Assembly: GCF_000745475.1 (NCBI RefSeq)
Contig: NZ_JQJJ01000008.1
Location: 620,001-684,000 of the forward strand
From: Allobosea sp. UNC402CLCol
GTDB lineage: Bacteria > Pseudomonadota > Alphaproteobacteria > Rhizobiales > Beijerinckiaceae
Reading direction: 5' to 3'
Length of the DNA stretch: 64,000 nucleotides
Positions 1-64,000 of the stretch are shown in pieces. Below the pieces are notes generated by a model. That model was not told where the DNA came from, did no database searches, and saw only the letters and a list, made by a program, of their open reading frames with translations. Position 1 is the first letter of the stretch. Each line of letters begins with the position of its first letter. The translations under genes were made by a program, and so were the position numbers.

Positions 1-1
1 C

Positions 2-910
2 CTCTACTGGTGGCTCGAGGCGCCCTGGCTCGGCTGGCTCCTTGCCGTCGCCATGGTCTGCTTGATGCTGGCCGCGATCATCGAATTGCACCGCGAAAGC
101 CCGCTCGTCGACATTCGCTGGCTGACCAGCCCGACCACGCTGCATTTCGCCGGCACGCTGCTGCTGCTGCGCCTCGTCCTGGCGGAGCAGACCGTCGGCG
201 CCTCGAATTTCTTCCAGGCGCTCGGCATCCAGAACGAGCAGACCGTACCGCTCTACGCGATCATCCTCGCCGCGATCATCGCCGGCGGCCTGACCTGCGC
301 CGCGCTGCTGCGCCCCGGCCGTGAGAACGGGTTCTACGGGGCCGCGCTCGCCTGCGTCGCGCTTGGCGCCTGGCTCGACAGCGGCGCCACCAGCCTGACC
401 CGGCCGGACGACATCTGGCTCAGCCAGTCGCTCGTCGCCTATGGCTCGGCGCTCTTCCTGCCAGCCGCGATGGCCCAGGGGCTCGGCGCGGCGATCGTAC
501 GCGGGCCGATCTACATCCTGAGCTTCTTCACCGTCTTCCTGTTCACGCAGAGCATCGGCGGCCTGTTCGGCTCGGCGATCTTCGGCACCTTCATCACGCT
601 GAGAACGACGTTCCACTACAATGTGCTGACCGAGCATTTCACCCTGTCCGACCCGTTGGTCGCGCAGCGCGTCAGCCAGCTCGGCAGCGCCTATGGTCAT
701 GTGCTGACCGACCCGACGCTGACGCGGGCGGAAGGCGTGTCGCTGCTGGCCCAGCAGGCGACGCGGGAGGCGACGGTGCTGGCCTATAACGACGCCTTCC
801 TGCTGATTTCGCTGATCGCCGGCCTCGCCCTGGCCGGCCTTCTCACCCATCTCGCCTTCCTGCAATGGAAGGCACGCTCGGCCGCGCCGGCCGCCTCCGC
901 GACAACCTGA
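2..910 (+). CDS. MFS transporter, DHA2/EmrB-like, C-terminal part (5' end outside window)
   Basis: The reading frame is open from base 2, so the gene begins before the window and about 300 C-terminal residues are visible. They form a series of hydrophobic helices typical of the second half of a 14-helix DHA2 drug:H+ antiporter, ending in a short polar tail rich in Ala and Thr. The next gene, 16 bases downstream on the same strand, encodes a HlyD/EmrA-type periplasmic adaptor, which is the known partner of EmrB-like pumps and is the main support for an efflux role. The substrate cannot be read from the sequence. A start at 53 is only an internal Met, because the frame continues upstream of it. 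Confidence 0.8.
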   Translation, partial: LYWWLEAPWLGWLLAVAMVCLMLAAIIELHRESPLVDIRWLTSPTTLHFAGTLLLLRLVLAEQTVGASNFFQALGIQNEQTVPLYAIILAAIIAGGLTCAALLRPGRENGFYGAALACVALGAWLDSGATSLTRPDDIWLSQSLVAYGSALFLPAAMAQGLGAAIVRGPIYILSFFTVFLFTQSIGGLFGSAIFGTFITLRTTFHYNVLTEHFTLSDPLVAQRVSQLGSAYGHVLTDPTLTRAEGVSLLAQQATREATVLAYNDAFLLISLIAGLALAGLLTHLAFLQWKARSAAPAASATT

Positions 911-926
911 CCTTCCGCTTGCGACC

Positions 927-1985
927 ATGACCCGCCTGTTCCGCTCCCTTTCGACCTATATCGCGCTGGCGATCGGCCTCGCCGGCGTCGCTCTCGTCCT
1001 CTACGCTTGGCGGCTGCCACCCTTCGCGAGCGCCATCGAGAGCACCGAGAACGCCTATGTGCGCGGCCAGGTCACGGTGATCGCGCCGCAGCTCGCCGGC
1101 TATGTCGCGGAAGTGCCGGTGCAGGATTTCGCCACGGTGAAACAGGGCGACCTGCTGCTGCGCATCGACGACCGGATCTTCGCGCAGAAGCTGGAACAGG
1201 CCCGTGCCGGCCTCGCCGCCCAGCGTGCCGGCCTCGCCAATTCCGATCAGGCCCGCGCCACGGCCGAAGCCCGGCTGCGCGCCGCAGTGGCGAATGTCGC
1301 CAGTGCCGAAGCGGCCCTGCGTACCGCCGAGGCGAATTGGGGCCGGATCGAGCCGTTGCGCGAGCGCGGCGTCGTCAACCAGACCAGCACCGACCAGAGC
1401 CAGCAGGCGCTCGACCAGGCGCGCGCCTCCCTCACCGCCAACAACGCTGCCGCCGAAGTCGCGCGGCAGGATATCCAGACCGCGATCGTCAACCGCCAGT
1501 CGCTCATCGCGGCGGTCGAGGGGGCCGAAGCCGCCGTTCATCTTGCCGAGATCGACCTGATCAATACCCGGATCCTCGCCCCGCAGGATGGACGCCTCGG
1601 CGAGGTTTCCGCCCGGCTCGGGCAATATGTCTCAGCCGGCACCCAGCTCATGGCGCTCGTGCCCGCCCAGGTCTGGGTCATCGCCAATTTCAAGGAGACG
1701 CAGCTCGCCGGCATGCGTGTGGGCCAGCCGGTGAGCTTCACCGTCGATGCACTCCGCCATGCGAAGCTCAGCGGCCATATCGAGCGCTTCTCGCCGGCCG
1801 CCGGTTCCGAGTTCAGCGTGATCCGCCCTGACAACGCCACCGGCAACTTCATCAAGATCGCCCAGCGCGTCCCGGTGCGCATCGCCGTCGACCCGGGCCA
1901 GCCTCTGGCGGAACGGCTGACGCCCGGCATGTCGGTGGTCGTCAGCGTCGACACGGCGGCGCCGGGCCCCGCGTCCGGCAAATGA
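927..1985 (+). CDS. HlyD/EmrA-family efflux membrane fusion protein
   Basis: This 352-residue protein has one N-terminal membrane helix (about residues 9-27), a short beta-barrel/lipoyl region with the motif ENAYVRGQVTVIAPQLAGYV, a long Ala/Gln/Arg-rich alpha-helical hairpin (about 85-205), then a second lipoyl half and a beta-barrel domain (DLINTRILAPQDGRLG, VWVIANFKETQL). That order is diagnostic for periplasmic adaptors of the EmrA type. It would link the preceding MFS pump to an outer-membrane channel. Gene order here is pump then adaptor, the reverse of E. coli emrAB. No outer-membrane factor gene lies next to it. Confidence 0.9.
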   Translation: MTRLFRSLSTYIALAIGLAGVALVLYAWRLPPFASAIESTENAYVRGQVTVIAPQLAGYVAEVPVQDFATVKQGDLLLRIDDRIFAQKLEQARAGLAAQRAGLANSDQARATAEARLRAAVANVASAEAALRTAEANWGRIEPLRERGVVNQTSTDQSQQALDQARASLTANNAAAEVARQDIQTAIVNRQSLIAAVEGAEAAVHLAEIDLINTRILAPQDGRLGEVSARLGQYVSAGTQLMALVPAQVWVIANFKETQLAGMRVGQPVSFTVDALRHAKLSGHIERFSPAAGSEFSVIRPDNATGNFIKIAQRVPVRIAVDPGQPLAERLTPGMSVVVSVDTAAPGPASGK

Positions 1986-2005
1986 CGGCTCCGCGAGTGG
2001 ATCGA

Positions 2006-2034
2006 TTGTCCGGCTTCCTTGGAACTGCTACACA
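2006..2034 (+). promoter_or_regulatory. Candidate promoter of the 57-aa ORF, predicting a leaderless start
   Basis: A TTGTCC element (2006-2011) is followed after 17 bases by TACACA (2029-2034). The expected transcription start about 7 bases downstream coincides with the A of the ATG at 2041. The hexamers match the consensus only moderately (4/6 and 3/6), so this is a suggestion. Confidence 0.35.
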
Positions 2035-2040
2035 GTAGCC

Positions 2041-2214
2041 ATGTCGCCGTGTGTGCATCAGTTCCAGCGCTTCTGCGCCGTGCAGGGAGAGGGCCATCTG
2101 CCGCCTCTGCCGACGACGCAGGACTTCGCCGCGCTGCATGATCATGCCCGCCTGCCCTGGCGCTTCTTCGGCCGCTTCACAGCCTCCATCGCCGCAGGCC
2201 TTACCGGCGCCTGA
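2041..2214 (+). CDS. Small hypothetical protein (57 aa)
   Basis: ATG at 2041 opens a 57-codon frame ending at TGA 2212-2214. The predicted peptide begins MSPCVHQFQRFC and ends in a region rich in aromatic and small residues (LPWRFFGRFTASIAAGLTGA). It has no recognised domain. It sits alone between the efflux operon and leuC, is closed by a terminator-like hairpin at 2259-2290, and is preceded by a promoter-like sequence but no Shine-Dalgarno sequence. It is not Leu-rich, so it does not look like a leucine attenuator peptide. Support comes from the isolated transcription-unit layout; conservation would decide whether it is real. Confidence 0.45.
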   Translation: MSPCVHQFQRFCAVQGEGHLPPLPTTQDFAALHDHARLPWRFFGRFTASIAAGLTGA

Positions 2215-2258
2215 GACCGGCCGCATCGCGCGGCCGGCGACAGGCGTAGCGTTTTTGC

Positions 2259-2290
2259 AAGCCGGCCTTCAACGCCGGCTTTCTCGTTTC
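2259..2290 (+). terminator. Rho-independent terminator upstream of leuC
   Basis: Arms AAGCCGGC (2259-2266) and GCCGGCTT (2274-2281) are separated by a 7-base loop and followed by a T-rich tail (TTCTCGTTT). It would end the short unit carrying the 57-aa ORF just before leuC. Confidence 0.7.
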
Positions 2291-2322
2291 CAGATCAGAT
2301 TTGAACAGACCGAGATCAAGCC

Positions 2323-3741
2323 ATGACTGCGACCTCAGCTCCCCGCACGCTTTACGACAAGATCTTCGACGACCACGTCGTCGACCGGCAGGATGACGGC
2401 ACCTGCCTGCTCTATATCGACCGCCACCTCGTCCATGAGGTGACGAGCCCGCAGGCCTTCGAGGGCCTGCGCATGACCGGCCGCAAGGTCCGCGCGCCCG
2501 AGAAGACGCTCGCCGTCGTCGACCACAACATCCCGACGACCGACCGTTCCAAGGGCATCGCCGAAGAGGAAAGCCGCATCCAGGTCGAGGCTCTGGCGAA
2601 GAACGCCAAGGAATTCGGCGTCGAGTATTTCAACGAGCTCGACAAGCGCCAGGGCATCGTCCACATCGTCGGCCCCGAGCAGGGCTTCACCCTGCCCGGC
2701 ACCACGATCGTCTGCGGCGACTCGCACACCTCGACGCACGGTGCCTTCGGCGCGCTGGCGCATGGCATCGGCACCTCGGAGGTCGAGCACGTCCTCGCCA
2801 CCCAAACGCTGATCCAGAAGAAGGCGATGAACATGCTCGTCCAGGTGGACGGCACGCCCGCGCCCGGCGTCGGCGCCAAGGACATCACGCTGGCCATCAT
2901 CGGCGAGATCGGCACCGCCGGCGGCACCGGCTCGGTGATCGAATATGCCGGCGAAGCCATCCGCGGCCTGACGATGGAAGGCCGCATGACGCTCTGCAAC
3001 ATGTCGATCGAGGGCGGTGCCCGCGCCGGCATGGTCGCCCCCGACGAGAAGGCCTTCGCCTATCTGAAGGGCCGCCCCAAGGCGCCGCAGGGCGCCGCCT
3101 GGGATGCCGCCGTGCGCTACTGGGAGACGCTGCGCTCCGACGAGGGCGCGCATTTCGACCGCGTCGTCCGCCTCGACGCCGCCAACCTGCCGCCAATCGT
3201 GTCCTGGGGCACGAGCCCCGAGGACGTGATCTCCGTCACCGGCGCGGTTCCCGATCCCGAGCTGATCCAGGACGAGGTCAAGCGCGCCTCGAAGAAGCGT
3301 GCGCTGGAGTATATGGGCCTGACCGCCGGCACCAAGATCACCGACATCCCGCTCGACGTGATCTGGATCGGCTCCTGCACCAATGGCCGCATCGAGGATC
3401 TGCGCACCGTCGCGAAGATCGTCGAGGGCAAGAAGATCCATGAGAGCCTCGACTACGGCATGATCGTCCCCGGCTCCGGCCTGGTGAAGGAGCAGGCCGA
3501 GGCCGAGGGTCTCGACAAGATCTTCATCGCCGCCGGCTTCGAATGGCGCGAGCCCGGCTGCTCGATGTGCCTCGGCATGAACCCCGACCAGCTCAAGCCC
3601 GGCCAGCGGGCAGCCTCGACCTCGAACCGCAATTTCGAGGGTCGTCAGGGCTATCGCGGCCGCACCCACCTCGTCTCGCCGGCGATGGCGGCGGCGGCGG
3701 CCTTGACCGGCCGCTTCGTCGACGTCCGCACGCTCGGCTGA
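2323..3741 (+). CDS. leuC: 3-isopropylmalate dehydratase large subunit
   Basis: LeuC with LeuD isomerises 2-isopropylmalate to 3-isopropylmalate in cytoplasmic leucine biosynthesis, using a [4Fe-4S] cluster. The 472-residue length is normal for the family. Aconitase-fold signatures are visible: a His-containing [19 protein letters not shown] stretch, and the three cluster cysteines at about residues 352 (GSCTNGR), 413 and 416 (CSMCLGMN). The C-terminal [10 protein letters not shown] motif is also present. leuD lies 743 bases downstream on the same strand, separated by two small genes, so the two subunits are probably co-transcribed. Confidence 0.98.
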
Positions 3742-3763
3742 ACGGTCCAGCGGGGAGAGCGCC

Positions 3764-4009
3764 ATGTCGAACGATCCCCGCGAAGCCGCCCGCGAGGCCG
3801 AGGCCAAGGCCGCGCTGGAGCGCGTGAAGCGCGACAGCGAGACCTTGCTCGGTTCCTCGATGGGCAGGGCAGCCGATCATTTCTCCGGCACCGACGCGCC
3901 GGAGGGCGACAGGATCGAGCTCTGGGGCCGGCGCATCGGCCGTGCGCTCTCGCTCCTCGGCGTGATCGTGCTGGCCTGGTGGCTCGGCCATCAACTGAAG
4001 TTCTGGTGA
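3764..4009 (+). CDS. Small single-pass membrane protein between leuC and leuD (81 aa)
   Basis: An acidic/basic helical N-terminal half (residues 1-55) is followed by one hydrophobic segment (about 57-77, LSLLGVIVLAWWLGHQLKFW), so this is a small membrane-anchored protein with its charged part probably in the cytoplasm. A Shine-Dalgarno-like GGGGAGAG lies about 8 bases before ATG 3764. No domain is recognised. It follows leuC by 22 bases and nearly abuts the metallopeptidase gene, so it belongs to the leuC-leuD transcription unit. Its function is unknown. Confidence 0.75.
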   Translation: MSNDPREAAREAEAKAALERVKRDSETLLGSSMGRAADHFSGTDAPEGDRIELWGRRIGRALSLLGVIVLAWWLGHQLKFW

Positions 4010-4014
4010 CGGAG

Positions 4015-4449
4015 ATGGATGCCGCCGTGGCGAAGACAGCGCGGATCGACTGGGACGGAGCGAAAGCCCCGTCGCTGGAGGCGTTCGACGACCTGGCCCA
4101 GGCCGCGTTCGACCGCCTGCCGGAGGAGTTCCGCGCGCTCTGTGCCGACGTCGTCTTCAACGTCACCGAATTCCCGGAGGACGACGTGCTGAAGGAGCTG
4201 GAGGCGGAGAGCCCCTTCGACCTGCTCGGCCTCTTCACCGGCGTCGGCCTGCCGCAACAGGGTTTCGGGCCCCAGACCGGCCAGATGCCCAACACCATCC
4301 ACCTCTATCGCCGGCCGATCCTCGACTACTGGGCCGAGCACGACGAGAGCCTCGGCGCCATCGTCACCCATGTGATGATCCATGAGATCGGCCACCATTT
4401 CGGCTTCTCCGACGAGGACATGGAAGCCATCGAACAGGCGGCCGGCTGA
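4015..4449 (+). CDS. Zincin-like metallopeptidase family protein (DUF1025/PF06262)
   Basis: The 144-residue product has an HExxH zinc motif at residues 123-127 ([14 protein letters not shown]) and a preceding [10 protein letters not shown] strand, which match the small single-domain zincin-like family PF06262. The family is known mainly from sequence and structure and has no firm substrate. I start it at ATG 4015, just after GGAG. A GTG at 4006 overlapping the previous stop, or an ATG at 3979, would add 3 or 12 residues. It lies between leuC and leuD with tight spacing, so it is co-expressed with leucine genes, but a metabolic link is not evident. Confidence 0.85.
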
Positions 4450-4484
4450 GGCCGGGCGCGCAGGACAAGCACAGGAACCGCACC

Positions 4485-5087
4485 ATGCAGCCCTTCACCA
4501 CCCTGACCTCGACGCCGGCCCCGCTGAAGGTGGTCAATGTCGATACCGATATGATCATCCCGAAGCAGTATCTGAAGACGATCAAGCGCACCGGCCTCGG
4601 CACCGCGCTGTTCTCGGAGATGCGCTACAAGGATGACGGCTCGGAGAACCCCGATTTCGTGCTCAACCAGCCGGCCTACCGCAAGGCGGAAATCCTCGTC
4701 GCCGGCGACAATTTCGGCTGCGGCTCTTCGCGCGAGCACGCGCCCTGGGCCCTGCTCGACTTCGGCATCCGCTGCGTGATCTCCACCAGCTTCGCCGACA
4801 TCTTCTACAATAACTGCTTCAAGAACGGCATCCTGCCGATCAAGGTCACGCCCGAGCAGCTCGACGCCCTGTTCGACGATGCCGAGCGCGGCTCCAACGC
4901 GACGCTGACGATCGACCTCGAGAACCAGACGATCAAGGGCCCCGACGGCGGCGAGATCAGGTTCGAGATCGACCCCTTCCGCAAGCACTGCCTGCTGAAC
5001 GGTCTCGACGATATCGGCCTGACCATGGAGAAGGCGCCGAAGATCGACGCCTATGAAGAGAAGCTGAAGCAGCGCGCCTGGGCCTGA
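4485..5087 (+). CDS. leuD: 3-isopropylmalate dehydratase small subunit
   Basis: The 200-residue protein carries the swivelling-domain signatures of Leu[20 protein letters not shown] near the N-terminus, [13 protein letters not shown] around residues 79-91, and [16 protein letters not shown]. It pairs with LeuC to bind the substrate carboxyl and alkyl parts in leucine synthesis. Its length is typical of proteobacterial LeuD. It is the last gene of the leuC unit and is followed by a strong hairpin shared with the convergent DUF1501 gene. Confidence 0.98.
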
Positions 5088-5102
5088 GGCGCTCGCAACG
5101 CT

Positions 5103-5127
5103 CCCCTCTCCCCTCGCGGGAGAGGGG
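5103..5127. terminator. Bidirectional hairpin between leuD and the DUF1501 gene
   Basis: A perfect 10-base inverted repeat, CCCCTCTCCC (5103-5112) and GGGAGAGGGG (5118-5127), has a 5-base loop. It lies between two converging genes. There is no long T-run, but position and stability fit a two-way transcription stop. Confidence 0.6.
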
Positions 5128-5133
5128 AAGAAC

Positions 5134-6390
5134 CTAAATCACCAGCCCGCGCATCGGCCCCAAATCGCCCGTGCCGGGAAACACCTTTTCCGCCAGCACC
5201 GGCCCCGATAGCCCGAACAGGTCGGCGACAACGCCCTTGGCCACGGCGCGGATGTCGGTCGTCGCCTTGAGATCGCGGTTCTGGTAGAGCTGCTCGGGCT
5301 TCAGCCCCGGCCAGTCGGCGATCATGCGCCCGCCCTTGACCGCTCCGCCGACGAGGAAAGCGACCGTGCCGGTGCCGTGATCGGTGCCCGTGGTGCCGTT
5401 CACCGCCGCGGTGCGGCCGAACTCCGTCACCACCATCACCACCGTGTCTTTCCAGACCGGCGAAAGACCCTGCTCGAAGGTCGCAAAGGCTCCGTCGAGC
5501 CCGCCGAGGAGCGTCGCGAGCCGGCCCTTGGCCCCGCCCTCATTGGCATGCGTGTCCCAACCTTCGAAGGCCAGCGCGGCGATGCGCGGCCCGTCATCGG
5601 CGCCGACGAGTCCGGCCGCGCCCTCGGCGATGCGACGCATGCCGTCGACCGAATCCGGCCCGCCACCGCCCATCTTGCCGTCCATGCCGCGCCGCTGCGC
5701 CAGGCCTTCCGTCTCGATCGCCTGCTGCAACGCCGCGGCCAGATGCGGATCGCGCTGGCCATAGAGATCGGCGAGCCGCATCGTCAGGTCGCTCCCGGCG
5801 CGCGCCATGCGCGGCGGCGCCCAGCCGAGCACCGGCGCGTCGCCGCGCACCACCAGCGGCGGCACCACGCCGACACCGAGCACGCCCTTTCGCGCGATGC
5901 CCTCGCCGGCCGGCAGGCTGGCGAGAAGGCGGTTGAGCCAGCCCGTCGCCGTATGGCCGGGTCCGGGCTGGCCGCTTTCCAGTACGTCCTGCCCGTCGAA
6001 ATGCGAGCGCTCGCGATAGCCGGTCGCGGCCGCATGGACGATCGCCGCCTGCCCTGACTTGTACAGCCGCGCCAGGTTCGGCATCGCAGGATGGAGATAG
6101 AAGAAGCCGTCGAGCGGCAGCGCCGCGTCCGGCCCGTCCTTGGCGAGCGCGATGCCCTCGCGCAGGCCGGCATAGCCGGGATCGCCGATCGGCGGCACGG
6201 CCGAGAGCCCGTCGAGCGCGCCGCGCAGCACCACGACGAGGAAGCGCGGATCGCGCGCGCCGGCTGCCGCATAGGCGAATTTCGGCACGAAGGACCAGGC
6301 GAACAGCGCACCCGCCGCACCCAGTACGGCGCGGCGCGACGGCGTCATCCGTTCGCAATCGTCATCGTCGTGATGATCCATCACCGTCAC
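5134..6390 (-). CDS. DUF1501 domain protein with Tat signal
   Basis: This 418-residue protein belongs to the DUF1501 family, which resembles alkaline-phosphatase/sulfatase folds but has no settled reaction. The N-terminus has a twin-arginine-like signal (SRRAVLGAAGALFAWSFVP, about residues 18-36) ending near AYAAA, so export as a folded protein is likely. Conserved family blocks are visible: VVVLRGALDGLSAVPP, FYLHPAMPNLARLYKSGQA, and the near-C-terminal VVMVVTEFGRTAAVNGTTGTDHG. Its ATG overlaps the stop of the DUF1800 gene by 4 bases, so the two are translationally coupled. Confidence 0.9.
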   Translation of the reverse strand: MTVMDHHDDDDCERMTPSRRAVLGAAGALFAWSFVPKFAYAAAGARDPRFLVVVLRGALDGLSAVPPIGDPGYAGLREGIALAKDGPDAALPLDGFFYLHPAMPNLARLYKSGQAAIVHAAATGYRERSHFDGQDVLESGQPGPGHTATGWLNRLLASLPAGEGIARKGVLGVGVVPPLVVRGDAPVLGWAPPRMARAGSDLTMRLADLYGQRDPHLAAALQQAIETEGLAQRRGMDGKMGGGGPDSVDGMRRIAEGAAGLVGADDGPRIAALAFEGWDTHANEGGAKGRLATLLGGLDGAFATFEQGLSPVWKDTVVMVVTEFGRTAAVNGTTGTDHGTGTVAFLVGGAVKGGRMIADWPGLKPEQLYQNRDLKATTDIRAVAKGVVADLFGLSGPVLAEKVFPGTGDLGPMRGLVI

Positions 6391-7910
6391 CTCCGCTGGA
6401 ATTCGGGCGACATCAGCAGCAGTGCGATCGCCTGCGGCCTGCTTTCGGCGCGCGCCACCGCCTGCTTCGTCTCGGGCGACAGGATCGGGCCGAGAATGTC
6501 GTCGGCCTGGCTGCGCGGATCCGGCACCGCGTTTGCCGTCTGCCGACCCCAGCCGGCAGCGACGTCGATGCGCGTCTTGATGCCCTCGGCCGAGGCCCAG
6601 GCGGCGTTGGTGTCGGCATAGCCGTTCGGGCCGGAGGGCTGCCAGAAGGGCTGCCCCATCGTGCCGAGCGGCCCGAGGATCTGTCCGGGATTGGGCTGCA
6701 GCCCCGTCGCGCGATAGGAGGCCAGCAGGAATTCCTGCGGCGAACGCACCTTGGTCGCCGGCGCCTTCCAGGCCTCGTCGCTGCCGATCAGCGCGCGATA
6801 GACGCTGGGCAGGTCGCCGCCGCTCTGGCGGAAGGTCGCGGCCAGCAGGTCGACCAGCTTCGGCGGCGGATCGTCGGCCACGAAATGGCGCACGAGCTTG
6901 GTCGCGATGAAATGGGCGGTCGAGGGATGGCGCGCCAGATCGGTCAGCGCCGCGACGCCCTGCGCCCGGCCCGGCTGGTCGTAGGAGCGGCCGAGCAGCG
7001 GCGTGACACCCGGTTCGTGGAGCCCGGCATTGAAGGCGAAGGAGCCGGGAAAGCCGAGCACGCCCTCGCGCCCCACCACCGTCCAGCCGGTGATGATCCG
7101 GGCGAGATTGGTGACGTCAGCCTGGTTGTAGCCGCCGGAGACGCCGAGCGTATGCAGCTCCATGATCTCGCGGGCGAGGTTCTCGTTGAGCCCGCGCCGC
7201 TGCCGCCGCCCGGCCGGGGAGTTGGGGCCGATCGACTGGCGGTTGTCGAGGAAGTCGAGCATCGCCGGGTGGCTCTCGGCCGCGATCAGCATGTCCTCGA
7301 AACGGCCGAAGACATGCGGGCGGATCGCCTCGCGCTCATAGGCGCCGGCCATGATCCGGCAGATATTGCTCTTGGTGGCGCCGATGCAGAAATGGTTCGA
7401 CCAGAACATCACGAGCCGCTCGCCGAAGCCCGTCTCGGCCGCAAGCGCGAGATCGACGCGCGACTTCACCTCGTCGCGATAGGTCCGGAAGGGCAGTGCC
7501 GGTTCGTTGGGCGGCGGCTTGGCCGGCTGCGCGGCCTGGTTCTGGCTGGATGATTTGACCTCCGCCGGCGCCTGGGCAACCTCCATCTGGCCGGACATCG
7601 CCCCCGCTCCGGCAACCTGCATGCCCGCAGATTGCGCTCCCGGCGATGCGGCCTGCGCCTGCTGCGCGGCGACGCGCTTGGCCTCCCGGGCGATCCTTTC
7701 CTGATCTTCGAATGCGTAGAGCGCCTGCCCGATCTCGGCCGCACCCGAAAAGGCCACGCCCTGCGGCTGCGGGACGGGGCCGGCCGCGATCTCGGCCAGC
7801 AATCGGTCGCGGGCCTCCCGGCGTATCGCCTCGCCCTGCCCCGGCCTCGCTCCGACGCCGAAACGCTGGAGGGCGACGGCCCCCGCCTTCAGATCGTCCG
7901 GTCCCGCCAT
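6387..7910 (-). CDS. DUF1800 domain protein
   Basis: The 507-residue product matches the DUF1800 family: an N-terminal ALQRFGVGARPGQ block, MFWSNHFCIG around residues 165-177, NLAREIMELHTLGVSGGYNQ near 245, and a C-terminal LLLMSPEFQRR. Residues about 80-145 are a low-complexity Ala/Gln/Pro-rich insert that looks disordered. No signal peptide is obvious, unlike its DUF1501 partner. DUF1800-DUF1501 gene pairs are a known recurrent arrangement of unknown function. It is the upstream gene of a two-gene unit. Confidence 0.88.
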   Translation of the reverse strand: MAGPDDLKAGAVALQRFGVGARPGQGEAIRREARDRLLAEIAAGPVPQPQGVAFSGAAEIGQALYAFEDQERIAREAKRVAAQQAQAASPGAQSAGMQVAGAGAMSGQMEVAQAPAEVKSSSQNQAAQPAKPPPNEPALPFRTYRDEVKSRVDLALAAETGFGERLVMFWSNHFCIGATKSNICRIMAGAYEREAIRPHVFGRFEDMLIAAESHPAMLDFLDNRQSIGPNSPAGRRQRRGLNENLAREIMELHTLGVSGGYNQADVTNLARIITGWTVVGREGVLGFPGSFAFNAGLHEPGVTPLLGRSYDQPGRAQGVAALTDLARHPSTAHFIATKLVRHFVADDPPPKLVDLLAATFRQSGGDLPSVYRALIGSDEAWKAPATKVRSPQEFLLASYRATGLQPNPGQILGPLGTMGQPFWQPSGPNGYADTNAAWASAEGIKTRIDVAAGWGRQTANAVPDPRSQADDILGPILSPETKQAVARAESRPQAIALLLMSPEFQRR

Positions 7911-8099
7911 GCCGTCGGCCTCCGCTGACCATGCGCATCAGCATCGGCGGCGACTATGGCGAAAAACCGAAGGGTTTCATGACAAATCGGCAATGTTCGG
8001 CAATGCGAGGACGGCCAGCCGCCGGTCGAGCGATCGCTGGAGCCCGGAAAACGCTCGAGGCCCCGCTCCGATCAAGCCGTGGCGCCCCGTGCCGACCAT

Positions 8100-9611
8100 T
8101 CAAGCCGAGCGGGGAGCGTCCGCGAAGTCACCGGTGATGATCTTGCCCCGCGCCCGGCGCAGCACCAGCGACAGCACGGCGGCGACGACCGTGTTCGCCA
8201 CGACGGCGACGATGCCGTTATAGGCGCCATAACCGAGGACGAGCGATGTCGGCACCCAGGCCGTCGGGCCCCAGGACAGGTAGGTGCCCAGCCCGAAGCC
8301 GACGACCCAGCCCGCCAGCAGCGCCTCGCCGCTGAACCAGCTCGTATAGAGGCCGAAGACGATGGCCGGGAAGATCTGGATCATCCAGACGCCGCCGAGC
8401 AACTGCAGGTCGAGCGCGAACTTGGTCGGCATGAACACGATCACCGCCAGAGCACCGACCTTGACGATCAGCGACATCAGCTTGGCCAGCGACGCCTCGC
8501 GGCCCGGCGACATCTCCGGCTCGACGAAGGGGCGCCAGATATTGCGGGTGAAGGTATTGGCCGCGCCGATCGACATCACCGCCGCCGGCACCAGCGCGCC
8601 GATGGCGATGGCCGCGAAGCTGAAGCCGGCGAACCAGGACGGAAACATCTTCAGGAAGAGCTGCGGCACCGCATCCTGCGGATTGGTGACCTCGATGCCC
8701 GCGGCATGGGCCATGAACCCCATCAGCGCAATCAGCGCCAGCACCAGCGAATAGGCCGGCAGCGCGATCGCGTTGCGTCGGAGGGCCTTCGGCCCCGAGG
8801 CCGAGAGCACGCCGGTCATCGAATGCGGATACATGAACAGCGCCATCGCCGAGCCGATCGCCAATGTGATGAACGGCGCGATCTGGGCGGGCGAGAGGAT
8901 GAGCCCCTGGTTCGGCTTGCCCTCATAGGCCTTCGCAGCCGCATCGAAGACGGCGCCGTAGCCGCCGAGCTTGGCCGGCACGATCACCACCGCCGCGATG
9001 ACGAAGACGTAGATCATGATGTCCTTGACGAAGGCGATCATGGCAGGCGCGCGCAGCCCGCTCTTGTAGGTGTAGAGCGCCAGGATGACGAAGGCGATCG
9101 TCAGCGGCAGATGGGACATCATGCCCTCGCCCTGGAAGCCGAGCGCCTGGATCACCTTCTCCATGCCGACGAGCTGTAACGCGATATAGGGCATGGTCGC
9201 GAGGATGCCGGTGAAGGCGACCGCGAGCTCGAGGCCCTTGTTGCCGTAACGACCGTAGATGAAGTCGGAACCGGTGATGTAGCCCTTCTTATGCGCGACG
9301 TTCCAAAGCCGCGGCATCGTCAGGAAGATGAAGGGATAGATCAGGATCGTGTAGGGCACCGCGAAAAAGCCATAGGCGCCGATGGCATACACGACCGCCG
9401 GCACCGCGATGACCGTATAGGCGGTGTAGAGATCGCCGCCGAGCAGGAACCAGGTGATCCAGGCGCCGAAGCGCCGCCCGCCCAGCCCCCATTCGTGCAA
9501 CTCCTCGAGATTGCCGGACTTCCAGCGCGAGGCGACGAAGCCCATCACCGTGACAAGCGCGAAGAAGAAGACGAAGACGGCCGTCGCCGGCCAGTTGAGA
9601 TGGTCGATCAT
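8100..9611 (-). CDS. mctP: Sodium:solute symporter family monocarboxylate permease (MctP-like)
   Basis: A 503-residue SSS-family membrane protein with about 13 hydrophobic helices. The N-terminal half (GGRRFGAWITWFLLGGDLYTAYT) and later blocks (ALQLVGMEKVIQALGF, MAHAAGIEVTNPQDAVPQLF) resemble rhizobial MctP, a high-affinity permease for pyruvate, lactate and other short monocarboxylates (and alanine). The upstream gene encodes a DUF3311 protein overlapping by 4 bases, the usual companion of MctP-type symporters. The substrate is inferred from family resemblance only. No two-component pair (MctSR) is adjacent. Confidence 0.85.
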   Translation of the reverse strand: MIDHLNWPATAVFVFFFALVTVMGFVASRWKSGNLEELHEWGLGGRRFGAWITWFLLGGDLYTAYTVIAVPAVVYAIGAYGFFAVPYTILIYPFIFLTMPRLWNVAHKKGYITGSDFIYGRYGNKGLELAVAFTGILATMPYIALQLVGMEKVIQALGFQGEGMMSHLPLTIAFVILALYTYKSGLRAPAMIAFVKDIMIYVFVIAAVVIVPAKLGGYGAVFDAAAKAYEGKPNQGLILSPAQIAPFITLAIGSAMALFMYPHSMTGVLSASGPKALRRNAIALPAYSLVLALIALMGFMAHAAGIEVTNPQDAVPQLFLKMFPSWFAGFSFAAIAIGALVPAAVMSIGAANTFTRNIWRPFVEPEMSPGREASLAKLMSLIVKVGALAVIVFMPTKFALDLQLLGGVWMIQIFPAIVFGLYTSWFSGEALLAGWVVGFGLGTYLSWGPTAWVPTSLVLGYGAYNGIVAVVANTVVAAVLSLVLRRARGKIITGDFADAPRSA

Positions 9612-9784
9612 GAGTCGCTGCCTTCCACCTTGGAAGCGAGCCAGATGAACACCGACGAGACCGGGATCATCAGCATCAGGAACCAGTAGAACAGCGGAAT
9701 GCCGGCCAGTCTCGGCTCGATGCCGTTATAGAGCGGCACCCAGAGGCAGGCGATGCAGGGGATGAGGAGAAGTAGATATTTCAT
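9608..9784 (-). CDS. DUF3311 small membrane subunit of the symporter (58 aa)
   Basis: On the minus strand an ATG at 9784 opens a 58-codon frame ending at 9608. The peptide begins MKYLLLLIPCIACLWVPLYN and has two hydrophobic helices (about 2-18 and 28-50) separated by a short NGIEPRLAG loop, matching the DUF3311 family that accompanies MctP/YhjB-type sodium:solute symporters. Its TGA shares ATGA with the permease start, so translation is coupled. A GGGGGA-like sequence just before the ATG may be the ribosome binding site. Confidence 0.85.
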   Translation of the reverse strand: MKYLLLLIPCIACLWVPLYNGIEPRLAGIPLFYWFLMLMIPVSSVFIWLASKVEGSDS

Positions 9785-9932
9785 GGGGGAGGTCCCCAGA
9801 TTCAGGCCGCATCCGCAGCATCTGCCTGTCCGCGATCATCTTCAACAGCAAAAATGGGCAGGCTGGGCCCGGCTCTCATCCTTTTGACGGAAAACACCAA
9901 ATCGGCCCCGCGCCGTAGCGCAACGCCGCGTC

Positions 9933-11024
9933 CTACATCACTACAGTGATCGTCTCGGCCGCACGCGTCAGCCCCGTATAGAGCCAGCGCGCCCGGTGCT
10001 CGCGGAAGGCGAAGCTCTCGTCGAAGAGCACGACATCGTCCCATTGCGAGCCCTGCGACTTATGCACCGTCAGCGCGTAGCCGAAGGTGAATTCGTCGGT
10101 GTGCTTGCGCAGCTCCCAGGGGATCTCCTCCTCGGTACCGTCGAAGAAGTTCGGCAGCACCGAGACCTTCACGGCCTTGGCCGCGGTATCGTCCTCGGGC
10201 GTCACGCGCATGGTGACGAGCCCCTTCTTCGAGGTCTTGATCTCCTGCACGATCCAGGAGCCGCCATTGAGCAAGCCCTTGCTCTTGTCGTTGCGCAGGC
10301 AGACCAGCTTCTCGCCCGCCACCGGATTGGTCTCGGTGCGGCCCATGAGCTGGCGGATGCGGGCATTGTAGTTGCGGCGCGTCTTGTTCATCCCGACGAG
10401 AACCTGGTCGGCCCCCATGACGACCTCGGGATTGACCTCGTCGCGCCGGATGACGCGGCTGGGACCATAATCGCCATAGTCGAGCCGGCCGCCCTCGCGC
10501 ACGATCATCGACATCCGCACGATCGGATTGTCCGCCGCCTGGCGATGGACCTCCGTCAGCATCACGTCCGGCTCCTGCTCGGTGAAGAAGCCCCCGCCCT
10601 TCACCGGCGGCAGCTGCGCCGGATCGCCCAGCACCAGCACCGGCGTGCCGAAGGAGAGCAGGTCCTTGCCCAGCTCCTCGTCCACCATCGAGCATTCGTC
10701 GATGACGATGAGCTTGGCCTTGGCGGCCTGGCTGTCGCGGTTGAGCGCGAAGATCGGGCTCTCCTCGTCGACGCCGCGCGAGCGGTAGATCAGCGAATGG
10801 ATGGTCTGCGCCTCGGCGCACCCCTTGTTGCGCAGCACCAGCGCGGCCTTGCCGGTATAGGCGGCGAAGACGACGTCTCCGTCCACCGCCTCGGCGATGT
10901 GGCGCGCGAGCGTCGTCTTGCCCGTGCCGGCATAGCCGAACAGGCGGAACACCTGCGGATCACCGGCCTGCAGCCAGCGCGCCACCGCCGACAATGCGGC
11001 ATCCTGCTGGAGCGACCAGCTCAT
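9933..11024 (-). CDS. RecD-like ATP-dependent DNA helicase (AAA_30 / UvrD-C)
   Basis: A 363-residue superfamily 1 helicase. The Walker A motif GYAGTGKTT lies near residues 29-37, Walker B is LIVIDECSMVDEE near 105-117, a motif III-like LVLGDPAQLPPVKGGGFF follows, and the C-terminal motif is ALTVHKSQGSQWDDVVLFDE. Organisation matches short RecD-like 5'-3' helicases used in DNA repair or, in phages, Dda-like functions. It lacks the long N-terminal domain of RecD2. It stands alone, 17 bases upstream of nothing related, and no RecBC or AddAB genes are present. Confidence 0.9.
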   Translation of the reverse strand: MSWSLQQDAALSAVARWLQAGDPQVFRLFGYAGTGKTTLARHIAEAVDGDVVFAAYTGKAALVLRNKGCAEAQTIHSLIYRSRGVDEESPIFALNRDSQAAKAKLIVIDECSMVDEELGKDLLSFGTPVLVLGDPAQLPPVKGGGFFTEQEPDVMLTEVHRQAADNPIVRMSMIVREGGRLDYGDYGPSRVIRRDEVNPEVVMGADQVLVGMNKTRRNYNARIRQLMGRTETNPVAGEKLVCLRNDKSKGLLNGGSWIVQEIKTSKKGLVTMRVTPEDDTAAKAVKVSVLPNFFDGTEEEIPWELRKHTDEFTFGYALTVHKSQGSQWDDVVLFDESFAFREHRARWLYTGLTRAAETITVVM

Positions 11025-11109
11025 CGGTTGAAAACGATCATGACGGACATGCCGCAGAAGGGGCCGAGTCGCGCCGCGAAGGCAAGCCCGGCGGCGTCGG
11101 TTCCCGGGC

Positions 11110-12792
11110 TCAGGCGGCGCGCAGGCGCCGGACGAAGGCGCTGGCCTCCATTTGCAGGGCGGTGATGCGCTCGTCGAGATTGCGCGCGCTCAGCGCTCCC
11201 ATATCGGCCTGATTGACGGTTTGCATATTGGCGGCGGCGATCTCCGCCATCGCCATCGCGGCCGTGCCGGTGACGCTGGAGATCCGCGCCACCGTCTCGC
11301 CGAGCGAGCCGAGCAATTCGGCATGGGAGTCGACCATGGTCGCGATCTCGGTCCCGGTCTGCTCGACCGTGCCGATGCTGTTGCCGATGGTCGAGACCGC
11401 GCCGGCGGCATGGGACAGAGCCGCGTCGACCTGTGCGATCCGGCCGACAATGCGGGATGCCGCTTCGGCAGTCTGGCCGGCAAGCGCCTTGACCTCGGAG
11501 GCGACCACCGCGAAGCCGCGGCCATGCGCGCCGGCGCGCGCGGCCTCGATCGTGGCGTTGAGCGCGAGCAGGTTGGTCTGGCGCGCCACGGCCTCGATGA
11601 TGCCGACGACGTCCCGGATCTGCGTGGCCTTCTCGGCGAGCTCGGCGACCAGCTTCTGCGTGCCGCTCGCCTCCTGGCTCGCCGCGCTCGCCATCATCGA
11701 GACCCGCCTGACCTCGTCGTTGATCTGCCCGATGACGAACTCCATCCGCAGGGCGGCTTCCGTCGTGCGGTTCGCTTCCTCGCCGGCGCCGGTCACGGAC
11801 GCCGCCGCGATCTCCGAGCTCCTGGAAACCTGGTTGACCCGCACGGCGGCATCCTGAAGCGTCGTGCGCAGCGTCTCGCTCGCCCGTCCGATCTCGCCGA
11901 GCAGCAGGCCGAGCTGCGCCTCGAACTCGTCGGCGATGCGCGCCAGCTCCCGGCTGCGGAGCTGCTGGTGCTGGCGGGCCTGTCCGGCTTCCGTCTCTCG
12001 CGTCACCAGGGTCGCACGGACCTCGCTGAGCTGCTGGACCGTGCGGGCGAGCTCTCCGATTTCGTCGGAGCGGCCGCAATGCGGTACGGCGATGACCCTG
12101 TCGGAACTCGTCGTCTCGCGGATCGAGATCATCAGCTCACGCAAGGGGCGCGTCAGATGGCGGCTGAGTAGCAGGAGCGCGGCGAGCCCGCCCGCCAAGG
12201 GCAGCAGGAGCGCCATGACGATGGTGCGCAATCGCACCAGCTCCGCCCGCTCGCCGGCGCGGATTCCGGCTTCGCTTGCCGTCGCCGCCAGGGCGTCGCG
12301 CATCGCCGAGGTCGTGGCGATGATCTGGCTGACATTGAGGCGCGCCTCCTCCGCGCCGGCCTCCAGCACCGCCGCCTTGGCGGAAACGCGCTGGCCGATA
12401 TCGACGATACCGCGCTGGAAGGCGATGAAAGTGTTGATGCGCGCGTCGAGCGTCGGATTCGCCTCGATCATGGCCTTCGGCAACGCCGAGATGAAATGCG
12501 CGCGCGCGGCATCGACGAGTTCGATGGCGGCATCGAGCTTCTCCAGCGACGCCGCGATTTCGGCAGCCGAGGCGTCGGCATCGAGGCGGCCGAGCAGAGA
12601 GGCGTTCGCAACCCGGCTGGCGAGCAGCGAGGCGCTGCTGGCGAGCGTGATGCCGGAAAAGGCCTCCCGGTCGATGCGACGGACATCGTCAAGTCCACCT
12701 AGCACGCTGACGAGGCCGAGCGCAGCCGCGATGCTCAGCAGTGCAAAGAGCATCATGATCTTTGCCGTCAGTCCCGGTCGCCGTCTCATCAT
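11110..12792 (-). CDS. Methyl-accepting chemotaxis protein
   Basis: A 560-residue transmembrane receptor: membrane helix at about 12-33, a helical periplasmic domain (about 34-185) without a recognisable Cache or PAS signature, a second membrane helix (about 188-208), HAMP (to about 260), then the cytoplasmic signalling coiled coil. The hairpin tip is recognisable from [19 protein letters not shown]. It would signal through CheW/CheA, which are not encoded here. The C-terminus (FVRRLRAA) has no CheR-binding pentapeptide. The upstream region (12793-13086) contains an unusually AT-rich tract at about 12877-12905 that may hold its promoter. Confidence 0.92.
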   Translation of the reverse strand: MMRRRPGLTAKIMMLFALLSIAAALGLVSVLGGLDDVRRIDREAFSGITLASSASLLASRVANASLLGRLDADASAAEIAASLEKLDAAIELVDAARAHFISALPKAMIEANPTLDARINTFIAFQRGIVDIGQRVSAKAAVLEAGAEEARLNVSQIIATTSAMRDALAATASEAGIRAGERAELVRLRTIVMALLLPLAGGLAALLLLSRHLTRPLRELMISIRETTSSDRVIAVPHCGRSDEIGELARTVQQLSEVRATLVTRETEAGQARQHQQLRSRELARIADEFEAQLGLLLGEIGRASETLRTTLQDAAVRVNQVSRSSEIAAASVTGAGEEANRTTEAALRMEFVIGQINDEVRRVSMMASAASQEASGTQKLVAELAEKATQIRDVVGIIEAVARQTNLLALNATIEAARAGAHGRGFAVVASEVKALAGQTAEAASRIVGRIAQVDAALSHAAGAVSTIGNSIGTVEQTGTEIATMVDSHAELLGSLGETVARISSVTGTAAMAMAEIAAANMQTVNQADMGALSARNLDERITALQMEASAFVRRLRAA

Positions 12793-13086
12793 CCCACCTG
12801 TAGTGCGCCCTCTCTTTCGCCGATGCGAACGAATGACGGGTTAACGGGAGATCGAAAAAGCGGATTGGAGCAGGAAGAAAAAATATATAATTCAAATATT
12901 TAGCCGGAGAACAGATCGCATCCGGCGTCGACGCCCCCTGAGCGGGCGACTTCCTTCGGCGCCGGCATTCGCGGCCGGCAGAGCCGCCGGATAGGGGTGG
13001 AGAACCCCTGATCCGGTTCGACCGCGCAGCGATCCGACCGGCATGCGCTCTGGTCAATATTCCGGCGAATCTCTAGCGTCCGTTCC

Positions 13087-14076
13087 ATGAGGCCGCGCGC
13101 GATCCGAATTCTCCTGCTTTGTCTCGGTGTCGCGTTTGCCGCCTATGCGGCCTTCGTGCTCTCGCCCTGGCCGTCGGCGCTGCTGACCCGCGCGGGCTTT
13201 GCCTATGGCGCCTCGAAGACCGGCGCGGCTCTCGCGAAGCATGTCCCGGCCGGGATCCGGGAACAGCGCGACATCGCCTATGGAGACGCCGCCGACGAGC
13301 GGCTCGACATCTATCTGCCGCCCGAGGGGGCACGGCCGGGACGCCCCGTCCTGGTCTGGATCCATGGCGGCGGCTTCGTCGGCGGGGACCGGCAGGACGT
13401 GGCTCCTTATCTCAGGATCGTCGCCGGCAAGGGCTACCCGACCGTAGCCATCGGCTACAGCCTCGCGCCGGCGGCGCGCTATCCCACGCCGGTGCTGCAG
13501 GCGAACAAGGCCCTCGGCTTCCTGCAGCGCGAAGCCGCCCGGCTGGGCATCGATGCGAGCACCATGGTGCTCGCAGGCGATTCGGCCGGCGCCCATATCG
13601 CGGCCCAGCTCGCGGCCGGCCTGACCGGGAAGGACTACGCCGCGACGCTTGGCCTCCGGCCCGCGGTCGAGCCCTCCCTCCTCAAGGGCGTCGTCCTGTT
13701 CTGTGGCGTCTTCGACCCCACCGCCCTCGACTTCGCCGGCCCTTTCGGCAGTTTCCTGCGCTCGATTCTCTTCGCCTATTTCGGAACGTCGGACCCGCTC
13801 GACAGCGATCGCATCACCGAGGCGGCGGTTCCGCGCTATGTCACCGAGGCCTTTCCGCCGAGCTTCATCTCGGCCGGTAATGGCGACCCGCTGGCGCCGC
13901 AATCGGTGATGATGGCCCAGGCGTTGCGCGACCGTGGCGTCAAGGTCGACACGCTGTTCTTCCCGGCCGAAACCGAGCCGAAACTGCCGCATGAATACCA
14001 GTTCGACCTCGACCGTCCGGAGGGCCGGCAGGCGCTCGACCGGCTGACGGCCTTCCTTCAGGGTCTCGGGCCTTGA
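13087..14076 (+). CDS. Alpha/beta hydrolase, HSL/carboxylesterase type
   Basis: The 329-residue protein begins with a hydrophobic N-terminal segment (about residues 5-25), so it is probably exported or membrane-anchored. The alpha/beta-hydrolase core shows the oxyanion-hole HGGGFVGGD motif near residues 94-102 and the nucleophile elbow GDSAGAH near 164-170, as in hormone-sensitive-lipase-type esterases. A late HEYQFDL supplies the likely catalytic His. Substrate is unknown. It is convergent with the GNAT gene, separated by 21 bases. Confidence 0.88.
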   Translation: MRPRAIRILLLCLGVAFAAYAAFVLSPWPSALLTRAGFAYGASKTGAALAKHVPAGIREQRDIAYGDAADERLDIYLPPEGARPGRPVLVWIHGGGFVGGDRQDVAPYLRIVAGKGYPTVAIGYSLAPAARYPTPVLQANKALGFLQREAARLGIDASTMVLAGDSAGAHIAAQLAAGLTGKDYAATLGLRPAVEPSLLKGVVLFCGVFDPTALDFAGPFGSFLRSILFAYFGTSDPLDSDRITEAAVPRYVTEAFPPSFISAGNGDPLAPQSVMMAQALRDRGVKVDTLFFPAETEPKLPHEYQFDLDRPEGRQALDRLTAFLQGLGP

Positions 14077-14097
14077 GATCCGACCGGCCGGCCGCGC

Positions 14098-14682
14098 TCA
14101 GATCATCAGCCTGAGCAAGGGCCGTCCCGGCTTCTGCCGCGCCACCTCGACGAAACCCGCGCGGCGGAAAACGCTTTCCGGCCCGACATAGAGCCCTTCC
14201 GGGCTGCGCTTGTCCTGGTTCTCCATTGCGGCGGCTTCAATCAAGCGCGCGCCGCTCGCCCGCGCGAAATCGATCGCGCCGTCGAGCAGCGCACCCGTGA
14301 CGCCCTTGCCGCGAAATCCCTTGCGGACGAAGAAGCACGAGGCGGCCCAGTTCCGCTCATCCTCCGCCGGCGCGTCCGGCAGTGGCGTCGAGGCGCGCCG
14401 CGGATTGTTCCATTCGGGGATATGCGCCCTCGGCCCGATCTGAAGCCAGCCGACGGCCTTGTCCCCGGCGTAAGCCAGCACACCCGGCGGTGGACCTTGC
14501 TTCACCCGTTCCTCGAACAGCCGGCGCGCGCCTTCCCCGAGCAGCGGCACGCGCAAGCGCTGCGGCATGCGGAAATGATTGCACCAGCAGCCGTAGCAAG
14601 GCCCCTGCGGCCCGAAGAGATCCTCCAGATCGCTCCAGCGCTCCGGCGTCAGCGGCAAGACGGCAAAACTGGCCTGGCTCAT
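14098..14682 (-). CDS. GNAT family N-acetyltransferase
   Basis: The acetyl-CoA binding region is visible as SCFFVRKGFRGKGVTGALLDGAIDFARA (motif A, RKGFRGKGV core) in the second half of a 194-residue protein. Acceptor substrate cannot be inferred. The upstream Cys/His cluster (GPCYGCWCNHF, near residue 25) is typical of one GNAT subfamily seen in Proteobacteria and Actinobacteria. I place the start at ATG 14682, about 9 bases after GGGAG; a TTG at 14703 would add seven residues but lacks a ribosome binding site. Confidence 0.82.
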   Translation of the reverse strand: MSQASFAVLPLTPERWSDLEDLFGPQGPCYGCWCNHFRMPQRLRVPLLGEGARRLFEERVKQGPPPGVLAYAGDKAVGWLQIGPRAHIPEWNNPRRASTPLPDAPAEDERNWAASCFFVRKGFRGKGVTGALLDGAIDFARASGARLIEAAAMENQDKRSPEGLYVGPESVFRRAGFVEVARQKPGRPLLRLMI

Positions 14683-14772
14683 CGCAAAACTCCCGCTCGG
14701 CAACGATACGGCGTGACTGGACAGAAACTCGATATCGGCAGATCACTAGCGACAAAATCGGAGGCCCGCGCC

Positions 14773-15390
14773 ATGTCGCTCGAAGTCTATGCCGCCTATC
14801 TCCTCGCCTGCATCGTCATCATCATCGTTCCCGGTCCCACGGTCACGCTGATCATCGCCAACAGCCTGAAGCACGGTACCCGCGCCGGCCTCCTCAATGT
14901 GGCAGGAACGCAGGCCGGGCTCGCGATCATGGTCGTGGTCGCCGGCATCGGACTGAGCTCGGTCGCCGCGGCGCTGGGCCATTGGTTCGAATGGCTGCGT
15001 CTGGCCGGCGCCGCCTATCTGATCTGGCTGGGATGGAAGATGTTCCGCTCGGCCGGCGCCGACATGGAAGGGACAGTCCCGGCGAAGCCGCCCCGTGGCG
15101 GCTTCTTCCTGCAAGGTGCGCTCGTCGCCCTGAGCAACCCGAAGACGCTGCTGTTCTTCGGCGCCTTCTTTCCGCAATTCCTCGACCCCACGCGCGACCA
15201 TGCCACCCAGATCGCCATCATGGGCGCCACCGCGCTGGCTTTTGCGGCACTGAGCGACGGCACCTACGCCCTGCTCTCCGGCCGCGCCGGCCATCTGCTC
15301 TCGCAAAGGCGCGTCCGGCTGATGTCGAAGTTCAGCGGCAGCCTGCTGATCGGCGGCGGCCTCTGGCTCGCCTCGACGCGGGCGAACTGA
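14773..15390 (+). CDS. LysE/RhtB family amino-acid exporter
   Basis: 205 residues, six predicted membrane helices, with the family signature VPGPTVTLIIANSLKHGTRAGL at the N-terminus (residues 17-38) and SNPKTLLFFGAFFPQF in the middle. These proteins export amino acids such as lysine, homoserine or threonine. The ATG at 14773 is chosen because the frame upstream overlaps the divergent GNAT gene and gives a non-membrane extension. The promoter must lie in the 90-base gap to the GNAT gene. Confidence 0.88.
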   Translation: MSLEVYAAYLLACIVIIIVPGPTVTLIIANSLKHGTRAGLLNVAGTQAGLAIMVVVAGIGLSSVAAALGHWFEWLRLAGAAYLIWLGWKMFRSAGADMEGTVPAKPPRGGFFLQGALVALSNPKTLLFFGAFFPQFLDPTRDHATQIAIMGATALAFAALSDGTYALLSGRAGHLLSQRRVRLMSKFSGSLLIGGGLWLASTRAN

Positions 15391-15403
15391 GCGGCAGACG
15401 ACC

Positions 15404-16099
15404 TCACCAGGCGATTGTTTCGCCCGTGTAGTCGCGGAAGCTGTTGGTCTCCGCCATGCCGGAGGCGTCGATGGTGCGGATCAGGCCGGCGGCGCTTTCG
15501 GCCGGCGTGATGTCGGCGCCGCCGCCGCCCATATCGGTCTGGACCCAGCCGGGATGGAACAGCAGCACGCTGACATTGCGTTCGCGCACGGTGTTGCCGA
15601 ACACCACCATCGCCATGTTCACCGCGGCCTTGGACGAACGATAGATCAATGCATTGCCGGGGTTGGCGGCGATCGACCCCATGCGGCTCGATATCGTCGC
15701 GATCTTGCGCCCCTGCCCGGCCTCGAGATTCGGCAGGAAGGCCTGCGCCACCCTGACCGGCGCATAGACATTGACCTCGAAAACCTCGCGCCAGGCATCG
15801 AAATCGACATCGAGGCCGCTCTGCCGGTCGCGCGGCCCGTAGAGGCCGGCATTGTTGAGCAGCACATCGATCGCCCGGCCGGCGAGCGCATGCTTGGCTG
15901 CGGCCACGCTGGCATCGGACGTCACATCGAGCGCCAGCGGCGTGAGTTGGCCCGCATGCGCGGAGGCGAGTTCCGCCAGCGCCTTCGCCTGCGGATCGCG
16001 CGCCGCGGCAATGACATGGTCGCCCCGGAGCAGGAGCTGGGTCGTGATGGCAAGCCCGATGCCGCGATTGGCACCGGTGATCATCCAGGTCTGTGGCAT
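15404..16099 (-). CDS. Short-chain dehydrogenase/reductase
   Basis: A 231-residue classical-type SDR. The cofactor motif TGANRGIGLA starts near residue 8, NNAGLYG follows near 85, the catalytic Ser is in ISSRMGS, and YRSSKAAVN carries the active-site Tyr and Lys (YxxxK). A C-terminal FHPGWVQTDMGG block is typical of SDRs related to C-factor/CsgA. Substrate unknown. The gene faces away from the methyltransferase at 16195. Confidence 0.9.
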   Translation of the reverse strand: MPQTWMITGANRGIGLAITTQLLLRGDHVIAAARDPQAKALAELASAHAGQLTPLALDVTSDASVAAAKHALAGRAIDVLLNNAGLYGPRDRQSGLDVDFDAWREVFEVNVYAPVRVAQAFLPNLEAGQGRKIATISSRMGSIAANPGNALIYRSSKAAVNMAMVVFGNTVRERNVSVLLFHPGWVQTDMGGGGADITPAESAAGLIRTIDASGMAETNSFRDYTGETIAW

Positions 16100-16194
16100 G
16101 TGCGTTCTCCGAAAGGTGGACTGGAGGTATGGCTTTGCCGCTCCTATTTCCAGATCGATCGTCCCATCCCGAACCGCTGGAAAAGGCCGTCGCC

Positions 16195-16989
16195 ATGACC
16201 GAGCAGCAGATCCGCTTCAACGACGGCGCCGCCTATGAAGAGATGATGGGCAAGTGGAGCCGCCTTGCCGGGGATGTCTTCCTTGACTGGCTCGCCGCGC
16301 CCGAAGGTCTGCGCTGGGCCGATATCGGCTGCGGAAACGGCGCCTCCACGCAATTGCTCTTCGATCGCTGCGCACCGGCAGCCTTGAGCGGCATCGATCC
16401 GTCGCCGGGGCAACTGGACTATGCCCGCAAGCGCCCCGTCGCCAGCCTCGCCGAATTCACGCTGGGCGACGCCATGGACCTGCCCTACCCGGACAGGAGC
16501 TTCGATGCGGCGATCATGGCCCTGGTGATCTTCTTCGTGCCCGATCCGGCCAAGGGCGTGGCGGAGATGGTGCGCGTCACGCGGCCCGGCGGCCTCGTCG
16601 CAGCCTATGCCTGGGACATGCCGGGCGGTGGCTTTCCGCTCGACCCCGTGCTGACAGAACTCAAGGCGCTCGGGATGACGCCGCCGCGCCCGCCGAGCGC
16701 CGACGTCTCACGGATCGAAAGCCTGGCCGAACTCTGGACACAGGCCGGGCTCAGCGGTGTCGAGACGCGCGAGATCAGCGTGCGCCGCCATTTCGCCGAT
16801 TTCGACGCGTTCTGGCATGCGAGCACGCTCGGCTCGACCGTCGCGCCGGCCATTGCCGCCCTGCCCGCGCAGACGGTGGCTCTGCTCAAGGACAAGGTCC
16901 GCGCGCGCATCACCATCGCAGGCGATGGCGGCGCGTCCTATGTCGCGCGGGCCAACGCCGTGAAGGGCCGGGCGCCGGCGCGGCACTGA
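16195..16989 (+). CDS. Class I SAM-dependent methyltransferase (UbiE/Methyltransf_11 type)
   Basis: The Rossmann-fold motif I is WADIGCGNGAS near residues 40-50, followed by acidic post-I and motif II DAMDLPYPDRSFDAAIMALV. This layout marks a small-molecule class I methyltransferase. The acceptor is unknown. ATG 16195 is preferred (MTEQQIRFNDGAAYEEMM), since family members begin in this way; an upstream in-frame ATG at 16093 would overlap the divergent SDR gene. The protein is 264 residues from this start. Confidence 0.85.
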   Translation: MTEQQIRFNDGAAYEEMMGKWSRLAGDVFLDWLAAPEGLRWADIGCGNGASTQLLFDRCAPAALSGIDPSPGQLDYARKRPVASLAEFTLGDAMDLPYPDRSFDAAIMALVIFFVPDPAKGVAEMVRVTRPGGLVAAYAWDMPGGGFPLDPVLTELKALGMTPPRPPSADVSRIESLAELWTQAGLSGVETREISVRRHFADFDAFWHASTLGSTVAPAIAALPAQTVALLKDKVRARITIAGDGGASYVARANAVKGRAPARH

Positions 16990-17019
16990 GGCGCCCGACG
17001 TCCCAAGGTTGTCACAGCT

Positions 17020-20000
17020 TCAGCCCTTCGCCTTGCCGTATCCGCCGGCCGTCGGCGTGATCACCGTGACCGCCTCGCCGGCCTGGAGCAGCGTCTGGTC
17101 GGAGGGCTTCAGCTCCTCGATCGCGCCCGAGAGCCGGCGCACCAGCGTCCTGCCGAGCTCGCCGGGCTCGCCACCCTTCACGCCGAAGGGGCGGACCTTG
17201 CGATGCGAGGCGAGGATGGCGCAGTCCATCGTCTTGAGGAAGCGGATGGTGCGGCTGGTGCCGTCGCCCGCCGTCCATTCGCCCTTGCCGCCGGAGCCGA
17301 GGCGGATGTGGAAATCCTCCAGCACGACCGGGAAGCGCGTCTCGAGGATCTCCGGATCGGTCAGGCGCGAATTCGTCATGTGGACGTGCACGCCGGAGGT
17401 GCCGTTGAAGCCGGGACCGGCCGGCGAACCCGAGCAGATCGTCTCGTAATATTGATACTGATCGTTGCCGAAAGTCAGGTTGTTCATCGTGCCCTGCGAG
17501 GCCGACATGGCTTCGAGCGCGCCGAACAGCGTGTTCGTCACCGCCTGCGAGACCTCGACATTGCCCGCCACCACCGCAGCCGGATAGCGCGGCGCCAGCA
17601 TGGAGCCTTCCGGCACGACGATCTTGATCGGCCGGAGGCAGCCCGCATTCATCGGGATCGCGTCATCGACCATGACGCGGAAGACATAGAGCACGGCGGC
17701 CCGCGTCACCGGCGCCGGGGCGTTGAAATTGTCCGGCCGCTGCTCGGAGGTGCCGGTGAAATCGACCGTCGCCTCGCGCTTCTCACGGTCGATGGTGATC
17801 TTCACCTTGATCGCGCAGCCCTGGTCCATCGGATAGGTGAACTCGGAATCATGCAGCTTGGTGAGAAGCCGCGCCACGCTCTCGGCCGCGTTGTCCTGGA
17901 CATGGCCCATATAGGCTTGCACGACATCGAGGCCGAAGGAGCCGATCATCTTCTTCAGCTCGGCCACGCCCTTCTCATTGGCGGCGATCTGCGCCTTCAG
18001 ATCGTTGACGTTCTGCACGACGTTGCGGACGGGATAGCGCGCGCCGGTCAGGAGCTTGACGAGGTCTTCCTCGCAGAAGCGGCCCTGATCGACGATCTTG
18101 AAGTTGTCGATATAGACGCCCTCTTCCTCGATATTGGTCGCCAGCGGCGACATCGAGCCCGGCGCCGTGCCGCCGACATCGGCATGGTGGCCACGGCTCG
18201 CCACCCAGAACAGGATGTTCTTGTCCTGCGCGTCGAAGACCGGCGTGCAGACCGTGATATCCGGCAGATGCGTGCCGCCATTATAGGGTGCGTTCAAGCA
18301 GTAGACATCGCCCGGCTTGATCACCGGGTTGTTGGCGATCACGGTCTCGACCGAGCGGTCCATCGAACCCAGATGCACCGGCATATGCGGCGCGTTGGCG
18401 ACGAGCGCGCCGGTCTGGTCGAAGACCGCGCAGGAGAAGTCGAGCCGCTCCTTGATGTTCACGGAATAGGCGGTGTTCTGCAGCGTCACGCCCATCTGCT
18501 CGGCGATCGACATGAACAGGTTGTTGAAGATCTCGAGCATCACCGGATCGGCCTTGGTGCCGATCGCCGCCTGCTGGACCAGCGCCTTGACGCGAACGAG
18601 GACGAGATGGTCCTTGGCGGTGAGCTTGGCGCTCCAGCCCTCCTCGACGACGACGGTCTGGTTCGGCTCGATGATGATCGCCGGGCCGGCGACGCTCTGG
18701 CCGGGCTTCATCGCCTCCCGGCGGACGATCGCCGCCTCGTGCCATGCGCCCTTGGCGAAGAAGCGCGTGCGCTCGGCCACCGCCGGCTCGCCCGATTGTT
18801 CGCCGGCCGAGGCTTCCTCGAACTTCGCACCGCCGCCGACGGCCTCGACCTCGACCGCCTCGACGACCAGCGCCTTGGTCTCGTCCATGAAGCCGAAGCG
18901 CGCCTTGTGCGCGGTCTGGAAGGCCTCCTGCATCACAGCGTGCGTGCCGGCGGGGACTGCAATGGCCGTGTCGGTGCCGGCATAGCGGATATGGGCACGG
19001 GTATGGATCGCGATATCGCCCTCCGCCACGCCCTGGCCGGCGACTTCCGAGCGGGTCTCGGCCGCGAGCTTCTCCGCCACGGCGTCGATGGCGGCCTTGG
19101 CCTCGCCGTCGAGCGCAACATCGAGCGCGGCCGTCCGCGTCGAGCGGATCTCGGCGAGCCCCATGCCATAGGCCGAAAGCAGACCGGAGAACGGATGCAA
19201 CAGCACCGTCTTGATGCCGAGCGCGTCTGCCACGAGGCAGGCATGCTGGCCGCCGGCGCCGCCGAAGGAGTTCAGCGCATAGCGGGTGATGTCATAGCCA
19301 CGTTGGACGGAGATCTTCTTGATCGCCTCGGCCATGTTGGCGACCGCGATCTGGATGAAACCGTCCGCGACCTCCTCGGCCGAGCGGCCATCGCCGACTT
19401 CCGCAGCCAGCACCGCGAACTTGTTGCGGACGATCGCGACATCGAGCGGTTCGTTCTGCTTCGGCCCGAAGATCGCCGGGAAATAGGATGGGATCAGCTT
19501 GCCGACCATGACGTTCGCGTCGGTCACCGCGAGCGGCCCGCCACGGCGATAGGCGGCCGGACCGGGATTGGCACCCGCCGAATCCGGACCGACGCGGAAG
19601 CGCGCGCCGTCATAATGCAGGATCGAGCCGCCACCGGCCGCAACCGTATGGATCAGCATCATCGGCGCGCGCATGCGCACGCCGGCGACCTCAGTCTCGA
19701 AGGCGCGCTCATATTCGCCGTCGAAATGGGCAACGTCGGTCGAGGTGCCGCCCATGTCGAAGCCGATCACCCTGTCGAACCCGGCCGAGCGACCGGTTTC
19801 GGCAAGCCCGACGACGCCGCCGGCCGGGCCGGAGAGGATCGCGTCCTTGCCCTGGAACAGCTCGGCCGCGGTCAATCCGCCCGAAGACATCATGAACATC
19901 AGGCGCGCGCCGGTGCGGGCGACGTCGAGCTCCTCCGACACCTGCTGCACATAACGGCCGAGGATCGGCGAGAGATAGGCGTCGACCACGGCGGTGTCGC

Positions 20001-20616
20001 CGCGCCCGACCAGCTTGATCAGCGGCGAGACCTCGTGGCTGACGGAAACCTGCGGGAAGCCGATTGCGCGGGCGATGCGAGCCGCTGCCTGCTCATGCGC
20101 GCTGTAGCGGTAGCCATGCATGAACACGATGGCGACGGCGCGGAAGCCCGCATCGAACTGCGCCTGCAAGGCCGCGCGGACCGCCGCCTCGTCGAGCACA
20201 CGCTCGACCGTGCCGTCGGCGAGCACGCGTTCCTCGACCTCCAGCACGTCTTCATAAAGCTGCTCGGGCTTGACGATCTGCTTGGCGAAGATGTCGGGCC
20301 GGGCCTGGTAGCCGATGCGCAGCGCGTCGCGAAAGCCCTTGGTGGTGACCAGCAGCGTGCGGTCGCCCTTGCGCTCCAGCAGCGCGTTGGTGGCAACGGT
20401 GGTGCCCATGCGCACCTCGCCGACGGCTCCGGCCGGGATGGGCTCGCCGGCCTTCAGGCCGAGCAGGTCACGGATGCCCTGCACCGCAGCATCGCGATAG
20501 GCGCCGGGATTCTCCGAGAGCAGCTTCCTGGCATGGAGATTGCCAGCAGGATCGCGCCCGATCACGTCGGTGAAGGTGCCGCCGCGATCGATCCAGAAGT
20601 CCCAGCGTGCCGTCAT
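17020..20616 (-). CDS. Fused hydantoinase A/B, 5-oxoprolinase-type ATP-dependent ring hydrolase
   Basis: The 1198-residue protein joins a HyuA-like half (residues about 1-680, N-terminal [13 protein letters not shown] nucleotide-binding motif and [17 protein letters not shown]) to a HyuB-like half (about 690-1190, starting [20 protein letters not shown] and containing [12 protein letters not shown]). Single-chain enzymes of about 1200-1290 residues with this order are ATP-dependent 5-oxoprolinases or N-methylhydantoinase-type amidohydrolases that open cyclic imides or lactams. The gene is divergent from a complete TRAP transporter operon, sharing a 223-base intergenic region with overlapping promoter elements, so that transporter probably imports its substrate or a precursor. 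Confidence 0.92.
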
Positions 20617-20668
20617 CGGAAAGCTCTCCCCCGCGCCTCTTGCCGGCGGGTGATCAACGCCGACATTT

Positions 20669-20720
20669 CATCGATAAATCGTCGATGTTGTGTTGACAAG
20701 CCGATTTCGCCGGCTACGAT
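20669..20720. promoter_or_regulatory. Overlapping divergent promoters with inverted repeat (hydantoinase / TRAP operon)
   Basis: Plus strand: TTGACA (20693-20698), 16-base spacer, TACGAT (20715-20720), directed to the TRAP genes. Minus strand: TTGTCA (20699-20694), 17-base spacer, TATCGA (20676-20671), directed to the hydantoinase gene. The two -35 boxes overlap. An inverted repeat CATCGA-N7-TCGATG (20669-20687) covers the minus -10 and is a plausible operator. The regulator is unidentified; the winged-helix gene at 23890 is one candidate. Confidence 0.6.
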
Positions 20721-20839
20721 CCCAATTGTGGCTGGAAGAAGGCTGAGGGGCCTCTCCAGCGAAAGGTGGAGGATGCGACGATGCGAACGGTCCTGACAAT
20801 CAGGGGCGTGTGCCCCGCCTTGCGGGGAGCGGCGCCGCG

Positions 20840-21388
20840 ATGACCCGCCGAACGCTCGACCTCCTCTACCTCGCCGCCGGCTATCTCGCGGGATTGTTCC
20901 TCGTCGGCATCTTCGTGCTGATGATGCTCTTGTCGCTCGGCCGAGAGGTCAATCTCAACGTCCCTTCGGGCGACGACTTCACCGCCTGGTCCCTGGTCGC
21001 GATGGCCTTCCTCGGCCTCGCCCACACTTTCAGGAAGGGCGAGATGATCCGCGTCGGGCTGTTGCTCGAGCGCCTGCACGGCCGGCCACGTCGGATCGCG
21101 GAGCTGGTTTCGCTGACGATCGCGGCCGCCTTCATCGCCTATTTCACCTGGCAGGCCGGCAAGCTCGCCTATGATTCCTGGCAGTTCTTCGACATGTCCA
21201 CCGGCGTGGTTTCCGTGCCGCTCTGGATCCCGCAGAGCGGCATGGTCCTCGGACTCGCGATCCTGCTGATCGCCATCGCCGAGGAATGGGTCACCGTGGC
21301 GCGCGGCGGCAAGCCGACCTACGAGCCCGAGCCGCCGAAGACGACGGAAGAGCTGATCGAGCGTGTCGCGCAGGGCGGGGGCGTCTGA
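20840..21388 (+). CDS. TRAP transporter small permease subunit (DctQ family)
   Basis: The 182-residue product has four hydrophobic helices (about 7-30, 45-62, 85-108, 130-152), the standard DctQ layout, with the family-like KGEMIRVGLLLERL segment between helices two and three. The C-terminal tail is charged and cytoplasmic. It forms the membrane complex with the large subunit encoded 3 bases downstream. Start ATG 20840 follows a GGGGAGCGG ribosome binding site; an upstream ATG-like frame at 20810 would give a short non-hydrophobic extension. Confidence 0.9.
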   Translation: MTRRTLDLLYLAAGYLAGLFLVGIFVLMMLLSLGREVNLNVPSGDDFTAWSLVAMAFLGLAHTFRKGEMIRVGLLLERLHGRPRRIAELVSLTIAAAFIAYFTWQAGKLAYDSWQFFDMSTGVVSVPLWIPQSGMVLGLAILLIAIAEEWVTVARGGKPTYEPEPPKTTEELIERVAQGGGV

Positions 21389-21391
21389 GCG

Positions 21392-22699
21392 ATGAGCCTT
21401 CCCATCCTCTCCATCGTGCTGCTCGGCTTCCTCGTCGTCATCCTCGCCAGCGGTGTCTGGATCGCGGTCGGTCTCGGCCTTGTCGGCCTGCTCGCCATGA
21501 TCCTCGTCACCGACGTCCCGATCGGACAGGTGATGGCCACCACGGTCTGGAGCGCCTCGGCCTCCTGGACGCTGGCGGCGCTGCCCTTGTTCATCTGGAT
21601 GGGCGAGATCCTGTTCCGGACACGCCTCTCCGCCCAGATGTTCCAGGGCTTGTCGCCCTGGCTGCAATGGCTGCCGGGCCGCCTCGTGCACACCAATATC
21701 GTCGGCTGCGGCATCTTCGCCGCCGTCTCCGGCTCCTCGGCGGCGACCTGTGCCACGATCGGCAAGATCGCCCTGCCGGAGCTGAAGAAGCGCGGCTATG
21801 ACGAGGGCATCAGCATCGGCACGCTGGCGGGCTCCGGCACGCTCGGCCTGCTCATTCCGCCATCCATCCCGATGGTGGTCTATGCCGTCACGGCCAACGT
21901 CTCCGTGCTGCAGGTCTTCCTCGGCGGCTTCCTGCCCGGCCTGCTCGTGATGGCGCTCTATATGGGCTACGTCATCATCTGGTCGCTGCTGAACCCGAAG
22001 AAGATACCCCCGCGCGACCCGCCGATGGCGTTCATGGCGAAGATCCGGCAATCGGCCAAGCTCGCGCCCTGCCTGCTGCTCATCGCCGCCGTCTTCCTGT
22101 CGCTGGTCCTCGGCTTCGCGACGGCGACGGAATGCGCCGCCTGGGGTGTGACGGGCGCGCTGTTCCTCGCCTGGTGGAGCGGCACGCTGACCTGGTCGAC
22201 CTTCTTCGAAAGCGTGATGAGCGCGACGCGCCTGACCTGCATGATCATGCTGATCCTGGCCGGCGCGGCGTTCTGCACGGCGGCGATGGCCTATACCGGC
22301 ATCCCGGCGGCGCTCGCAGACTGGGTCAAGGGCCAGTCGCTTTCCCCGCACATGCTCGTGCTGGCGCTGACCTGCATGTACATCATCCTGGGCTGCCTCA
22401 TCGACGGCATCTCGATGATCGTGCTGACGGCGGTGATCGTGCTGCCGATGGTGAAGGAAGCCGGCTTCGACCTCGTCTGGTTCGGTGTCTACCTCGTCAT
22501 CCATGTCGAGATGGCGCAGATCACCCCGCCGGTCGGCTTCAATCTGTTCGTGCTGCAGAACATGAGCGGCAAGGACACGATGACGATTGCGAAGGCGGCC
22601 TTTCCGTTCTTCCTTCTGCTGAACGTCGCCGTCATCATCATCACCACCTTCCCGGACATCGTGCTCTACCTGCCGAACCTCGCTTTCCCGGATCGGTGA
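21392..22699 (+). CDS. TRAP transporter large permease subunit (DctM family)
   Basis: The 435-residue membrane protein has about 11-12 helices and DctM family motifs: SGSSAATCATIGKIALPEL in the first half, GTLGLLIPPSIPMVVYAV, and the C-terminal HVEMAQITPPVGFNLFVLQ. It is the ion-coupled core of a tripartite ATP-independent periplasmic importer, driven by the sodium or proton gradient. It follows the small subunit by 3 bases and precedes the binding protein gene by 40 bases. Confidence 0.95.
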   Translation: MSLPILSIVLLGFLVVILASGVWIAVGLGLVGLLAMILVTDVPIGQVMATTVWSASASWTLAALPLFIWMGEILFRTRLSAQMFQGLSPWLQWLPGRLVHTNIVGCGIFAAVSGSSAATCATIGKIALPELKKRGYDEGISIGTLAGSGTLGLLIPPSIPMVVYAVTANVSVLQVFLGGFLPGLLVMALYMGYVIIWSLLNPKKIPPRDPPMAFMAKIRQSAKLAPCLLLIAAVFLSLVLGFATATECAAWGVTGALFLAWWSGTLTWSTFFESVMSATRLTCMIMLILAGAAFCTAAMAYTGIPAALADWVKGQSLSPHMLVLALTCMYIILGCLIDGISMIVLTAVIVLPMVKEAGFDLVWFGVYLVIHVEMAQITPPVGFNLFVLQNMSGKDTMTIAKAAFPFFLLLNVAVIIITTFPDIVLYLPNLAFPDR

Positions 22700-22739
22700 G
22701 CGTCACAATCACAATCAACCAGAGAGAGGGAATGTCAGC

Positions 22740-23729
22740 ATGATCAATCGCAGAACCTTGACGGGAGCAGCCTTCGCGCTCGGCGTCAGCGCGCTCGCCA
22801 TGGCCGCCCCCGCCGCGGCGCAGACCAAGTGGAACCTGCCCAACGCCTATCCGACCGACAACCCGCACACGGAGAACCTCGCCCTCTTCGCCAAGGACGT
22901 GGAGACGGCGACGGGCGGAAAGCTCCAGATCACGGTTCATGCCAATGCCGCGCTGTTCAAGGCGCCCGAGATCAAGCGCGCCGTCGCCAGCGGGCAGACC
23001 CAGATGGGCGAGATCCTGATGTCGATCCACGAGAACGAGGATCCGGTCTTCGGCATCGACGTCGTGCCCTTCCTGGCCACGAGCTTCGAGCAGTCGAAGA
23101 AGCTCTATGCCGCCTCCAAGGGAGCGATCGAGAAGAAGCTCGACGCGCAGGGCATCAAGCTGCTCTTCATGGTCCCCTGGGCGCCGCAGGGCGTCTACGC
23201 CAAGAAGGACATCAACACGGTCGAGGACATGAAGGGGCTGAAGTGGCGCGCCTACAATGTCGGCACCGCCCGCCTCGGCGAGTTGCTCGGCATGCAGTCG
23301 GTCACCATTCAGGCTGCCGAGCTGCCGCAGGCACTGGCCACCGGCGTGGTCAACTCCTTCATGTCGTCGGGCGGCACCGGCTACGATTCCAAGGTCTGGG
23401 AATCGCTCGACCACTTCTACGACGTGCAGGCCTGGATCCCGAAGGACGCCACCTTCGTCAACAAGGCCGCCTTCAACGCGCTCGACAAGCCGACGCAGGA
23501 GGCGATCCTCAAGGCCGCCGCCACCGCTGAGGAGCGCGGCTGGAAGATGTGGCAGGACAAGGCCGGCTGGTACATCGACCAGCTCAAGGCCAAGGGCATG
23601 AAGGTGCAGCCGCCCTCGCCGGAGCTGGCGAGCGGCTTCAAGAAGGCGGGCGAGACGCTGACCGCCGACTGGCTGAAGAAGGCCGGCGCCGACGGCCAGG
23701 CGATCATCGACGCCTACAAGAAGATGTGA
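22740..23729 (+). CDS. TRAP transporter substrate-binding protein (DctP family)
   Basis: A 329-residue periplasmic protein with a cleavable signal peptide (residues 1-27, ending AAPAAAQ). The mature part has the DctP-type fold, including the conserved Arg region MKGLKWRAYNVGTARLGELLG that usually binds the substrate carboxylate, and WESLDHFYDV near residue 220. It delivers ligand to the permease encoded just upstream. Ligand is not determined; the divergent oxoprolinase-type enzyme suggests 5-oxoproline, a hydantoin or a related cyclic amide (inference). A GAGAGAGGGAATG sequence lies before the ATG. Confidence 0.93.
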   Translation: MINRRTLTGAAFALGVSALAMAAPAAAQTKWNLPNAYPTDNPHTENLALFAKDVETATGGKLQITVHANAALFKAPEIKRAVASGQTQMGEILMSIHENEDPVFGIDVVPFLATSFEQSKKLYAASKGAIEKKLDAQGIKLLFMVPWAPQGVYAKKDINTVEDMKGLKWRAYNVGTARLGELLGMQSVTIQAAELPQALATGVVNSFMSSGGTGYDSKVWESLDHFYDVQAWIPKDATFVNKAAFNALDKPTQEAILKAAATAEERGWKMWQDKAGWYIDQLKAKGMKVQPPSPELASGFKKAGETLTADWLKKAGADGQAIIDAYKKM

Positions 23730-23765
23730 GGCGAGCGGCTCCGCCACGCTTCTATCAAGAGCGCG

Positions 23766-23862
23766 GTCATCCCGGGCGACCAAAGGGAGACCCGGGATCC
23801 ATGCCGGAACGGTTCAGGCATGGATCCCGGATCGGCGCCGCTTCGCGGCTTGTCCGGATGAC
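23766..23862. repeat. Interspersed palindromic repeat, family 1 copy A
   Basis: An imperfect 97-base inverted repeat has outer ends GTCATCC and GGATGAC and inner arms GGGATCCATGCC and GGCATGGATCCC. It fills the gap between the TRAP binding protein gene and the following regulator. A second copy with the same outer and inner arms lies at 32771-32866. This looks like a REP/BIME-type element. Confidence 0.75.
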
Positions 23863-23889
23863 CCAGCGACTTCACTCAGGACGAGTGCG

Positions 23890-24414
23890 ATGACTTCTCC
23901 CTTTTCCGACGATCTCGGCCCCATCGTCTCCTCCGGCCATCTCGCATCCGGAGCGCTGCCGGCGCTCTCGGAATTCGAGTTCGCGCTCAGCATGACCGTG
24001 CATGCCTTCCAGCGCTGGATCGTGCGCGGCATGGCGGCGGCCGGCATGCCCGACCTGTCGCCGCTCGACGTGCTCGTGCTGCACAACGTCAACCACCGCG
24101 GCAAGCCGAAGCGGCTCGCCGATATCTGCCTCGTCCTCAATATCGAGGACACGCATTTGGTGAACTATTCGCTGAAGAAGCTCGAACGGCTGAAGCTCCT
24201 CAAGGGTGGCCGCAAGGGCAAGGAAAAGACCGTCGAGGTCACGCCGGCCGGCGAGGAAGCCTGCCGACGCTACGCCCAGATCCGCGAGCAGCTCCTGGTC
24301 AAGTCCGTCCGCGCCACCGGAGCCGACCCGGCCCGACTCTCCGAGATCGCCGCAATGATGCGCTCCCTCTCCGGCCAGTATGACCAGGCCGCACGGGCAG
24401 CGGCGAGCCTCTAG
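23890..24414 (+). CDS. Winged-helix (MarR-like) transcriptional regulator
   Basis: The 174-residue protein has a winged-helix region at about residues 50-125 (SPLDVLVLHNVNHRGKPKRL as the start of the recognition fold, then LVNYSLKKLERLKLL and the basic wing KGGRKGKEKTVEVTPAGEE). This is the layout of the MarR-related HTH_27 family found in Alphaproteobacteria. It lies 160 bases downstream of the TRAP operon, beyond a palindromic repeat, and may control the TRAP/hydantoinase cassette, but that is inferred from position only. Confidence 0.8.
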   Translation: MTSPFSDDLGPIVSSGHLASGALPALSEFEFALSMTVHAFQRWIVRGMAAAGMPDLSPLDVLVLHNVNHRGKPKRLADICLVLNIEDTHLVNYSLKKLERLKLLKGGRKGKEKTVEVTPAGEEACRRYAQIREQLLVKSVRATGADPARLSEIAAMMRSLSGQYDQAARAAASL

Positions 24415-24555
24415 GAACCCGCTCCGCCTGCCGTCTCGCGGAGCGACAGAGGACACCGGACAGCGCAGGCCTGCCATGCCGATCGTCGCTCGACACCCCT
24501 GGCGGCAATCCTGCTATAGCCGGCTGTCCCGATATCGGCTTGCGGAGAGGATGAC

Positions 24556-25899
24556 GTGCGCGGCCCAGGCAAAATGCGACTGCTCCGGCGCTCGCGCGCC
24601 CTGGTCGTCACGCCCCGCTACTGGCGGCAGCGGCTGGTCTTCTGGCTCGGGGCGCTCGCCATCGGCCTTGTCAGCGCCGGCTTCGCGCGGCTGGCCGACG
24701 AAGCTCAGCAGCTCTTTTCGGAGATAGCCGGCCGGCAGGACGGGCTGCGCTTCCTGCCCCTGCTGGTGACGCCCCTGGGCTTCGGCCTGTGCGCCTTCAT
24801 TGCCGCGCGCTTCGTCCAGGGCTCTCAGGGCAGCGGCATTCCCCAGGCCATCGCCGCGCGCCACCTGCGCGACGACGCCGAGCGCTCCCGCTTCCTGTCG
24901 CTGCGCATCGCGACCGGCAAGATCGTCATGACCATCATCGGCCTGCTCTGCGGCGCCTCGATCGGACGCGAGGGACCGACGGTGCAGGTCGGCGCCTCCA
25001 TTATGCTGCAGGTGGCCCGCTGGGGCGGCATGGTGCAGGCGCGCGGCCTCATTCTGGCGGGCTCTGCCGCCGGCATCGCGGCCGCGTTCAACACGCCGCT
25101 CGCCGGCATTGTCTTCGCCATCGAGGAGATGAGCCGGACCTACCAGGCCCGCACCAACGGCATCGTGCTCTCGGCGGTCATCATCGCCGGCCTCGCCTCG
25201 CTGGCCATCGTCGGGAACTACACCTATTTCGGCTTTACCAACGCGACGGCCGAACTCAGGCGCGACGGGCTTCTGGTGCTCTGCTGCGGCGTCCTCGGAG
25301 GCGCTTTCGGGGCCTGTTTCAGCAGCCTCATGGTCGCGCTGACGCGGCGTATCCGACGTTGGCGGGCCGCAACTCCGCTCCGGCGCACCTTGATCGTCGC
25401 GGTCGCCGCCGGCTGCCTCGTCGCCGTCATCGGCGTCGCCTCGGACGGAACGACCTTCGGCACGGGTTACGCCCAGGCGCGCAGCGCCATCGAAGGCACG
25501 CCGCTACCGGCCTCCTTCTTCCTGGCGAAATTCCTGGCGAGTCTGGCCTCGTCCGTCTCCGGCATTCCGGGCGGGCTGTTCGCGCCGTCCCTGTCGGTCG
25601 GCGCCGGGCTCGGCAGCACGCTGGGCGCCCTTCTCGGCTCTCCGATCGGTCTTGCCGCCGTCCTGGGCATGGCCGGATATTTCTCGGGCGTGGTTCAGGC
25701 GCCAATGACGGCTTTCGTCATCATCCTCGAGATGACCGGCAACCACGACAATGTCATCGCGCTGATGGCGGCATCCGTGCTCGGCTACGGGACCGCGCGG
25801 CTGATCACGCGGGAGCCGCTCTATCACGCGCTGTCGCGCCTCTTCATCGCGGATGTCCTGCGCCAGCGGCGAGTCCAGGCGACGCCATCGACGGCGTGA
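24556..25899 (+). CDS. ClC family chloride channel or antiporter
   Basis: A 447-residue membrane protein with the three ClC selectivity-filter motifs: GSGIPQ near residue 94, GREGPTVQ near 135-142, and GGLFAP near residue 339. There is no C-terminal CBS domain, so it resembles the bare core of bacterial ClC proteins. The residue after GRE and the distal glutamate decide channel versus H+/Cl- exchange; the gating Glu of GREGP is present. A GTG start at 24556 is supported by GGAGAGG five bases upstream; ATG 24574 is an alternative. Confidence 0.92.
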   Translation: MRGPGKMRLLRRSRALVVTPRYWRQRLVFWLGALAIGLVSAGFARLADEAQQLFSEIAGRQDGLRFLPLLVTPLGFGLCAFIAARFVQGSQGSGIPQAIAARHLRDDAERSRFLSLRIATGKIVMTIIGLLCGASIGREGPTVQVGASIMLQVARWGGMVQARGLILAGSAAGIAAAFNTPLAGIVFAIEEMSRTYQARTNGIVLSAVIIAGLASLAIVGNYTYFGFTNATAELRRDGLLVLCCGVLGGAFGACFSSLMVALTRRIRRWRAATPLRRTLIVAVAAGCLVAVIGVASDGTTFGTGYAQARSAIEGTPLPASFFLAKFLASLASSVSGIPGGLFAPSLSVGAGLGSTLGALLGSPIGLAAVLGMAGYFSGVVQAPMTAFVIILEMTGNHDNVIALMAASVLGYGTARLITREPLYHALSRLFIADVLRQRRVQATPSTA

Positions 25900-25914
25900 T
25901 CCCCGGCTTGCGGG

Positions 25915-25944
25915 AAGGCCCGGCGAGTGCCGGGCCTTCTTCGT
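25915..25944 (+). terminator. Rho-independent terminator after the ClC gene
   Basis: The perfect stem AAGGCCCGGC (25915-25924) and GCCGGGCCTT (25929-25938) has a GAGT loop and is followed by CTTCGT. It lies 15 bases past the ClC stop codon and also faces the end of the SRPBCC gene. Confidence 0.7.
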
Positions 25945-25962
25945 ACGGGCAGCGGCGCCCGG

Positions 25963-26505
25963 TCAGATCGACGCGTCCTTCTGCCGCTCGGCATATTCGG
26001 CCTGGAGCCGCTCATGCACGGACCAGAAGCCGCGGGGCCTGGCGCCGGTGAGCTGATCCTCGAGCAGGCCCAGATGCAGATGCCAGCCGCTCGAGACCAT
26101 CGCCATCCGGTCCTTCGTCGCCAGCCGGCGATGCGTCAGCACGAGGCGGACCTTGTCACCAGCCTGCGACAGCGCGAATTCGACATCCGAATCCGGATCG
26201 CCCATGCCGGTCCAGTTGAAGGCGAAGCGATACGGCGGCTCCCAGGCCGTGACCGTGCCGGTCATCAGCTTGCCCTCATCGTTCATCTTGCGGGCACTTT
26301 CCGGCGGCGGCTCGTCGGTGATCCGCGAATGCTTGAAGAACAGCGCGACCTCGCCGCCGACATGCGGCTCGACATCGCCGCCGCAGAACCATGTCGCCCG
26401 CTTGTCGCCTTCGGTGACATAGGCCCAGACCCGTTCGATCGGCCCCGGCAGCAATCGCTCGAAACGCACCGCGCCGCTTTCCAGAACAACACCATACGCG
26501 CTCAT
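25963..26505 (-). CDS. SRPBCC (AHSA1/START-like) family protein
   Basis: This 180-residue protein has the N-terminal RFERLLPGPIERVWAYVTEGDKRATWF segment that defines AHSA1-type SRPBCC proteins, plus the YRFAFNWTG strand and RLVLTHRRL helix region. The fold binds hydrophobic ligands; the function of ArsR-linked members is mostly unknown. It begins two bases after the ArsR gene ends, and ArsR-SRPBCC pairs are a common two-gene operon in Proteobacteria. A C-terminal stretch of basic and acidic residues extends past the core fold. Confidence 0.88.
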   Translation of the reverse strand: MSAYGVVLESGAVRFERLLPGPIERVWAYVTEGDKRATWFCGGDVEPHVGGEVALFFKHSRITDEPPPESARKMNDEGKLMTGTVTAWEPPYRFAFNWTGMGDPDSDVEFALSQAGDKVRLVLTHRRLATKDRMAMVSSGWHLHLGLLEDQLTGARPRGFWSVHERLQAEYAERQKDASI

Positions 26506-26507
26506 GG

Positions 26508-26825
26508 CTACTCTCCCTCGCCCGCATCGGGCTTTGCCAGTTCTTTCTCCAGCAGATCGAGATGCGCGCCCCAGAAGCCGCGCACCTTGCGCACCCAGGC
26601 CTCGAAGGCGTCGAGCCCGGCCGGATCGAGGCTGTAGATCCGCCTCTGCCCGGCCACCTCGACCCGCACGAGCCCCGCTTCCTTCAACACCTTGAGGTGC
26701 TGCGAGACAGCCGGCGCGCTCATCTGGAATCGCGCCACGATCTCACCCGCGGCCAGCGGCCTCTCCCCCAGCATCTCTACGATCTGGCGGCGTGTCGGTT
26801 CGGCGAGGGCGGCAAAACGATCCAT
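26508..26825 (-). CDS. ArsR family transcriptional regulator
   Basis: A small winged-helix protein of 105 residues, with the HTH in SAPAVSQHLKVLKEAGLVRV and the wing GQRRIYSLDPAGLDAFEAWV. It lacks metal-binding cysteines, so it fits the ArsR subfamily coupled to SRPBCC proteins. I choose ATG 26825 (MDRFAALAEPTRR), because a TTGACT/AATTAT promoter predicts transcription starting at that base; an ATG at 26843 would add six residues but has no Shine-Dalgarno sequence. It probably represses its own operon. Confidence 0.85.
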   Translation of the reverse strand: MDRFAALAEPTRRQIVEMLGERPLAAGEIVARFQMSAPAVSQHLKVLKEAGLVRVEVAGQRRIYSLDPAGLDAFEAWVRKVRGFWGAHLDLLEKELAKPDAGEGE

Positions 26826-26831
26826 GGACTG

Positions 26832-26860
26832 ATAATTCGTCATTAACTTAATTAAGTCAA
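26832..26860 (-). promoter_or_regulatory. arsR promoter with embedded palindromic operator
   Basis: On the minus strand TTGACT (26860-26855), 17 bases, AATTAT (26837-26832). The predicted start falls on the A of ATG 26825. A perfect 12-base palindrome ACTTAATTAAGT (26846-26857) lies over the -35 box and spacer and is the likely ArsR operator. The AT content stands out from the surrounding GC-rich DNA. Confidence 0.65.
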
Positions 26861-26959
26861 CAATTAAATTATGGTCTGCATGGCGCCATGCCGTCTGCCG
26901 GGGTTGCCAGTGCGCGGCGCCTGGGCCAGTGGAAGCGCGCCCGAGGAACCCTGCCCATC

Positions 26960-27874
26960 ATGATCCCCCGCAACGCATCCCTGACCGGCATCGCTGTGAT
27001 GCTGTTCGGAATCCTGCTGTTCTCCCTCAACGACGTGATGGGGAAATGGCTGGTTTCGACCTACACGCCCGGCCAGCTCATGCTGCTTCGCAGCGCCGCC
27101 GCGCTGCTCGTGCTCGCGCCCTTCATCCTCAGGCAGGGCATCCGCCGCACCTTGCGGCCCGAGCGCCCGCGCCTGCAGCTTCTGCGCACGGCGATCGGCG
27201 CGACAGAATCGACGCTCTTCTATGTCTGCGTCGCCCATCTGCCGCTGGCCGATACGATGACGCTCTGGATGGCCGCGCCGGTCTGGGCCGTCCTGCTCGC
27301 GGCCCTGCTGCTCGGCGAGCGTGTCGACCCCGCTCGCTGGGCCGCCGCCGGCCTCGGCTTCCTCGGCGTCGCGCTGGCGCTGGCGCCATCGGGCGCGAGC
27401 TTCTCGCCCCCGGCGCTGCTGGCGCTGACCGGCAGCGTGCTTTTCGCGGCGCTGCTGATCGCCGGACGCAAGCTGCGCGGCACGCCCGACGTCACGCTGG
27501 TCGCCTGGCAGACCTTCGGCTCGCTGCTCCTCGGCACGGCCCTGCTGCCGCTCGGCTGGGTGATGCCCACCCCGCGCGATTTCGCCCTGCTCGGCCTGCT
27601 CGGCATCGTCGCCCTGCTGGGACATCTGTGCGTCACGCGCGCGCTCAAGCTGGCCGAGGCGTCGGTGGTCGCGCCCTATCAATACACCTTCATCATCTGG
27701 GCCCTGCTCTTCGGCTGGCTGTTCTTCGGCGACTGGCCGACGCCGCTGATGCTGTGCGGCGCCGCCCTGATCGTCGCGGCCGGCCTCGCGCTGATGCTGC
27801 TGGAGCGGCGCGCGGCGGGCATCGCCGGCCGAGCCGCATCCCGCGATCGGAGCGCACATGCCGGCAGCGCCTGA
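26960..27874 (+). CDS. DMT (EamA) family transporter
   Basis: A 304-residue membrane protein of ten helices in two EamA repeats. The first repeat starts at GIAVMLFGILLFSLNDVMGK and the second around TPPALLALTGSVLFAALLIAG-like sequence near residue 150. The family exports metabolites, amino acids or S-adenosylmethionine. Substrate unknown. ATG 26960 is chosen over the ORF start at 26888 because it follows GAGGAACC and puts the first helix at the N-terminus. Confidence 0.82.
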   Translation: MIPRNASLTGIAVMLFGILLFSLNDVMGKWLVSTYTPGQLMLLRSAAALLVLAPFILRQGIRRTLRPERPRLQLLRTAIGATESTLFYVCVAHLPLADTMTLWMAAPVWAVLLAALLLGERVDPARWAAAGLGFLGVALALAPSGASFSPPALLALTGSVLFAALLIAGRKLRGTPDVTLVAWQTFGSLLLGTALLPLGWVMPTPRDFALLGLLGIVALLGHLCVTRALKLAEASVVAPYQYTFIIWALLFGWLFFGDWPTPLMLCGAALIVAAGLALMLLERRAAGIAGRAASRDRSAHAGSA

Positions 27875-28039
27875 GACATCCCGCCGACTAGCCTTGCGAC
27901 GCGCGGCCCCGCCTGTCGCCTGACCGCCCTGCGCTGAGTTCGTAGCGACGGGCTTGGCACCGACCCGCATGGCAGGCCAAGAATGCCCGATGCCCTGCCG
28001 CGCTCGCGAAGCGGACCGAATCCGGGGCCGGAGGAAACC

Positions 28040-29170
28040 ATGGCGCTGATCACCTATCTCACGACGATCAAGTTCGGCTTCGGCGAGATCGCCGGCATCG
28101 AGGCCGATCTGGCCGGGCTCGGCATCGCCAGGCCGCTGATCGTCGCCGACAAGGGCATCGTCGCCGCCGGCCTCGTCGATACGGTGAGCCGGCATGCCGG
28201 CGTTCTGAAGAACGCGCCCGTCTTCGGCGACACCCCCACAAACCCGACAGAGGAGGCGGTGGAAACGGCGCTGGCGCTCTATCGCCAGCATGGCTGCGAC
28301 GGCCTCGTCGCCATCGGCGGCGGCTCGCCCCTCGACCTCGCCAAGGGCGTCGCCCTCCTCGCCACCCATGACGGCCCGCTGGAAACCTATGCGGCCATCC
28401 TCGGCGGTATTCCCAAGGTCACGGCCGGGGTCGCGCCGGTCGTCGCGATCCCCACCACCTCCGGCACCGGCAGCGAGGTCGGCCGCGCCGCGCTGATCAC
28501 GCTGAAGGATGGGCGCAAGCTCGGCTTCATCTCGCCGCATCTGATCCCGCGCCTCGCCATCTGCGATCCTGAATTGACCATGGGCCTGCCGGCCTGGCTC
28601 ACCGCCGCCACGGGCATGGACGCCGTCACCCACTGCATCGAGACCTATCTCAGCCCGCGCGAGAACCCGCCGGCCGAGGCGATCGCGCTCGACGGCCTCA
28701 GGCGCGCCGTCGCCCATATCGGCCGCGCCGTGAAGGACGGCTCCGACCGCGAGGCCCGCAAGGAGATGATGATGGCCGCCCTGCAAGGCGGCATGACCTT
28801 CCAGAAGGGGCTCGGCGCCGTTCACGCCCTCTCGCACCCGCTTGGCGGATTGAAGGAGGTCTCGCTGCATCACGGCACACTCAACGCCGTGCTGCTGCCG
28901 GCCGTGCTGCGCTTCAACGCCCCCTCCGCTGAAGCGAAATATGCCGAGATCCGGCGCGTGCTCGGCCTCGCCCCGGACACCGACTTGGCCGATTGGATCG
29001 CGAAGCTGGTCGCCAGCCTCGGCATGCCCGCCACCCTCACGGCGATGGGCGCGCCGCGCAGCGTCATCCCGGCGATCGCCGAGGCCGCGACGCTGGACCA
29101 TTCGAGCGCGACCAATCCGCGCCCGGCGACGGCGGCCGACTATGCCGCGATGCTCGAAGCCTCCTTCTGA
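28040..29170 (+). CDS. Iron-containing alcohol dehydrogenase
   Basis: The 376-residue protein is a group III (Fe-ADH) enzyme. Visible elements are the NAD-binding GGGSPLDLAKGVA loop near residues 92-104, TTSGTGSEVGRAAL near 143-156, and the metal-binding region from MDAVTHCIETYLSP to GAVHALSHPLGG with three conserved His residues. It would oxidise or reduce alcohols or aldehydes with NAD(P). GAGGAA lies six bases before ATG 28040. It is convergent with the PNPOx-like gene; a hairpin overlaps the junction. Confidence 0.92.
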   Translation: MALITYLTTIKFGFGEIAGIEADLAGLGIARPLIVADKGIVAAGLVDTVSRHAGVLKNAPVFGDTPTNPTEEAVETALALYRQHGCDGLVAIGGGSPLDLAKGVALLATHDGPLETYAAILGGIPKVTAGVAPVVAIPTTSGTGSEVGRAALITLKDGRKLGFISPHLIPRLAICDPELTMGLPAWLTAATGMDAVTHCIETYLSPRENPPAEAIALDGLRRAVAHIGRAVKDGSDREARKEMMMAALQGGMTFQKGLGAVHALSHPLGGLKEVSLHHGTLNAVLLPAVLRFNAPSAEAKYAEIRRVLGLAPDTDLADWIAKLVASLGMPATLTAMGAPRSVIPAIAEAATLDHSSATNPRPATAADYAAMLEASF

Positions 29171-29176
29171 CGAAGA

Positions 29177-29202
29177 GCAGCCGCCTCAATAGAGGCGGCT
29201 GC
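29177..29202. terminator. Perfect hairpin overlapping the junction of two convergent genes
   Basis: Arms GCAGCCGCCTC (29177-29187) and GAGGCGGCTGC (29192-29202), loop AATA. The right arm is also the coding sequence for the last residues of the PNPOx-like protein. It has no clear T-run but sits where both transcripts should stop. Confidence 0.55.
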
Positions 29203-29821
29203 GATAGGCCTCTTCGAGATTGCGATCGGCTTCCTCGGCCTCGACCATCCGGGTCTGCTCGGCGACGATGCGGCCGAGTGTCGGGAAGCTGTGGCGCGGC
29301 ACCTGGCTGGACGGGTCCCACAGCTTCGCGCGGATCAGCGCCTTGCCGCAGTGGAAATAAGCCTCCTCGACCGTCACGATCAGCCCGGTCAGCGGCGGCC
29401 GCTGCTGCACCGTCGAGGGGGCGAGCAGCTCGGCATCGCGCGTCATCAGCGCCTTGCCGTTGACCCGCAGCGTCTCGTTGATGCCGGGCACCATGAAGAC
29501 GATGCCGACGCCCGGCGAGGCCAGGACATTGCCGAAGCTGTCGACGCGGTTGTTGCCGCGCCGGTCGGGGATGAGCAGCGTCCGCTCGTCGAGCACGCGC
29601 ACGAAGCCGGGCCCATCGCCTCGCGGACTCGCATCCACCCCACCCTCGCCGTCGCTGCTTGCAAGCACCAGGAAGGGCGATAGCGCGATGAAGTCGCGGC
29701 AGAAGCGGTCGAGCCGGTCGAGCACCTTGCTCGCCGCCACCGGATTCACGGGGCCGATATGGCTGCGCAGCGAGGCGGCATCCTCGATGCGCGCTGCGGG
29801 GTCGTCGAAGCAATCGTCCAT
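29186..29821 (-). CDS. Pyridoxamine 5'-phosphate oxidase family protein
   Basis: A 211-residue flavin-binding split-barrel protein. The core reads FIALSPFLVLASSDGEGGVDASPRGDGPGFVRV then LLIPDRRGNNRVDSFGNVLASPGVGIVFMVPG, the pattern of the PNPOx-like group that includes mycobacterial MSMEG_1061-type proteins. It is unlikely to be true PdxH. ATG 29821 is preferred because GGGAGG stands five bases upstream; the ATG at 29854 would place this ribosome binding site inside the gene. Confidence 0.82.
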   Translation of the reverse strand: MDDCFDDPAARIEDAASLRSHIGPVNPVAASKVLDRLDRFCRDFIALSPFLVLASSDGEGGVDASPRGDGPGFVRVLDERTLLIPDRRGNNRVDSFGNVLASPGVGIVFMVPGINETLRVNGKALMTRDAELLAPSTVQQRPPLTGLIVTVEEAYFHCGKALIRAKLWDPSSQVPRHSFPTLGRIVAEQTRMVEAEEADRNLEEAYRSRLY

Positions 29822-30043
29822 GTTACCTCCCTCGTTGCCGCGATTGTCACCCAAGCTGGCCTGTCCGGCCAGCCCGCGCGCGTTGCCCGCGCCCTACGCC
29901 GAACGCAAGGCTGGCCGGCGGGCGGGCCGAAATGCCACGGCCGCGCAGCATCGCGGTCTCGCGAAGCGCGATGCCTTGACCCTTGCCGGGCGGGGAGCCA
30001 TCGTAAGCGCAACCAGCGTTCTGCCTTTACGAGGCCTGATTCC

Positions 30044-30505
30044 ATGCGCCGCGCCCTGCTCCGTACCGCCCTTGTCTCGCTCGCCTGCCTGGCGGGCCTC
30101 AGTGCCGCTGAGGCTGCCGGAGGCCGCTATGTCGCGCCGCCGGACCGCGCCGAGGCGCGCATCGTCCCGATGTACGGCAATCTGCCGGGCTGCGACGACC
30201 CGGCGGTGCTCTCCCATCTGTCGAGTTGGTTCGATTCGCGCGAGGCCAAGTTCTGGGGACCGCTGCGGGCGCTCTCCTATGACCGCATCGCGCAGCTCGG
30301 CTTCCGCCCCTGGGGCGCCGACTTCATTCCGCGGCGCTTCTGCTCGGCCCGCCTGCTGCTGAACAATGGCATCTATCACCGTGTCGATTACTCGGTCCGC
30401 GAAAATCTCGGCCTGTTCGGCATGACCTGGAACGTGAACTGGTGCGTCGCCGGCCTCGACAGGGAGCGCTCCTACGCACCCGATTGCAAGATGGCCCGGC
30501 CCTGA
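30044..30505 (+). CDS. Secreted hypothetical protein upstream of RNase T2
   Basis: The 153-residue product starts with a signal peptide (residues 1-24, ending SAAEAAG) and has four or more cysteines in the mature part (GCDDP, RRFCSA, NWCVAG, PDCKM), suggesting disulfides in the periplasm. The central WGADFIPRRFCSARLLLNNG and YSVREN stretches resemble a small uncharacterised alphaproteobacterial family. It is followed after 10 bases by a secreted RNase T2 gene, so the two are probably co-expressed. Function is unknown. Confidence 0.78.
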   Translation: MRRALLRTALVSLACLAGLSAAEAAGGRYVAPPDRAEARIVPMYGNLPGCDDPAVLSHLSSWFDSREAKFWGPLRALSYDRIAQLGFRPWGADFIPRRFCSARLLLNNGIYHRVDYSVRENLGLFGMTWNVNWCVAGLDRERSYAPDCKMARP

Positions 30506-30515
30506 GCGTCCTGCG

Positions 30516-31181
30516 ATGATCGGGCGCATCGCCCTGGCGGCCTTCGCCTGGCTCTGCCTTGCCAGCGCCGCGCAGGCGCAAGGCTTCGGCCAGCGCGGCG
30601 GCGCGCCGGGCGACTTCGATTTCTATGTGCTTGCGCTCTCCTGGTCGCCGGGCTTCTGCGAGCTCGACGGCGACCGCACGCGCAATCGAGAGCAATGCGC
30701 CGGGGGCAGCGGCCTGCGCTTCGTCGTTCACGGCCTCTGGCCGCAATATGAGCGCGGCTTTCCGAGCGATTGCGGCCCCTCCGGCCGGTCGCCCTCGCGC
30801 ATGGCGATGACGGAGGCAGAGGGCGTCTATCCGACCGAGGGCCTTGCCCGCTACGAGTGGCGCAAGCACGGCACCTGCTCCGGATCCAGCCCTGCCGATT
30901 ATTTCCGCGATGCCCGCCGCGCCCGCGACAAGGTCGTCGTCCCGCCGGCCCTCGCCAAGGCCGACAGCGACCGGAGCTGGACGGTCCTCGACCTCGAACG
31001 CGCCTTCGTCGCCGCCAATCCGGGCCTGCGCACGGACATGATGTCCGTCTCCTGCAAGCGCGGCGTGCTGCAGGAGGTCCGCATCTGCCTCAGCAAGGAT
31101 CTGCGCGACTTCCGCACCTGCCAGGAGGTCGACCGTTCTGGCTGCCGGGCGCGCGAGCTCACCGTTGTCGCGCCGCGCTGA
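30516..31181 (+). CDS. Ribonuclease T2 family protein
   Basis: A 221-residue secreted endoribonuclease with a signal peptide (about residues 1-20, ending ASAAQAQ). Both catalytic segments are present: CAS I as FVVHGLWPQYERGFPSDC and CAS II as YEWRKHGTCSG, each supplying the active-site His. RNase T2 cleaves RNA through 2',3'-cyclic phosphates without base preference and would act in the periplasm or outside the cell. The gene follows a signal-peptide protein of unknown function in the same orientation. Confidence 0.92.
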   Translation: MIGRIALAAFAWLCLASAAQAQGFGQRGGAPGDFDFYVLALSWSPGFCELDGDRTRNREQCAGGSGLRFVVHGLWPQYERGFPSDCGPSGRSPSRMAMTEAEGVYPTEGLARYEWRKHGTCSGSSPADYFRDARRARDKVVVPPALAKADSDRSWTVLDLERAFVAANPGLRTDMMSVSCKRGVLQEVRICLSKDLRDFRTCQEVDRSGCRARELTVVAPR

Positions 31182-31204
31182 CACGGATTATCGCCTCCGC
31201 GTCT

Positions 31205-31241
31205 CCGAAAACCGCATCCCACTTTTCGGGCGGATGCTCTA
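31205..31241. repeat. Palindromic element, CCGAAA-N11-CTTTTCGG type, copy 1
   Basis: CCGAAA (31205-31210) and CTTTTCGG (31222-31229) form an inverted repeat followed by ATGCTCT (31234-31240). A related copy stands upstream of pth at 63491-63528. This resembles a repeat that I recall as abundant between genes in Hyphomicrobiales; it lies 11-50 bases upstream of rlmJ. Confidence 0.6.
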
Positions 31242-31251
31242 GAAGCGGCGC

Positions 31252-32103
31252 ATGAACTACCGCCACGGCTTCCATGCCGGAAATTTCGCCGATGTGCTGA
31301 AGCACGCCGTCCTTGCGCGCATCCTGCTGCATCTCGACGCCAAGCCGACGCCTTATCGCGTCATTGACACCCATGCCGGCGTCGGCCGCTACGATCTCGG
31401 CTCGGAAGAGGCGCTGCGGACGCATGAATGGAAGGATGGCGTGGCGCGGCTCGACCGCTCGCCGCTTGCCCCCGCCGCCGAGGCGCTGCTCGCGCCCTAC
31501 CGGGCAGTCCTTGCCGCGGTCCGCGCCGAGCATGGGCCGGATGCCTATCCGGGCTCGCCCTGGTTCTGCCGCCACGCCATGCGCCCGTTCGACCGGCTGA
31601 TCGCCGCCGAGCTCCATCCGCCGACCTATCGCAAGCTGGCCGAGGTGCTGGGGCGGGACTCGCGGAGCAAGGCCCTGGCCATCGACGGCTGGACCGCGCT
31701 GCGCGCCAACACCCCGCCGAAGGAACGGCGCGGCCTCGTGCTGATCGACCCGCCCTTCGAGGAGAAGGACGAATTCGCCACGCTGACCACGCAGTTCATC
31801 GCCGCCCATCGCAAATGGCCGACGGGAATCTACATGCTCTGGTACCCGATCAAGGACCGGCGCGCCGTCGCGACGATGGTGGAGGAGGTGCTGGATGCCG
31901 ATATCGGCCGCCTGCTGCGGCTGGAGATCGACGTCGATCGCCCCGAAGCCGCCGGCGGCCTCGGCGCCACCGGCCTGCTGATCGCCAATCCGCCCTGGAA
32001 GCTCGCCGAGGACATGCAGATCTTGCTGCCCGCGCTGACCGAGCGGCTCGCACAGGGCCAGCGGCCGCGCTATCTATGCGAGCCGATCCGCTCCGACGGC
32101 TGA
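31252..32103 (+). CDS. rlmJ: 23S rRNA (adenine-2030-N6)-methyltransferase
   Basis: The 283-residue protein starts with the diagnostic RlmJ sequence MNYRHGFHAGNFADVLKHAV and contains DTHAGVGRYDL and the N6-adenine methyltransferase motif DPPFE near residue 164 (VLIDPPFEEKDEF). It methylates A2030 of 23S rRNA using S-adenosylmethionine. Length matches E. coli RlmJ (about 280). It is transcribed with the GST gene 34 bases downstream. Confidence 0.95.
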   Translation: MNYRHGFHAGNFADVLKHAVLARILLHLDAKPTPYRVIDTHAGVGRYDLGSEEALRTHEWKDGVARLDRSPLAPAAEALLAPYRAVLAAVRAEHGPDAYPGSPWFCRHAMRPFDRLIAAELHPPTYRKLAEVLGRDSRSKALAIDGWTALRANTPPKERRGLVLIDPPFEEKDEFATLTTQFIAAHRKWPTGIYMLWYPIKDRRAVATMVEEVLDADIGRLLRLEIDVDRPEAAGGLGATGLLIANPPWKLAEDMQILLPALTERLAQGQRPRYLCEPIRSDG

Positions 32104-32137
32104 CCGCCCTCTCCTTTTCCTCCAGGATTCCCGACCG

Positions 32138-32743
32138 ATGCTCGTCCTGCGCTCCTCCCCCGCCTCGCCCTTCGGCCGCAAGGTCAAGATCGCGGCCCTC
32201 GAACTCGGCCTGATGGACCGTATCGAGATCGTCGTGGCCGACACCACCGATCCGGCGGAGCCGCTGCGCCGGCAGAATCCGCTCGGCAAGATTCCGACGC
32301 TCGTGCTGGAAGACGGCATGACGCTGTTCGATTCGCGCGTGATCGTCGACTATCTCGACCATCTCGCCGGCGGCGGAAAACTCATCCCGGCCGGCGAGGC
32401 CCGCTTCGCCCAGCTCCGCCTGCAGGCCCTCGCCGACGGCATCTGCGACGCGGCGTTGCTGAAGGTCTATGAGGGACGCTTCCGGCCGGAAGAGGGTCGC
32501 AACGCCGACTGGCTCGCCCATCAGACCGGCAAGATCTCGCGGGCACTCGCCACGCTGGAGACCGATCCGCCCGCCTTCACCGACCACCCGCGCATCGGCG
32601 AGATCGCGCTCGCCTGCGCGCTCGGCTATCTCGATCTACGCTTCGCGGGCACTTGGCGCGCCGACTATCCCAAGCTGGTCGCCTGGCTCGATGATTTCGC
32701 GGCCCGCGTTCCGGCTTTCGAAAGCACGCGCGTCAAGAGCTAG
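32138..32743 (+). CDS. Glutathione S-transferase family protein
   Basis: A 201-residue protein with an N-terminal thioredoxin-like domain (SSPASPFGRKVKIAALELGL, cis-Pro loop NPLGKIPTLVLEDG, and DSRVIVDYLDHLAGG for glutathione binding) and a C-terminal helical domain. It resembles YibF/YfcF-like bacterial GSTs. A reaction cannot be assigned. It ends a two-gene run with rlmJ. The 319 bases after it hold a palindromic repeat and two terminators only. Confidence 0.9.
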   Translation: MLVLRSSPASPFGRKVKIAALELGLMDRIEIVVADTTDPAEPLRRQNPLGKIPTLVLEDGMTLFDSRVIVDYLDHLAGGGKLIPAGEARFAQLRLQALADGICDAALLKVYEGRFRPEEGRNADWLAHQTGKISRALATLETDPPAFTDHPRIGEIALACALGYLDLRFAGTWRADYPKLVAWLDDFAARVPAFESTRVKS

Positions 32744-32770
32744 ACTCTGCTGCGTTTCATGGAAATGCGG

Positions 32771-32866
32771 GTCATCCCGGCCGGAGCGAAGCGAAGAGCC
32801 GGGATCCATGCCTGAACCTTGATCGGACACACTTCGGCATGGATCCCGGGTCAAGCCCGGGATGAC
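32771..32866. repeat. Interspersed palindromic repeat, family 1 copy B
   Basis: Outer arms GTCATCCCGG and CCGGGATGAC and inner arms GGGATCCATGCC and GGCATGGATCCC define a 96-base imperfect inverted repeat, matching copy A at 23766-23862. It lies 28 bases after the GST gene in a gap of 319 bases that otherwise contains only two terminators. Confidence 0.78.
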
Positions 32867-32940
32867 CGCGTAGCTCCGTATCAATCGGCGTGCTCCAAGA
32901 CGGCCCTGCTCTGCTCGCCAACGCTCCCCCGATCGAAAGA

Positions 32941-32974
32941 AGCCCGGCGCTCGCGAAAGCGCCGGGCTTTATTC
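32941..32974 (+). terminator. Rho-independent terminator
   Basis: AGCCCGGCGC (32941-32950) pairs with GCGCCGGGCT (32959-32968), loop TCGCGAAA, followed by TTATTCTT. It ends the rlmJ-GST transcript. Confidence 0.8.
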
Positions 32975-33010
32975 TTGTGGCCTTGTCGAAGCGCATGTCT
33001 CGCGCACAAC

Positions 33011-33041
33011 AAAAAACCCGGTGGCCGAGGCCACCGGGTTG
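33011..33041 (-). terminator. Rho-independent terminator of the outer membrane protein gene
   Basis: Read on the minus strand, AACCCGGTGGCC and GGCCACCGGGTT form a 12-base stem with a 3-base loop followed by six T residues. It lies 22 bases past the outer-membrane protein stop codon. Confidence 0.9.
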
Positions 33042-33062
33042 CTCAAATCCGATGTGATCGGA

Positions 33063-33716
33063 TCAGAACTTGTAGCTCAGGCGGGCGCGGACGACCGAGA
33101 AGTCGGTGCCGACCTTGGTGCCCGAGCCGGCGAGAACGCTCTTCTCACCGAGGTCGACGTAGAGGTACTCGACGCCGGCGATGATGTTGTTGGTGACAGC
33201 GTACTCAAGACCACCACCGATGACCCAGCCGTTGGTGTGGGTCTTGTCGGACGAGAAGCCGAGACCCGGGATCGAGGTCTTCACGTTGCCGTAAGCCCAA
33301 CCACCGGTGATGTAGGGCAGGAACCGGTCGAAGGCGACGCCGACGCGGCCACGGACCGTGCCGAAGTAGTCGGTCTTGACGTTGATGCCGCTGAAGCTGT
33401 TGCCGCTGCTCAGGTCAGCGTACTGCAGGTCGGCTTCGAGGCCGAGCACGAACTGGCCCATCTGGTAGTTGTAGCCGATCTGGCCGCCGCCGGTGAAACC
33501 ATCGACGTCACCAACGTTGGTGAAGCCGTTGGCGTTCACGTTGCCCCAGCCGTAGCCGGCGTTGCCACCGACGTAGAAACCGGTCCAGGTGAAAACCGGC
33601 GGGATGTAGACCGGGGCAGCGACCGGGCCTTTGCGCGACGGCAGGTCGGCAGCCGAGGCGGCGCCGGCAGCGATGATGCCGAAAGCGGCAACGCTCGCGA
33701 GCAGATACTTCTTCAT
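33063..33716 (-). CDS. Outer membrane beta-barrel protein, Omp25/Omp31 family
   Basis: A 217-residue precursor with a signal peptide (MKKYLLASVAAFGIIAAGAASAADL, cleavage after ASA, about residue 22). The mature protein shows alternating aromatic/polar beta strands starting at FTWTGFYVGGNAGYGWG and ending with RARLSYKF, whose C-terminal Phe is the usual BAM signal. It matches the alphaproteobacterial Omp25/Omp31/RopB family. Start ATG 33716 follows AAGGAG; the frame extends upstream to 33821 but that part lacks a signal peptide. Codon choice looks like that of a highly expressed gene. Confidence 0.93.
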   Translation of the reverse strand: MKKYLLASVAAFGIIAAGAASAADLPSRKGPVAAPVYIPPVFTWTGFYVGGNAGYGWGNVNANGFTNVGDVDGFTGGGQIGYNYQMGQFVLGLEADLQYADLSSGNSFSGINVKTDYFGTVRGRVGVAFDRFLPYITGGWAYGNVKTSIPGLGFSSDKTHTNGWVIGGGLEYAVTNNIIAGVEYLYVDLGEKSVLAGSGTKVGTDFSVVRARLSYKF

Positions 33717-34110
33717 GACAAACTCCTTAGTCGTCGCGGTCGCCGGAAAGCCCGGCGGGTGATTTCGATGACGATGGTATAGAACCTGTCGTCGCTTTTG
33801 TCTGTTGCACCGGAAGCACATCTACCTTGCAGACCGCGGCAGAAATGCGGCACGAATGCGATAACTGAATGCAAATAGGTAAAGCCGAGTTAACCACGGC
33901 CGTGAAAGCCAGCATGGTAAATCGAATACTAATAGAACGCCGCTGGCATCTCGGCGGCCATGGAGAACCGGTCGAGAAACGCCCCGGCTTGCGCAAGGTT
34001 CCTCGACCGGTACGAATCTTTTTTCATGCGCGAAGAACCTCGGCGCACTCGTCTTGCCGCCCTTCGTCAAGCGTGCTTAAGCGTTGAAATCTCAGGGATC
34101 GAACGAGACC
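33717..34110. other. 394-base intergenic region between the porin-like gene and the glycosyltransferase
   Basis: It is richer in A and T than its neighbours, especially 33830-33950, and must hold the promoters of the divergent outer-membrane protein and glycosyltransferase genes. I see no convincing -35/-10 pair, hairpin or repeat. Short ORFs there have no ribosome binding site or recognisable product. Confidence 0.5.
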
Positions 34111-34926
34111 GTGCCGCCTCTTTCCATTTTCATCATCGCGCTGAACGAAGCCGACCGCATCGGCCACACCATCACGGCGGCCCGCTCCCTGAGCGACGAC
34201 ATCGTCGTGGTGGACTCCGGCTCGACCGATGGCACGCAGGCCGTGGCGGAGGCGCTCGGCGCTCGCGTCATCTTCAATCCATGGCCCGGATATGGCCGCC
34301 AGAAGCGCTTCGCCGAGGATCAGTGCCGCCATGATTGGCTGCTCAATCTCGATGCGGACGAGGTGCTGCCGCCCGATCTCGCTGCCGAGATCGCGGCCCT
34401 GTTCCAGGCCGGGATGCCGCCGGCCGACGCCTACAAGACGCGAATCGCGGAGATTTTTCCCGGCGAGAAGGCCCCGCATCGTTTCGCCTATGCCTTGGCG
34501 CCCGTGCGGCTCTACCGCAAGTCGAAGGGACGCTACTCGCTGTCCCCGGTCCATGATCGCGTCGATCTCGAGCCCGATGCGCGGGTCGGCAAGCTGAAGG
34601 GCACGATCCATCACTTCTCGGTGCGCTCGCTCGGCGAGCAGATGGAGAAGCTCAACGCCTATAGCGACGCTCAGGCGGACGACCTCGACGCGCGCGGTGA
34701 GACCATTTCAGTCTTCCGCCTCCTCGCCGAGTTCCCGGCGAATTTCATCAAGGCCTATATCGGCCGCCGGCACGCGCTGCGCGGGCTCTACGGCTTTATG
34801 ACCGCGATGAACTTCGCCTTCTACCGCTATCTGCGCGCCGCCAAGCATTGGGAAAGACGCCTGCAGCGCGACGCCGGCATCACGCCGCCGGGCGCTTCCG
34901 CCGGCAAACGCGCCAACGATGACTGA
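34111..34926 (+). CDS. Glycosyltransferase family 2 (WaaE/KdtX-like)
   Basis: The N-terminus is the GT2 start PLSIFIIALNEADRIGHTI, followed by DDIVVVDSGSTDGTQAVAEALGARV, the WPGYGRQKRFAEDQ segment and a DADE metal site (LLNLDADEVLPPDL). This combination is typical of WaaE-like LPS core beta-glucosyltransferases. It would act at the cytoplasmic face on lipid-linked sugars. The start is uncertain: GTG 34111 gives 271 residues, TTG 34084 adds nine. The last eight bases overlap the SDR gene. Confidence 0.85.
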   Translation: MPPLSIFIIALNEADRIGHTITAARSLSDDIVVVDSGSTDGTQAVAEALGARVIFNPWPGYGRQKRFAEDQCRHDWLLNLDADEVLPPDLAAEIAALFQAGMPPADAYKTRIAEIFPGEKAPHRFAYALAPVRLYRKSKGRYSLSPVHDRVDLEPDARVGKLKGTIHHFSVRSLGEQMEKLNAYSDAQADDLDARGETISVFRLLAEFPANFIKAYIGRRHALRGLYGFMTAMNFAFYRYLRAAKHWERRLQRDAGITPPGASAGKRANDD

Positions 34927-35665
34927 GGTCGCGCTCGTCACCGGCGGGGCGCGGCGAATCGGGCGCGCCATCGTCGAGCGGCTGGCGGATGCCGGCTATG
35001 CCGTTGCGATCCATCACGGCAGCGGCCGCAGCGAAGCGCAGGAACTGGCGAATCGCCTGACGGCGGCGGGGCGCTCCTGCGGCGTCTTTCAGGCGGATCT
35101 CGCCGATGCCGAAGCGGTTCGCGATCTGCTGCCGTCGGTCGAAGCCGCGCTCGGGCCGGTCACGCTATTGGTCAACAACGCCTCGAGCTTCGTTATCGAC
35201 GATGTGCGCTCGCTCGACGTCGCAATCTGGGATCGTCAGTTCGCGGTCAATCTGCGGGCGCCGTCCCTGCTGATCGGCGCCATGGCCGAGCGCCTGCCGC
35301 CGGATGCGAACGGGGCGGTCGTCAACATCGTCGACCAGCGCGTCTGGAAGCTGACGCCGCAATATTATTCCTACACGCTGACCAAGGCCGCCCTGCTGAC
35401 GGCGACCGTCACGCTGGCCCAGGCGCTGGCGCCGCGCATCCGGGTCAACGCCGTCGGCCCCGGCCCGACCTTTCCCAACCCGCATGACGGACAGCGGCTG
35501 ATGGAGCAGGAAGCGGCGGCGACGCTGCTCGGCCACCGCGTCGCCGCGGAGGAGATCGCCGAGGCGGTGCTGTATCTGGCCCGCGCCCGCTCGGTGACCG
35601 GGCAGATGATCGCCGTCGATGCCGGCCAGCATCTGGGCTGGCGCACGCCCGATATCGTCGACTGA
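34919..35665 (+). CDS. SDR family oxidoreductase, pteridine reductase/FolM-like
   Basis: A 248-residue SDR with the cofactor motif TGGARRIGRAI, where the RRIG arginine replaces the usual SxGIG and marks NADPH-dependent pteridine-reductase-like (PTR1/FolM) proteins. NNASSF replaces NNAG, and YSYTLTKAAL carries the YxxxK pair. It may reduce dihydromonapterin or dihydrofolate. It overlaps the glycosyltransferase gene by 8 bases, so it is co-translated with it. Convergent with the following isomerase gene, end to end. Confidence 0.85.
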   Translation: MTEVALVTGGARRIGRAIVERLADAGYAVAIHHGSGRSEAQELANRLTAAGRSCGVFQADLADAEAVRDLLPSVEAALGPVTLLVNNASSFVIDDVRSLDVAIWDRQFAVNLRAPSLLIGAMAERLPPDANGAVVNIVDQRVWKLTPQYYSYTLTKAALLTATVTLAQALAPRIRVNAVGPGPTFPNPHDGQRLMEQEAAATLLGHRVAAEEIAEAVLYLARARSVTGQMIAVDAGQHLGWRTPDIVD

Positions 35666-36295
35666 TCAGACCGCGCCGTCCGGCCGATAGGGCGCACGCC
35701 CGCTCGACAGCGCCGAGTCGAGCAGTTCGAGCCGGTCCTGCCCCCAGAACACCTCGCCGTCGAGCACATAGCTCGGCGCGCCGAAGACACCGGCCGCCAC
35801 GGCCTCCGAGAGCGTCGCCTCATAGCGCTGCCGCACGGGCTCGCTCGCGGCCTGCCCCAGCAGGGCTTCGCCATCGAAGCCCGCACGCACGGCGCAGGCC
35901 CGAATCGCCTCCGGTTCCCGCATATCCTCCTCGCGTGCCCAGACGCCTGCCATCACATCAGCGATGAAGCCGGCCGGATCGGCGCCGGCCGCGAGGATCG
36001 CGACAGCGACGCGGTCCGCCAGCGAGGGATCGAACGGGAAATGCTTCGGCTCGAGCACGAGCGGCAGCCCGCGCCGCTCGCGCCAGCGCTGCAGATCGAC
36101 CAGGCGATAGCGCTGGCGGACGGGATGCCGCTTCGGCAGCGGCAATCCGCCGGTCTCGTCGAAGACCGAGCGCAGCGGCATTGGGCGGTAGACGATGCTC
36201 GCGCCATGCCTGCGCGCGATCTCGTGGAAGAGCTCGTTGCCCAGATAGGTCCAGGGCGAATGCAGCGAGAAGTAATATTGGATTGAGCGTGGCAC
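35666..36295 (-). CDS. 2-hydroxychromene-2-carboxylate isomerase family (DsbA fold)
   Basis: This 209-residue protein has the kappa-GST/HCCA isomerase pattern: YYFSLHSPWTYLGNELFHEIA at the N-terminus with a Ser in place of a redox Cys pair, RPMPLRSVF, and the C-terminal GVFGAPSYVLDGEVFWGQDRL. Such enzymes use glutathione for aromatic-degradation isomerisations or act on unknown thiol substrates. No aromatic degradation genes are nearby. It ends exactly one base after the convergent SDR gene. Confidence 0.9.
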   Translation of the reverse strand: MPRSIQYYFSLHSPWTYLGNELFHEIARRHGASIVYRPMPLRSVFDETGGLPLPKRHPVRQRYRLVDLQRWRERRGLPLVLEPKHFPFDPSLADRVAVAILAAGADPAGFIADVMAGVWAREEDMREPEAIRACAVRAGFDGEALLGQAASEPVRQRYEATLSEAVAAGVFGAPSYVLDGEVFWGQDRLELLDSALSSGRAPYRPDGAV

Positions 36296-36388
36296 GACGG
36301 GACACCCGGCAGGAGCAGCGGAAACGCCGCAGCTTCGCAGCCGTCCCTGCGGTTGCGCAACGCCTGGCCGCGCAACCCCGCTCCGCGC

Positions 36389-36410
36389 AGCGTCCCCGAA
36401 CGGGGACGCT
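36389..36410. repeat. Perfect GC-rich stem-loop downstream of the glycine-rich micro-protein
   Basis: AGCGTCCCCG (36389-36398) and CGGGGACGCT (36401-36410) form a perfect inverted repeat with almost no loop. It lies 15 bases past the stop of the minus-strand glycine-rich protein and may serve as its terminator, though no T-run follows. Confidence 0.4.
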
Positions 36411-36425
36411 GATGTGCCGGCGCCC

Positions 36426-36710
36426 TCAGGCCGCCTTGTTCTTCACGGCGCCGATGATCGCGGTCAGGACCGCGCCGCCGACGCCGCCGCCGATCAGGTT
36501 GGTGAGAATGCCGCCGACGCTGAGGTTTCCGCCTTGCGCGGCCGCGCTGATGGCCGGCAGCACCAGGGGGATGAGCTGGCCGAGCACGCCGCCGCCGACC
36601 AGCCCGGAAATCGTGTTGCCCAAAGTCCCGAGATCGAAGCTGGGAGTGGCCTTGCCGGCCGCGTTGCCACCGATCGCACCGGCGATCAGGTTCATCAAGA
36701 TTTGTTCCAT
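36426..36710 (-). CDS. Small glycine-rich hydrophobic protein (94 aa)
   Basis: From ATG 36710 (MEQILMNLIAGAIGGNAAGK) the frame encodes 94 residues made of alternating short hydrophobic helices and Gly-rich turns: GNTISGLVGGGVLGQLIPLV, GGNLSVGGILTNLIGGGVGG, ending LTAIIGAVKNKAA. GxxxG-type packing motifs recur. I recognise no named domain; the composition recalls pore-forming or bacteriocin-like peptides, but there is no immunity or export gene beside it. Glycine-rich proteins of this type occur widely in Hyphomicrobiales. The upstream extension to 36788 is unlikely. Confidence 0.65.
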   Translation of the reverse strand: MEQILMNLIAGAIGGNAAGKATPSFDLGTLGNTISGLVGGGVLGQLIPLVLPAISAAAQGGNLSVGGILTNLIGGGVGGAVLTAIIGAVKNKAA

Positions 36711-36854
36711 ATCGGCCCCCGCAGACGAATGCACCGCGCCAAGAACGTCTCTGAGCCGGGGAAGCGATGCATTCCAGCCAGCTTGCAACGACGATGATGC
36801 CTCGACCTGGGGTTGTCGGCAAGCGGCGCGGCGGTTTCCTCAACCGCTTCCTGC

Positions 36855-37619
36855 TCAGTCGAGGGTGATCGCCGAGATCAGCCGGCCGTAATCGGGCTCG
36901 CCGCGATGCGTCGTGCGCCGATAGCTGAAGAAGCGCCGCTCGTCGCCATAGGTGCACAATCCGAGATCGACGAATCGGCCGATGCCAGCCTCCTGCGCCT
37001 TGAGCCTGATGAAGGCAGGCAGGTCGAACATCGCATGGGCCGGGCGCTCGGATGGCGTGAAGAAGCGCGAATAGGTCCGGTTCTCGGCCTTGAAGCGTTC
37101 GATGAATTCCGGCCCGACCTCATAGGCCGCCGCGCTGATCGTCGGCCCGAGCACGGCAAGGATGCGCTCGCGCCGCGCGCCGAGCTTTTCCATCTCCTTC
37201 ACGGTCGCGCCGACGACGCCGCCGAAGGCGCCCTTCCAGCCGGCATGGGCGGCGCCGATGACACGTGCCTCGCTGTCGGCGAAGAGAATCGGCCCGCAAT
37301 CGGCCGTCGAAATGCCGAGCGCGACATTCTGCGAGATCGACACCATCGCATCCGCCCGGGGTTTTTCGCTTTGCCAAGGGCCGGTGACAACGGCGACATC
37401 GGGTGAATGCACCTGATGCACGCTGACGAGCTGGTCGGGCTCGACATGGAGATGCCGCGCCATCCGCGCCCGGTTGTCCCGCACCGCAGCCGGATCGTCC
37501 GAGGAGCCGAGCCCGCCGTTGAGCGAAGCGTAGATGCCCGTCGAGACGCCGCCCTCGCGTGTGAAGAAGGCGTGGCGGATGCCGGCTTCGGCGGCGAGTT
37601 CGGCGGAGGTGATGAACAT
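36855..37619 (-). CDS. pgeF: Peptidoglycan editing factor / polyphenol oxidase family protein
   Basis: A 254-residue member of the YfiH/PgeF (Cu-oxidase_4) family. The conserved metal-site blocks are VHQVHSPDVAVV (residues about 72-83), ISTADCGPILFADSEARVIGAAHAGWKGAF (about 107-137, Cys and His ligands) and a closing RTTHRGEPDYGR. PgeF removes L-Ser from mis-made muropeptide precursors; related proteins oxidise phenols. It is the last gene of the lgt-midA-pgeF run, a conserved alphaproteobacterial arrangement. Confidence 0.93.
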   Translation of the reverse strand: MFITSAELAAEAGIRHAFFTREGGVSTGIYASLNGGLGSSDDPAAVRDNRARMARHLHVEPDQLVSVHQVHSPDVAVVTGPWQSEKPRADAMVSISQNVALGISTADCGPILFADSEARVIGAAHAGWKGAFGGVVGATVKEMEKLGARRERILAVLGPTISAAAYEVGPEFIERFKAENRTYSRFFTPSERPAHAMFDLPAFIRLKAQEAGIGRFVDLGLCTYGDERRFFSYRRTTHRGEPDYGRLISAITLD

Positions 37620-37669
37620 GGCGTCGTCCCGTCTGGCGCGAATCCCGGGTACCCCGGCCTTCGCAGCTC

Positions 37670-38761
37670 TCAGCCCTGCTCTGGCAGCCGATGAAGGTCA
37701 AATCCGGGCAGCGGCGGCAGGGCTGGATGAGAGAACGCCACAACCTTGAACAAATCGCCCATACCGGCCTCGCCCGGCGCAATCAGCCGGTCGAACGCAT
37801 CCGATATCGCTTGGCGCTGCGCAGTGTCCGCCTTCTGAGACAGGGTCTGCGCGCGCTGCGCCAGACCGAGCGCCAGCAAAAAATCGCGCTGCGTCGCCGG
37901 CCCGTGCAGCGCCGCACCGGCCTTCAGGGCCGCTTGCCCCATTCGCTCGAAATCGACATGCACCGTCAAATCCGCCTCGCCCGGCTCGGCCAGCGGATCG
38001 ACGAAGGCGTGCCGCTTCATCGCCTGCAGCGTGTCGCCGAGACCCGAATGCATCGAGCCGTAATCGATGAACAAGGCACCGCCGCCCGCATTCGCGAGAT
38101 GGCGCGCGACCTCCGCAACGACGTCGAGCGCGGCAAAGGGCTGCTCGAAAACGCTGCCGGCCGGCGCGGCGATCTTCAGCGAATCCTCGCCGACCAGCGC
38201 CAGTCCGAAGGCAAGCCCTCCATGATCATCCAGCCCGACCAGCCGCTCATGCCAGCCTTCCGCCGTCATCACGAACTGGTCGAGCGGCAGCGCGTCGAGG
38301 AGTTCGTTGGCCAGCACGATCGCCGGCCCGTCGAGCGCCGTCGCGACGGCATCGTGCCAGACAGGCTCGGTTCCGCTCAATGTCGCGGCCTGTTTCGCCC
38401 GCAACACCGGGCTCGTCTCGACGAGATGGACCGAGAGCGCGGCGTGGAAGCCGGGCACGATCCGCGTCGCCCGCAGCACATCCGCCATCAGCGTACCACG
38501 CCCCGGACCGAGCTCGACCAGCCGGAAGCGCGCGGGCGCACCCATCGCCTGCCAGAGATGCGCGGACCAGAGGCCGATAAGCTCGCCGAACATCTGGCTG
38601 ATCTCGGGAGCCGTGGTGAAATCCCCCTCCTGCCCGAAGGGATCGCGCGTCATGTAATAGCCATGGCGCGGATGGCCGAGCGCCAGCGCCATGAAGCGCG
38701 AGATGGGCAAGGGCCCCTCGTCGCGGATCAGGCGGATGAGCTCCGCCTTGAGCGTGGTCAC
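37670..38761 (-). CDS. SAM-dependent methyltransferase, MidA/NDUFAF7 family
   Basis: A 363-residue protein starting with RDEGPLPISRFMALALGHPRHGYYMTRDPFG, then GDFTTAPEISQMFGELIGLW and the SAM motif LVELGPGRGTLMADVL. The family includes NDUFAF7, which methylates an arginine of NDUFS2 during complex I assembly; bacterial members may modify NuoD, though that is unproven. Its ATG overlaps the lgt stop by 4 bases. Confidence 0.9.
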   Translation of the reverse strand: MTTLKAELIRLIRDEGPLPISRFMALALGHPRHGYYMTRDPFGQEGDFTTAPEISQMFGELIGLWSAHLWQAMGAPARFRLVELGPGRGTLMADVLRATRIVPGFHAALSVHLVETSPVLRAKQAATLSGTEPVWHDAVATALDGPAIVLANELLDALPLDQFVMTAEGWHERLVGLDDHGGLAFGLALVGEDSLKIAAPAGSVFEQPFAALDVVAEVARHLANAGGGALFIDYGSMHSGLGDTLQAMKRHAFVDPLAEPGEADLTVHVDFERMGQAALKAGAALHGPATQRDFLLALGLAQRAQTLSQKADTAQRQAISDAFDRLIAPGEAGMGDLFKVVAFSHPALPPLPGFDLHRLPEQG

Positions 38762-39597
38762 GCCGCCTCGCGCCGGCTCGTCGCGATCAGCCAGATCCCG
38801 GCGGCCAGCACCGGCAGGGACAGGAGCATGCCCATGGTGATGCCGCCCGAGAGCGCATCGACCGAACGACCGAACAGGAAGCCGAGCTGCGGATCGGGCT
38901 CACGGAAGAACTCGCAGGCGATGCGGGCCAGCGCATAGCCGATGCCGAAGACGCCGGCGACGAAGCCGGGCCTGCGGAACCAGCCCGTCCAGACCAGCAG
39001 GTTGACCAGCGCGAAGAGCAGGATGCCCTCGGAGAAAGCCTCGAAGAGCTGGCTTGGATAGCGCGGCAACGGGCCACCATTCGGGAACACCATCGCCAGC
39101 GGGAAATCCGGTGCCACCCGGCCCCAGAGCTCGCCATTGATGAAATTGGCGATGCGCCCGAGGAAAAGCCCGATCGGCACCACCGCTGCGGCCAGATCGA
39201 ACACCGACAGCACGGGATAGCCCCGCCTTTTGGCGAAGAGCCACAAACCGAGCGTCGCGCCGATCAGCCCGCCATGGAAGGACATGCCGCCCTGCCAGAT
39301 CGCCAGGATGTCCTGCGGCCGTTGGATGTAGCGTGGCAGATCGTAGAACAGCACGAAACCGGTGCGGCCGCCGAGCACGACGCCGAAGGCGACGAAGAGC
39401 AGCATATCGTCGAGCTCGACCGGTTTCGGCCGCGGCCGCTTGCCCCAGAGCCGGTCCGTCGCCACGAGCAGCCGGGCATACCACCAGCCGCCGAGCAGCC
39501 CGACGACATAGGCGAGCCCGTACCATTTGATCGCGAGGGGCCCGATCTCGACCGCGACGGGGTCGATCATCGGGAAGGGAATGGCGAAGACGGGCAT
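38758..39597 (-). CDS. lgt: Prolipoprotein diacylglyceryl transferase
   Basis: Lgt transfers diacylglycerol from phosphatidylglycerol to the lipobox Cys of prolipoproteins in the inner membrane. The 279-residue protein has about seven membrane helices, the HGGLIGATLG motif (residues around 100) and the signature GRIANFINGELWGR near 135-148. ATG 39597 (MPVFAIPFPMIDPVAVEIG) is preferred over ATGs upstream at 39621 or 39645. It heads the lgt-midA-pgeF operon. Confidence 0.95.
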   Translation of the reverse strand: MPVFAIPFPMIDPVAVEIGPLAIKWYGLAYVVGLLGGWWYARLLVATDRLWGKRPRPKPVELDDMLLFVAFGVVLGGRTGFVLFYDLPRYIQRPQDILAIWQGGMSFHGGLIGATLGLWLFAKRRGYPVLSVFDLAAAVVPIGLFLGRIANFINGELWGRVAPDFPLAMVFPNGGPLPRYPSQLFEAFSEGILLFALVNLLVWTGWFRRPGFVAGVFGIGYALARIACEFFREPDPQLGFLFGRSVDALSGGITMGMLLSLPVLAAGIWLIATSRREAA

Positions 39598-39683
39598 GGC
39601 GAGGTCCGATGGCGGGCGCATGGTGATGGCCGCGCGCCCGCTCAATGGTCAAGGAAAAAGGCTGGCGCGTGGCGCGCCGCGCC

Positions 39684-40703
39684 TCAAAGCTTGACGATCA
39701 GCTTGCCGAAGTTCTTGCCTTCCAGCAGGCCGATCAAGGCTTCCGGCGCGTTCTCCAGCCCCTGAACGACGTCTTCCTTGTATTTGACACTGCCATCCGC
39801 GATCCAGCTCGCCATCTCGTTGCGGAAGGCCGGTCCCTGGGCTGCGACGAATTCGCGCTGGATGAAGCCGCGGATCGTCAGGCTCTTCGACAGTACCTCG
39901 CGCATCAGCGTGGGCAGCCGGTCCGGCCCCGGGAAGTCCCCGCTCGCATTGTACTGCGCAACAAGGCCGCAGACCGGAATGCGCGCGAAGGTGTTGAGCA
40001 GCGGAAAGACCGCATCCCAGACATGGCCGCCGACATTCTCGAAATAGACATCGACGCCGTTCGGGCACGCAGCCGCCAGCTTGCCGGCCATGTCGGGATC
40101 ACGATGGTCGATCACCGCATCGAAGCCGAAGGTCTCGTGCACGAAAGCGCATTTCTCCGGTCCGCCGGCGATGCCGACCGCCCGTGCACCCTTGATCCGC
40201 GCGATCTGCCCGACGGCCGAACCGACCGGCCCGCTCGCCGCCGCGACGACGACCGTCTCGCCCGGCTTGGGCTGGCCGATGGTGAGCAGCCCGGCATAGG
40301 CGGTGAAACCCGGCATGCCGAGCACACCGAGTGCCGTCGTCACCGGCGCGTTCGCCGGGTCGAGCTTGCGCAATTGCGAGCCGCTGGCCGCGGCATGCGA
40401 CTGCCAACCGGAATAGGACAGCACGATATCGCCGGGCTTGAAGGCAGGGTCGCGGCTTTCGATGACTTCGGCAACGGTGCCGCCTTCCATCACCTGCCCG
40501 ATGTCGGTTGGAGCGGCATAGGATTTCGCCGCGCTCATCCGCCCGCGCATATAGGGGTCGAGCGAGAGATACAGGATCTTGAGCAGCACCTGCCCTTCGG
40601 AAATCGCCGGGATGGCGGCCTGCTCGAGCCGGAAGTTCTGCGGCGTCGGACGTCCCTCCGGTCGTGAGGCGAGGACGATCCGGGTGTTTTCGAATTGCGA
40701 CAT
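39684..40703 (-). CDS. NADP-dependent oxidoreductase, zinc-free MDR family (CurA-like)
   Basis: A 339-residue medium-chain dehydrogenase/reductase without catalytic zinc residues. The N-terminal block (PTPQNFRLEQAAIPAISEGQVL, SLDPYMRGRM) and the GLLTIGQPKPGETVVVAAASGPVGSAVGQ nucleotide-binding region, followed by YFENVGG, match the leukotriene-B4 12-hydroxydehydrogenase/curcumin reductase family. It reduces alpha,beta-unsaturated carbonyls with NADPH. It stands as a single gene, 86 bases upstream of the lgt operon in the same direction. Confidence 0.93.
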   Translation of the reverse strand: MSQFENTRIVLASRPEGRPTPQNFRLEQAAIPAISEGQVLLKILYLSLDPYMRGRMSAAKSYAAPTDIGQVMEGGTVAEVIESRDPAFKPGDIVLSYSGWQSHAAASGSQLRKLDPANAPVTTALGVLGMPGFTAYAGLLTIGQPKPGETVVVAAASGPVGSAVGQIARIKGARAVGIAGGPEKCAFVHETFGFDAVIDHRDPDMAGKLAAACPNGVDVYFENVGGHVWDAVFPLLNTFARIPVCGLVAQYNASGDFPGPDRLPTLMREVLSKSLTIRGFIQREFVAAQGPAFRNEMASWIADGSVKYKEDVVQGLENAPEALIGLLEGKNFGKLIVKL

Positions 40704-40778
40704 GGATTGCGATCCTCCCTGACGAACGACGAAACGCTATAGCCTGCCAGTATGGCGCCGCCCCGCCGGATCGGCAGC

Positions 40779-41357
40779 TCAAAATCGGAGCTGTCGCCTC
40801 ACCAGTTCGAATGTCGATGGTCGCGTACGCTGTTGCCAGGCGGCGATCACCTTGTCGGCGCTGTCCGAAACCTCGGCCATGCCGTCGACCTCGAAATCAT
40901 AGGAGCTGTAGGAATGGACGCGCGAGAAATCGCGCCGCGCATCGCCGAGAGGCCGGTCACCGCGCGCGATCTCGCGTCGCTCCAGTTCCTCGAGCGCGCA
41001 ATGCACGCCGACGAAGAACACGTCTTGCCCGGCGAGCGTCCTGACCAGACGCTCGAACCAGGCCGCGTTCTCCACGATATGCTCGACGATCAGGTCGTTG
41101 CCCGCCTCGACATAGGCGAGCAGCGAGCGCTCGAAGCCGATGAAGAACGGCTCGCGCATGGTGCGCCAGTCGAATTCCTTGCTGCGGATGCGCGCCGTCG
41201 GCAGCACGCCCGAATCGCGCAGATGGTCAATCGAGATATGCCAGAACGGCGTGTCGATCCGGCTCTGCAGAGCCCGCGCCAGCGAAGATTTGCCGCTGCT
41301 GGAGGCGCCGTTGAGCAGGATGATGCGGCCGCGGCGCGGCGGTTGCCAGGTCGTCAT
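40779..41357 (-). CDS. Chloramphenicol phosphotransferase-like P-loop kinase
   Basis: The 192-residue protein has a Walker A motif (LLNGASSSGKSSLARAL) at residues about 16-32, then FWHISIDHLRD and, near residue 110, VGVHCALEELERREIARGDR, the fold of the CPT/zeta-like P-loop kinase group. Family members include the Streptomyces chloramphenicol 3-O-phosphotransferase, but most homologues are uncharacterised, so no resistance claim is made. I start at ATG 41357, six bases after GGAAG; ATGs at 41363 and 41372 also exist. It is divergent from the RidA-like gene. Confidence 0.8.
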   Translation of the reverse strand: MTTWQPPRRGRIILLNGASSSGKSSLARALQSRIDTPFWHISIDHLRDSGVLPTARIRSKEFDWRTMREPFFIGFERSLLAYVEAGNDLIVEHIVENAAWFERLVRTLAGQDVFFVGVHCALEELERREIARGDRPLGDARRDFSRVHSYSSYDFEVDGMAEVSDSADKVIAAWQQRTRPSTFELVRRQLRF

Positions 41358-41471
41358 CGCCATCTTCCGCATGATCCTTCGGTCGGTTCCGTAGCGTTCC
41401 GCGTTGCAGCGCACACGGCTCCCTTTAAGCTTTGCAGCACGCCGCCGAAAGCAAGACAGGAGCCCCGCCCG

Positions 41472-41864
41472 ATGAGTCGAGACATCATCCGAGTCGAGCC
41501 GTTTTCGAGCTGGGGCGAACGTCTGAAGGTGCCGGTTTCGACAGTCGTCCGCCACAACGACACGCTCTATGTTTCAGGCATCCCGCCTTTCGACCCCGCC
41601 ACCGGCGAGATCGTCCAGGCGCCGATCGAGCGTCAGACCGAGATCGTCCTCGACCAGATGAAGCTGTGTCTCGAAACCGCCGGCTCATCGCTCGGCAACG
41701 TGCTCAAATGCAACGTCTATTGCACCTCCGCCGCTCATTTCGCGACGGTGAACCAGGTTTACGCGCGCTACTTTCCCAAAGATCCTCCCGCTCGCATCTT
41801 CCTCTGCGTGCCCGAGTGGTTCGGTCCCTTCGACATCGAGATCGATTGCATCGCGGCGGCGTGA
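41472..41864 (+). CDS. RidA (YjgF/UK114) family protein
   Basis: The 130-residue protein has the RidA fold: LYVSGIPPFDPATGEIV, QTEIVLDQMKLCLETAGSSLGNVLKCNVYCTS, and a C-terminal PARIFLCVPEWFGPFDIEIDCIA. RidA hydrolyses reactive enamine/imine intermediates. The usual substrate-clamping Arg before the C-terminus is seen in PARIF. It is a member of a subfamily distinct from canonical E. coli RidA. It lies 63 bases upstream of uvrC in the same direction. Confidence 0.9.
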   Translation: MSRDIIRVEPFSSWGERLKVPVSTVVRHNDTLYVSGIPPFDPATGEIVQAPIERQTEIVLDQMKLCLETAGSSLGNVLKCNVYCTSAAHFATVNQVYARYFPKDPPARIFLCVPEWFGPFDIEIDCIAAA

Positions 41865-41926
41865 TCCAAGCGATATCGCGGGAGGACGCCGGCTCCTGAC
41901 ATGACGAAACGGCTCGTGCATCCTAC

Positions 41927-44050
41927 ATGAGCCCCATGAGTCGCGAACGTCAGGACGATCTACCGCAGGACGAGTTCGAGGACGAGGAGGACGCCCTCCC
42001 CGCCGAGCCGGCGCTCGACATTGCCGAGGCCGCCCCCGGCGCGCTCAAGGCCGGCATCGAGGTCATCCAGCAATTCGCCAAGCACCTGCCGAACAGGCCG
42101 GGCGTCTACCGGATGTTCGATCGCGCCGGCGAGGTGCTCTATGTCGGCAAGGCCAAGAGCCTGAAGAACCGCGTGACCTCCTACGCCCGCGGCATGGCGC
42201 ACACCAATGCTGTGGCGCGGATGATCGCCGAGACGGCGAATATGGAGTTCGTCACCACCGGCACCGAGACCGAGGCGCTGCTGCTCGAGTCGAATCTGAT
42301 CAAGCAGCTCCGGCCGCGCTACAATGTGCTGCTGCGCGACGACAAGTCGTTCCCCTATATCCTGCTGACCGGCGATCACGAGGCGCCGGCGATCCTGAAG
42401 CATCGCGGCTCGCGTCATCGCAAGGGCGATTATTTCGGCCCCTTCGCCTCGGTCTGGGCGGTGACGCGCACCATCGACGCGCTCCAGAAGGCCTTCCTGA
42501 TCCGCACCTGCTCGGATTCCTTCTACGAGAACCGCACCCGCCCCTGCCTGCTCTTCCAGATCAAGCGCTGCGCCGGCCCTTGCACCGGCGAGGTCTCGAT
42601 CCCCGATTATCAGGCGCTCGCCGGCCAGGCCCGTGATTTCCTCTCAGGCCGCTCCTCCGCAGTGAAGCAATTGCTCTCGACCCGGATGCAGGCCGCCGCC
42701 GAGGAACTCGAATTCGAGAAGGCGGCGCGCTACCGCGACCGTCTCGCCGCGCTCTCGGCCGTGCAGGCCGGGCAGGACATCAACACGCAAGGCGTGGAGG
42801 AGGCCGACGTCTTCGCCATCGACGAGCAGGCCGGGCAGTTCTGCGTCGAGATCTTCTTCTTCCGCAACCATCAGAACTGGGGCAATCGCGCCCTCTTCCC
42901 GCGCGCCGACCGCTCGTTGACCCCGGCCGAGGTGCTCGCCTCGGTGGTCGCCCAGTTCTACGACGACAAGCCGCCGCCGCGCCTCGTCCTACTCTCGCAT
43001 CCGGTCGAAGAGATCGAACTGATCGGCCAGGCGCTCTCGGCGAGGGCCGGCCGCAAGGTCGAGGTCGCCCATCCCAAGCGCGGCGAGCGCGCCGACCTGA
43101 TGGCCCATGCCGTCAAGAATGCCCGCGAGGCGCTTTCCCGGAAGCTCGCCGACAATGCCGGCCAGAGCGCGCTGCTCGCCGCGCTCGGTGCCGCCTTCGG
43201 CATGGAGACTGCCCCGCGCCGCGTCGAGGTCTACGACAACTCCCACATCATGGGCACCAACGCGGTCGGCGGCATGATCGTCGCCGGGCCCGACGGCTTC
43301 ATGAAGAGCCACTACCGCACCTTCAACATCTCGACCGACACCATCGCCGGCGATGATTTCGGCATGATGCGCGAGGTGCTGACGCGGAGATTCGCAAAAC
43401 TGGCGAAGGAAGAAGGGATTCCTCTGAGCCCCCACCCTGAGGAGGTCGCGTCAGCGGCCGTCTCGAAGGATGCTCCAGAGGGCGACGGAGCCTCGACGAC
43501 CATCCTTCGAGACGCGCCTGCCGGCGCTCCTCAGGATGAGGGCTCGGGCGGAAAAAAACGAAAGGCGGCCAAGCCGCGCAAGGATGAGGATGGCTTCCCG
43601 TCCCGCCCCGACCTCGTCATCGTCGATGGCGGCAAGGGCCAGTTCGAGGCGGCCCGCAAGATCATGGCCGAGCTCGGCGCCGTCGACATCCCGCTTGTCG
43701 CCATCGCCAAGGGGGCCGACCGCAACGCCATGCGCGAGACCTTTCACATGGCCGGCAAGGAGCCGTTCAAGTTGCAGCCCCGCGATCCCGCGCTCTATTT
43801 CATCCAGCGCCTGCGCGACGAAGCCCATCGCTTCGCCATCGGCACCCATCGCGCCAAGCGCAAGCGCGAGACGATGAAGAACCCGCTCGACGAGATCCCC
43901 GGCATCGGCCCCTCCCGCAAGCGGGCGCTGCTGCTGCATTTCGGTACGGTGAAGGCGATCCAGCGCGCCAAGCTCGACGACCTCATGCGCACCCCCGGCG
44001 TCAACGCCGCCACCGCCAAGGCCGTGCATGATTTCTTTCACGATGCCTGA
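41927..44050 (+). CDS. uvrC: Excinuclease ABC subunit C, with an in-frame repeat insert
   Basis: UvrC makes the dual incisions of nucleotide excision repair. Its 707 residues exceed the usual 600-690. Order: acidic N-terminal tail (1-40), GIY-YIG nuclease ([20 protein letters not shown], about 50-130), Cys block (RCAGPCTGE), UVR motif (about 245-280), C-terminal RNase-H-like endonuclease ([20 protein letters not shown], then [12 protein letters not shown]), and tandem HhH ([17 protein letters not shown], about 655-705). Residues about 503-539 are encoded by a palindromic repeat (43434-43542) placed between two parts of the nuclease domain. Start may be the ATG at 41936. Confidence 0.96.
43434..43542. 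repeat. Palindromic repeat inserted in frame within uvrC
   Basis: A roughly 109-base imperfect inverted repeat. Left arm begins ACCCTGAGGAGG and contains GTCTCGAAGGATG (about 43459-43472); the right arm contains CATCCTTCGAGAC (43501-43513) and ends CTCCTCAGGATGAGG. The matching core stretches are CCTGAGGAG and GTCTCGAAGGATG. Its sequence is like intergenic palindromes common in Hyphomicrobiales (recalled, not searched). It keeps the uvrC reading frame open and adds about 37 residues. Confidence 0.85.
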
Positions 44051-44116
44051 GCTTTCTGACGCCCTCGCGGTTTTGCGTGTTGACGCTGCGACCGCGGCCT
44101 TGCTTTGGTGTTCGCC

Positions 44117-44728
44117 GTGACAATTCTTCCAGACGCCATCAGGCGGCGGGGCCCCTGGTCGCTGCCAAACCTCCTCACCTACGGCCGGATCCTGGCGATT
44201 CCGGCGCTGGTGGCGATCCTGTTCTGGCCGCGCGACGACTGGATGCGCTGGCTCGCGCTGGGAATCTACACGGTCGCCGCCATCACCGACTATCTCGACG
44301 GCTACATCGCCCGCGCCTGGAGCCAGCAATCGGCGATCGGCCGCATGCTCGACCCCATCGCCGACAAGCTCCTCGTCGCCGCCTTGCTGCTGATGCTGGT
44401 CTATACCGGCCAGATCGAGGGCTGGACGCTCTGGGCCGCCATCGTGATCCTCTGCCGCGAGATCCTGGTCTCCGGCCTGCGCGAGTTCCTGGCCGATCTC
44501 AAGGTCAGCGTCCCCGTCAGCAAGGTCGCGAAATGGAAGACGACGGCGCAGCTCTTCGCGCTGGGCTTTCTCGTCGTGGGCCCGGCCGGCGACAAGGTCC
44601 TGCCCGGCAACACGCAGATCGGCATCGTGCTGCTCTGGGCGGCGGCGGGCCTGACGATCTACACCGGCTGGGATTATTTCAACGCCGGCATCCGCCATCT
44701 CGTCGAGCAGGACGAGCGCATGCCATGA
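44117..44728 (+). CDS. pgsA: CDP-diacylglycerol-glycerol-3-phosphate 3-phosphatidyltransferase
   Basis: The CDP-alcohol phosphotransferase motif is intact as DYLDGYIARAWSQQSAIG followed by MLDPIADK (DGxxAR-x8-GxxxDxxxD), near residues 57-82. Four to five membrane helices and about 203 residues fit PgsA, which makes phosphatidylglycerophosphate for phosphatidylglycerol synthesis, the lipid donor for Lgt. GTG 44117 is preferred; TTG 44105 or GTG 44108 would add three or four residues. It overlaps moaD by 4 bases (ATGA). Confidence 0.93.
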   Translation: MTILPDAIRRRGPWSLPNLLTYGRILAIPALVAILFWPRDDWMRWLALGIYTVAAITDYLDGYIARAWSQQSAIGRMLDPIADKLLVAALLLMLVYTGQIEGWTLWAAIVILCREILVSGLREFLADLKVSVPVSKVAKWKTTAQLFALGFLVVGPAGDKVLPGNTQIGIVLLWAAAGLTIYTGWDYFNAGIRHLVEQDERMP

Positions 44729-45012
44729 ACGCCACCGCGCCCCTGGCGGCCACCCGCACCGTCAAGCTCGTCTATTTCGCCTGGATGCGCGAACGCGTCG
44801 GAGTGCCCAGCGAGACGCTCGACATTCCAGCCGATCTCGCCACGATCGCCGATCTCGTGCGCTGGCTGAAAACGCGTGGCGAGAACTACGAGGCGGCCTT
44901 CGCCAATGAGGCGGTGGTGCGTGCCGCGCTCGATCAGGTCCACGCCAAGCCGCATGCCGCGCTCGGCAGTGCCCGCGAGATCGCCTTCTTTCCGCCGATG
45001 ACCGGCGGCTGA
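44725..45012 (+). CDS. moaD: Molybdopterin synthase sulfur carrier subunit
   Basis: A 95-residue ubiquitin-like protein ending in the essential Gly-Gly (FFPPMTGG). The core KLVYFAWMRERVGVPSETLDI and AREIAFFPP match MoaD. The terminal glycine carries thiocarboxylate sulfur for conversion of cyclic pyranopterin monophosphate to molybdopterin. An N-terminal Ala/Thr-rich tail of about 12 residues is slightly longer than usual. Its partner moaE starts 8 bases after the stop. pgsA-moaD-moaE is a common alphaproteobacterial order. Confidence 0.94.
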   Translation: MNATAPLAATRTVKLVYFAWMRERVGVPSETLDIPADLATIADLVRWLKTRGENYEAAFANEAVVRAALDQVHAKPHAALGSAREIAFFPPMTGG

Positions 45013-45019
45013 GGCCGCC

Positions 45020-45478
45020 ATGACGCCCATCATCCGCATCCAGCACGAGGATTTCGACCTCTCGGACGAGATCGCGGCGCTGAGCTACGGCCGCGCCGAT
45101 ATCGGCGCCGTCGTGTCCTTCATCGGGCTCTGCCGCGATGAAGCCGGCACGCTCGCCGCGCTCGAGCTGGAGCATTATCCCGGCATGGCCGAGGCCGAGA
45201 TCGCCCGTGTCGCGTGCGAGGCAGCAGCGCGCTGGCCATTGCTCGGCCTCGTCGCGATCCACCGCTACGGCCTGGTCCGCCCGGGCGAACAGATCGTAAT
45301 GGTGCTGGCGGCCTCCGCACACCGCCGCGCCGCCTTCGAGGCCGCCGATTTCATGATGGATTACCTCAAGACCCGCGCCCCGTTCTGGAAGCGCGAGCAC
45401 CGCGCCGATGGCACGCTCGGCGGCTGGGTCGAAGCCAAGGCGGGCGACGACGATGCGGCAGAGCGCTGGAACCGGTAA
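45020..45478 (+). CDS. moaE: Molybdopterin synthase catalytic subunit
   Basis: The 152-residue MoaE has the family blocks GAVVSFIGLCRDEAG and LELEHYPGMAEAEI, HRYGLVRPGEQIVMVL, and a C-terminal DYLKTRAPFWKRE segment with the active-site Lys in KRE. Together with MoaD it inserts two sulfurs into precursor Z in cytoplasmic molybdenum cofactor synthesis. Length is normal. The following DUF1176 gene starts inside its last 26 bases. Confidence 0.95.
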   Translation: MTPIIRIQHEDFDLSDEIAALSYGRADIGAVVSFIGLCRDEAGTLAALELEHYPGMAEAEIARVACEAAARWPLLGLVAIHRYGLVRPGEQIVMVLAASAHRRAAFEAADFMMDYLKTRAPFWKREHRADGTLGGWVEAKAGDDDAAERWNR

Positions 45479-46541
45479 AGCTCCGAACAGGACGAAGAGC
45501 CCCGGCCGGCTCGCCCTTGCGGCTGGCCTGTGGCTGAGCGCCGTTACCGCGGCCGTCGCGGCGAACGATCCCAAGACCTTCCGCGACTGGATAGCCGGCT
45601 GCGACAACGTCAAGACCTGCACGGCGATGTCATTGCCGCCCGAGGCGGCCGAGACGGTCGCCTATCTGCGGCTCGAACGCCCTGCCGGCCCCGACGGCAG
45701 GGCCCGCCTCCTGCTCAGGCTTCGCGGCGACTGGAAGAAGCCGCCCGCCACGATCCAGCTCAAACTCGACGGCGCCGCCTTCCCGGCCGGCGGCAAGCCG
45801 CTTTCCGCAGCGGCGGATGGCGATGTGGTCACGGTGACGTTCTCGGCCGAGGACACCGCCGCGCTGATCGAAGCTGCCCGCAAGGCGGCGAAGCTGACGG
45901 CAGCCGCACCCGGCATGGCCGGCAGCATCTCGCTCGCCGGCTCCGTCGCCGCGATGCTCTGGATCGACGAGCAGCAGGGGCGGCTCGGCACGACCACGGC
46001 GCTCGTCCGCAAGGGCGCGAATGCCACCGTTCCGGCTGCTCCCGCCCTGCCGGTGGTCACAGCCACGCCGGCACCGCCCATGCTCGATATGAAGGCGGCG
46101 AAGCAGCAGGCCGCGCGGCTGCGCGCGGAATTGAAGAAACGCAGCCCCGATGCCTGCGAGGATGATGCGGCCAGTGATGACGAAGCCTGGGCGCTGAGTG
46201 ACAAGCGGACCCTGGTGGCGCTCGCCTGCTTGCGCGGAGCCTACAATCTGTCGTCGTCGTTCTTCGTCATGCCCGAGAACGAGCCCGCCAAGGCGACGCC
46301 GCTGCGCTTCGCGGATGGCGACGGCAACGACGGCAACGAACTGACCAATGCCAGCTTCGATCCGCGCACCGGCCATCTCGCCTTCTTCGCCAAGGGGCGC
46401 GGCATCGGCGATTGCGGCGTGAGCGGCGGCTATGCCTGGACCGGCAAGGATTTCGCGCGCACCGAACTCGCCATGATGGGCGAATGCCGGGGCATCGCGC
46501 CCGAAGACTGGATCACGCTGTATCGCAGCGCGAACCGCTGA
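45453..46541 (+). CDS. DUF1176 domain-containing secreted protein
   Basis: A 362-residue protein whose N-terminus holds a signal peptide (about residues 15-36, ending TAAVAAND after LALAAGLWLSAV). The mature part starts PKTFRDWIAGCDNVKTCTAMSL, the recognised DUF1176 opening, and ends with RGIGDCGVSGGYAWTGKDF and MGECRGIAPEDWITLYRS. Cysteine pairs suggest disulfides in the periplasm. Function unknown. ATG 45453 is chosen because it keeps the signal peptide near the N-terminus; it overlaps the end of moaE, so it is co-transcribed with the molybdopterin genes. Confidence 0.88.
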   Translation: MRQSAGTGKAPNRTKSPGRLALAAGLWLSAVTAAVAANDPKTFRDWIAGCDNVKTCTAMSLPPEAAETVAYLRLERPAGPDGRARLLLRLRGDWKKPPATIQLKLDGAAFPAGGKPLSAAADGDVVTVTFSAEDTAALIEAARKAAKLTAAAPGMAGSISLAGSVAAMLWIDEQQGRLGTTTALVRKGANATVPAAPALPVVTATPAPPMLDMKAAKQQAARLRAELKKRSPDACEDDAASDDEAWALSDKRTLVALACLRGAYNLSSSFFVMPENEPAKATPLRFADGDGNDGNELTNASFDPRTGHLAFFAKGRGIGDCGVSGGYAWTGKDFARTELAMMGECRGIAPEDWITLYRSANR

Positions 46542-46550
46542 GGATGCCAT

Positions 46551-46618
46551 TCCCGGAGCCGGCTGAAACGCCGGCACCGGGATATTCTGAAGGAGAGGCC
46601 CGGGTCAGACCCGGGCAC
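46551..46618. repeat. Degenerate interspersed repeat / hairpin pair between DUF1176 and ilvE
   Basis: Two hairpins occur: GCCGGC-TGAAAC-GCCGGC (about 46558-46574) and GCCCGGGTCAGACCCGGGC (about 46598-46616). The whole 70-base block fills the gap between the convergent DUF1176 and ilvE genes. Its right half (CCCGGGTC..GACCCGGG) resembles parts of the family 1 repeats. It may act as a bidirectional terminator. Confidence 0.5.
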
Positions 46619-46630
46619 AAGGGCGCTGTT

Positions 46631-47518
46631 TCACGCCGCCTTCGACTGCGGGCGCACCGCCGCCGAGTAATCTTCCATGATCACCTTGCCCATATTGCCG
46701 GTGATGAAGTTGTACGGACCCACCTCGGCGACCAGCGTCACCTCGGCGGCCGAGCCGGTGATGAAGCACTCGCTGAAGCCTTCGAGCTCCTCCGGCCGAA
46801 TGCGCCGCTCCACCACCTCGAAGCCGCGCTGCCGGCACAGTTCGATCACCGACTGACGAGTCAGGCCGTTGAGGAAGCGGTCGGCCAGCGGGGTGTGGAT
46901 CACGCCGTCCTTGATGAAGAAGATGTTGGCGCCGGTGCATTCGGCGACATTGCCTTCCCAGTCCAGCATCATCGCGTCGGCATAGCCCGCGCGCTCCGCC
47001 TTGTGCTTGGAGAGCGAGCAGATCATGTAGAGTCCCGCCGCCTTGGCATGGACCGGCGCGCAGGCCGGGTCCGGCCGGCGATAGTCGGCGATATCGAGGC
47101 GGATGCCCTTCAGCTTCGCCGCCATGTCGAACATGCTCGGCCACTCCCAGACCGCGATCGCGGTGTGGATGGTGTTGTTGATGCCGGACACCGCCATCAT
47201 CTCCGAGCCGCGCCAGGCGACCGGGCGGATATAGGCGTCCTTGAGCCCGTTTTCCTTCAGGCAGAGATACTTGGCCTCGTCGATCTCGGCGACCGAATAG
47301 GGGATGGTGAAATCCATGATCTCGGCGGACTTGTGGAAGCGCTTGGAGTGCTCCGTGCACTTGTAGATCACGCCGTCATAGGAGCGCTCGCCCTCGAAGA
47401 TGCAGGAGCCGTAATGGAGCCCATGGGTCAGTACGTGAATCTTCGCGTCCTTCCAGGGCACGAGCTTGCCGTCGAACCAGATGACGCCATCGCGCTGGTC
47501 GAAAGGAATGACTGACAT
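46631..47518 (-). CDS. ilvE: Branched-chain amino acid aminotransferase
   Basis: The 295-residue fold-type IV PLP enzyme is recognised from WFDGKLVPWKDAKIHVLTHGLHYGSCIFEGERSYDG at the N-terminus, YIRPVAWRGSEMMAVSG, DAMMLDWEGNVAECTGANIFFIKDG and GLTRQSVIELCRQ. It makes Leu, Ile and Val with glutamate as donor. Start ATG 47518 (MSVIPFDQRDG) follows AGGAGAAGG; the ATG at 47578 lacks a ribosome binding site. It is divergent from a MarR regulator, so the intervening 184 bases carry two promoters. Confidence 0.94.
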   Translation of the reverse strand: MSVIPFDQRDGVIWFDGKLVPWKDAKIHVLTHGLHYGSCIFEGERSYDGVIYKCTEHSKRFHKSAEIMDFTIPYSVAEIDEAKYLCLKENGLKDAYIRPVAWRGSEMMAVSGINNTIHTAIAVWEWPSMFDMAAKLKGIRLDIADYRRPDPACAPVHAKAAGLYMICSLSKHKAERAGYADAMMLDWEGNVAECTGANIFFIKDGVIHTPLADRFLNGLTRQSVIELCRQRGFEVVERRIRPEELEGFSECFITGSAAEVTLVAEVGPYNFITGNMGKVIMEDYSAAVRPQSKAA

Positions 47519-47638
47519 GGGACCTTCTCCTGGGTGCTTCCTCATCCGAACTCCGGCACAGCCGAATCCGGAACGCAAGCATGGGTCTAAAGCTGCGCTG
47601 CAACGACACGCTTTGAAATAATCGTTCGCTCAGCGCGC

Positions 47639-47681
47639 TTGACTGGTAATCTTCCGTCTGAGATATGTCAACAACGTTGAC
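47639..47681 (+). promoter_or_regulatory. petP-like promoter with MarR operator palindrome
   Basis: A TTGACT (47639-47644) box stands 16-18 bases before an AGATATG -10 region (about 47661-47667). Immediately after it is the perfect inverted repeat GTCAAC-AAC-GTTGAC (47667-47681), overlapping the predicted start site. The arrangement suggests autorepression by the MarR protein encoded 22 bases downstream. Confidence 0.65.
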
Positions 47682-47702
47682 CTAAATTTCTGGAGAGCTT
47701 TT

Positions 47703-48224
47703 TTGGCCCAGAGCCAGACCCGCTCGGAACCGATCGTGCCAAAGGGGGCAGCCCCTTTGCCGGCGACGGCTGCGCCCGTCCCCTTCGACCTGATCGAATT
47801 GCTCTTCTTCGCCTATCGCGACTTCGTCGGCGATCCCGACCGTATCCTCGCCGATTACGGCTTCGGCCGCGCCCATCACCGCGTGCTGCATTTCGTGCAG
47901 CGCCGGCCGGGGCTGACCATCGCCGAATTGCTCGACATCCTCCAGATCACCAAGCAGAGCCTCAACCGCGTGCTGAAGGAGCTGGTCGAGAAGGGCTATA
48001 TCGAGCAGCGCACCGGGCGCCAGGACAAGCGCCAGCGCCATCTCCACACCACGCCGGCCGGACAGGATCTGGCGCAGCGCCTCGTCCAGCTCCAGTCGAA
48101 GCGGATCATGGCGGCGCTCGACAATGTCGGCCCCGAAGCGGCCGAGACCATCGCGCGTTATCTCGCCGCGCTGATCGACCCGTCCGAACGTCCGAAGGTG
48201 CAGGGACTGCTCTCCGGCGCCTGA
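47703..48224 (+). CDS. MarR family transcriptional regulator (PetP-like)
   Basis: The 173-residue winged-helix protein has the MarR pattern: AHHRVLHFVQRRPGLTIAELLDILQITKQSLNRVLKELVEKGYIEQRTG with the basic wing RQDKRQRHLHTT. Start is TTG 47703, with GGAGAG about six bases upstream. It lies 134 bases upstream of an OmpR-type response regulator. A MarR gene directly before a response regulator resembles petP-petR of Rhodobacter capsulatus, which affect cytochrome bc1 expression. A palindrome in the promoter suggests self-repression. Confidence 0.88.
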   Translation: MAQSQTRSEPIVPKGAAPLPATAAPVPFDLIELLFFAYRDFVGDPDRILADYGFGRAHHRVLHFVQRRPGLTIAELLDILQITKQSLNRVLKELVEKGYIEQRTGRQDKRQRHLHTTPAGQDLAQRLVQLQSKRIMAALDNVGPEAAETIARYLAALIDPSERPKVQGLLSGA

Positions 48225-48358
48225 GCCGCGATGCCGCGCCGGCCCTGCGGCCACCGGGCAGCCGGGCTCCTGCGATCGATTGACGACCCCGTCATCGCCC
48301 TGTGCTATGAGGGCCGGAGGGTCGCGCCAAGGGATGCGCGACGAATAGAGACGCTCGG

Positions 48359-49102
48359 ATGATCGCAATGGAAGCCCCGGCGAAGCCGGCCCGCAAGATA
48401 TTGCCCGATGAGGCCCCGCATGTGCTCGTCGTCGACGACGACCGGCGCCTGCGCGAATTGCTGGCGCGCTTTCTCGGCGACAACGGCTACCGCGTCACCA
48501 CGGCCGCCAATGCCGCGGAAGCCGATACGCGCCTCGACAACCTCGTCTTCGACGCCATCGTGCTCGACGTGATGATGCCGGGCGAGAACGGCTTCGACTT
48601 CGCCCGCCGCTTCCGCGGCGGTTCCGCCGTGCCGATCCTGATGCTGACCGCCCGCGCCGATGGCAAGGACCGGGTCAACGGGCTGGAGATCGGTGTCGAC
48701 GATTATCTGGCAAAGCCCTTCGAACCGCGTGAATTGCTGCTGCGCCTCGGCAATATCCTGAAGCGCACCGTGGTCGTCGAGGCCGCGCAATCCGGCACGC
48801 GGCCGGATTTCGTCCGCTTCGGCCCCTTCCTCTACGGGCTGGCACGCGGCGAATTGCGCAAGGGCGAGGAGACCATCCGCCTGACCGAGCGCGAGCGCGA
48901 AATCCTGACGGCGCTGGCCGAGCGCGCCGGAGAGGTCGTGCCGCGCGAGGAGCTGGCCGCGCAGGGTTCCGCCGCCAATGACCGCACCGTCGACGTGCAG
49001 ATGAACCGTCTGCGCCGCAAGATCGAGCGCGACCCGGCCGATCCGCTCTACCTCCAGACCGTCCGCGGCGTCGGCTACAGGCTGTTGACGGACAGGACGT
49101 GA
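48359..49102 (+). CDS. OmpR/PhoB-type response regulator (PetR-like)
   Basis: A receiver domain (residues about 20-135, acidic patch D26-D28, phosphoacceptor D70 in IVLDVMMPG, T97, K119) precedes a winged-helix DNA-binding domain (about 150-245, TEREREILTALAERAGEVVPREELA and RRKIERDPADPLYLQTVRGVGYRLL). It probably takes phosphate from the histidine kinase encoded with a 4-base GTGA overlap. The upstream MarR gene makes the three-gene order resemble the petP-petR locus of Rhodobacter, so a role in respiratory gene control is possible but not shown. Confidence 0.93.
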   Translation: MIAMEAPAKPARKILPDEAPHVLVVDDDRRLRELLARFLGDNGYRVTTAANAAEADTRLDNLVFDAIVLDVMMPGENGFDFARRFRGGSAVPILMLTARADGKDRVNGLEIGVDDYLAKPFEPRELLLRLGNILKRTVVVEAAQSGTRPDFVRFGPFLYGLARGELRKGEETIRLTEREREILTALAERAGEVVPREELAAQGSAANDRTVDVQMNRLRRKIERDPADPLYLQTVRGVGYRLLTDRT

Positions 49103-50556
49103 CACCGGTTCAGCAGGACGGACAAGGACGAGGCGCGCTGCAGGTCGCGACGACGTGGCTCGCGCGCGCCCGCTCCGCCCTGCCCCGCCTCGCACACCGG
49201 GCCAACAGCGCCATCAAGCCGGTCCTGAGACAGATCGGCCGGCCGCTCCATATCGTGGCGCGCTACATGCCCAAGGGGCTTTACCCGCGCGCGCTGGTCA
49301 TCGTCATCGCGCCTGTAGTGCTGCTCCAATCGGTCATCGCCTATGTCTTCATGGAGCGCCATTGGCAGCTGGTGACACAGCGGCTTTCCGCCGCCGTCTC
49401 GGCCGACATCGCCATGCTGATCGACGTCTATGAAAGCTATCCGCAGGATGCCGACATCACGACGCTCTCGCGCATCGCCGCCGAGCGGCTCGGCATGGAT
49501 GTCGACATCATTCCCGATACCGACCTGCCCGCTCCCGGCCCCCGCCCCTTCTTCTCGCTGCTCGACAACGCGCTTTCGACCGAGCTCAGCCAGCAGGTCG
49601 CGCGCCCCTTCTGGCTCGACACGGTCGGCCGCTCCAGCCTGATCGAGATCCGCATCAAGCTCGGCAAGGACGTGATGCGCATCCTGACCCGGCGCAACGC
49701 GGCCTATGCCTCGAACAGCCACATCTTCCTGCTCTGGATGATCGGCACCTCGCTGATCCTCCTGACCATCGCGGTGCTGTTCCTGCGCAACCAGATCCGG
49801 CCGATCCTCAAGCTCGCCGATGCGGCGGAAGCCTTCGGCAAGGGGCGCGACGCCGAATTCCGCCCGCGCGGTGCCCGCGAGGTCCGCCGAGCCGGCAATG
49901 CCTTCATCGAGATGAAGCGCCGTGTCGAGCGCGCCATCGGCGAGCGCACCACGATGCTCAACGGCGTCAGCCACGACCTTCGGACCATCCTCACCCGCTT
50001 CCGCCTCTCGCTCGCGCTCCTGGAACGATCATCCGAGATCGAAGCGCTCGAGAAGGATGTCGACGAGATGAGCCGCATGCTAGAGGACTATCTCGCCTTC
50101 GCGCGCGGCGATGCCGGCGAGGTCCCCGTCGAGACCGATATCCGCGCCTTGCTCGAGGAGCTGAAGGCCGATGCCGAGCGGCAGGGGCACCAGACCGCGC
50201 TCGAGGTGATGGGCGATCCGCTGGTCGTCGTGCGGCCCGATGCCTTCCGCCGCCTGCTGACCAACCTCGTCTCCAACGCCGCCCGCTATGGCGACCGCAT
50301 CGCGATCCGCGCCACCCATGACGCGCGCTATCTGATCGTGACCGTCGATGATGACGGCCCCGGCATTCCGCCGGACCAGCGCGAGGAGGTCTTCCGCCCC
50401 TTCTTCCGCCTGGACGAGGCCCGCAATGTCGATGGCGGCGGCACCGGCCTCGGCCTCGCCATCGCTCGCGACATCGCCCGCGCCCATGGCGGCGACATCA
50501 TGCTCGGCGATTCCCCGCTCGGCGGCCTGCGCGCGACGGTGCGGCTGCCGGTCTGA
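49099..50556 (+). CDS. Sensor histidine kinase, EnvZ type
   Basis: 485 residues: a 60-residue cytoplasmic N-terminal extension, membrane helix (about 64-86), periplasmic domain (about 87-205), second helix (about 207-230), HAMP (to about 285), H-box with phosphoacceptor His292 (SHDLRTILTRFRL), then an HATPase (LVSNAARYGDRI, DDGPGIPPDQREEVF, GGGTGLGLAIARD). The H-box has Ile where most EnvZ-like kinases have Pro (HDLRTP). The GTG start overlaps the response regulator stop by 4 bases, so they form one operon. Confidence 0.93.
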   Translation: MTPVQQDGQGRGALQVATTWLARARSALPRLAHRANSAIKPVLRQIGRPLHIVARYMPKGLYPRALVIVIAPVVLLQSVIAYVFMERHWQLVTQRLSAAVSADIAMLIDVYESYPQDADITTLSRIAAERLGMDVDIIPDTDLPAPGPRPFFSLLDNALSTELSQQVARPFWLDTVGRSSLIEIRIKLGKDVMRILTRRNAAYASNSHIFLLWMIGTSLILLTIAVLFLRNQIRPILKLADAAEAFGKGRDAEFRPRGAREVRRAGNAFIEMKRRVERAIGERTTMLNGVSHDLRTILTRFRLSLALLERSSEIEALEKDVDEMSRMLEDYLAFARGDAGEVPVETDIRALLEELKADAERQGHQTALEVMGDPLVVVRPDAFRRLLTNLVSNAARYGDRIAIRATHDARYLIVTVDDDGPGIPPDQREEVFRPFFRLDEARNVDGGGTGLGLAIARDIARAHGGDIMLGDSPLGGLRATVRLPV

Positions 50557-50631
50557 CGTAGCGGAAAGCGACTCGACACTTATCGGCCCGGAGCCGTAAC
50601 TGGTCTCAAAATTTGCTTGCTGGGGCTCGCC

Positions 50632-51330
50632 ATGCAGACATTCCGGACCGTTGCAGCGCTTCTGGTGGCGTCGTTCCTCCTTTCGATCGCCGCAGCCCGC
50701 GCCGAGGAGGTCGTCGATCTCGGCGGCGGCCTGTTCGGCGGAGGCCGGGCCCTGCTGGACAAGCCAGCCGGAAAGGCCCGCGCCGGCCTCGTGCTCCTCA
50801 CGGGCGGCGACGGCTATGTCGGCATCGGCTCGGATGGCAGCGTCGCACGTGACGGCAACTGGATCGTCAGGACACGTAGCGCCTATCTGCGCAGCGGCAT
50901 CGCCAGCATCACGCTCGACGCCAATGCCGACCCGGCCAAGGCGGTCGAATATATGCGCGCCATCGCGCCGCGGGTGATCGTCGTCGCGATGAGCCGCGGC
51001 GCGCTCAAGGTCGCGGGGACCTTGCCGGCGCGGCCTGACGGCATCGTCTTCGCCTCGTCGATGCTCGACGAGGCGCGCGGCATGATCGGCGATCCCGGGC
51101 GCCTGCCGCCGACGCTGATCATTCATCACCGCCAGGACACGTGCCGCGTCACCTTGCCGGAATCGGCCGTCGCCTTTCAGCAATGGACCGGCGGCAAGGC
51201 GCGCCTGCTCTGGATCGACGGCGGATCCTCGACGGGCAATCCCTGCCAGGCGCGCGCCTATCACGGCTTCATCGGCCGCGAGGGTCAGGTCGTTTCAGCG
51301 ATAGCGGGCTTCGCCGGCTCGTTGCGTTAG
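50632..51330 (+). CDS. Secreted protein resembling alpha/beta hydrolases
   Basis: The 232-residue product has a signal peptide (residues 1-24, SIAAARAEE). The mature part has a strand-turn pattern like an alpha/beta hydrolase (AGLVLLTGGDGYVGIG, MSRGALKVAG at the expected nucleophile elbow, PTLIIHHRQDTCRV), but the nucleophile motif GxSxG appears as MSRGA. Two cysteines (TCRV, NPCQA) may form a disulfide. Function unknown. ATG 50632 is preferred over TTG 50617. Confidence 0.72.
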   Translation: MQTFRTVAALLVASFLLSIAAARAEEVVDLGGGLFGGGRALLDKPAGKARAGLVLLTGGDGYVGIGSDGSVARDGNWIVRTRSAYLRSGIASITLDANADPAKAVEYMRAIAPRVIVVAMSRGALKVAGTLPARPDGIVFASSMLDEARGMIGDPGRLPPTLIIHHRQDTCRVTLPESAVAFQQWTGGKARLLWIDGGSSTGNPCQARAYHGFIGREGQVVSAIAGFAGSLR

Positions 51331-51360
51331 AGCCTCCGATGCCGGAACGGTCTGCGCGCC

Positions 51361-52260
51361 TTACGCGGCGCCGATCGGCGCAAGCTTCGGCAGGCGTTCG
51401 ACCGCATGGTCGATGAAAGCACGCACCCGTGGCAGCGGATGCCGGCCGCCGGGAGTCACCAATTGCACCGGCAGCGCCTCTGGCTCGAATTCCGGCAACA
51501 GGCGCTCCAGCGTTCCGGCGGCGATGTCGTCGGCCGCCTGATAGGAGAGCGGGCGGGCCAGGCCCCGCCCTGCCCGTGCCGCGATCAGCACCGATTCGAC
51601 CTCGTTGACGATCAGCCTGGGCGTGAGCGCCACACGGCTGCGCCGCCCGGCGCCGCCGAACTGCCAGGTCATGATCGGGGTCGTGGCGACACTGACGATC
51701 GTCTCATGGGCGGCGATGTCCGAGGGCCGCCGCAACGGCGGCGCCCCTGCCAGATAAGCCGGCGAAGCCACCAGGATGCGCCTGACCTCGCCGACCTTGC
51801 GCACGCGAAAACGCGAATGCGGCAGGGGCCCTATCCGCACGGCGACCTGCAGATCCTCCTCGATCAGGTCGAGATTGCGGTCGGCCAGCACCAGTTCGAC
51901 CTGCACCTGCGGATAAAGATCGAGGAATTCCGAGACCAGCGGCGTGACATGGCGTCGCCCGAAGGAGAGCGGCGCCGTGATGCGCAGCAATCCGCTGACC
52001 GGCGCCTCGGAGACGCCACCAAGCGAAGCCGCGTAATCGCCGAGCACGCGGCGCGCCGCAATAGCGAGTTCACGGCCGGCCTCACTCGGCATGAAGCGGC
52101 GGGTCGAGCGGGTGATCAACCGCTGTCCGACGCGATCCTCCAGCGCCGCGAGCGCGCGGGTCACGGCCGGGCGCGAGCGGCGCAGGCGTCGCGCCGCGCC
52201 GGCAAGACTGCCGGCCTCGATGATCGCGACAAAGATGGCGAGCTCGTCCAGCCGGTCCAT
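51361..52260 (-). CDS. LysR family transcriptional regulator
   Basis: The 299-residue protein begins DRLDELAIFVAIIEAGSLAGAARRLRRSRPAVTRALAALEDRVGQRLITRSTRRF, a standard LysR N-terminal HTH, followed by an effector-binding domain resembling periplasmic binding proteins (VNEVESVLIAARAGRGLARPLSYQ near the end). It is divergent from a glutathione S-transferase gene; two palindromes in the 111-base gap are candidate operators. The effector is unknown. Confidence 0.92.
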   Translation of the reverse strand: MDRLDELAIFVAIIEAGSLAGAARRLRRSRPAVTRALAALEDRVGQRLITRSTRRFMPSEAGRELAIAARRVLGDYAASLGGVSEAPVSGLLRITAPLSFGRRHVTPLVSEFLDLYPQVQVELVLADRNLDLIEEDLQVAVRIGPLPHSRFRVRKVGEVRRILVASPAYLAGAPPLRRPSDIAAHETIVSVATTPIMTWQFGGAGRRSRVALTPRLIVNEVESVLIAARAGRGLARPLSYQAADDIAAGTLERLLPEFEPEALPVQLVTPGGRHPLPRVRAFIDHAVERLPKLAPIGAA

Positions 52261-52269
52261 GACATTGTT

Positions 52270-52288
52270 TCAGATTTTGGAATTCTGA
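52270..52288. promoter_or_regulatory. Palindrome 1 in the lysR/GST intergenic region
   Basis: TCAGA (52270-52274), nine bases, TCTGA (52284-52288). It lies 10 bases upstream of the LysR start on the minus strand and is a LysR-type dyad. Confidence 0.5.
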
Positions 52289-52304
52289 TTTCAATGGATA
52301 GCAG

Positions 52305-52325
52305 ATTTCGCTCGAATGGCGAAAT
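52305..52325. promoter_or_regulatory. Palindrome 2 in the lysR/GST intergenic region
   Basis: A perfect inverted repeat ATTTCGC (52305-52311), seven bases, GCGAAAT (52319-52325). It sits between the LysR and GST genes and would suit a second regulator site. Confidence 0.5.
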
Positions 52326-52371
52326 GACGATCTTATCCCCGGCGCATATGGCGGCTGCAGGGAGATCGGCG

Positions 52372-53001
52372 ATGCACACGGAGATCACGCTTCACGGCAC
52401 GGCCCTCTCAGGTCACACCCACCGCGTCGAGCTGCTGCTGCGGGCACTCGGCCTGCCTTATCGCTTCGAGGCGGCCCCGGCCGATGTCCGCCGAAGCGAG
52501 GCCTTTCTCCAGCTCAATCCGCTCGGCCAGATTCCGGTGCTTCAAGACGGCGATCTCGCTCTCGCCGACAGCAACGCGATCATGGTCTATCTCGCGCGGC
52601 GCTATGATCCACAGGGTCCTTGGCTACCGCTCGACCCGCTGCAAGCCGCCCAGGTCCAGCGCTGGCTGTCCATTGCAGCAGGCGAGGTCATGCACGGTCC
52701 GGCGACGGCCCGCATGATCGTTCAGTTCGGCCTGTGCGACGACAAGGCAAGGGCCCGGCGCGTTGCCGAGCGCCTGTTCCCCTTCATGGAGGCGCATCTC
52801 AGCAAGCGCAGCTTCCTGGCAGCGGACCATCCGACATTGGCCGACCTCGCCTGCTATTCCTATGTCGCTCATGCGCCGGAAGGCGGGCTGTCGCTCGCGT
52901 CCTATCCGTCCCTGCGGGCCTGGCTCGCCCGCATCGAGGCCTTGTCCTTCTTCAAGCCAATCCCGCCTTCGCCCTTGCCCGAGGAGACCAGCGATGATTG
53001 A
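52372..53001 (+). CDS. Glutathione S-transferase
   Basis: A 209-residue GST with the N-terminal thioredoxin-like domain (LHGTALSGHTHRVELLLRALGLPYRF, NPLGQIPVLQDGDLALADSNAIMVYLARRY) and helical C-terminal domain (SKRSFLAADHPTLADLACYSYV). It probably uses glutathione to conjugate or reduce small electrophiles. Its last eight bases overlap the start of the PNPOx-like gene. Divergent LysR is the likely regulator. ATG 52372 follows GGGAGATCGG. Confidence 0.92.
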   Translation: MHTEITLHGTALSGHTHRVELLLRALGLPYRFEAAPADVRRSEAFLQLNPLGQIPVLQDGDLALADSNAIMVYLARRYDPQGPWLPLDPLQAAQVQRWLSIAAGEVMHGPATARMIVQFGLCDDKARARRVAERLFPFMEAHLSKRSFLAADHPTLADLACYSYVAHAPEGGLSLASYPSLRAWLARIEALSFFKPIPPSPLPEETSDD

Positions 53002-53944
53002 CGCATCCCTCACGCCCTTCCATGGCGGCGAGCTGGAGGCGCAGGCACGCGCCGGCCAGTTCTCGCGCGGCGACGGCATCCGTGGCTTCATGCCGGATCA
53101 GCACCGCTTGTTCTTCGCCGAGCTGCCCTGGTTCTTCGCCGGCATTCTGGACGCGCAGGGCTGGCCGCTCGCGACAGTGCTGACCGGGCATCCGGGCTTG
53201 ATCGAGAGCCCGACGCCGAACACCCTCATCGTCAGGGCGCTGCCCTCGACGCAGGACCCTGCCGCCGAGGCCTTCCAAGCTGGAGCGGGAATCGGCCTTC
53301 TCGGCATCCAGTTCGAGACGCGGCGGCGCAATCGCGCCAACGGAACGATCGCAGCGGTCGGAGAAACCGGCTTCTCCGTCGCCGTCACTCAGAGTTTCGG
53401 AAATTGCGCCAAATACATCCAGACCCGCACGATCGAAGGTTGGACAGTGCCGGGGTCGGCTGAAGCGGTAGAGTTCACCCGTCTCGACGCACCGGCACGA
53501 CAGCTGATCGCGGCAGCCGATACCTTTTTTGTGGCGAGCGCTGCCGGGACGGATGCAGGTGCGGCCGCCGGTATCGACATGTCCCACCGTGGCGGCAGAC
53601 CCGGCTTCGTCCGCATCGACGACGATGCGCTGACGGTGCCGGACTTCGCCGGGAACAGCTATTTCAACACCTTGGGCAATCTCTTGCGTGAACCGCGCGC
53701 CGCATTGCTCTTCGTCGATTTCCGCACGGGCACGGTGCTGCAGCTCCAGGGTGCAGTCGAGATTCTCTGGAACGATCCGGAAGCCGCCCGCCTCGATGGC
53801 GCGGAGCGGCTCTGGCGCTTTCATGTCAGGCGCGGCTGGCGTCGTGAAAATGCGCTACCGCTGCGCTGGTCAGCACCGGCTTACGCGCCGACCACCTTGC
53901 AGACCGGCCTCTGGGACCAACCCGCTTTGGCCAGCGCTGTCTAG
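52994..53944 (+). CDS. Pyridoxamine 5'-phosphate oxidase-like flavoprotein
   Basis: The 316-residue protein begins with a short region (PFHGGELEAQARAGQFSRGDGIRGFMPDQHR) and contains PNPOx split-barrel patterns: LPWFFAGILDAQGWPLATVLTGHPGLIESPTPNTL and, in the second half, DMSHRGGRPGFVRIDDDALTVPDFAGNSYFNTLGNLLREPRAALLFVDF. It is longer than usual PNPOx-like proteins and appears to contain two barrel repeats, as in FAD-binding domain-fused HugZ-like families. It overlaps the GST gene by 8 bases, so the two are translationally coupled. Confidence 0.8.
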   Translation: MIDASLTPFHGGELEAQARAGQFSRGDGIRGFMPDQHRLFFAELPWFFAGILDAQGWPLATVLTGHPGLIESPTPNTLIVRALPSTQDPAAEAFQAGAGIGLLGIQFETRRRNRANGTIAAVGETGFSVAVTQSFGNCAKYIQTRTIEGWTVPGSAEAVEFTRLDAPARQLIAAADTFFVASAAGTDAGAAAGIDMSHRGGRPGFVRIDDDALTVPDFAGNSYFNTLGNLLREPRAALLFVDFRTGTVLQLQGAVEILWNDPEAARLDGAERLWRFHVRRGWRRENALPLRWSAPAYAPTTLQTGLWDQPALASAV

Positions 53945-54300
53945 AACAGCCGCCCGCCATCCGGCACGGCATGGCCGGGGCCGATCAGCACGACCTCGCC
54001 ATCGGCGTCGGGCATGCCCAGCGTCAGCACCTCCGACATGAATTTGCCGATCTGGCGCGGCGGGAAATTGACCACGGCGAGCACCTGCCGGCCGGGCAGA
54101 TCCTCCGGCCGATAGTGCTTGGTGATCTGGGCGGAGGATTTCTTCCGCCCGATCGTACCGCCGAAATCGATCACCAGCTTGATCGCCGGCTTGCGCGCTT
54201 CCGGATAAGGCTCCGCCTCGACGATCGTACCGACGCGGATATCGACCTTGAGGAAATCGTCAAAGCCGATCGTCGCGGCTGTTTCCTGGGACGCGCTCAA
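53941..54300 (-). CDS. tRNA-binding protein, CsaA-like (TTG start)
   Basis: A 119-residue single-OB-fold protein with the tRNA-binding domain pattern [30 protein letters not shown] and, at the C-terminus, [21 protein letters not shown]. CsaA proteins bind tRNA-like surfaces and have been reported as chaperone-like secretion factors. I start at TTG 54300, two to four bases after a strong GGAGGA; it shares TTGA with the stop of the upstream chemoreceptor. An ATG at 54312 would place this Shine-Dalgarno inside the gene. Confidence 0.82.
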
Positions 54301-56285
54301 AATTCCTCCCACCCCTTGTCATGGGCATCGAGATCGGGCTTGCGGGCGGCAGCCGCCACGCCGGCGGAAACCTTTGCGACCCGTGGCGCAACCGGGCGCG
54401 GTGCCGGTGTGGCCGGAGCGACCGCCGCTTGCATCGTCCGGGCAATCGCCTGCAGCCTGGCGGCGTCGCCGCCGATCTGGAAGCGGGCGACGAGCGCCGA
54501 GAGCCGGTCGGCCTCCTGCGACAGCGAATGGGCCGCGGCGGTGGACTGCTCGGCCATGGCCGCGTTCTGCTGCGTCGCCTGGTCCATCTCGCCGACCGCG
54601 GCATTGACCTCCTGGAGGCCGGAGGCCTGCTCCTGTGCAGCGCCCGCGATCTGGGCGACGAGGCCAGTGGCACGCGCGATCTCGGAGGCCATGCGCTGCA
54701 GCGCCCCGCCGGTCTGCCCGACCAGCGCGACCCCCTTCTCGACCTCGAGGGTCGAAGCGTCGATCAGCCCCTTGATCTCCTTGGCAGCCGAAGCCGAGCG
54801 CTGCGCCAGGGCGCGCACCTCGGAGGCAACGACGGCGAAGCCCTTGCCGGCATCGCCGGCGCGCGCCGCCTCGACGCTCGCATTGAGCGCCAGCAGATTG
54901 GTCTGGAAGGCGATCTCGTCGATCACGCCGACGATCTGCGAGATCTCCTGGGCCGATTTCTCGATGCCGCCCATTGCCGTCACGGCATCGCGCACGATGC
55001 TGGTCGACTGCTCGGCCTCGGTCTTGACCTGCTCGGTGGCCTGGTTGGCGAGGCGCGCGCTCTCGGCGGTCTGGCGCACGGTGGCGGTGAGCTGGTCGAG
55101 CGCGGTGGCCGTCTCCTCGACCGAGGAGGCCTGCTGCTCGGTGCGGCCGGCGAGATCGTCCGCCGCCTGGCTGATCTCGACCGAGCCCGCCTTCATGCTC
55201 TCGGTATTGGTCGCGATCTGGCGCATCGCGTCCTGCAGCTTGGCGATGGCGGCGTTGAAATCATCCTTGAGCTTGACGTATTCGGCCGAGAACGCTTCGT
55301 CGATCCGATAGGTCAGATCGCCGCCGGCCAGATGCTCGAGCCCCGCTCCCAGCGCCTGGACGACATCGGCCTGCACACGCGCCTGCTCCACGCGGTCGGC
55401 CTCGTTGCGCCGCCTCTCGGTGTCGGCCGCACTGCGGTGTCCGGCCGCTTCCTCCTCGGCGCGCAGCTTGTCCGCTTCCATCACCTCCTTGGCCAGCGCC
55501 TGATCGCGAAAGACGACGAGCGCGCGCGCCATGGAGCCGATCTCGTCCGGCCGCTGCTGATGCGCGATCTCGGCCTGGAGATCGCCCGCCGCGAGTTCGT
55601 TCATCGAGGACGACAAGGCGGTCAGCATCCGCGAGGCGCGGCGGCTGAGGACGATGACGAGACCGAGCATGAGCAGACCCAGCGGAACCAGGACTTTGGC
55701 GACGCCGCCGACCATGCCGAGGAAAGCCGCGTCGACATCCTGGACATGGGCGCCCGTGCCCACCACCCATTGCCACTTCGGAATGCCGATGACGTAAGAG
55801 ATCTTCAGCGAAGGCTGGCTGTCGCCGATCTTGAGCCAGCCATAGTCGAGGAAGCCCTCGCCCTTCGCCTTCGCCAGCGCGACCATGTCCTGCACGAAGA
55901 ACTTGCCGTCCGCATCCTTGAGCGGCTTCATATCGGTCGACTGGATCTTCTTGTTGGCATGCAGCACGCTGATGCCGTCGTAATTCACAATGAAGTAGTA
56001 GTTGCCGTTGTCGAAGCGCGCATTGCCGATGGCCTCCATGGCCATCTTCCTGGCGTCGTCCTCCTTGAGGTCGCCGGCCTCGGCCCGCGCCAGATAGCTC
56101 TTCACCGTGGTCGCCGCGGCTTCGACCGCGTTCTTCATCTCGGCGCGCTTCAGGGCGAGCATTTCGGTGTGCGCGGCGTTCAGCGTGTAGCCGACGCCTC
56201 CGGCCGCGATAATGACGGCCAGGCCCGCGATCAGGGCGAAGGAACGACCGATCGATAGGGTCGCAATTTTCCGGAAGAACGACAT
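54297..56285 (-). CDS. Methyl-accepting chemotaxis protein with single Cache domain and WEEF tail
   Basis: A 662-residue transmembrane chemoreceptor: membrane helix (about 13-34), periplasmic sCache_2 domain (about 40-185, with [19 protein letters not shown] and [13 protein letters not shown]), second helix (about 190-210), HAMP, a helical segment, then the signalling coiled coil with [27 protein letters not shown]. The final residues GWEEF resemble the NWETF pentapeptide that tethers CheR/CheB. The stop codon overlaps the TTG start of the CsaA-like gene by 4 bases. No che genes are adjacent. Confidence 0.94.
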
Positions 56286-56436
56286 CGCCTGTCCTGCACG
56301 CGAGGAGAAGTGTCGTCCTTTCCCATGAATTGCCTAAAGCGCGCTTAAAATCGTCGCGTTTCGGCCATGTTCGGGGGTTGCCGGCGCAGGCGGAAGCGAC
56401 GCCCGCCCGCGGACCTTTCCGCAGGGGCAGCGCCGG

Positions 56437-57195
56437 TCAGATCGCCGGTGCGTAATCCTCGTTGTCCTCGCCACGCTCGGAAGCCCGCTCGCGCCGCCGC
56501 GCCTTCAGCGGGCGGCCCGAGCAGATCGCCCGCGCCAGCCCCCGGAACGGCGCCGTCAGCCGGTGCACATCCTCGACCCGCGCCATGATGCGGCCGGCGC
56601 TCTTCAGCTCGCGGTCAAGCCGCGCCATGGTCTTCGACAGCTCCGGCTCGTCATCATCCAGCCAGGTGTCGGAGACACGCGCCATCAGCAGCACCGCGCC
56701 CTGCACGCGTAAGGCCCCGAGCGAATCTTCCGTCGGGATGCCGACGGAGGCCAGCATGTAGCGCCAGGAATTCACCGCACCGCGATTGAGCGCCGCCAGC
56801 GCCAGCGGATCGCGGCGGATGACCGGCACGATCCTGCGCAGAGCTGCCTTATAGGGCGCCATCGCGTCGAGCCGACGCATCACGAGATCGAAGAGCCGCT
56901 CCCGGATGGGCTCGGCGGCGAGATCGTCCGACATCCCCGCGAGCACGGCATCGTCGACGATGCGGGTCACGCCACCCAGCATGGCGAGCTTGGACGGGAA
57001 AAGCCCACGCAGCTGCGCCAGCGTCAGCCCCGCCTCGGTCGCGATATCAGGAAGCTCGATCTCGCCCCATGGCCGGCTTGCGGCCAGGTTCATCAGCGCA
57101 TCGACAGCCCGCTTGCGCGGATCGGCCGGCTTGCTGGCTTCCTTGGCCGTCGCCTCGGCGGCTTCGGCCTTGGTGGAAACGGGTTTGCGGGCCAT
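56437..57195 (-). CDS. TetR/AcrR-like transcriptional regulator (COQ9-like)
   Basis: A 252-residue protein with a basic N-terminal tail (about 1-25), a helix-turn-helix at about 30-72 (AVDALMNLAASRPWGEIELPDIATEAGLTLAQLRGLFPSKLAMLGGVTR) and an all-helical ligand-binding domain. It resembles the TetR branch that is related to COQ9. The C-terminal tail is charged and Arg/Glu-rich. Targets are unknown. It is isolated from its neighbours by about 150 bases on each side. Confidence 0.82.
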   Translation of the reverse strand: MARKPVSTKAEAAEATAKEASKPADPRKRAVDALMNLAASRPWGEIELPDIATEAGLTLAQLRGLFPSKLAMLGGVTRIVDDAVLAGMSDDLAAEPIRERLFDLVMRRLDAMAPYKAALRRIVPVIRRDPLALAALNRGAVNSWRYMLASVGIPTEDSLGALRVQGAVLLMARVSDTWLDDDEPELSKTMARLDRELKSAGRIMARVEDVHRLTAPFRGLARAICSGRPLKARRRERASERGEDNEDYAPAI

Positions 57196-57360
57196 GGCTC
57201 TGCTCCTCTCGCTTCGCTCTCAAGAGAAGGTAAGCCGCCATCGTGGCAGGTGGAAGACCGCCCGGCGCATTTTCGCGCGCGGCGGACGCCGGATCGCGCG
57301 ACGAGACCCCTCACGCAAGAGGCTGAAATCGCTCGCCTTTCAACAATAAACCGAACGGCG

Positions 57361-58182
57361 TCAGCCGGAAAGCTCGCCGGCGCGACGTTTGGCAGCAGCG
57401 ACGGCCTTGCGCATCAACGGCTTGAGGCCGTCCTCCGACATCAGCACTTCGAGCGCCGCCGCCGTCGTACCGCCGGGAGAGGTCACGTTCTGGCGCAGCG
57501 TCCCGGGCGGCAGCGGCGACTGAAACAGCAATTCCCCCGCCCCTTCGACGGTGGCGCGCGCCAGCCGCTCGGCGACATCGGCCGGAAGCCCCGCCTCGAC
57601 GCCGGCCGCGGCAAGACATTCGACCATATGGAAGACATAGGCCGGCCCCGAGCCCGACACCGCCGTGACCGCGTCGATCAGCGCCTCGTCGTCGAGCCAT
57701 TCGACCTTGCCGATGCTGGCGAGCAGCGCGTCGGCGGTCGCGCGTTGCGCCGCGCTGACGCCCTTGCCCGGCGCAGCCGCCGTCGCGCCGCGCTGCACCG
57801 AGGCCGGCAGGTTCGGCATGGCGCGGATGATCGCGCCCGCATTTGGCAGCCGCGCGGCGAGGTCGCTCAGCGTCTTGCCCGCCAGGATCGAGATCAGCAG
57901 TGTCTTGGGATGGATGAAAGCCTGCACGGCCGGAGCGGCCGTGTCGAGCATCTGCGGCTTGGTCGCCAGCACGAGCACCTCGACCGGCGGGATCTCCTTC
58001 GCCGAGGGGTTCAGCCGCATCCCCTTCTCGCCCGCGAGCTCGACGATCTCATCCGACGGCTTAGGGTCGATCAGGCTGATGCCGGCGGGCGGGATGCCGA
58101 TGCGCAGCCAGCCTTCCAGCATGGCCCCACCCATCTTGCCCGCGCCGATCAGAACGAGCGATTGCGGCAAGGAAGCGGTCAT
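57361..58182 (-). CDS. proC: Pyrroline-5-carboxylate reductase
   Basis: The 273-residue enzyme has the N-terminal dinucleotide motif LVLIGAGKMGGAMLEGWL, DPKPSDEIVEL, the ATKPQMLDTAAPAVQAF segment, and the C-terminal signature ALIDAVTAVSGSGPAYVFHMVE and TSPGGTTAAALEVL. It reduces pyrroline-5-carboxylate to proline using NAD(P)H. Length is as in other ProC. It follows the YbjN-domain gene by 120 bases in the same direction, separated by a diverged palindromic repeat. Confidence 0.95.
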   Translation of the reverse strand: MTASLPQSLVLIGAGKMGGAMLEGWLRIGIPPAGISLIDPKPSDEIVELAGEKGMRLNPSAKEIPPVEVLVLATKPQMLDTAAPAVQAFIHPKTLLISILAGKTLSDLAARLPNAGAIIRAMPNLPASVQRGATAAAPGKGVSAAQRATADALLASIGKVEWLDDEALIDAVTAVSGSGPAYVFHMVECLAAAGVEAGLPADVAERLARATVEGAGELLFQSPLPPGTLRQNVTSPGGTTAAALEVLMSEDGLKPLMRKAVAAAKRRAGELSG

Positions 58183-58210
58183 GGCAGGCCCTCGGCGGCT
58201 GGGAACGAAA

Positions 58211-58286
58211 CATCATGTCTGGGCTTGCCCCAGGCATTTCAGGACCAGAGCCTGCAAGAGATGGCCGGGTCAAGCCCGGCCATGAC
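58211..58286. repeat. Interspersed palindromic repeat, family 1 diverged copy C
   Basis: Left part CATGTCTGGGCTTGCC (from about 58215) and right part GGCCGGGTCAAGCCCGGCCATGAC (58263-58286) form an imperfect inverted repeat. The GTCATG..CGGGCTTGACCCGG pattern is close to arms of copies A and B but the middle differs. It lies between proC and the YbjN gene. Confidence 0.5.
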
Positions 58287-58302
58287 GCGCGGTGCGGTGC
58301 CC

Positions 58303-58809
58303 TCAGGCCTCGCCCATCGTTTCCAGCATCGCGCCTTCGAGCCCTTCCTTGGCGGTCTTGCCGGCCCAGACGACGAACTGGAAGGCCTGATAGTAGCGCT
58401 CGCAGGCGTCGATCGCGCTCTTGATCAGGGCCGCGGCCTGCTCGTCCGTCGGTTCCGCGCCGCCGGAGAGGAGCAGCGCATGACGATACATCACGATGCT
58501 CTCGCTGCTCCAGAGGTCGAAATGGCCGAGCCAGAGCTGCTCATTGACCAGGCTGACGAGTTGCAGCACCTCGCCGCGGCGCCGTTCCGGCACCTTGAGG
58601 TCGAAGGCGCAGGCGATGTGCAGGGCCTCCACCTCGGCGAGCCAGGTGATCGCCACATGGTACTCGGCCCAGCCGCCGGTCACCGAGACCGACAGCTCGT
58701 CCTCGCTGTCGCGATCGAAGGTCCAGTTGTTGAGGGAAGCGAGTCGTTCGAACAGGTCGAGAGGGTTGGAGGGCCGATCCGCATCGGCATCCATATCGAG
58801 ATCCATCAT
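58303..58809 (-). CDS. YbjN domain-containing protein
   Basis: The 168-residue product is mostly acidic and belongs to the YbjN family (PF10722 type): NPLDLFERLASLNNWTFDRDSEDELSVSVTGGWAEYHVAITW, ACAFDLKVPERRRGEVLQLVSLVNEQLWLGHFDLW, and a C-terminal FQFVVWAGKTAKEGLEGAMLETMGEA. The family fold is similar to type III secretion chaperones but its role is unclear. The start could be ATG 58809 or the next Met. A proC-ybjN order is common in Hyphomicrobiales. Confidence 0.88.
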   Translation of the reverse strand: MMDLDMDADADRPSNPLDLFERLASLNNWTFDRDSEDELSVSVTGGWAEYHVAITWLAEVEALHIACAFDLKVPERRRGEVLQLVSLVNEQLWLGHFDLWSSESIVMYRHALLLSGGAEPTDEQAAALIKSAIDACERYYQAFQFVVWAGKTAKEGLEGAMLETMGEA

Positions 58810-59113
58810 GCCCTAGGTCCACCATCCGGATACTGGCGCATCCGGCGCGTTCGAGAAGAGGAACACGGCGACTGGAAAGCCGAAGGAACGCAACTCACCT
58901 CCGCAACGCTCCGGGGAGGAGCGTTCCCGTCCGCCTCGGCAGAGTGAATCTGCTTAGCGAATCAATTCTTTCCACCGACGATAGCGCAGGCGCTGTGACG
59001 CTCCCAACACAGCGCCGAAGCTCCGCGGATTCGGGCGCCGGGCTCAATCCCTCGCAGGCTCTGTCCACAGCACTTGGCTGTGGACACGCAAACCTTAGGT
59101 CAGGGTACCCCGG
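58810..59113. other. 304-base intergenic region between ybjN and ubiK
   Basis: The region has no convincing ORF with a ribosome binding site. It holds a stem-loop (AACGCTCC 58905-58912 with GGAGCGTT 58918-58925) and an inverted repeat at 59062-59086 (separate entry). It must contain the promoter of the minus-strand ybjN gene, though no clear boxes are visible. Confidence 0.55.
59062..59086. repeat. Perfect inverted repeat TGTCCACAG-N7-CTGTGGACA
   Basis: TGTCCACAG (59062-59070) and CTGTGGACA (59078-59086) flank CACTTGG. Each arm has partial likeness to a DnaA box (7 of 9 to TTATCCACA), but a hairpin or protein-binding site is equally possible. It lies 28 bases past the ubiK stop, so it may just be its terminator, although no T-run follows. 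Confidence 0.45.
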
Positions 59114-59368
59114 TCAGGACTTGGCGAGCTTCGCCTCGAGCTCCGCCAGCCGCGCCGCCAGCTTGTCGTTCTCCTCGCGGGCGATCAGGGCCATCTCGCG
59201 CACCGCCTCGAACTCCTCGCGGCTCACGACGTCGAGCTCGCGCAGCAGCTTCTCGATCTGCGTCTTGACGACGGTTTCGACCTCGCGGCGCACGCCCTGC
59301 GCGGCGCCGGCCGCATCGGTCGCGAGGCGGGCGATGTCGTCGAGGAAGCGGTTGCTGGTGCTGGCCAT
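59114..59368 (-). CDS. ubiK: Ubiquinone biosynthesis accessory factor UbiK family protein
   Basis: An 84-residue coiled-coil protein: NRFLDDIARLATDAAGAAQGVRREVETVVKTQIEKLLRELDVVSREEFEAVREMALIAREENDKLAARLAELEAKL. The pattern DIARLxTDAAGAAQG and the C-terminal EFEAVREM...LEAKL match BMFP/UbiK proteins, which assist the ubiquinone Ubi complex with UbiJ and lipid binding. Start ATG 59368 is preceded by GGGAGA; an overlapping longer frame reaches 60292 but lies antisense to real genes. Confidence 0.85.
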   Translation of the reverse strand: MASTSNRFLDDIARLATDAAGAAQGVRREVETVVKTQIEKLLRELDVVSREEFEAVREMALIAREENDKLAARLAELEAKLAKS

Positions 59369-59563
59369 GGCTGTCTCCCGGGCGGATGGGGCATCCGCTT
59401 TCCGGCCTATATGGGAGAAGCCAGCCCGCATCGCAATCGAAAGCCGCGGCCGGCGACGGGACGATCGCCTCACCGCCCGATCTGGACCTTGCCCGGCGAT
59501 GCGCCTAGAAAGAGCGCACAGGGTAGTTCGCAGCGATCCACAGCCCAAAGGGCGGGAGGCGTC

Positions 59564-60145
59564 ATGTTTCATCGTTTGAGCGGCCTCGCTCTGGGGCCGG
59601 TTTTCGCGTTTGCCCTCGCAGGCTGCCAGGAAACCACCCAGACCGCGGCCCGCCCCCGCGTCGACGCGCCTGGCGTCCCCGTCTCGGTCCAGAGCATCTC
59701 CGGCGCTCCCGACGACGTGACGACGAACTTCGCCGGCCTGCTCGGCGAGGCGGCGGCCGAGCGGAAGATGGAAATCGTGCCGGGCGACAAGCCGGCGCGC
59801 TTCCGGGTGAAGGGCTATCTCACCGCCCAGCCGACCGAGGACGGCCAGACCGCGCTCGCCTTCGTTTGGGACGTCTATGATTCGACCAAGCAGCGCGCCC
59901 AGCGCGTCCAGGGCGAGAGCATCGGCAAGCGCGGCGGCGGTTCCGATCCCTGGGCCGGCATCGACCAGACCGTCGTCGCCAAGGCCGCCTCGGATTCGAT
60001 GGACGCGATCGCGGGCTTCCTCGTCACGACGCCTGCCGCCGAGGCCGCGCTGGGGCCGGCCGAGAAGAGCGGCGGCAAGGCGAAGGCCGGCGGCAAGGAT
60101 ACCGCGACCCACACCGCCTCGGTAGGCAACGGCAAGCGGCTCTGA
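59564..60145 (+). CDS. Putative lipoprotein
   Basis: The 193-residue protein starts with a lipoprotein signal peptide: MFHRLSGLALGPVFAFALAGCQ, with the lipobox LAGC near residues 18-21. The mature part has beta-rich segments (VPVSVQSISGAPDDVTTNFAGLLGEAAAERKMEI, FRVKGYLTAQP and TALAFVWDVYDSTKQRAQRVQGE). The C-terminus is a Lys/Gly-rich tail. No known domain is identified. GGGAGG lies nine bases before ATG 59564. It is a single gene followed by a terminator at 60218. Confidence 0.82.
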   Translation: MFHRLSGLALGPVFAFALAGCQETTQTAARPRVDAPGVPVSVQSISGAPDDVTTNFAGLLGEAAAERKMEIVPGDKPARFRVKGYLTAQPTEDGQTALAFVWDVYDSTKQRAQRVQGESIGKRGGGSDPWAGIDQTVVAKAASDSMDAIAGFLVTTPAAEAALGPAEKSGGKAKAGGKDTATHTASVGNGKRL

Positions 60146-60217
60146 CATCGCATCCGGGGACTGAGCCAACCGGCCCTCCTCGACAGCCGCATCCGAGGGC
60201 TTCATTCCCCGTTCCGC

Positions 60218-60247
60218 GGGCCGGACATGCCGCCGGCCCTTCTTTGT
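60218..60247 (+). terminator. Rho-independent terminator after the lipoprotein gene
   Basis: GGGCCGG (60218-60224), an 8-base loop, CCGGCCC (60233-60239) and the tail TTCTTTGT. It separates the lipoprotein gene from prs. Confidence 0.65.
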
Positions 60248-60373
60248 CATATGTTTTGCATGCGGATATTGCAGCGCAGCGGTCGACTCCATGCGGCGGC
60301 GCTGTTAAGAGCGCTTCCAACTGAGCCCGCCCTGCTGGCTCGCGCCCCGCCTCTTCCAACGGTACGCCACGGC

Positions 60374-61318
<945 letters not shown>

Positions 61319-61325
61319 GCCCGCC

Positions 61326-62054
61326 TTGGGAGAGTCGCGCGCCCTGGTGCTGTTCTCCGGCGGTCAGGATTCGACCACCGCGCTGGCCTGGGCACTCGAC
61401 CGCTTCGACGCGGTCGAGACGATCGGCTTCGATTACGGCCAGCGTCATCGCGTCGAGATGGAATGCCGCCAGGCGATCCGGGCGAAGCTGCCCGCCCTCG
61501 CCGCCACCTATGCCGAGCGGCTCGGACCGGATCATGTCGTCGATCTTACGGCGCTGGGCGCCATCTCCGAGACGGCGCTGACCCGCGAGACCGAGATCGT
61601 CTTCGCCGAGACGGGCCTGCCGACCACCTTCGTTCCCGGCCGGAACCTGATCTTCCTCACCTTCGCGGCGGCGCTCGCCTACCGGCGCAACCTGCGCCAC
61701 ATCGTGCTCGGCGTCTGTGAGACCGACTATTCCGGCTACCCCGACTGCCGCGACGACACCATCAAGGCGATGCAGGTCGCGCTCGGCCTGGGCCTTGACC
61801 GGCGGCTCGTCCTGCACACGCCGCTGATGTGGCGCGACAAGGCCCAGACCTTCGCTCTCGCCCGCGAGATCGGCGGCCAGGCCCTGCTCGACCTCGTTCT
61901 CGAAGAGACCCATAGCTGCTATCTTGGCGACCGGGCGACGCGGCATGGCTGGGGCTATGGCTGCGGGCATTGCCCGGCCTGCGACTTGCGTGCGAAAGGC
62001 TTTGCGGCCTATTTGGCCGCACCCGGCAACAGCGGACCATCTTATGACACGTGA
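61326..62054 (+). CDS. queC: 7-cyano-7-deazaguanine synthase
   Basis: QueC makes preQ0 from 7-carboxy-7-deazaguanine with ATP and ammonia in queuosine synthesis. The 242-residue protein has the PP-loop ATP motif [17 protein letters not shown] at the N-terminus and four Zn-binding cysteines at the C-terminus (HSCYLGD, then [15 protein letters not shown]). The start is TTG 61326, eight bases after prs; the next in-frame start would cut into the PP-loop. queD, queE and folE are not in the window. The last 11 bases overlap the queuosine-precursor transporter gene. Confidence 0.94.
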
Positions 62055-62607
62055 TCGTCAGCGGCTGACAGAGGGCGTCATCGCGCTCGTCCTGTTCGGC
62101 CTCACCATCCCGGCGGCGAACTGGATGATCGGCAATGTCGGCACGGTCTGCGTGCCGCAGGGCCCTTGCCTCGTCCCGGTCTGGCCCGGCATCAGCGCCC
62201 CGAGCGGTGTGCTGATGATCGGGCTCGCGCTGGTGCTGCGCGACATCGTTCAGCGGCGCCTGGGCCCGGCCGCAGGCCTTGCCGCCATCGCGATCGGCAC
62301 GCTGATTTCCGCGCTGCTGGCGCCATCGGCGATCGTGATCGCCTCCGTCGCGGCCTTCACTCTGTCGGAGCTCGCCGATTTCGCCGTCTATACGCCGCTG
62401 CAGCGTCGGCGCTTCGTCACCGCGGTCGTCGCTTCCGGTTTCGTCGGGCTGGTCGTCGACAGCGTCATCTTCCTGCATCTGGCTTTCGGCAGTCTCGACT
62501 TCCTTGCCGGCCAGGTGATCGGCAAGGCCTGGATGATCGTGATCGCCCTGCCCCTGATGCAGCTCCTGCGCCGTCGCGACGAACGCCTGGGCCTGGTCGC
62601 CGCCTGA
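62044..62607 (+). CDS. Queuosine precursor transporter, VUT/YhhQ family
   Basis: The 187-residue protein has about six hydrophobic helices with the VUT family pattern: [12 protein letters not shown] at the N-terminus, [41 protein letters not shown] and [15 protein letters not shown]/YhhQ-type proteins import queuosine precursors such as preQ0 or preQ1. Its ATG overlaps queC by 11 bases, supporting this role. The pair allows both synthesis of preQ0 and salvage of it. Confidence 0.87.
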
Positions 62608-62786
62608 CCTCTCCGTCGTTCAGGCCGCCCCGGTTTCGAGACCGCGGCCTGAACGGACTTGAGATCGCGATGGTTTTCGCCTATGAGCAGCCACGCGCCC
62701 GGCTGACACCCTTGGAGGCTCTGGGCGCGCCATCCGATGGCCGCCACGAGGCGGCCTTGTCATTTTACAAGTCAAGGACATCCAAC
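62608..62786 (+). promoter_or_regulatory. rplY leader region with two hairpins and an in-frame upstream start
   Basis: A perfect 12-base stem, CGTTCAGGCCGC (62617-62628) with GCGGCCTGAACG (62644-62655), and a GC-rich hairpin GGCCGCC-ACGA-GGCGGCC (62739-62756) lie between the transporter stop and rplY. ATG 62670 is in frame with rplY and would extend L25 by 39 residues. The region may hold a promoter or a ribosomal protein leader. Confidence 0.45.
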
Positions 62787-63407
62787 ATGACCGCCGTGAA
62801 GCAAATCGAGGCTTCGGCGCGCGCACAGGTCGGCAAGGGGGCCGCCCGTGCTGTTCGCCGCCAGGGCCAGACGCCTGCCGTGATCTATGGTGGGGGCGCC
62901 GCTCCCGAAGCCATCGCGCTCGACGCCAACAAGACCCGCCAGCTGATTTTCGGCGGCCACTTCCTGACCACGATCTTCGAGATCGAAGTCGCCGGTAAGA
63001 AGCAGCGCGTCATTCCGCGCGATTACCAGCTCGACCCGGTCAAGGATTTCCCGATCCATGTCGACTTCCTGCGCGTCGCCAAGGGCCAGACCGTCACGGT
63101 CCAGGTTCCGGTTCACGTCGTCGGTCAGGAGCAGAGCCCCGGCGTCAAGAGCGGCGGCCTGGTCCAGATCGTCGAGCACGCCCTCGAAGTCACCGTCGAG
63201 CCCGACAGCATTCCGGAGTCCATCGACGTGTCGGTGGCCGGCCTGAACGTCGGCGACTCCATCCACGCCGACGCGATCAAGCTTCCGGCGGGCGCCAAGC
63301 TCACCGTTGGCGCTGACGCTACGATCGTCACGATCTCTGCGCCGACCGTCGAGGCCGAGCCCGTCGCTGCCGAAGCCGCGGAAGCCGCTCCCGAAGCCAA
63401 GGCCTGA
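62787..63407 (+). CDS. rplY: 50S ribosomal protein L25/Ctc family
   Basis: The 206-residue protein has an N-terminal L25 domain (about 1-90: KGAARAVRRQGQTPAVIYGGG, RDYQLDPVKDFPIHVDFLRV) and a C-terminal CTC/beta domain (about 95-185) followed by an Ala/Glu-rich tail (VEAEPVAAEAAEAAPEAKA). This longer Ctc form is normal in Alphaproteobacteria. It binds 5S rRNA. ATG 62787 follows AAGGACA; the frame is open upstream to ATG 62670, which cannot be ruled out as an alternative start. Confidence 0.95.
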   Translation: MTAVKQIEASARAQVGKGAARAVRRQGQTPAVIYGGGAAPEAIALDANKTRQLIFGGHFLTTIFEIEVAGKKQRVIPRDYQLDPVKDFPIHVDFLRVAKGQTVTVQVPVHVVGQEQSPGVKSGGLVQIVEHALEVTVEPDSIPESIDVSVAGLNVGDSIHADAIKLPAGAKLTVGADATIVTISAPTVEAEPVAAEAAEAAPEAKA

Positions 63408-63410
63408 TGA

Positions 63411-63432
63411 AACGGCGCCGCCCGGCGCCGTT
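63411..63432 (+). terminator. Hairpin immediately after rplY
   Basis: Arms AACGGCGCC (63411-63419) and GGCGCCGTT (63424-63432) with a 4-base loop, four bases past the stop codon. It is followed by a second hairpin with a T-run. Confidence 0.45.
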
Positions 63433-63451
63433 CACCTGGAACGATCACGAG

Positions 63452-63477
63452 ACGGCCGGGCTCCCCCGGCCGTTTTG
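63452..63477 (+). terminator. Rho-independent terminator of rplY
   Basis: ACGGCCGGG (63452-63460), four-base loop, CCCGGCCGT (63465-63473) and TTTTGC. This is the probable end of the rplY transcript. Confidence 0.8.
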
Positions 63478-63490
63478 CTATGGCATCGGA

Positions 63491-63528
63491 CCGAAAGTGC
63501 TTTGTGCTTTTCGGCCGAGCCCCATGCT
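63491..63528. repeat. Palindromic element, CCGAAA-N10-CTTTTCGG type, copy 2
   Basis: CCGAAA (63491-63496) and CTTTTCGG (63507-63514) followed by ATGCT (63524-63528), closely like the element at 31205-31241. Both copies lie just upstream of a gene, here pth. Confidence 0.55.
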
Positions 63529-63556
63529 GAATCGATAAGCCTGCCGGAGTCCCGCC

Positions 63557-64000
63557 ATGCTGATCTTCGCCGGCCTCGGCAATCCCGGCGCGCGCTATGC
63601 CCGCAACCGGCACAATATCGGCTTCATGGCCGTGGACGAGATCGCCCGCCTGCATCGCGCCTCCCCCTGGCGCTCGCGCTTCCAGGCCGAGGCCTGTGAG
63701 GCGACGATCGGCACCGAGAAGGTCATCCTGCTCAAGCCGCAGACCTATATGAACGAATCCGGCCGCGCGATCGGCGAGGCCGCCCGCTTCTTCAAGATCG
63801 CGCCCGCCGATGTCGTTGTCTTCCATGATGAGCTCGACCTCGCCCCCGCGAAGCTGCGGATCAAACTGGGAGGCGGCAATGCCGGCCATAACGGCCTGCG
63901 CTCGACCACTGCGGCCATCGGCAACGATTATCGCCGCGTGCGGATGGGCATCGGCCATCCCGGCCTGAAGGAGCTGGTCCACGGCTATGTACTGAACGAT
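63557..64000 (+). CDS. pth: Peptidyl-tRNA hydrolase (3' end beyond window)
   Basis: The first 148 residues are visible. They match Pth: [30 protein letters not shown] with the catalytic His20 in NRHNIGF, then [47 protein letters not shown] and the [10 protein letters not shown] motif. It releases tRNA from stalled peptidyl-tRNA. The rplY-pth order is a conserved arrangement. ATG 63557 gives the normal start; the end of the window cuts off roughly the last quarter. Confidence 0.97.

Follow-up and report, generated by a model that had tools for sequence, protein, structure and literature searches.

Repeats inserted in frame in protein-coding genes are viewed as selfish DNA that the host tolerates or, at times, puts to use, Rickettsia being the main example. 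Rickettsia palindromic elements (RPEs) lie in frame in Rickettsia genes and, according to the accessible part of one account, nearly half of those of R. conorii are in ORFs (PMC10969869). Among alphaproteobacteria, REPs with the terminal tag CGTC, and dimers of them, have been described, CCTC being one variant of the tag (Di Nocera et al. 2013, PMC3733652). That paper also reports REPs inside genes, often genes of DNA repair such as excinuclease ABC, a case in which recB of two Xanthomonas has a different REP at nearly the same position, and unusual loops in Bradyrhizobium CGTC-1; its authors speculate that inserts in repair genes alter DNA repair. Br-REP1 and Br-REP2 of Bradyrhizobium are multi-palindrome repeats, placed in intergenic regions and 3'-UTRs by the portion of the source at hand (PMC5082802).

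The locus described here, the uvrC gene of the window (the whole stretch of 64,000 nt that was analysed), is of a known kind, an in-frame palindromic repeat in a permissive loop; what is new is that, within a genus, one loop has again and again exchanged one repeat for another. The repeat, called the A element hereafter, resembles the CGTC REPs in being an alphaproteobacterial inverted dimer, with CCA-like tails, cases in excinuclease ABC and, as read by eye, A-T pairs at the stem start. Of the traits of the CGTC superfamily, the terminal tag (CGTC or its TGTC/CCTC variant), the CCA-like tail and the dimer were all found, but not the loop of 4–5 nt, the A unit having a longer, structured one. 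Nor are many families in one gene loop across a genus described in the available sections on CGTC REPs (PMC3733652). The likeness to RPEs, drawn in an earlier note on this DNA, holds for the mode of insertion: in both, palindromic repeats lie in frame in several unrelated proteins, here those of uvrC, ispE and probably the 5-formyltetrahydrofolate cyclo-ligase gene. In contrast to the R. conorii proportion given in the accessible part of that account, one of 32 places in the source genome is inside a Pfam domain. Br-REP1 and Br-REP2 are likewise multi-palindrome repeats of related Hyphomicrobiales, but a comparison by eye shows consensus sequences different from that of the A element, and coding copies are not described in the portion at hand (PMC5082802). 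A literature search, at title level and with subscription journals mostly outside it, found neither a report of repeats in uvrC of Bosea nor one of several repeat families turning over at one UvrC loop.

The palindromic element in uvrC

The product of the window gene, whose nearest named relatives are from Bosea, has the Pfam domains GIY-YIG, UVR, UvrC_RNaseH, UvrC_RNaseH_dom and HhH (Table 1). The A element lies wholly within UvrC_RNaseH_dom (residues 423–638), between YDNSH (436) and LVIVDGG (563), and the frame is open across all 707 codons, in agreement with the earlier note, which had placed it inside the catalytic half of uvrC. We take the catalytic residues of UvrC to be the Asp in YDNSH, the Asp in VDGG and the His in DEAH. 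Two nested inverted repeats were detected, with outer arms of 19 nt (89% complementary) and inner arms of 17 nt (94%). The RNA fold of 43424–43552 has -84.6 kcal/mol (z -6.4), whereas 200 dinucleotide shuffles averaged -57.3 (sd 4.3) and none was as low. With these repeats, the fold, the open frame and the further copies described below, the palindrome that the earlier note described in uvrC is real. The limits then given, 43434–43542, were right to within about 7 bp at each end; the family alignment makes the element slightly wider, ~118 bp, and the in-frame stretch encodes 40 residues instead of about 37.

Table 1. Positions of uvrC, of the A element and of the surrounding loop in the window
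Feature	Positions	Strand	Basis
uvrC, excinuclease ABC subunit C, 707 aa	41927..44050	+	ORF; Pfam domains; NCBIfam uvrC
Hypervariable loop, residues 486–560, before PDLVIVDGG	43382..43606	+	UvrC alignment; AlphaFold; first part is the helix end
A-family palindromic element, in frame, residues 501–540	43427..43544	+	Inverted repeats; RNA fold; family alignment; covariance model
Outer arm, 5' side	43426..43444	+	Inverted-repeat search
Inner arm, 5' side (CGTCTCGAAGGATG + flank)	43459..43475	+	Inverted-repeat search
Inner arm, 3' side (CATCCTTCGAGACG + flank)	43498..43514	+	Inverted-repeat search
Outer arm, 3' side	43527..43545	+	Inverted-repeat search
Basic loop tail, lysine-rich	43547..43606	+	dN/dS 0.17 among 12 relatives, computed from about 43550 on

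An AlphaFold model made with 43 sequences (mean pLDDT 75.2, pTM 0.53) gave pLDDT below 50 at residues 505–554, between a helix (477–496) and a strand (563–567); low values are expected there because few of the 43 alignment rows share the insert. The best fold matches of the model were C-terminal halves of UvrC, e.g. 2nrv, 2nrt and 8b0q. The 3c65 chain aligns to residues 420–500 and 555–705 of the query with nothing between, and the 2nrt chain to 420–491 and 561–694 with three chain residues between. The insert is also not conserved in distant UvrC proteins, and with the further copies in the genome neither of the two findings named in the earlier note as refuting its reading was made. The low pLDDT and the absence from the solved chains make it most likely that the insert forms an exposed, disordered loop of the RNase H nuclease domain, as the model suggests; the tolerated surface loop that had been put forward as one possibility is in line with this.

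Dispersed copies and coding copies of the A family

In the source assembly (G000; 5.6 Mb, 16 contigs), BLAST with the element, which scored the best 40 of 98 candidates, gave at least 53 matches with E <= 0.001. A covariance model made from 17 copies, which scored the best 150 of 4782 candidates, gave at least 54; both counts include both strands. Since a palindrome matches both strands, matches were collapsed into places, at least 23 full-length and at least nine partial. The family is dispersed and, as the earlier note had it, mostly non-coding; the word "abundant" used there is somewhat strong for this genome, where the places number at least 32. Among genomes sampled from the GTDB family, the covariance model matched 47 of 119, in 21 of 43 genera.

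The consensus of the 17 copies (~118 bp) has outer arms CCCTCATCCTGAGGAG / CTCCTCAGGATGAGGG and inner arms CGTCTCGAAGGATG / CATCCTTCGAGACG, together with small side hairpins of variable length. Its ends are inverted, as in a MITE, a class defined by terminal inverted repeats, a target-site duplication and a partner transposase, and the tag CCTCATCC stands at both outer ends; the 5' end of the window copy reads CCCCACCC. CCA-like tails occur on the inner side of each unit, nTCCAG in unit 1 and CTGGAn in unit 2, the latter being altered in the window copy. The stem typical of CGTC REPs has 8–9 bp, the first and second pairs being A-T. By eye, ATCCT/AGGAT and, after a 2-nt bulge, GAG/CTC make 8 bp per unit, whereas computed folds pair the two units together instead; a further small hairpin of variable length lies between the stem halves of a unit. 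Three of 33 predicted pairs were changed on both sides, all within one side hairpin. A search of Rfam at gathering score gave no match in seven loci representing the loop types A, B, C, A+D, E, G and F introduced below. Most likely, the A element is a non-autonomous, presumably mobile palindromic repeat in which two REP-like units, ending in CCTC and bearing CCA-like tails, form an inverted dimer.

Reading frames spanning all 32 places in the source genome were listed. Besides uvrC, 25 ORFs of at least 150 aa were found over 20 of the places, and all were scanned with Pfam (19 + 6). Five had a domain, each lying beside the element and never containing it: a LysR regulator, an M20 peptidase, a short-chain dehydrogenase, a transporter component and a NicO protein, with the repeat before the domain in each. 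Half an element may encode part of the N-terminus of the NicO protein. Among the scanned ORFs of this size, uvrC alone carries the element within a Pfam domain. A coding pre-adaptation of the A element was considered but found no support: 52 of 138 frames were open in the 23 full-length copies, versus a mean of 63 (sd 4.9) in shuffles.

For the genus, 20 open-frame places were picked from the matches listed by a tblastn search with UvrC, and the 37 ORFs of at least 150 aa around them were scanned; with such a start and chosen places, the search favours the uvrC reading frame and is no census. In-frame copies outside uvrC, which the earlier note had thought worth counting, were found among these. 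In three genomes (G015, G047 and G019), ispE (loci L223, L232 and L235) has the A element in frame, within the enzyme that it encodes; at that spot the G019 protein has 73 residues, versus 25 in the solved chain 1uek. In the element tree, the ispE copies sit near the uvrC copies. One 5-formyltetrahydrofolate cyclo-ligase gene (G003) probably carries a coding insert as well, the element lying between an apparent N-terminal part and the matched domain. A MurG-like ORF (L227, G062) was discarded as a candidate, the element preceding its sole recognised domain. At L225 (G021) the element is behind a PhnJ domain, close to a contig end. In the other domain-bearing ORFs of the 37 the element was before the domain, and the remaining ORFs had none.

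Contents of the UvrC loop across Bosea

Sixty-seven Bosea genomes were sampled. UvrC was matched in 66 and the loop could be read in 64. Left out of the loop counts were G033, where UvrC gave no match, and G021 and G064, in which contig ends cut the gene; in G021, the match at C255:16460 suggests a B-type loop. Loop types were assigned by hand from alignments and comparisons, without a classifying program. One loop (L124) was labelled A by its position and its likeness to A loops, without a match to the element, and L163 was moved from the tRNA type to none because no tRNA-Met match was found there. The 64 loops comprised 21 A, 3 A+D, 11 B, 5 G, 3 C, 1 E and 7 F, and 13 were without a recognised repeat or tRNA piece ("none"), eight of the latter forming a sister clade. 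Some sister species do lack the A element, an absence that the earlier note had proposed to look for, but with the A family in the loops of 24 of the 64 genomes the window copy is not alone and is probably not recent.

Besides A, four types of dispersed palindrome (B, C, E and G, 20 loops together) occupy the same loop; each of them, like D, recurs elsewhere in genomes that have it in the loop. Families B, C, D and G may form one superfamily, judging by short stretches that they have in common. Further copies were found for B in G015 and G020 (none in G000, and the uvrC flank only in G006), for D in G014 and G003, for C in G012 and G023 (one weak match in G000), for G in G039 and G047 (none in G000), and for E in G009 and also in G000. 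The E copies of G000 indicate that a repeat family can occur in a genome without occupying its uvrC.

The F loops (L137, L140, L144, L147, L148, L149, L158) hold 28–32 nt of the 3' end of a tRNA-Met(CAT) gene, a kind of segment used by integrases as attachment site. In L158, 28 of 28 nt are identical to the tRNA-Met of G001. The tRNA-Met(CAT) gene itself is about 100–110 kb from uvrC on the same strand (G000, G001, G006, G018). A whole tRNA gene in these loops was rejected, since ARAGORN finds none in L137, L144, L147 and L158; the 3' end alone is present. In three loops, L161 (G003), L162 (G014) and L164 (G019), D is nested in A, at about the same junction by eye.

Two neighbouring observations concern single records. 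In G054, an A element (C35:258572-258689) is directly upstream of uvrC, whose match starts at 258785. A UvrC named Methylobacterium sp. ZNC0032 (P0024) is 95% identical to the Bosea protein, and by this identity the record is probably a misnamed Bosea.

Decay, turnover and alternative explanations

Selection was estimated among 12 relatives whose A loops are equally long. The dN/dS ratio was 0.66 in the element and 0.15 in the preceding helix, the basic tail and the core giving 0.17 and 0.06; in other loops it was 0.57 (B), 0.44 (F) and 0.76 (the element-free sister clade). Stem pairing, given as outer/inner arms, was 0.82/0.72 in 20 uvrC copies, versus 0.93/0.94 in 22 other copies of the source genome and 0.97/0.97 at 20 places selected from other genomes. 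Therefore, the reading frame is kept while the inserted peptide and the hairpin drift; a ratio below 1 allows for weak constraint on the peptide.

Turnover was counted on a tree of the uvrC core with the loop removed, comprising the 64 genomes and two outgroups; the outgroups L039, L040 and L051 were left out (failed motif search), and L170 and L174 are short cores. Loop type changes at least 28 times on this tree with eight labels, a total that the reassignment of L163 did not alter, and at least 22 times when labels are merged to four (20 once the 12 decayed A loops are removed). When well-supported branches only are considered, B still changes at least nine times, A at least seven and F at least six, the last with L163 counted as F.

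How the same types came to be in distant species can be explained in more than one way. Old loop alleles, each of single origin, may have been passed between Bosea species via short homologous recombination in the conserved flanks instead of being inserted anew in each, which is compatible with a tolerated loop and which we hold as a tentative idea, somewhat less probable than its converse. It is consistent with the element tree, in which the 20 uvrC A copies cluster versus 42 others (two label changes versus 17.3 in shuffles), in a poorly resolved topology with one non-uvrC copy intruding among them. The B-type 5' half, searched in the 67 genomes at up to two mismatches, gave 16 matches, 13 of them in uvrC (12 genomes, that of G021 being assigned by its position beside the cut gene) and three elsewhere; at three mismatches, 17 further matches appeared, one in uvrC. 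The three A+D species are non-sisters on the core tree, and among the matches listed for G014, G003 and G000 none outside uvrC spans both parts. Labels B and F are unclustered on the tree, A being clustered, and two pairs have close flanks (L142/L145, 0.077 versus 0.130 in the core; L142/L146, 0.103 versus 0.139). Such pairs are exceptions, however: next to the loop, distant pairs of one type are overall no more alike than the remainder of the gene predicts (463, 405 and 107 of 500 label shuffles were as low for flanks of 60, 120 and 240 bp on either side), so that exchange carried along with the flanks has no overall signal. Trees of separate core parts, without four rows, likewise need 24–28 changes. 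Moreover, same-type distant loops are about as divergent as four-fold sites (0.327 versus 0.305 for A, 0.305 versus 0.301 for B), A+D loops being closer (0.214 versus 0.288), so that exchange, if any, would be mostly old. We prefer a history of old insertions, after which deletion, replacement and perhaps early recombination would have acted during a fast radiation.

Other explanations concern the reason why the insert is kept. Domestication of the insert, giving UvrC a useful linker (the second possibility raised in the earlier note) or a contact site, would fit the constant length of 75 residues in the 12 relatives, the constrained basic tail and the length of main-clade loops (108–315 nt), but the high dN/dS of the element, the shortened forms (L123–L126), the exchange of contents for unrelated sequences, the pairing lost in many relatives and the five of 56 main-clade loops without repeat or tRNA piece leave the linker unsupported, and we consider it unlikely. 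Still less probable is a hairpin kept for its action in mRNA or DNA, for example through slowed translation or as a recombination signal. Folds with z < -3 were indeed found in 26 of the 64 loops, versus none of 70 UvrC loops of other genera (72 loci tried, two without a loop; 40 shuffles each), yet pairing has decayed in many uvrC copies, 12 of the 21 A loops fold weakly (z above -2), and no tRNA-type or unmarked loop passes z < -3. An assembly error or a uvrC pseudogene is very improbable for the window: its gene is open, full-length database proteins (P0003–P0007) are 98–99% identical to it over the whole length, and 62 of the 64 loops have a length divisible by three. Some genomes may nevertheless contain errors, the frame being shifted inside the loop in L164 and L168 and split upstream of it in L174; unless these are assembly errors, loop insertions may break uvrC in the first two.

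The best explanation, with a probability of about 0.8, is that a palindromic repeat inserted in frame into a tolerant, non-conserved UvrC loop whose content has since been lost, shortened or replaced. An A repeat would have entered this loop of the RNase H domain most likely in the ancestor of the main Bosea clade, and would be translated as about 40 disordered residues at the turn between the helix and the strand bearing what we take to be the second catalytic Asp. The insert would survive because the loop tolerates extra residues; selection would maintain the reading frame, leaving the peptide and hairpin largely free to decay. The permissive loop would repeatedly have lost, shortened and replaced its content, so that species differ in repeat family or in carrying the tRNA-Met 3' end. 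As uvrC is over-represented, with inserts in most main-clade species and few other coding copies found, a purely permissive loop is by itself an insufficient explanation. Possibly, although we lean against it, the Bosea loop is a standing site of capture and exchange, which repeats and the tRNA-Met 3' end entered, sometimes nested, and whose alleles moved between species without the remainder of uvrC.

In one loop of a repair nuclease, 64 genomes display different inserts, stages of decay, nesting and empty states, and the gain, decay and replacement of protein-coding repeats thereby become directly countable. If capture and exchange did take place, this one surface loop would be a natural archive of the mobile DNA of the genus. 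It also offers a simple test of whether in-frame inserts change DNA repair.
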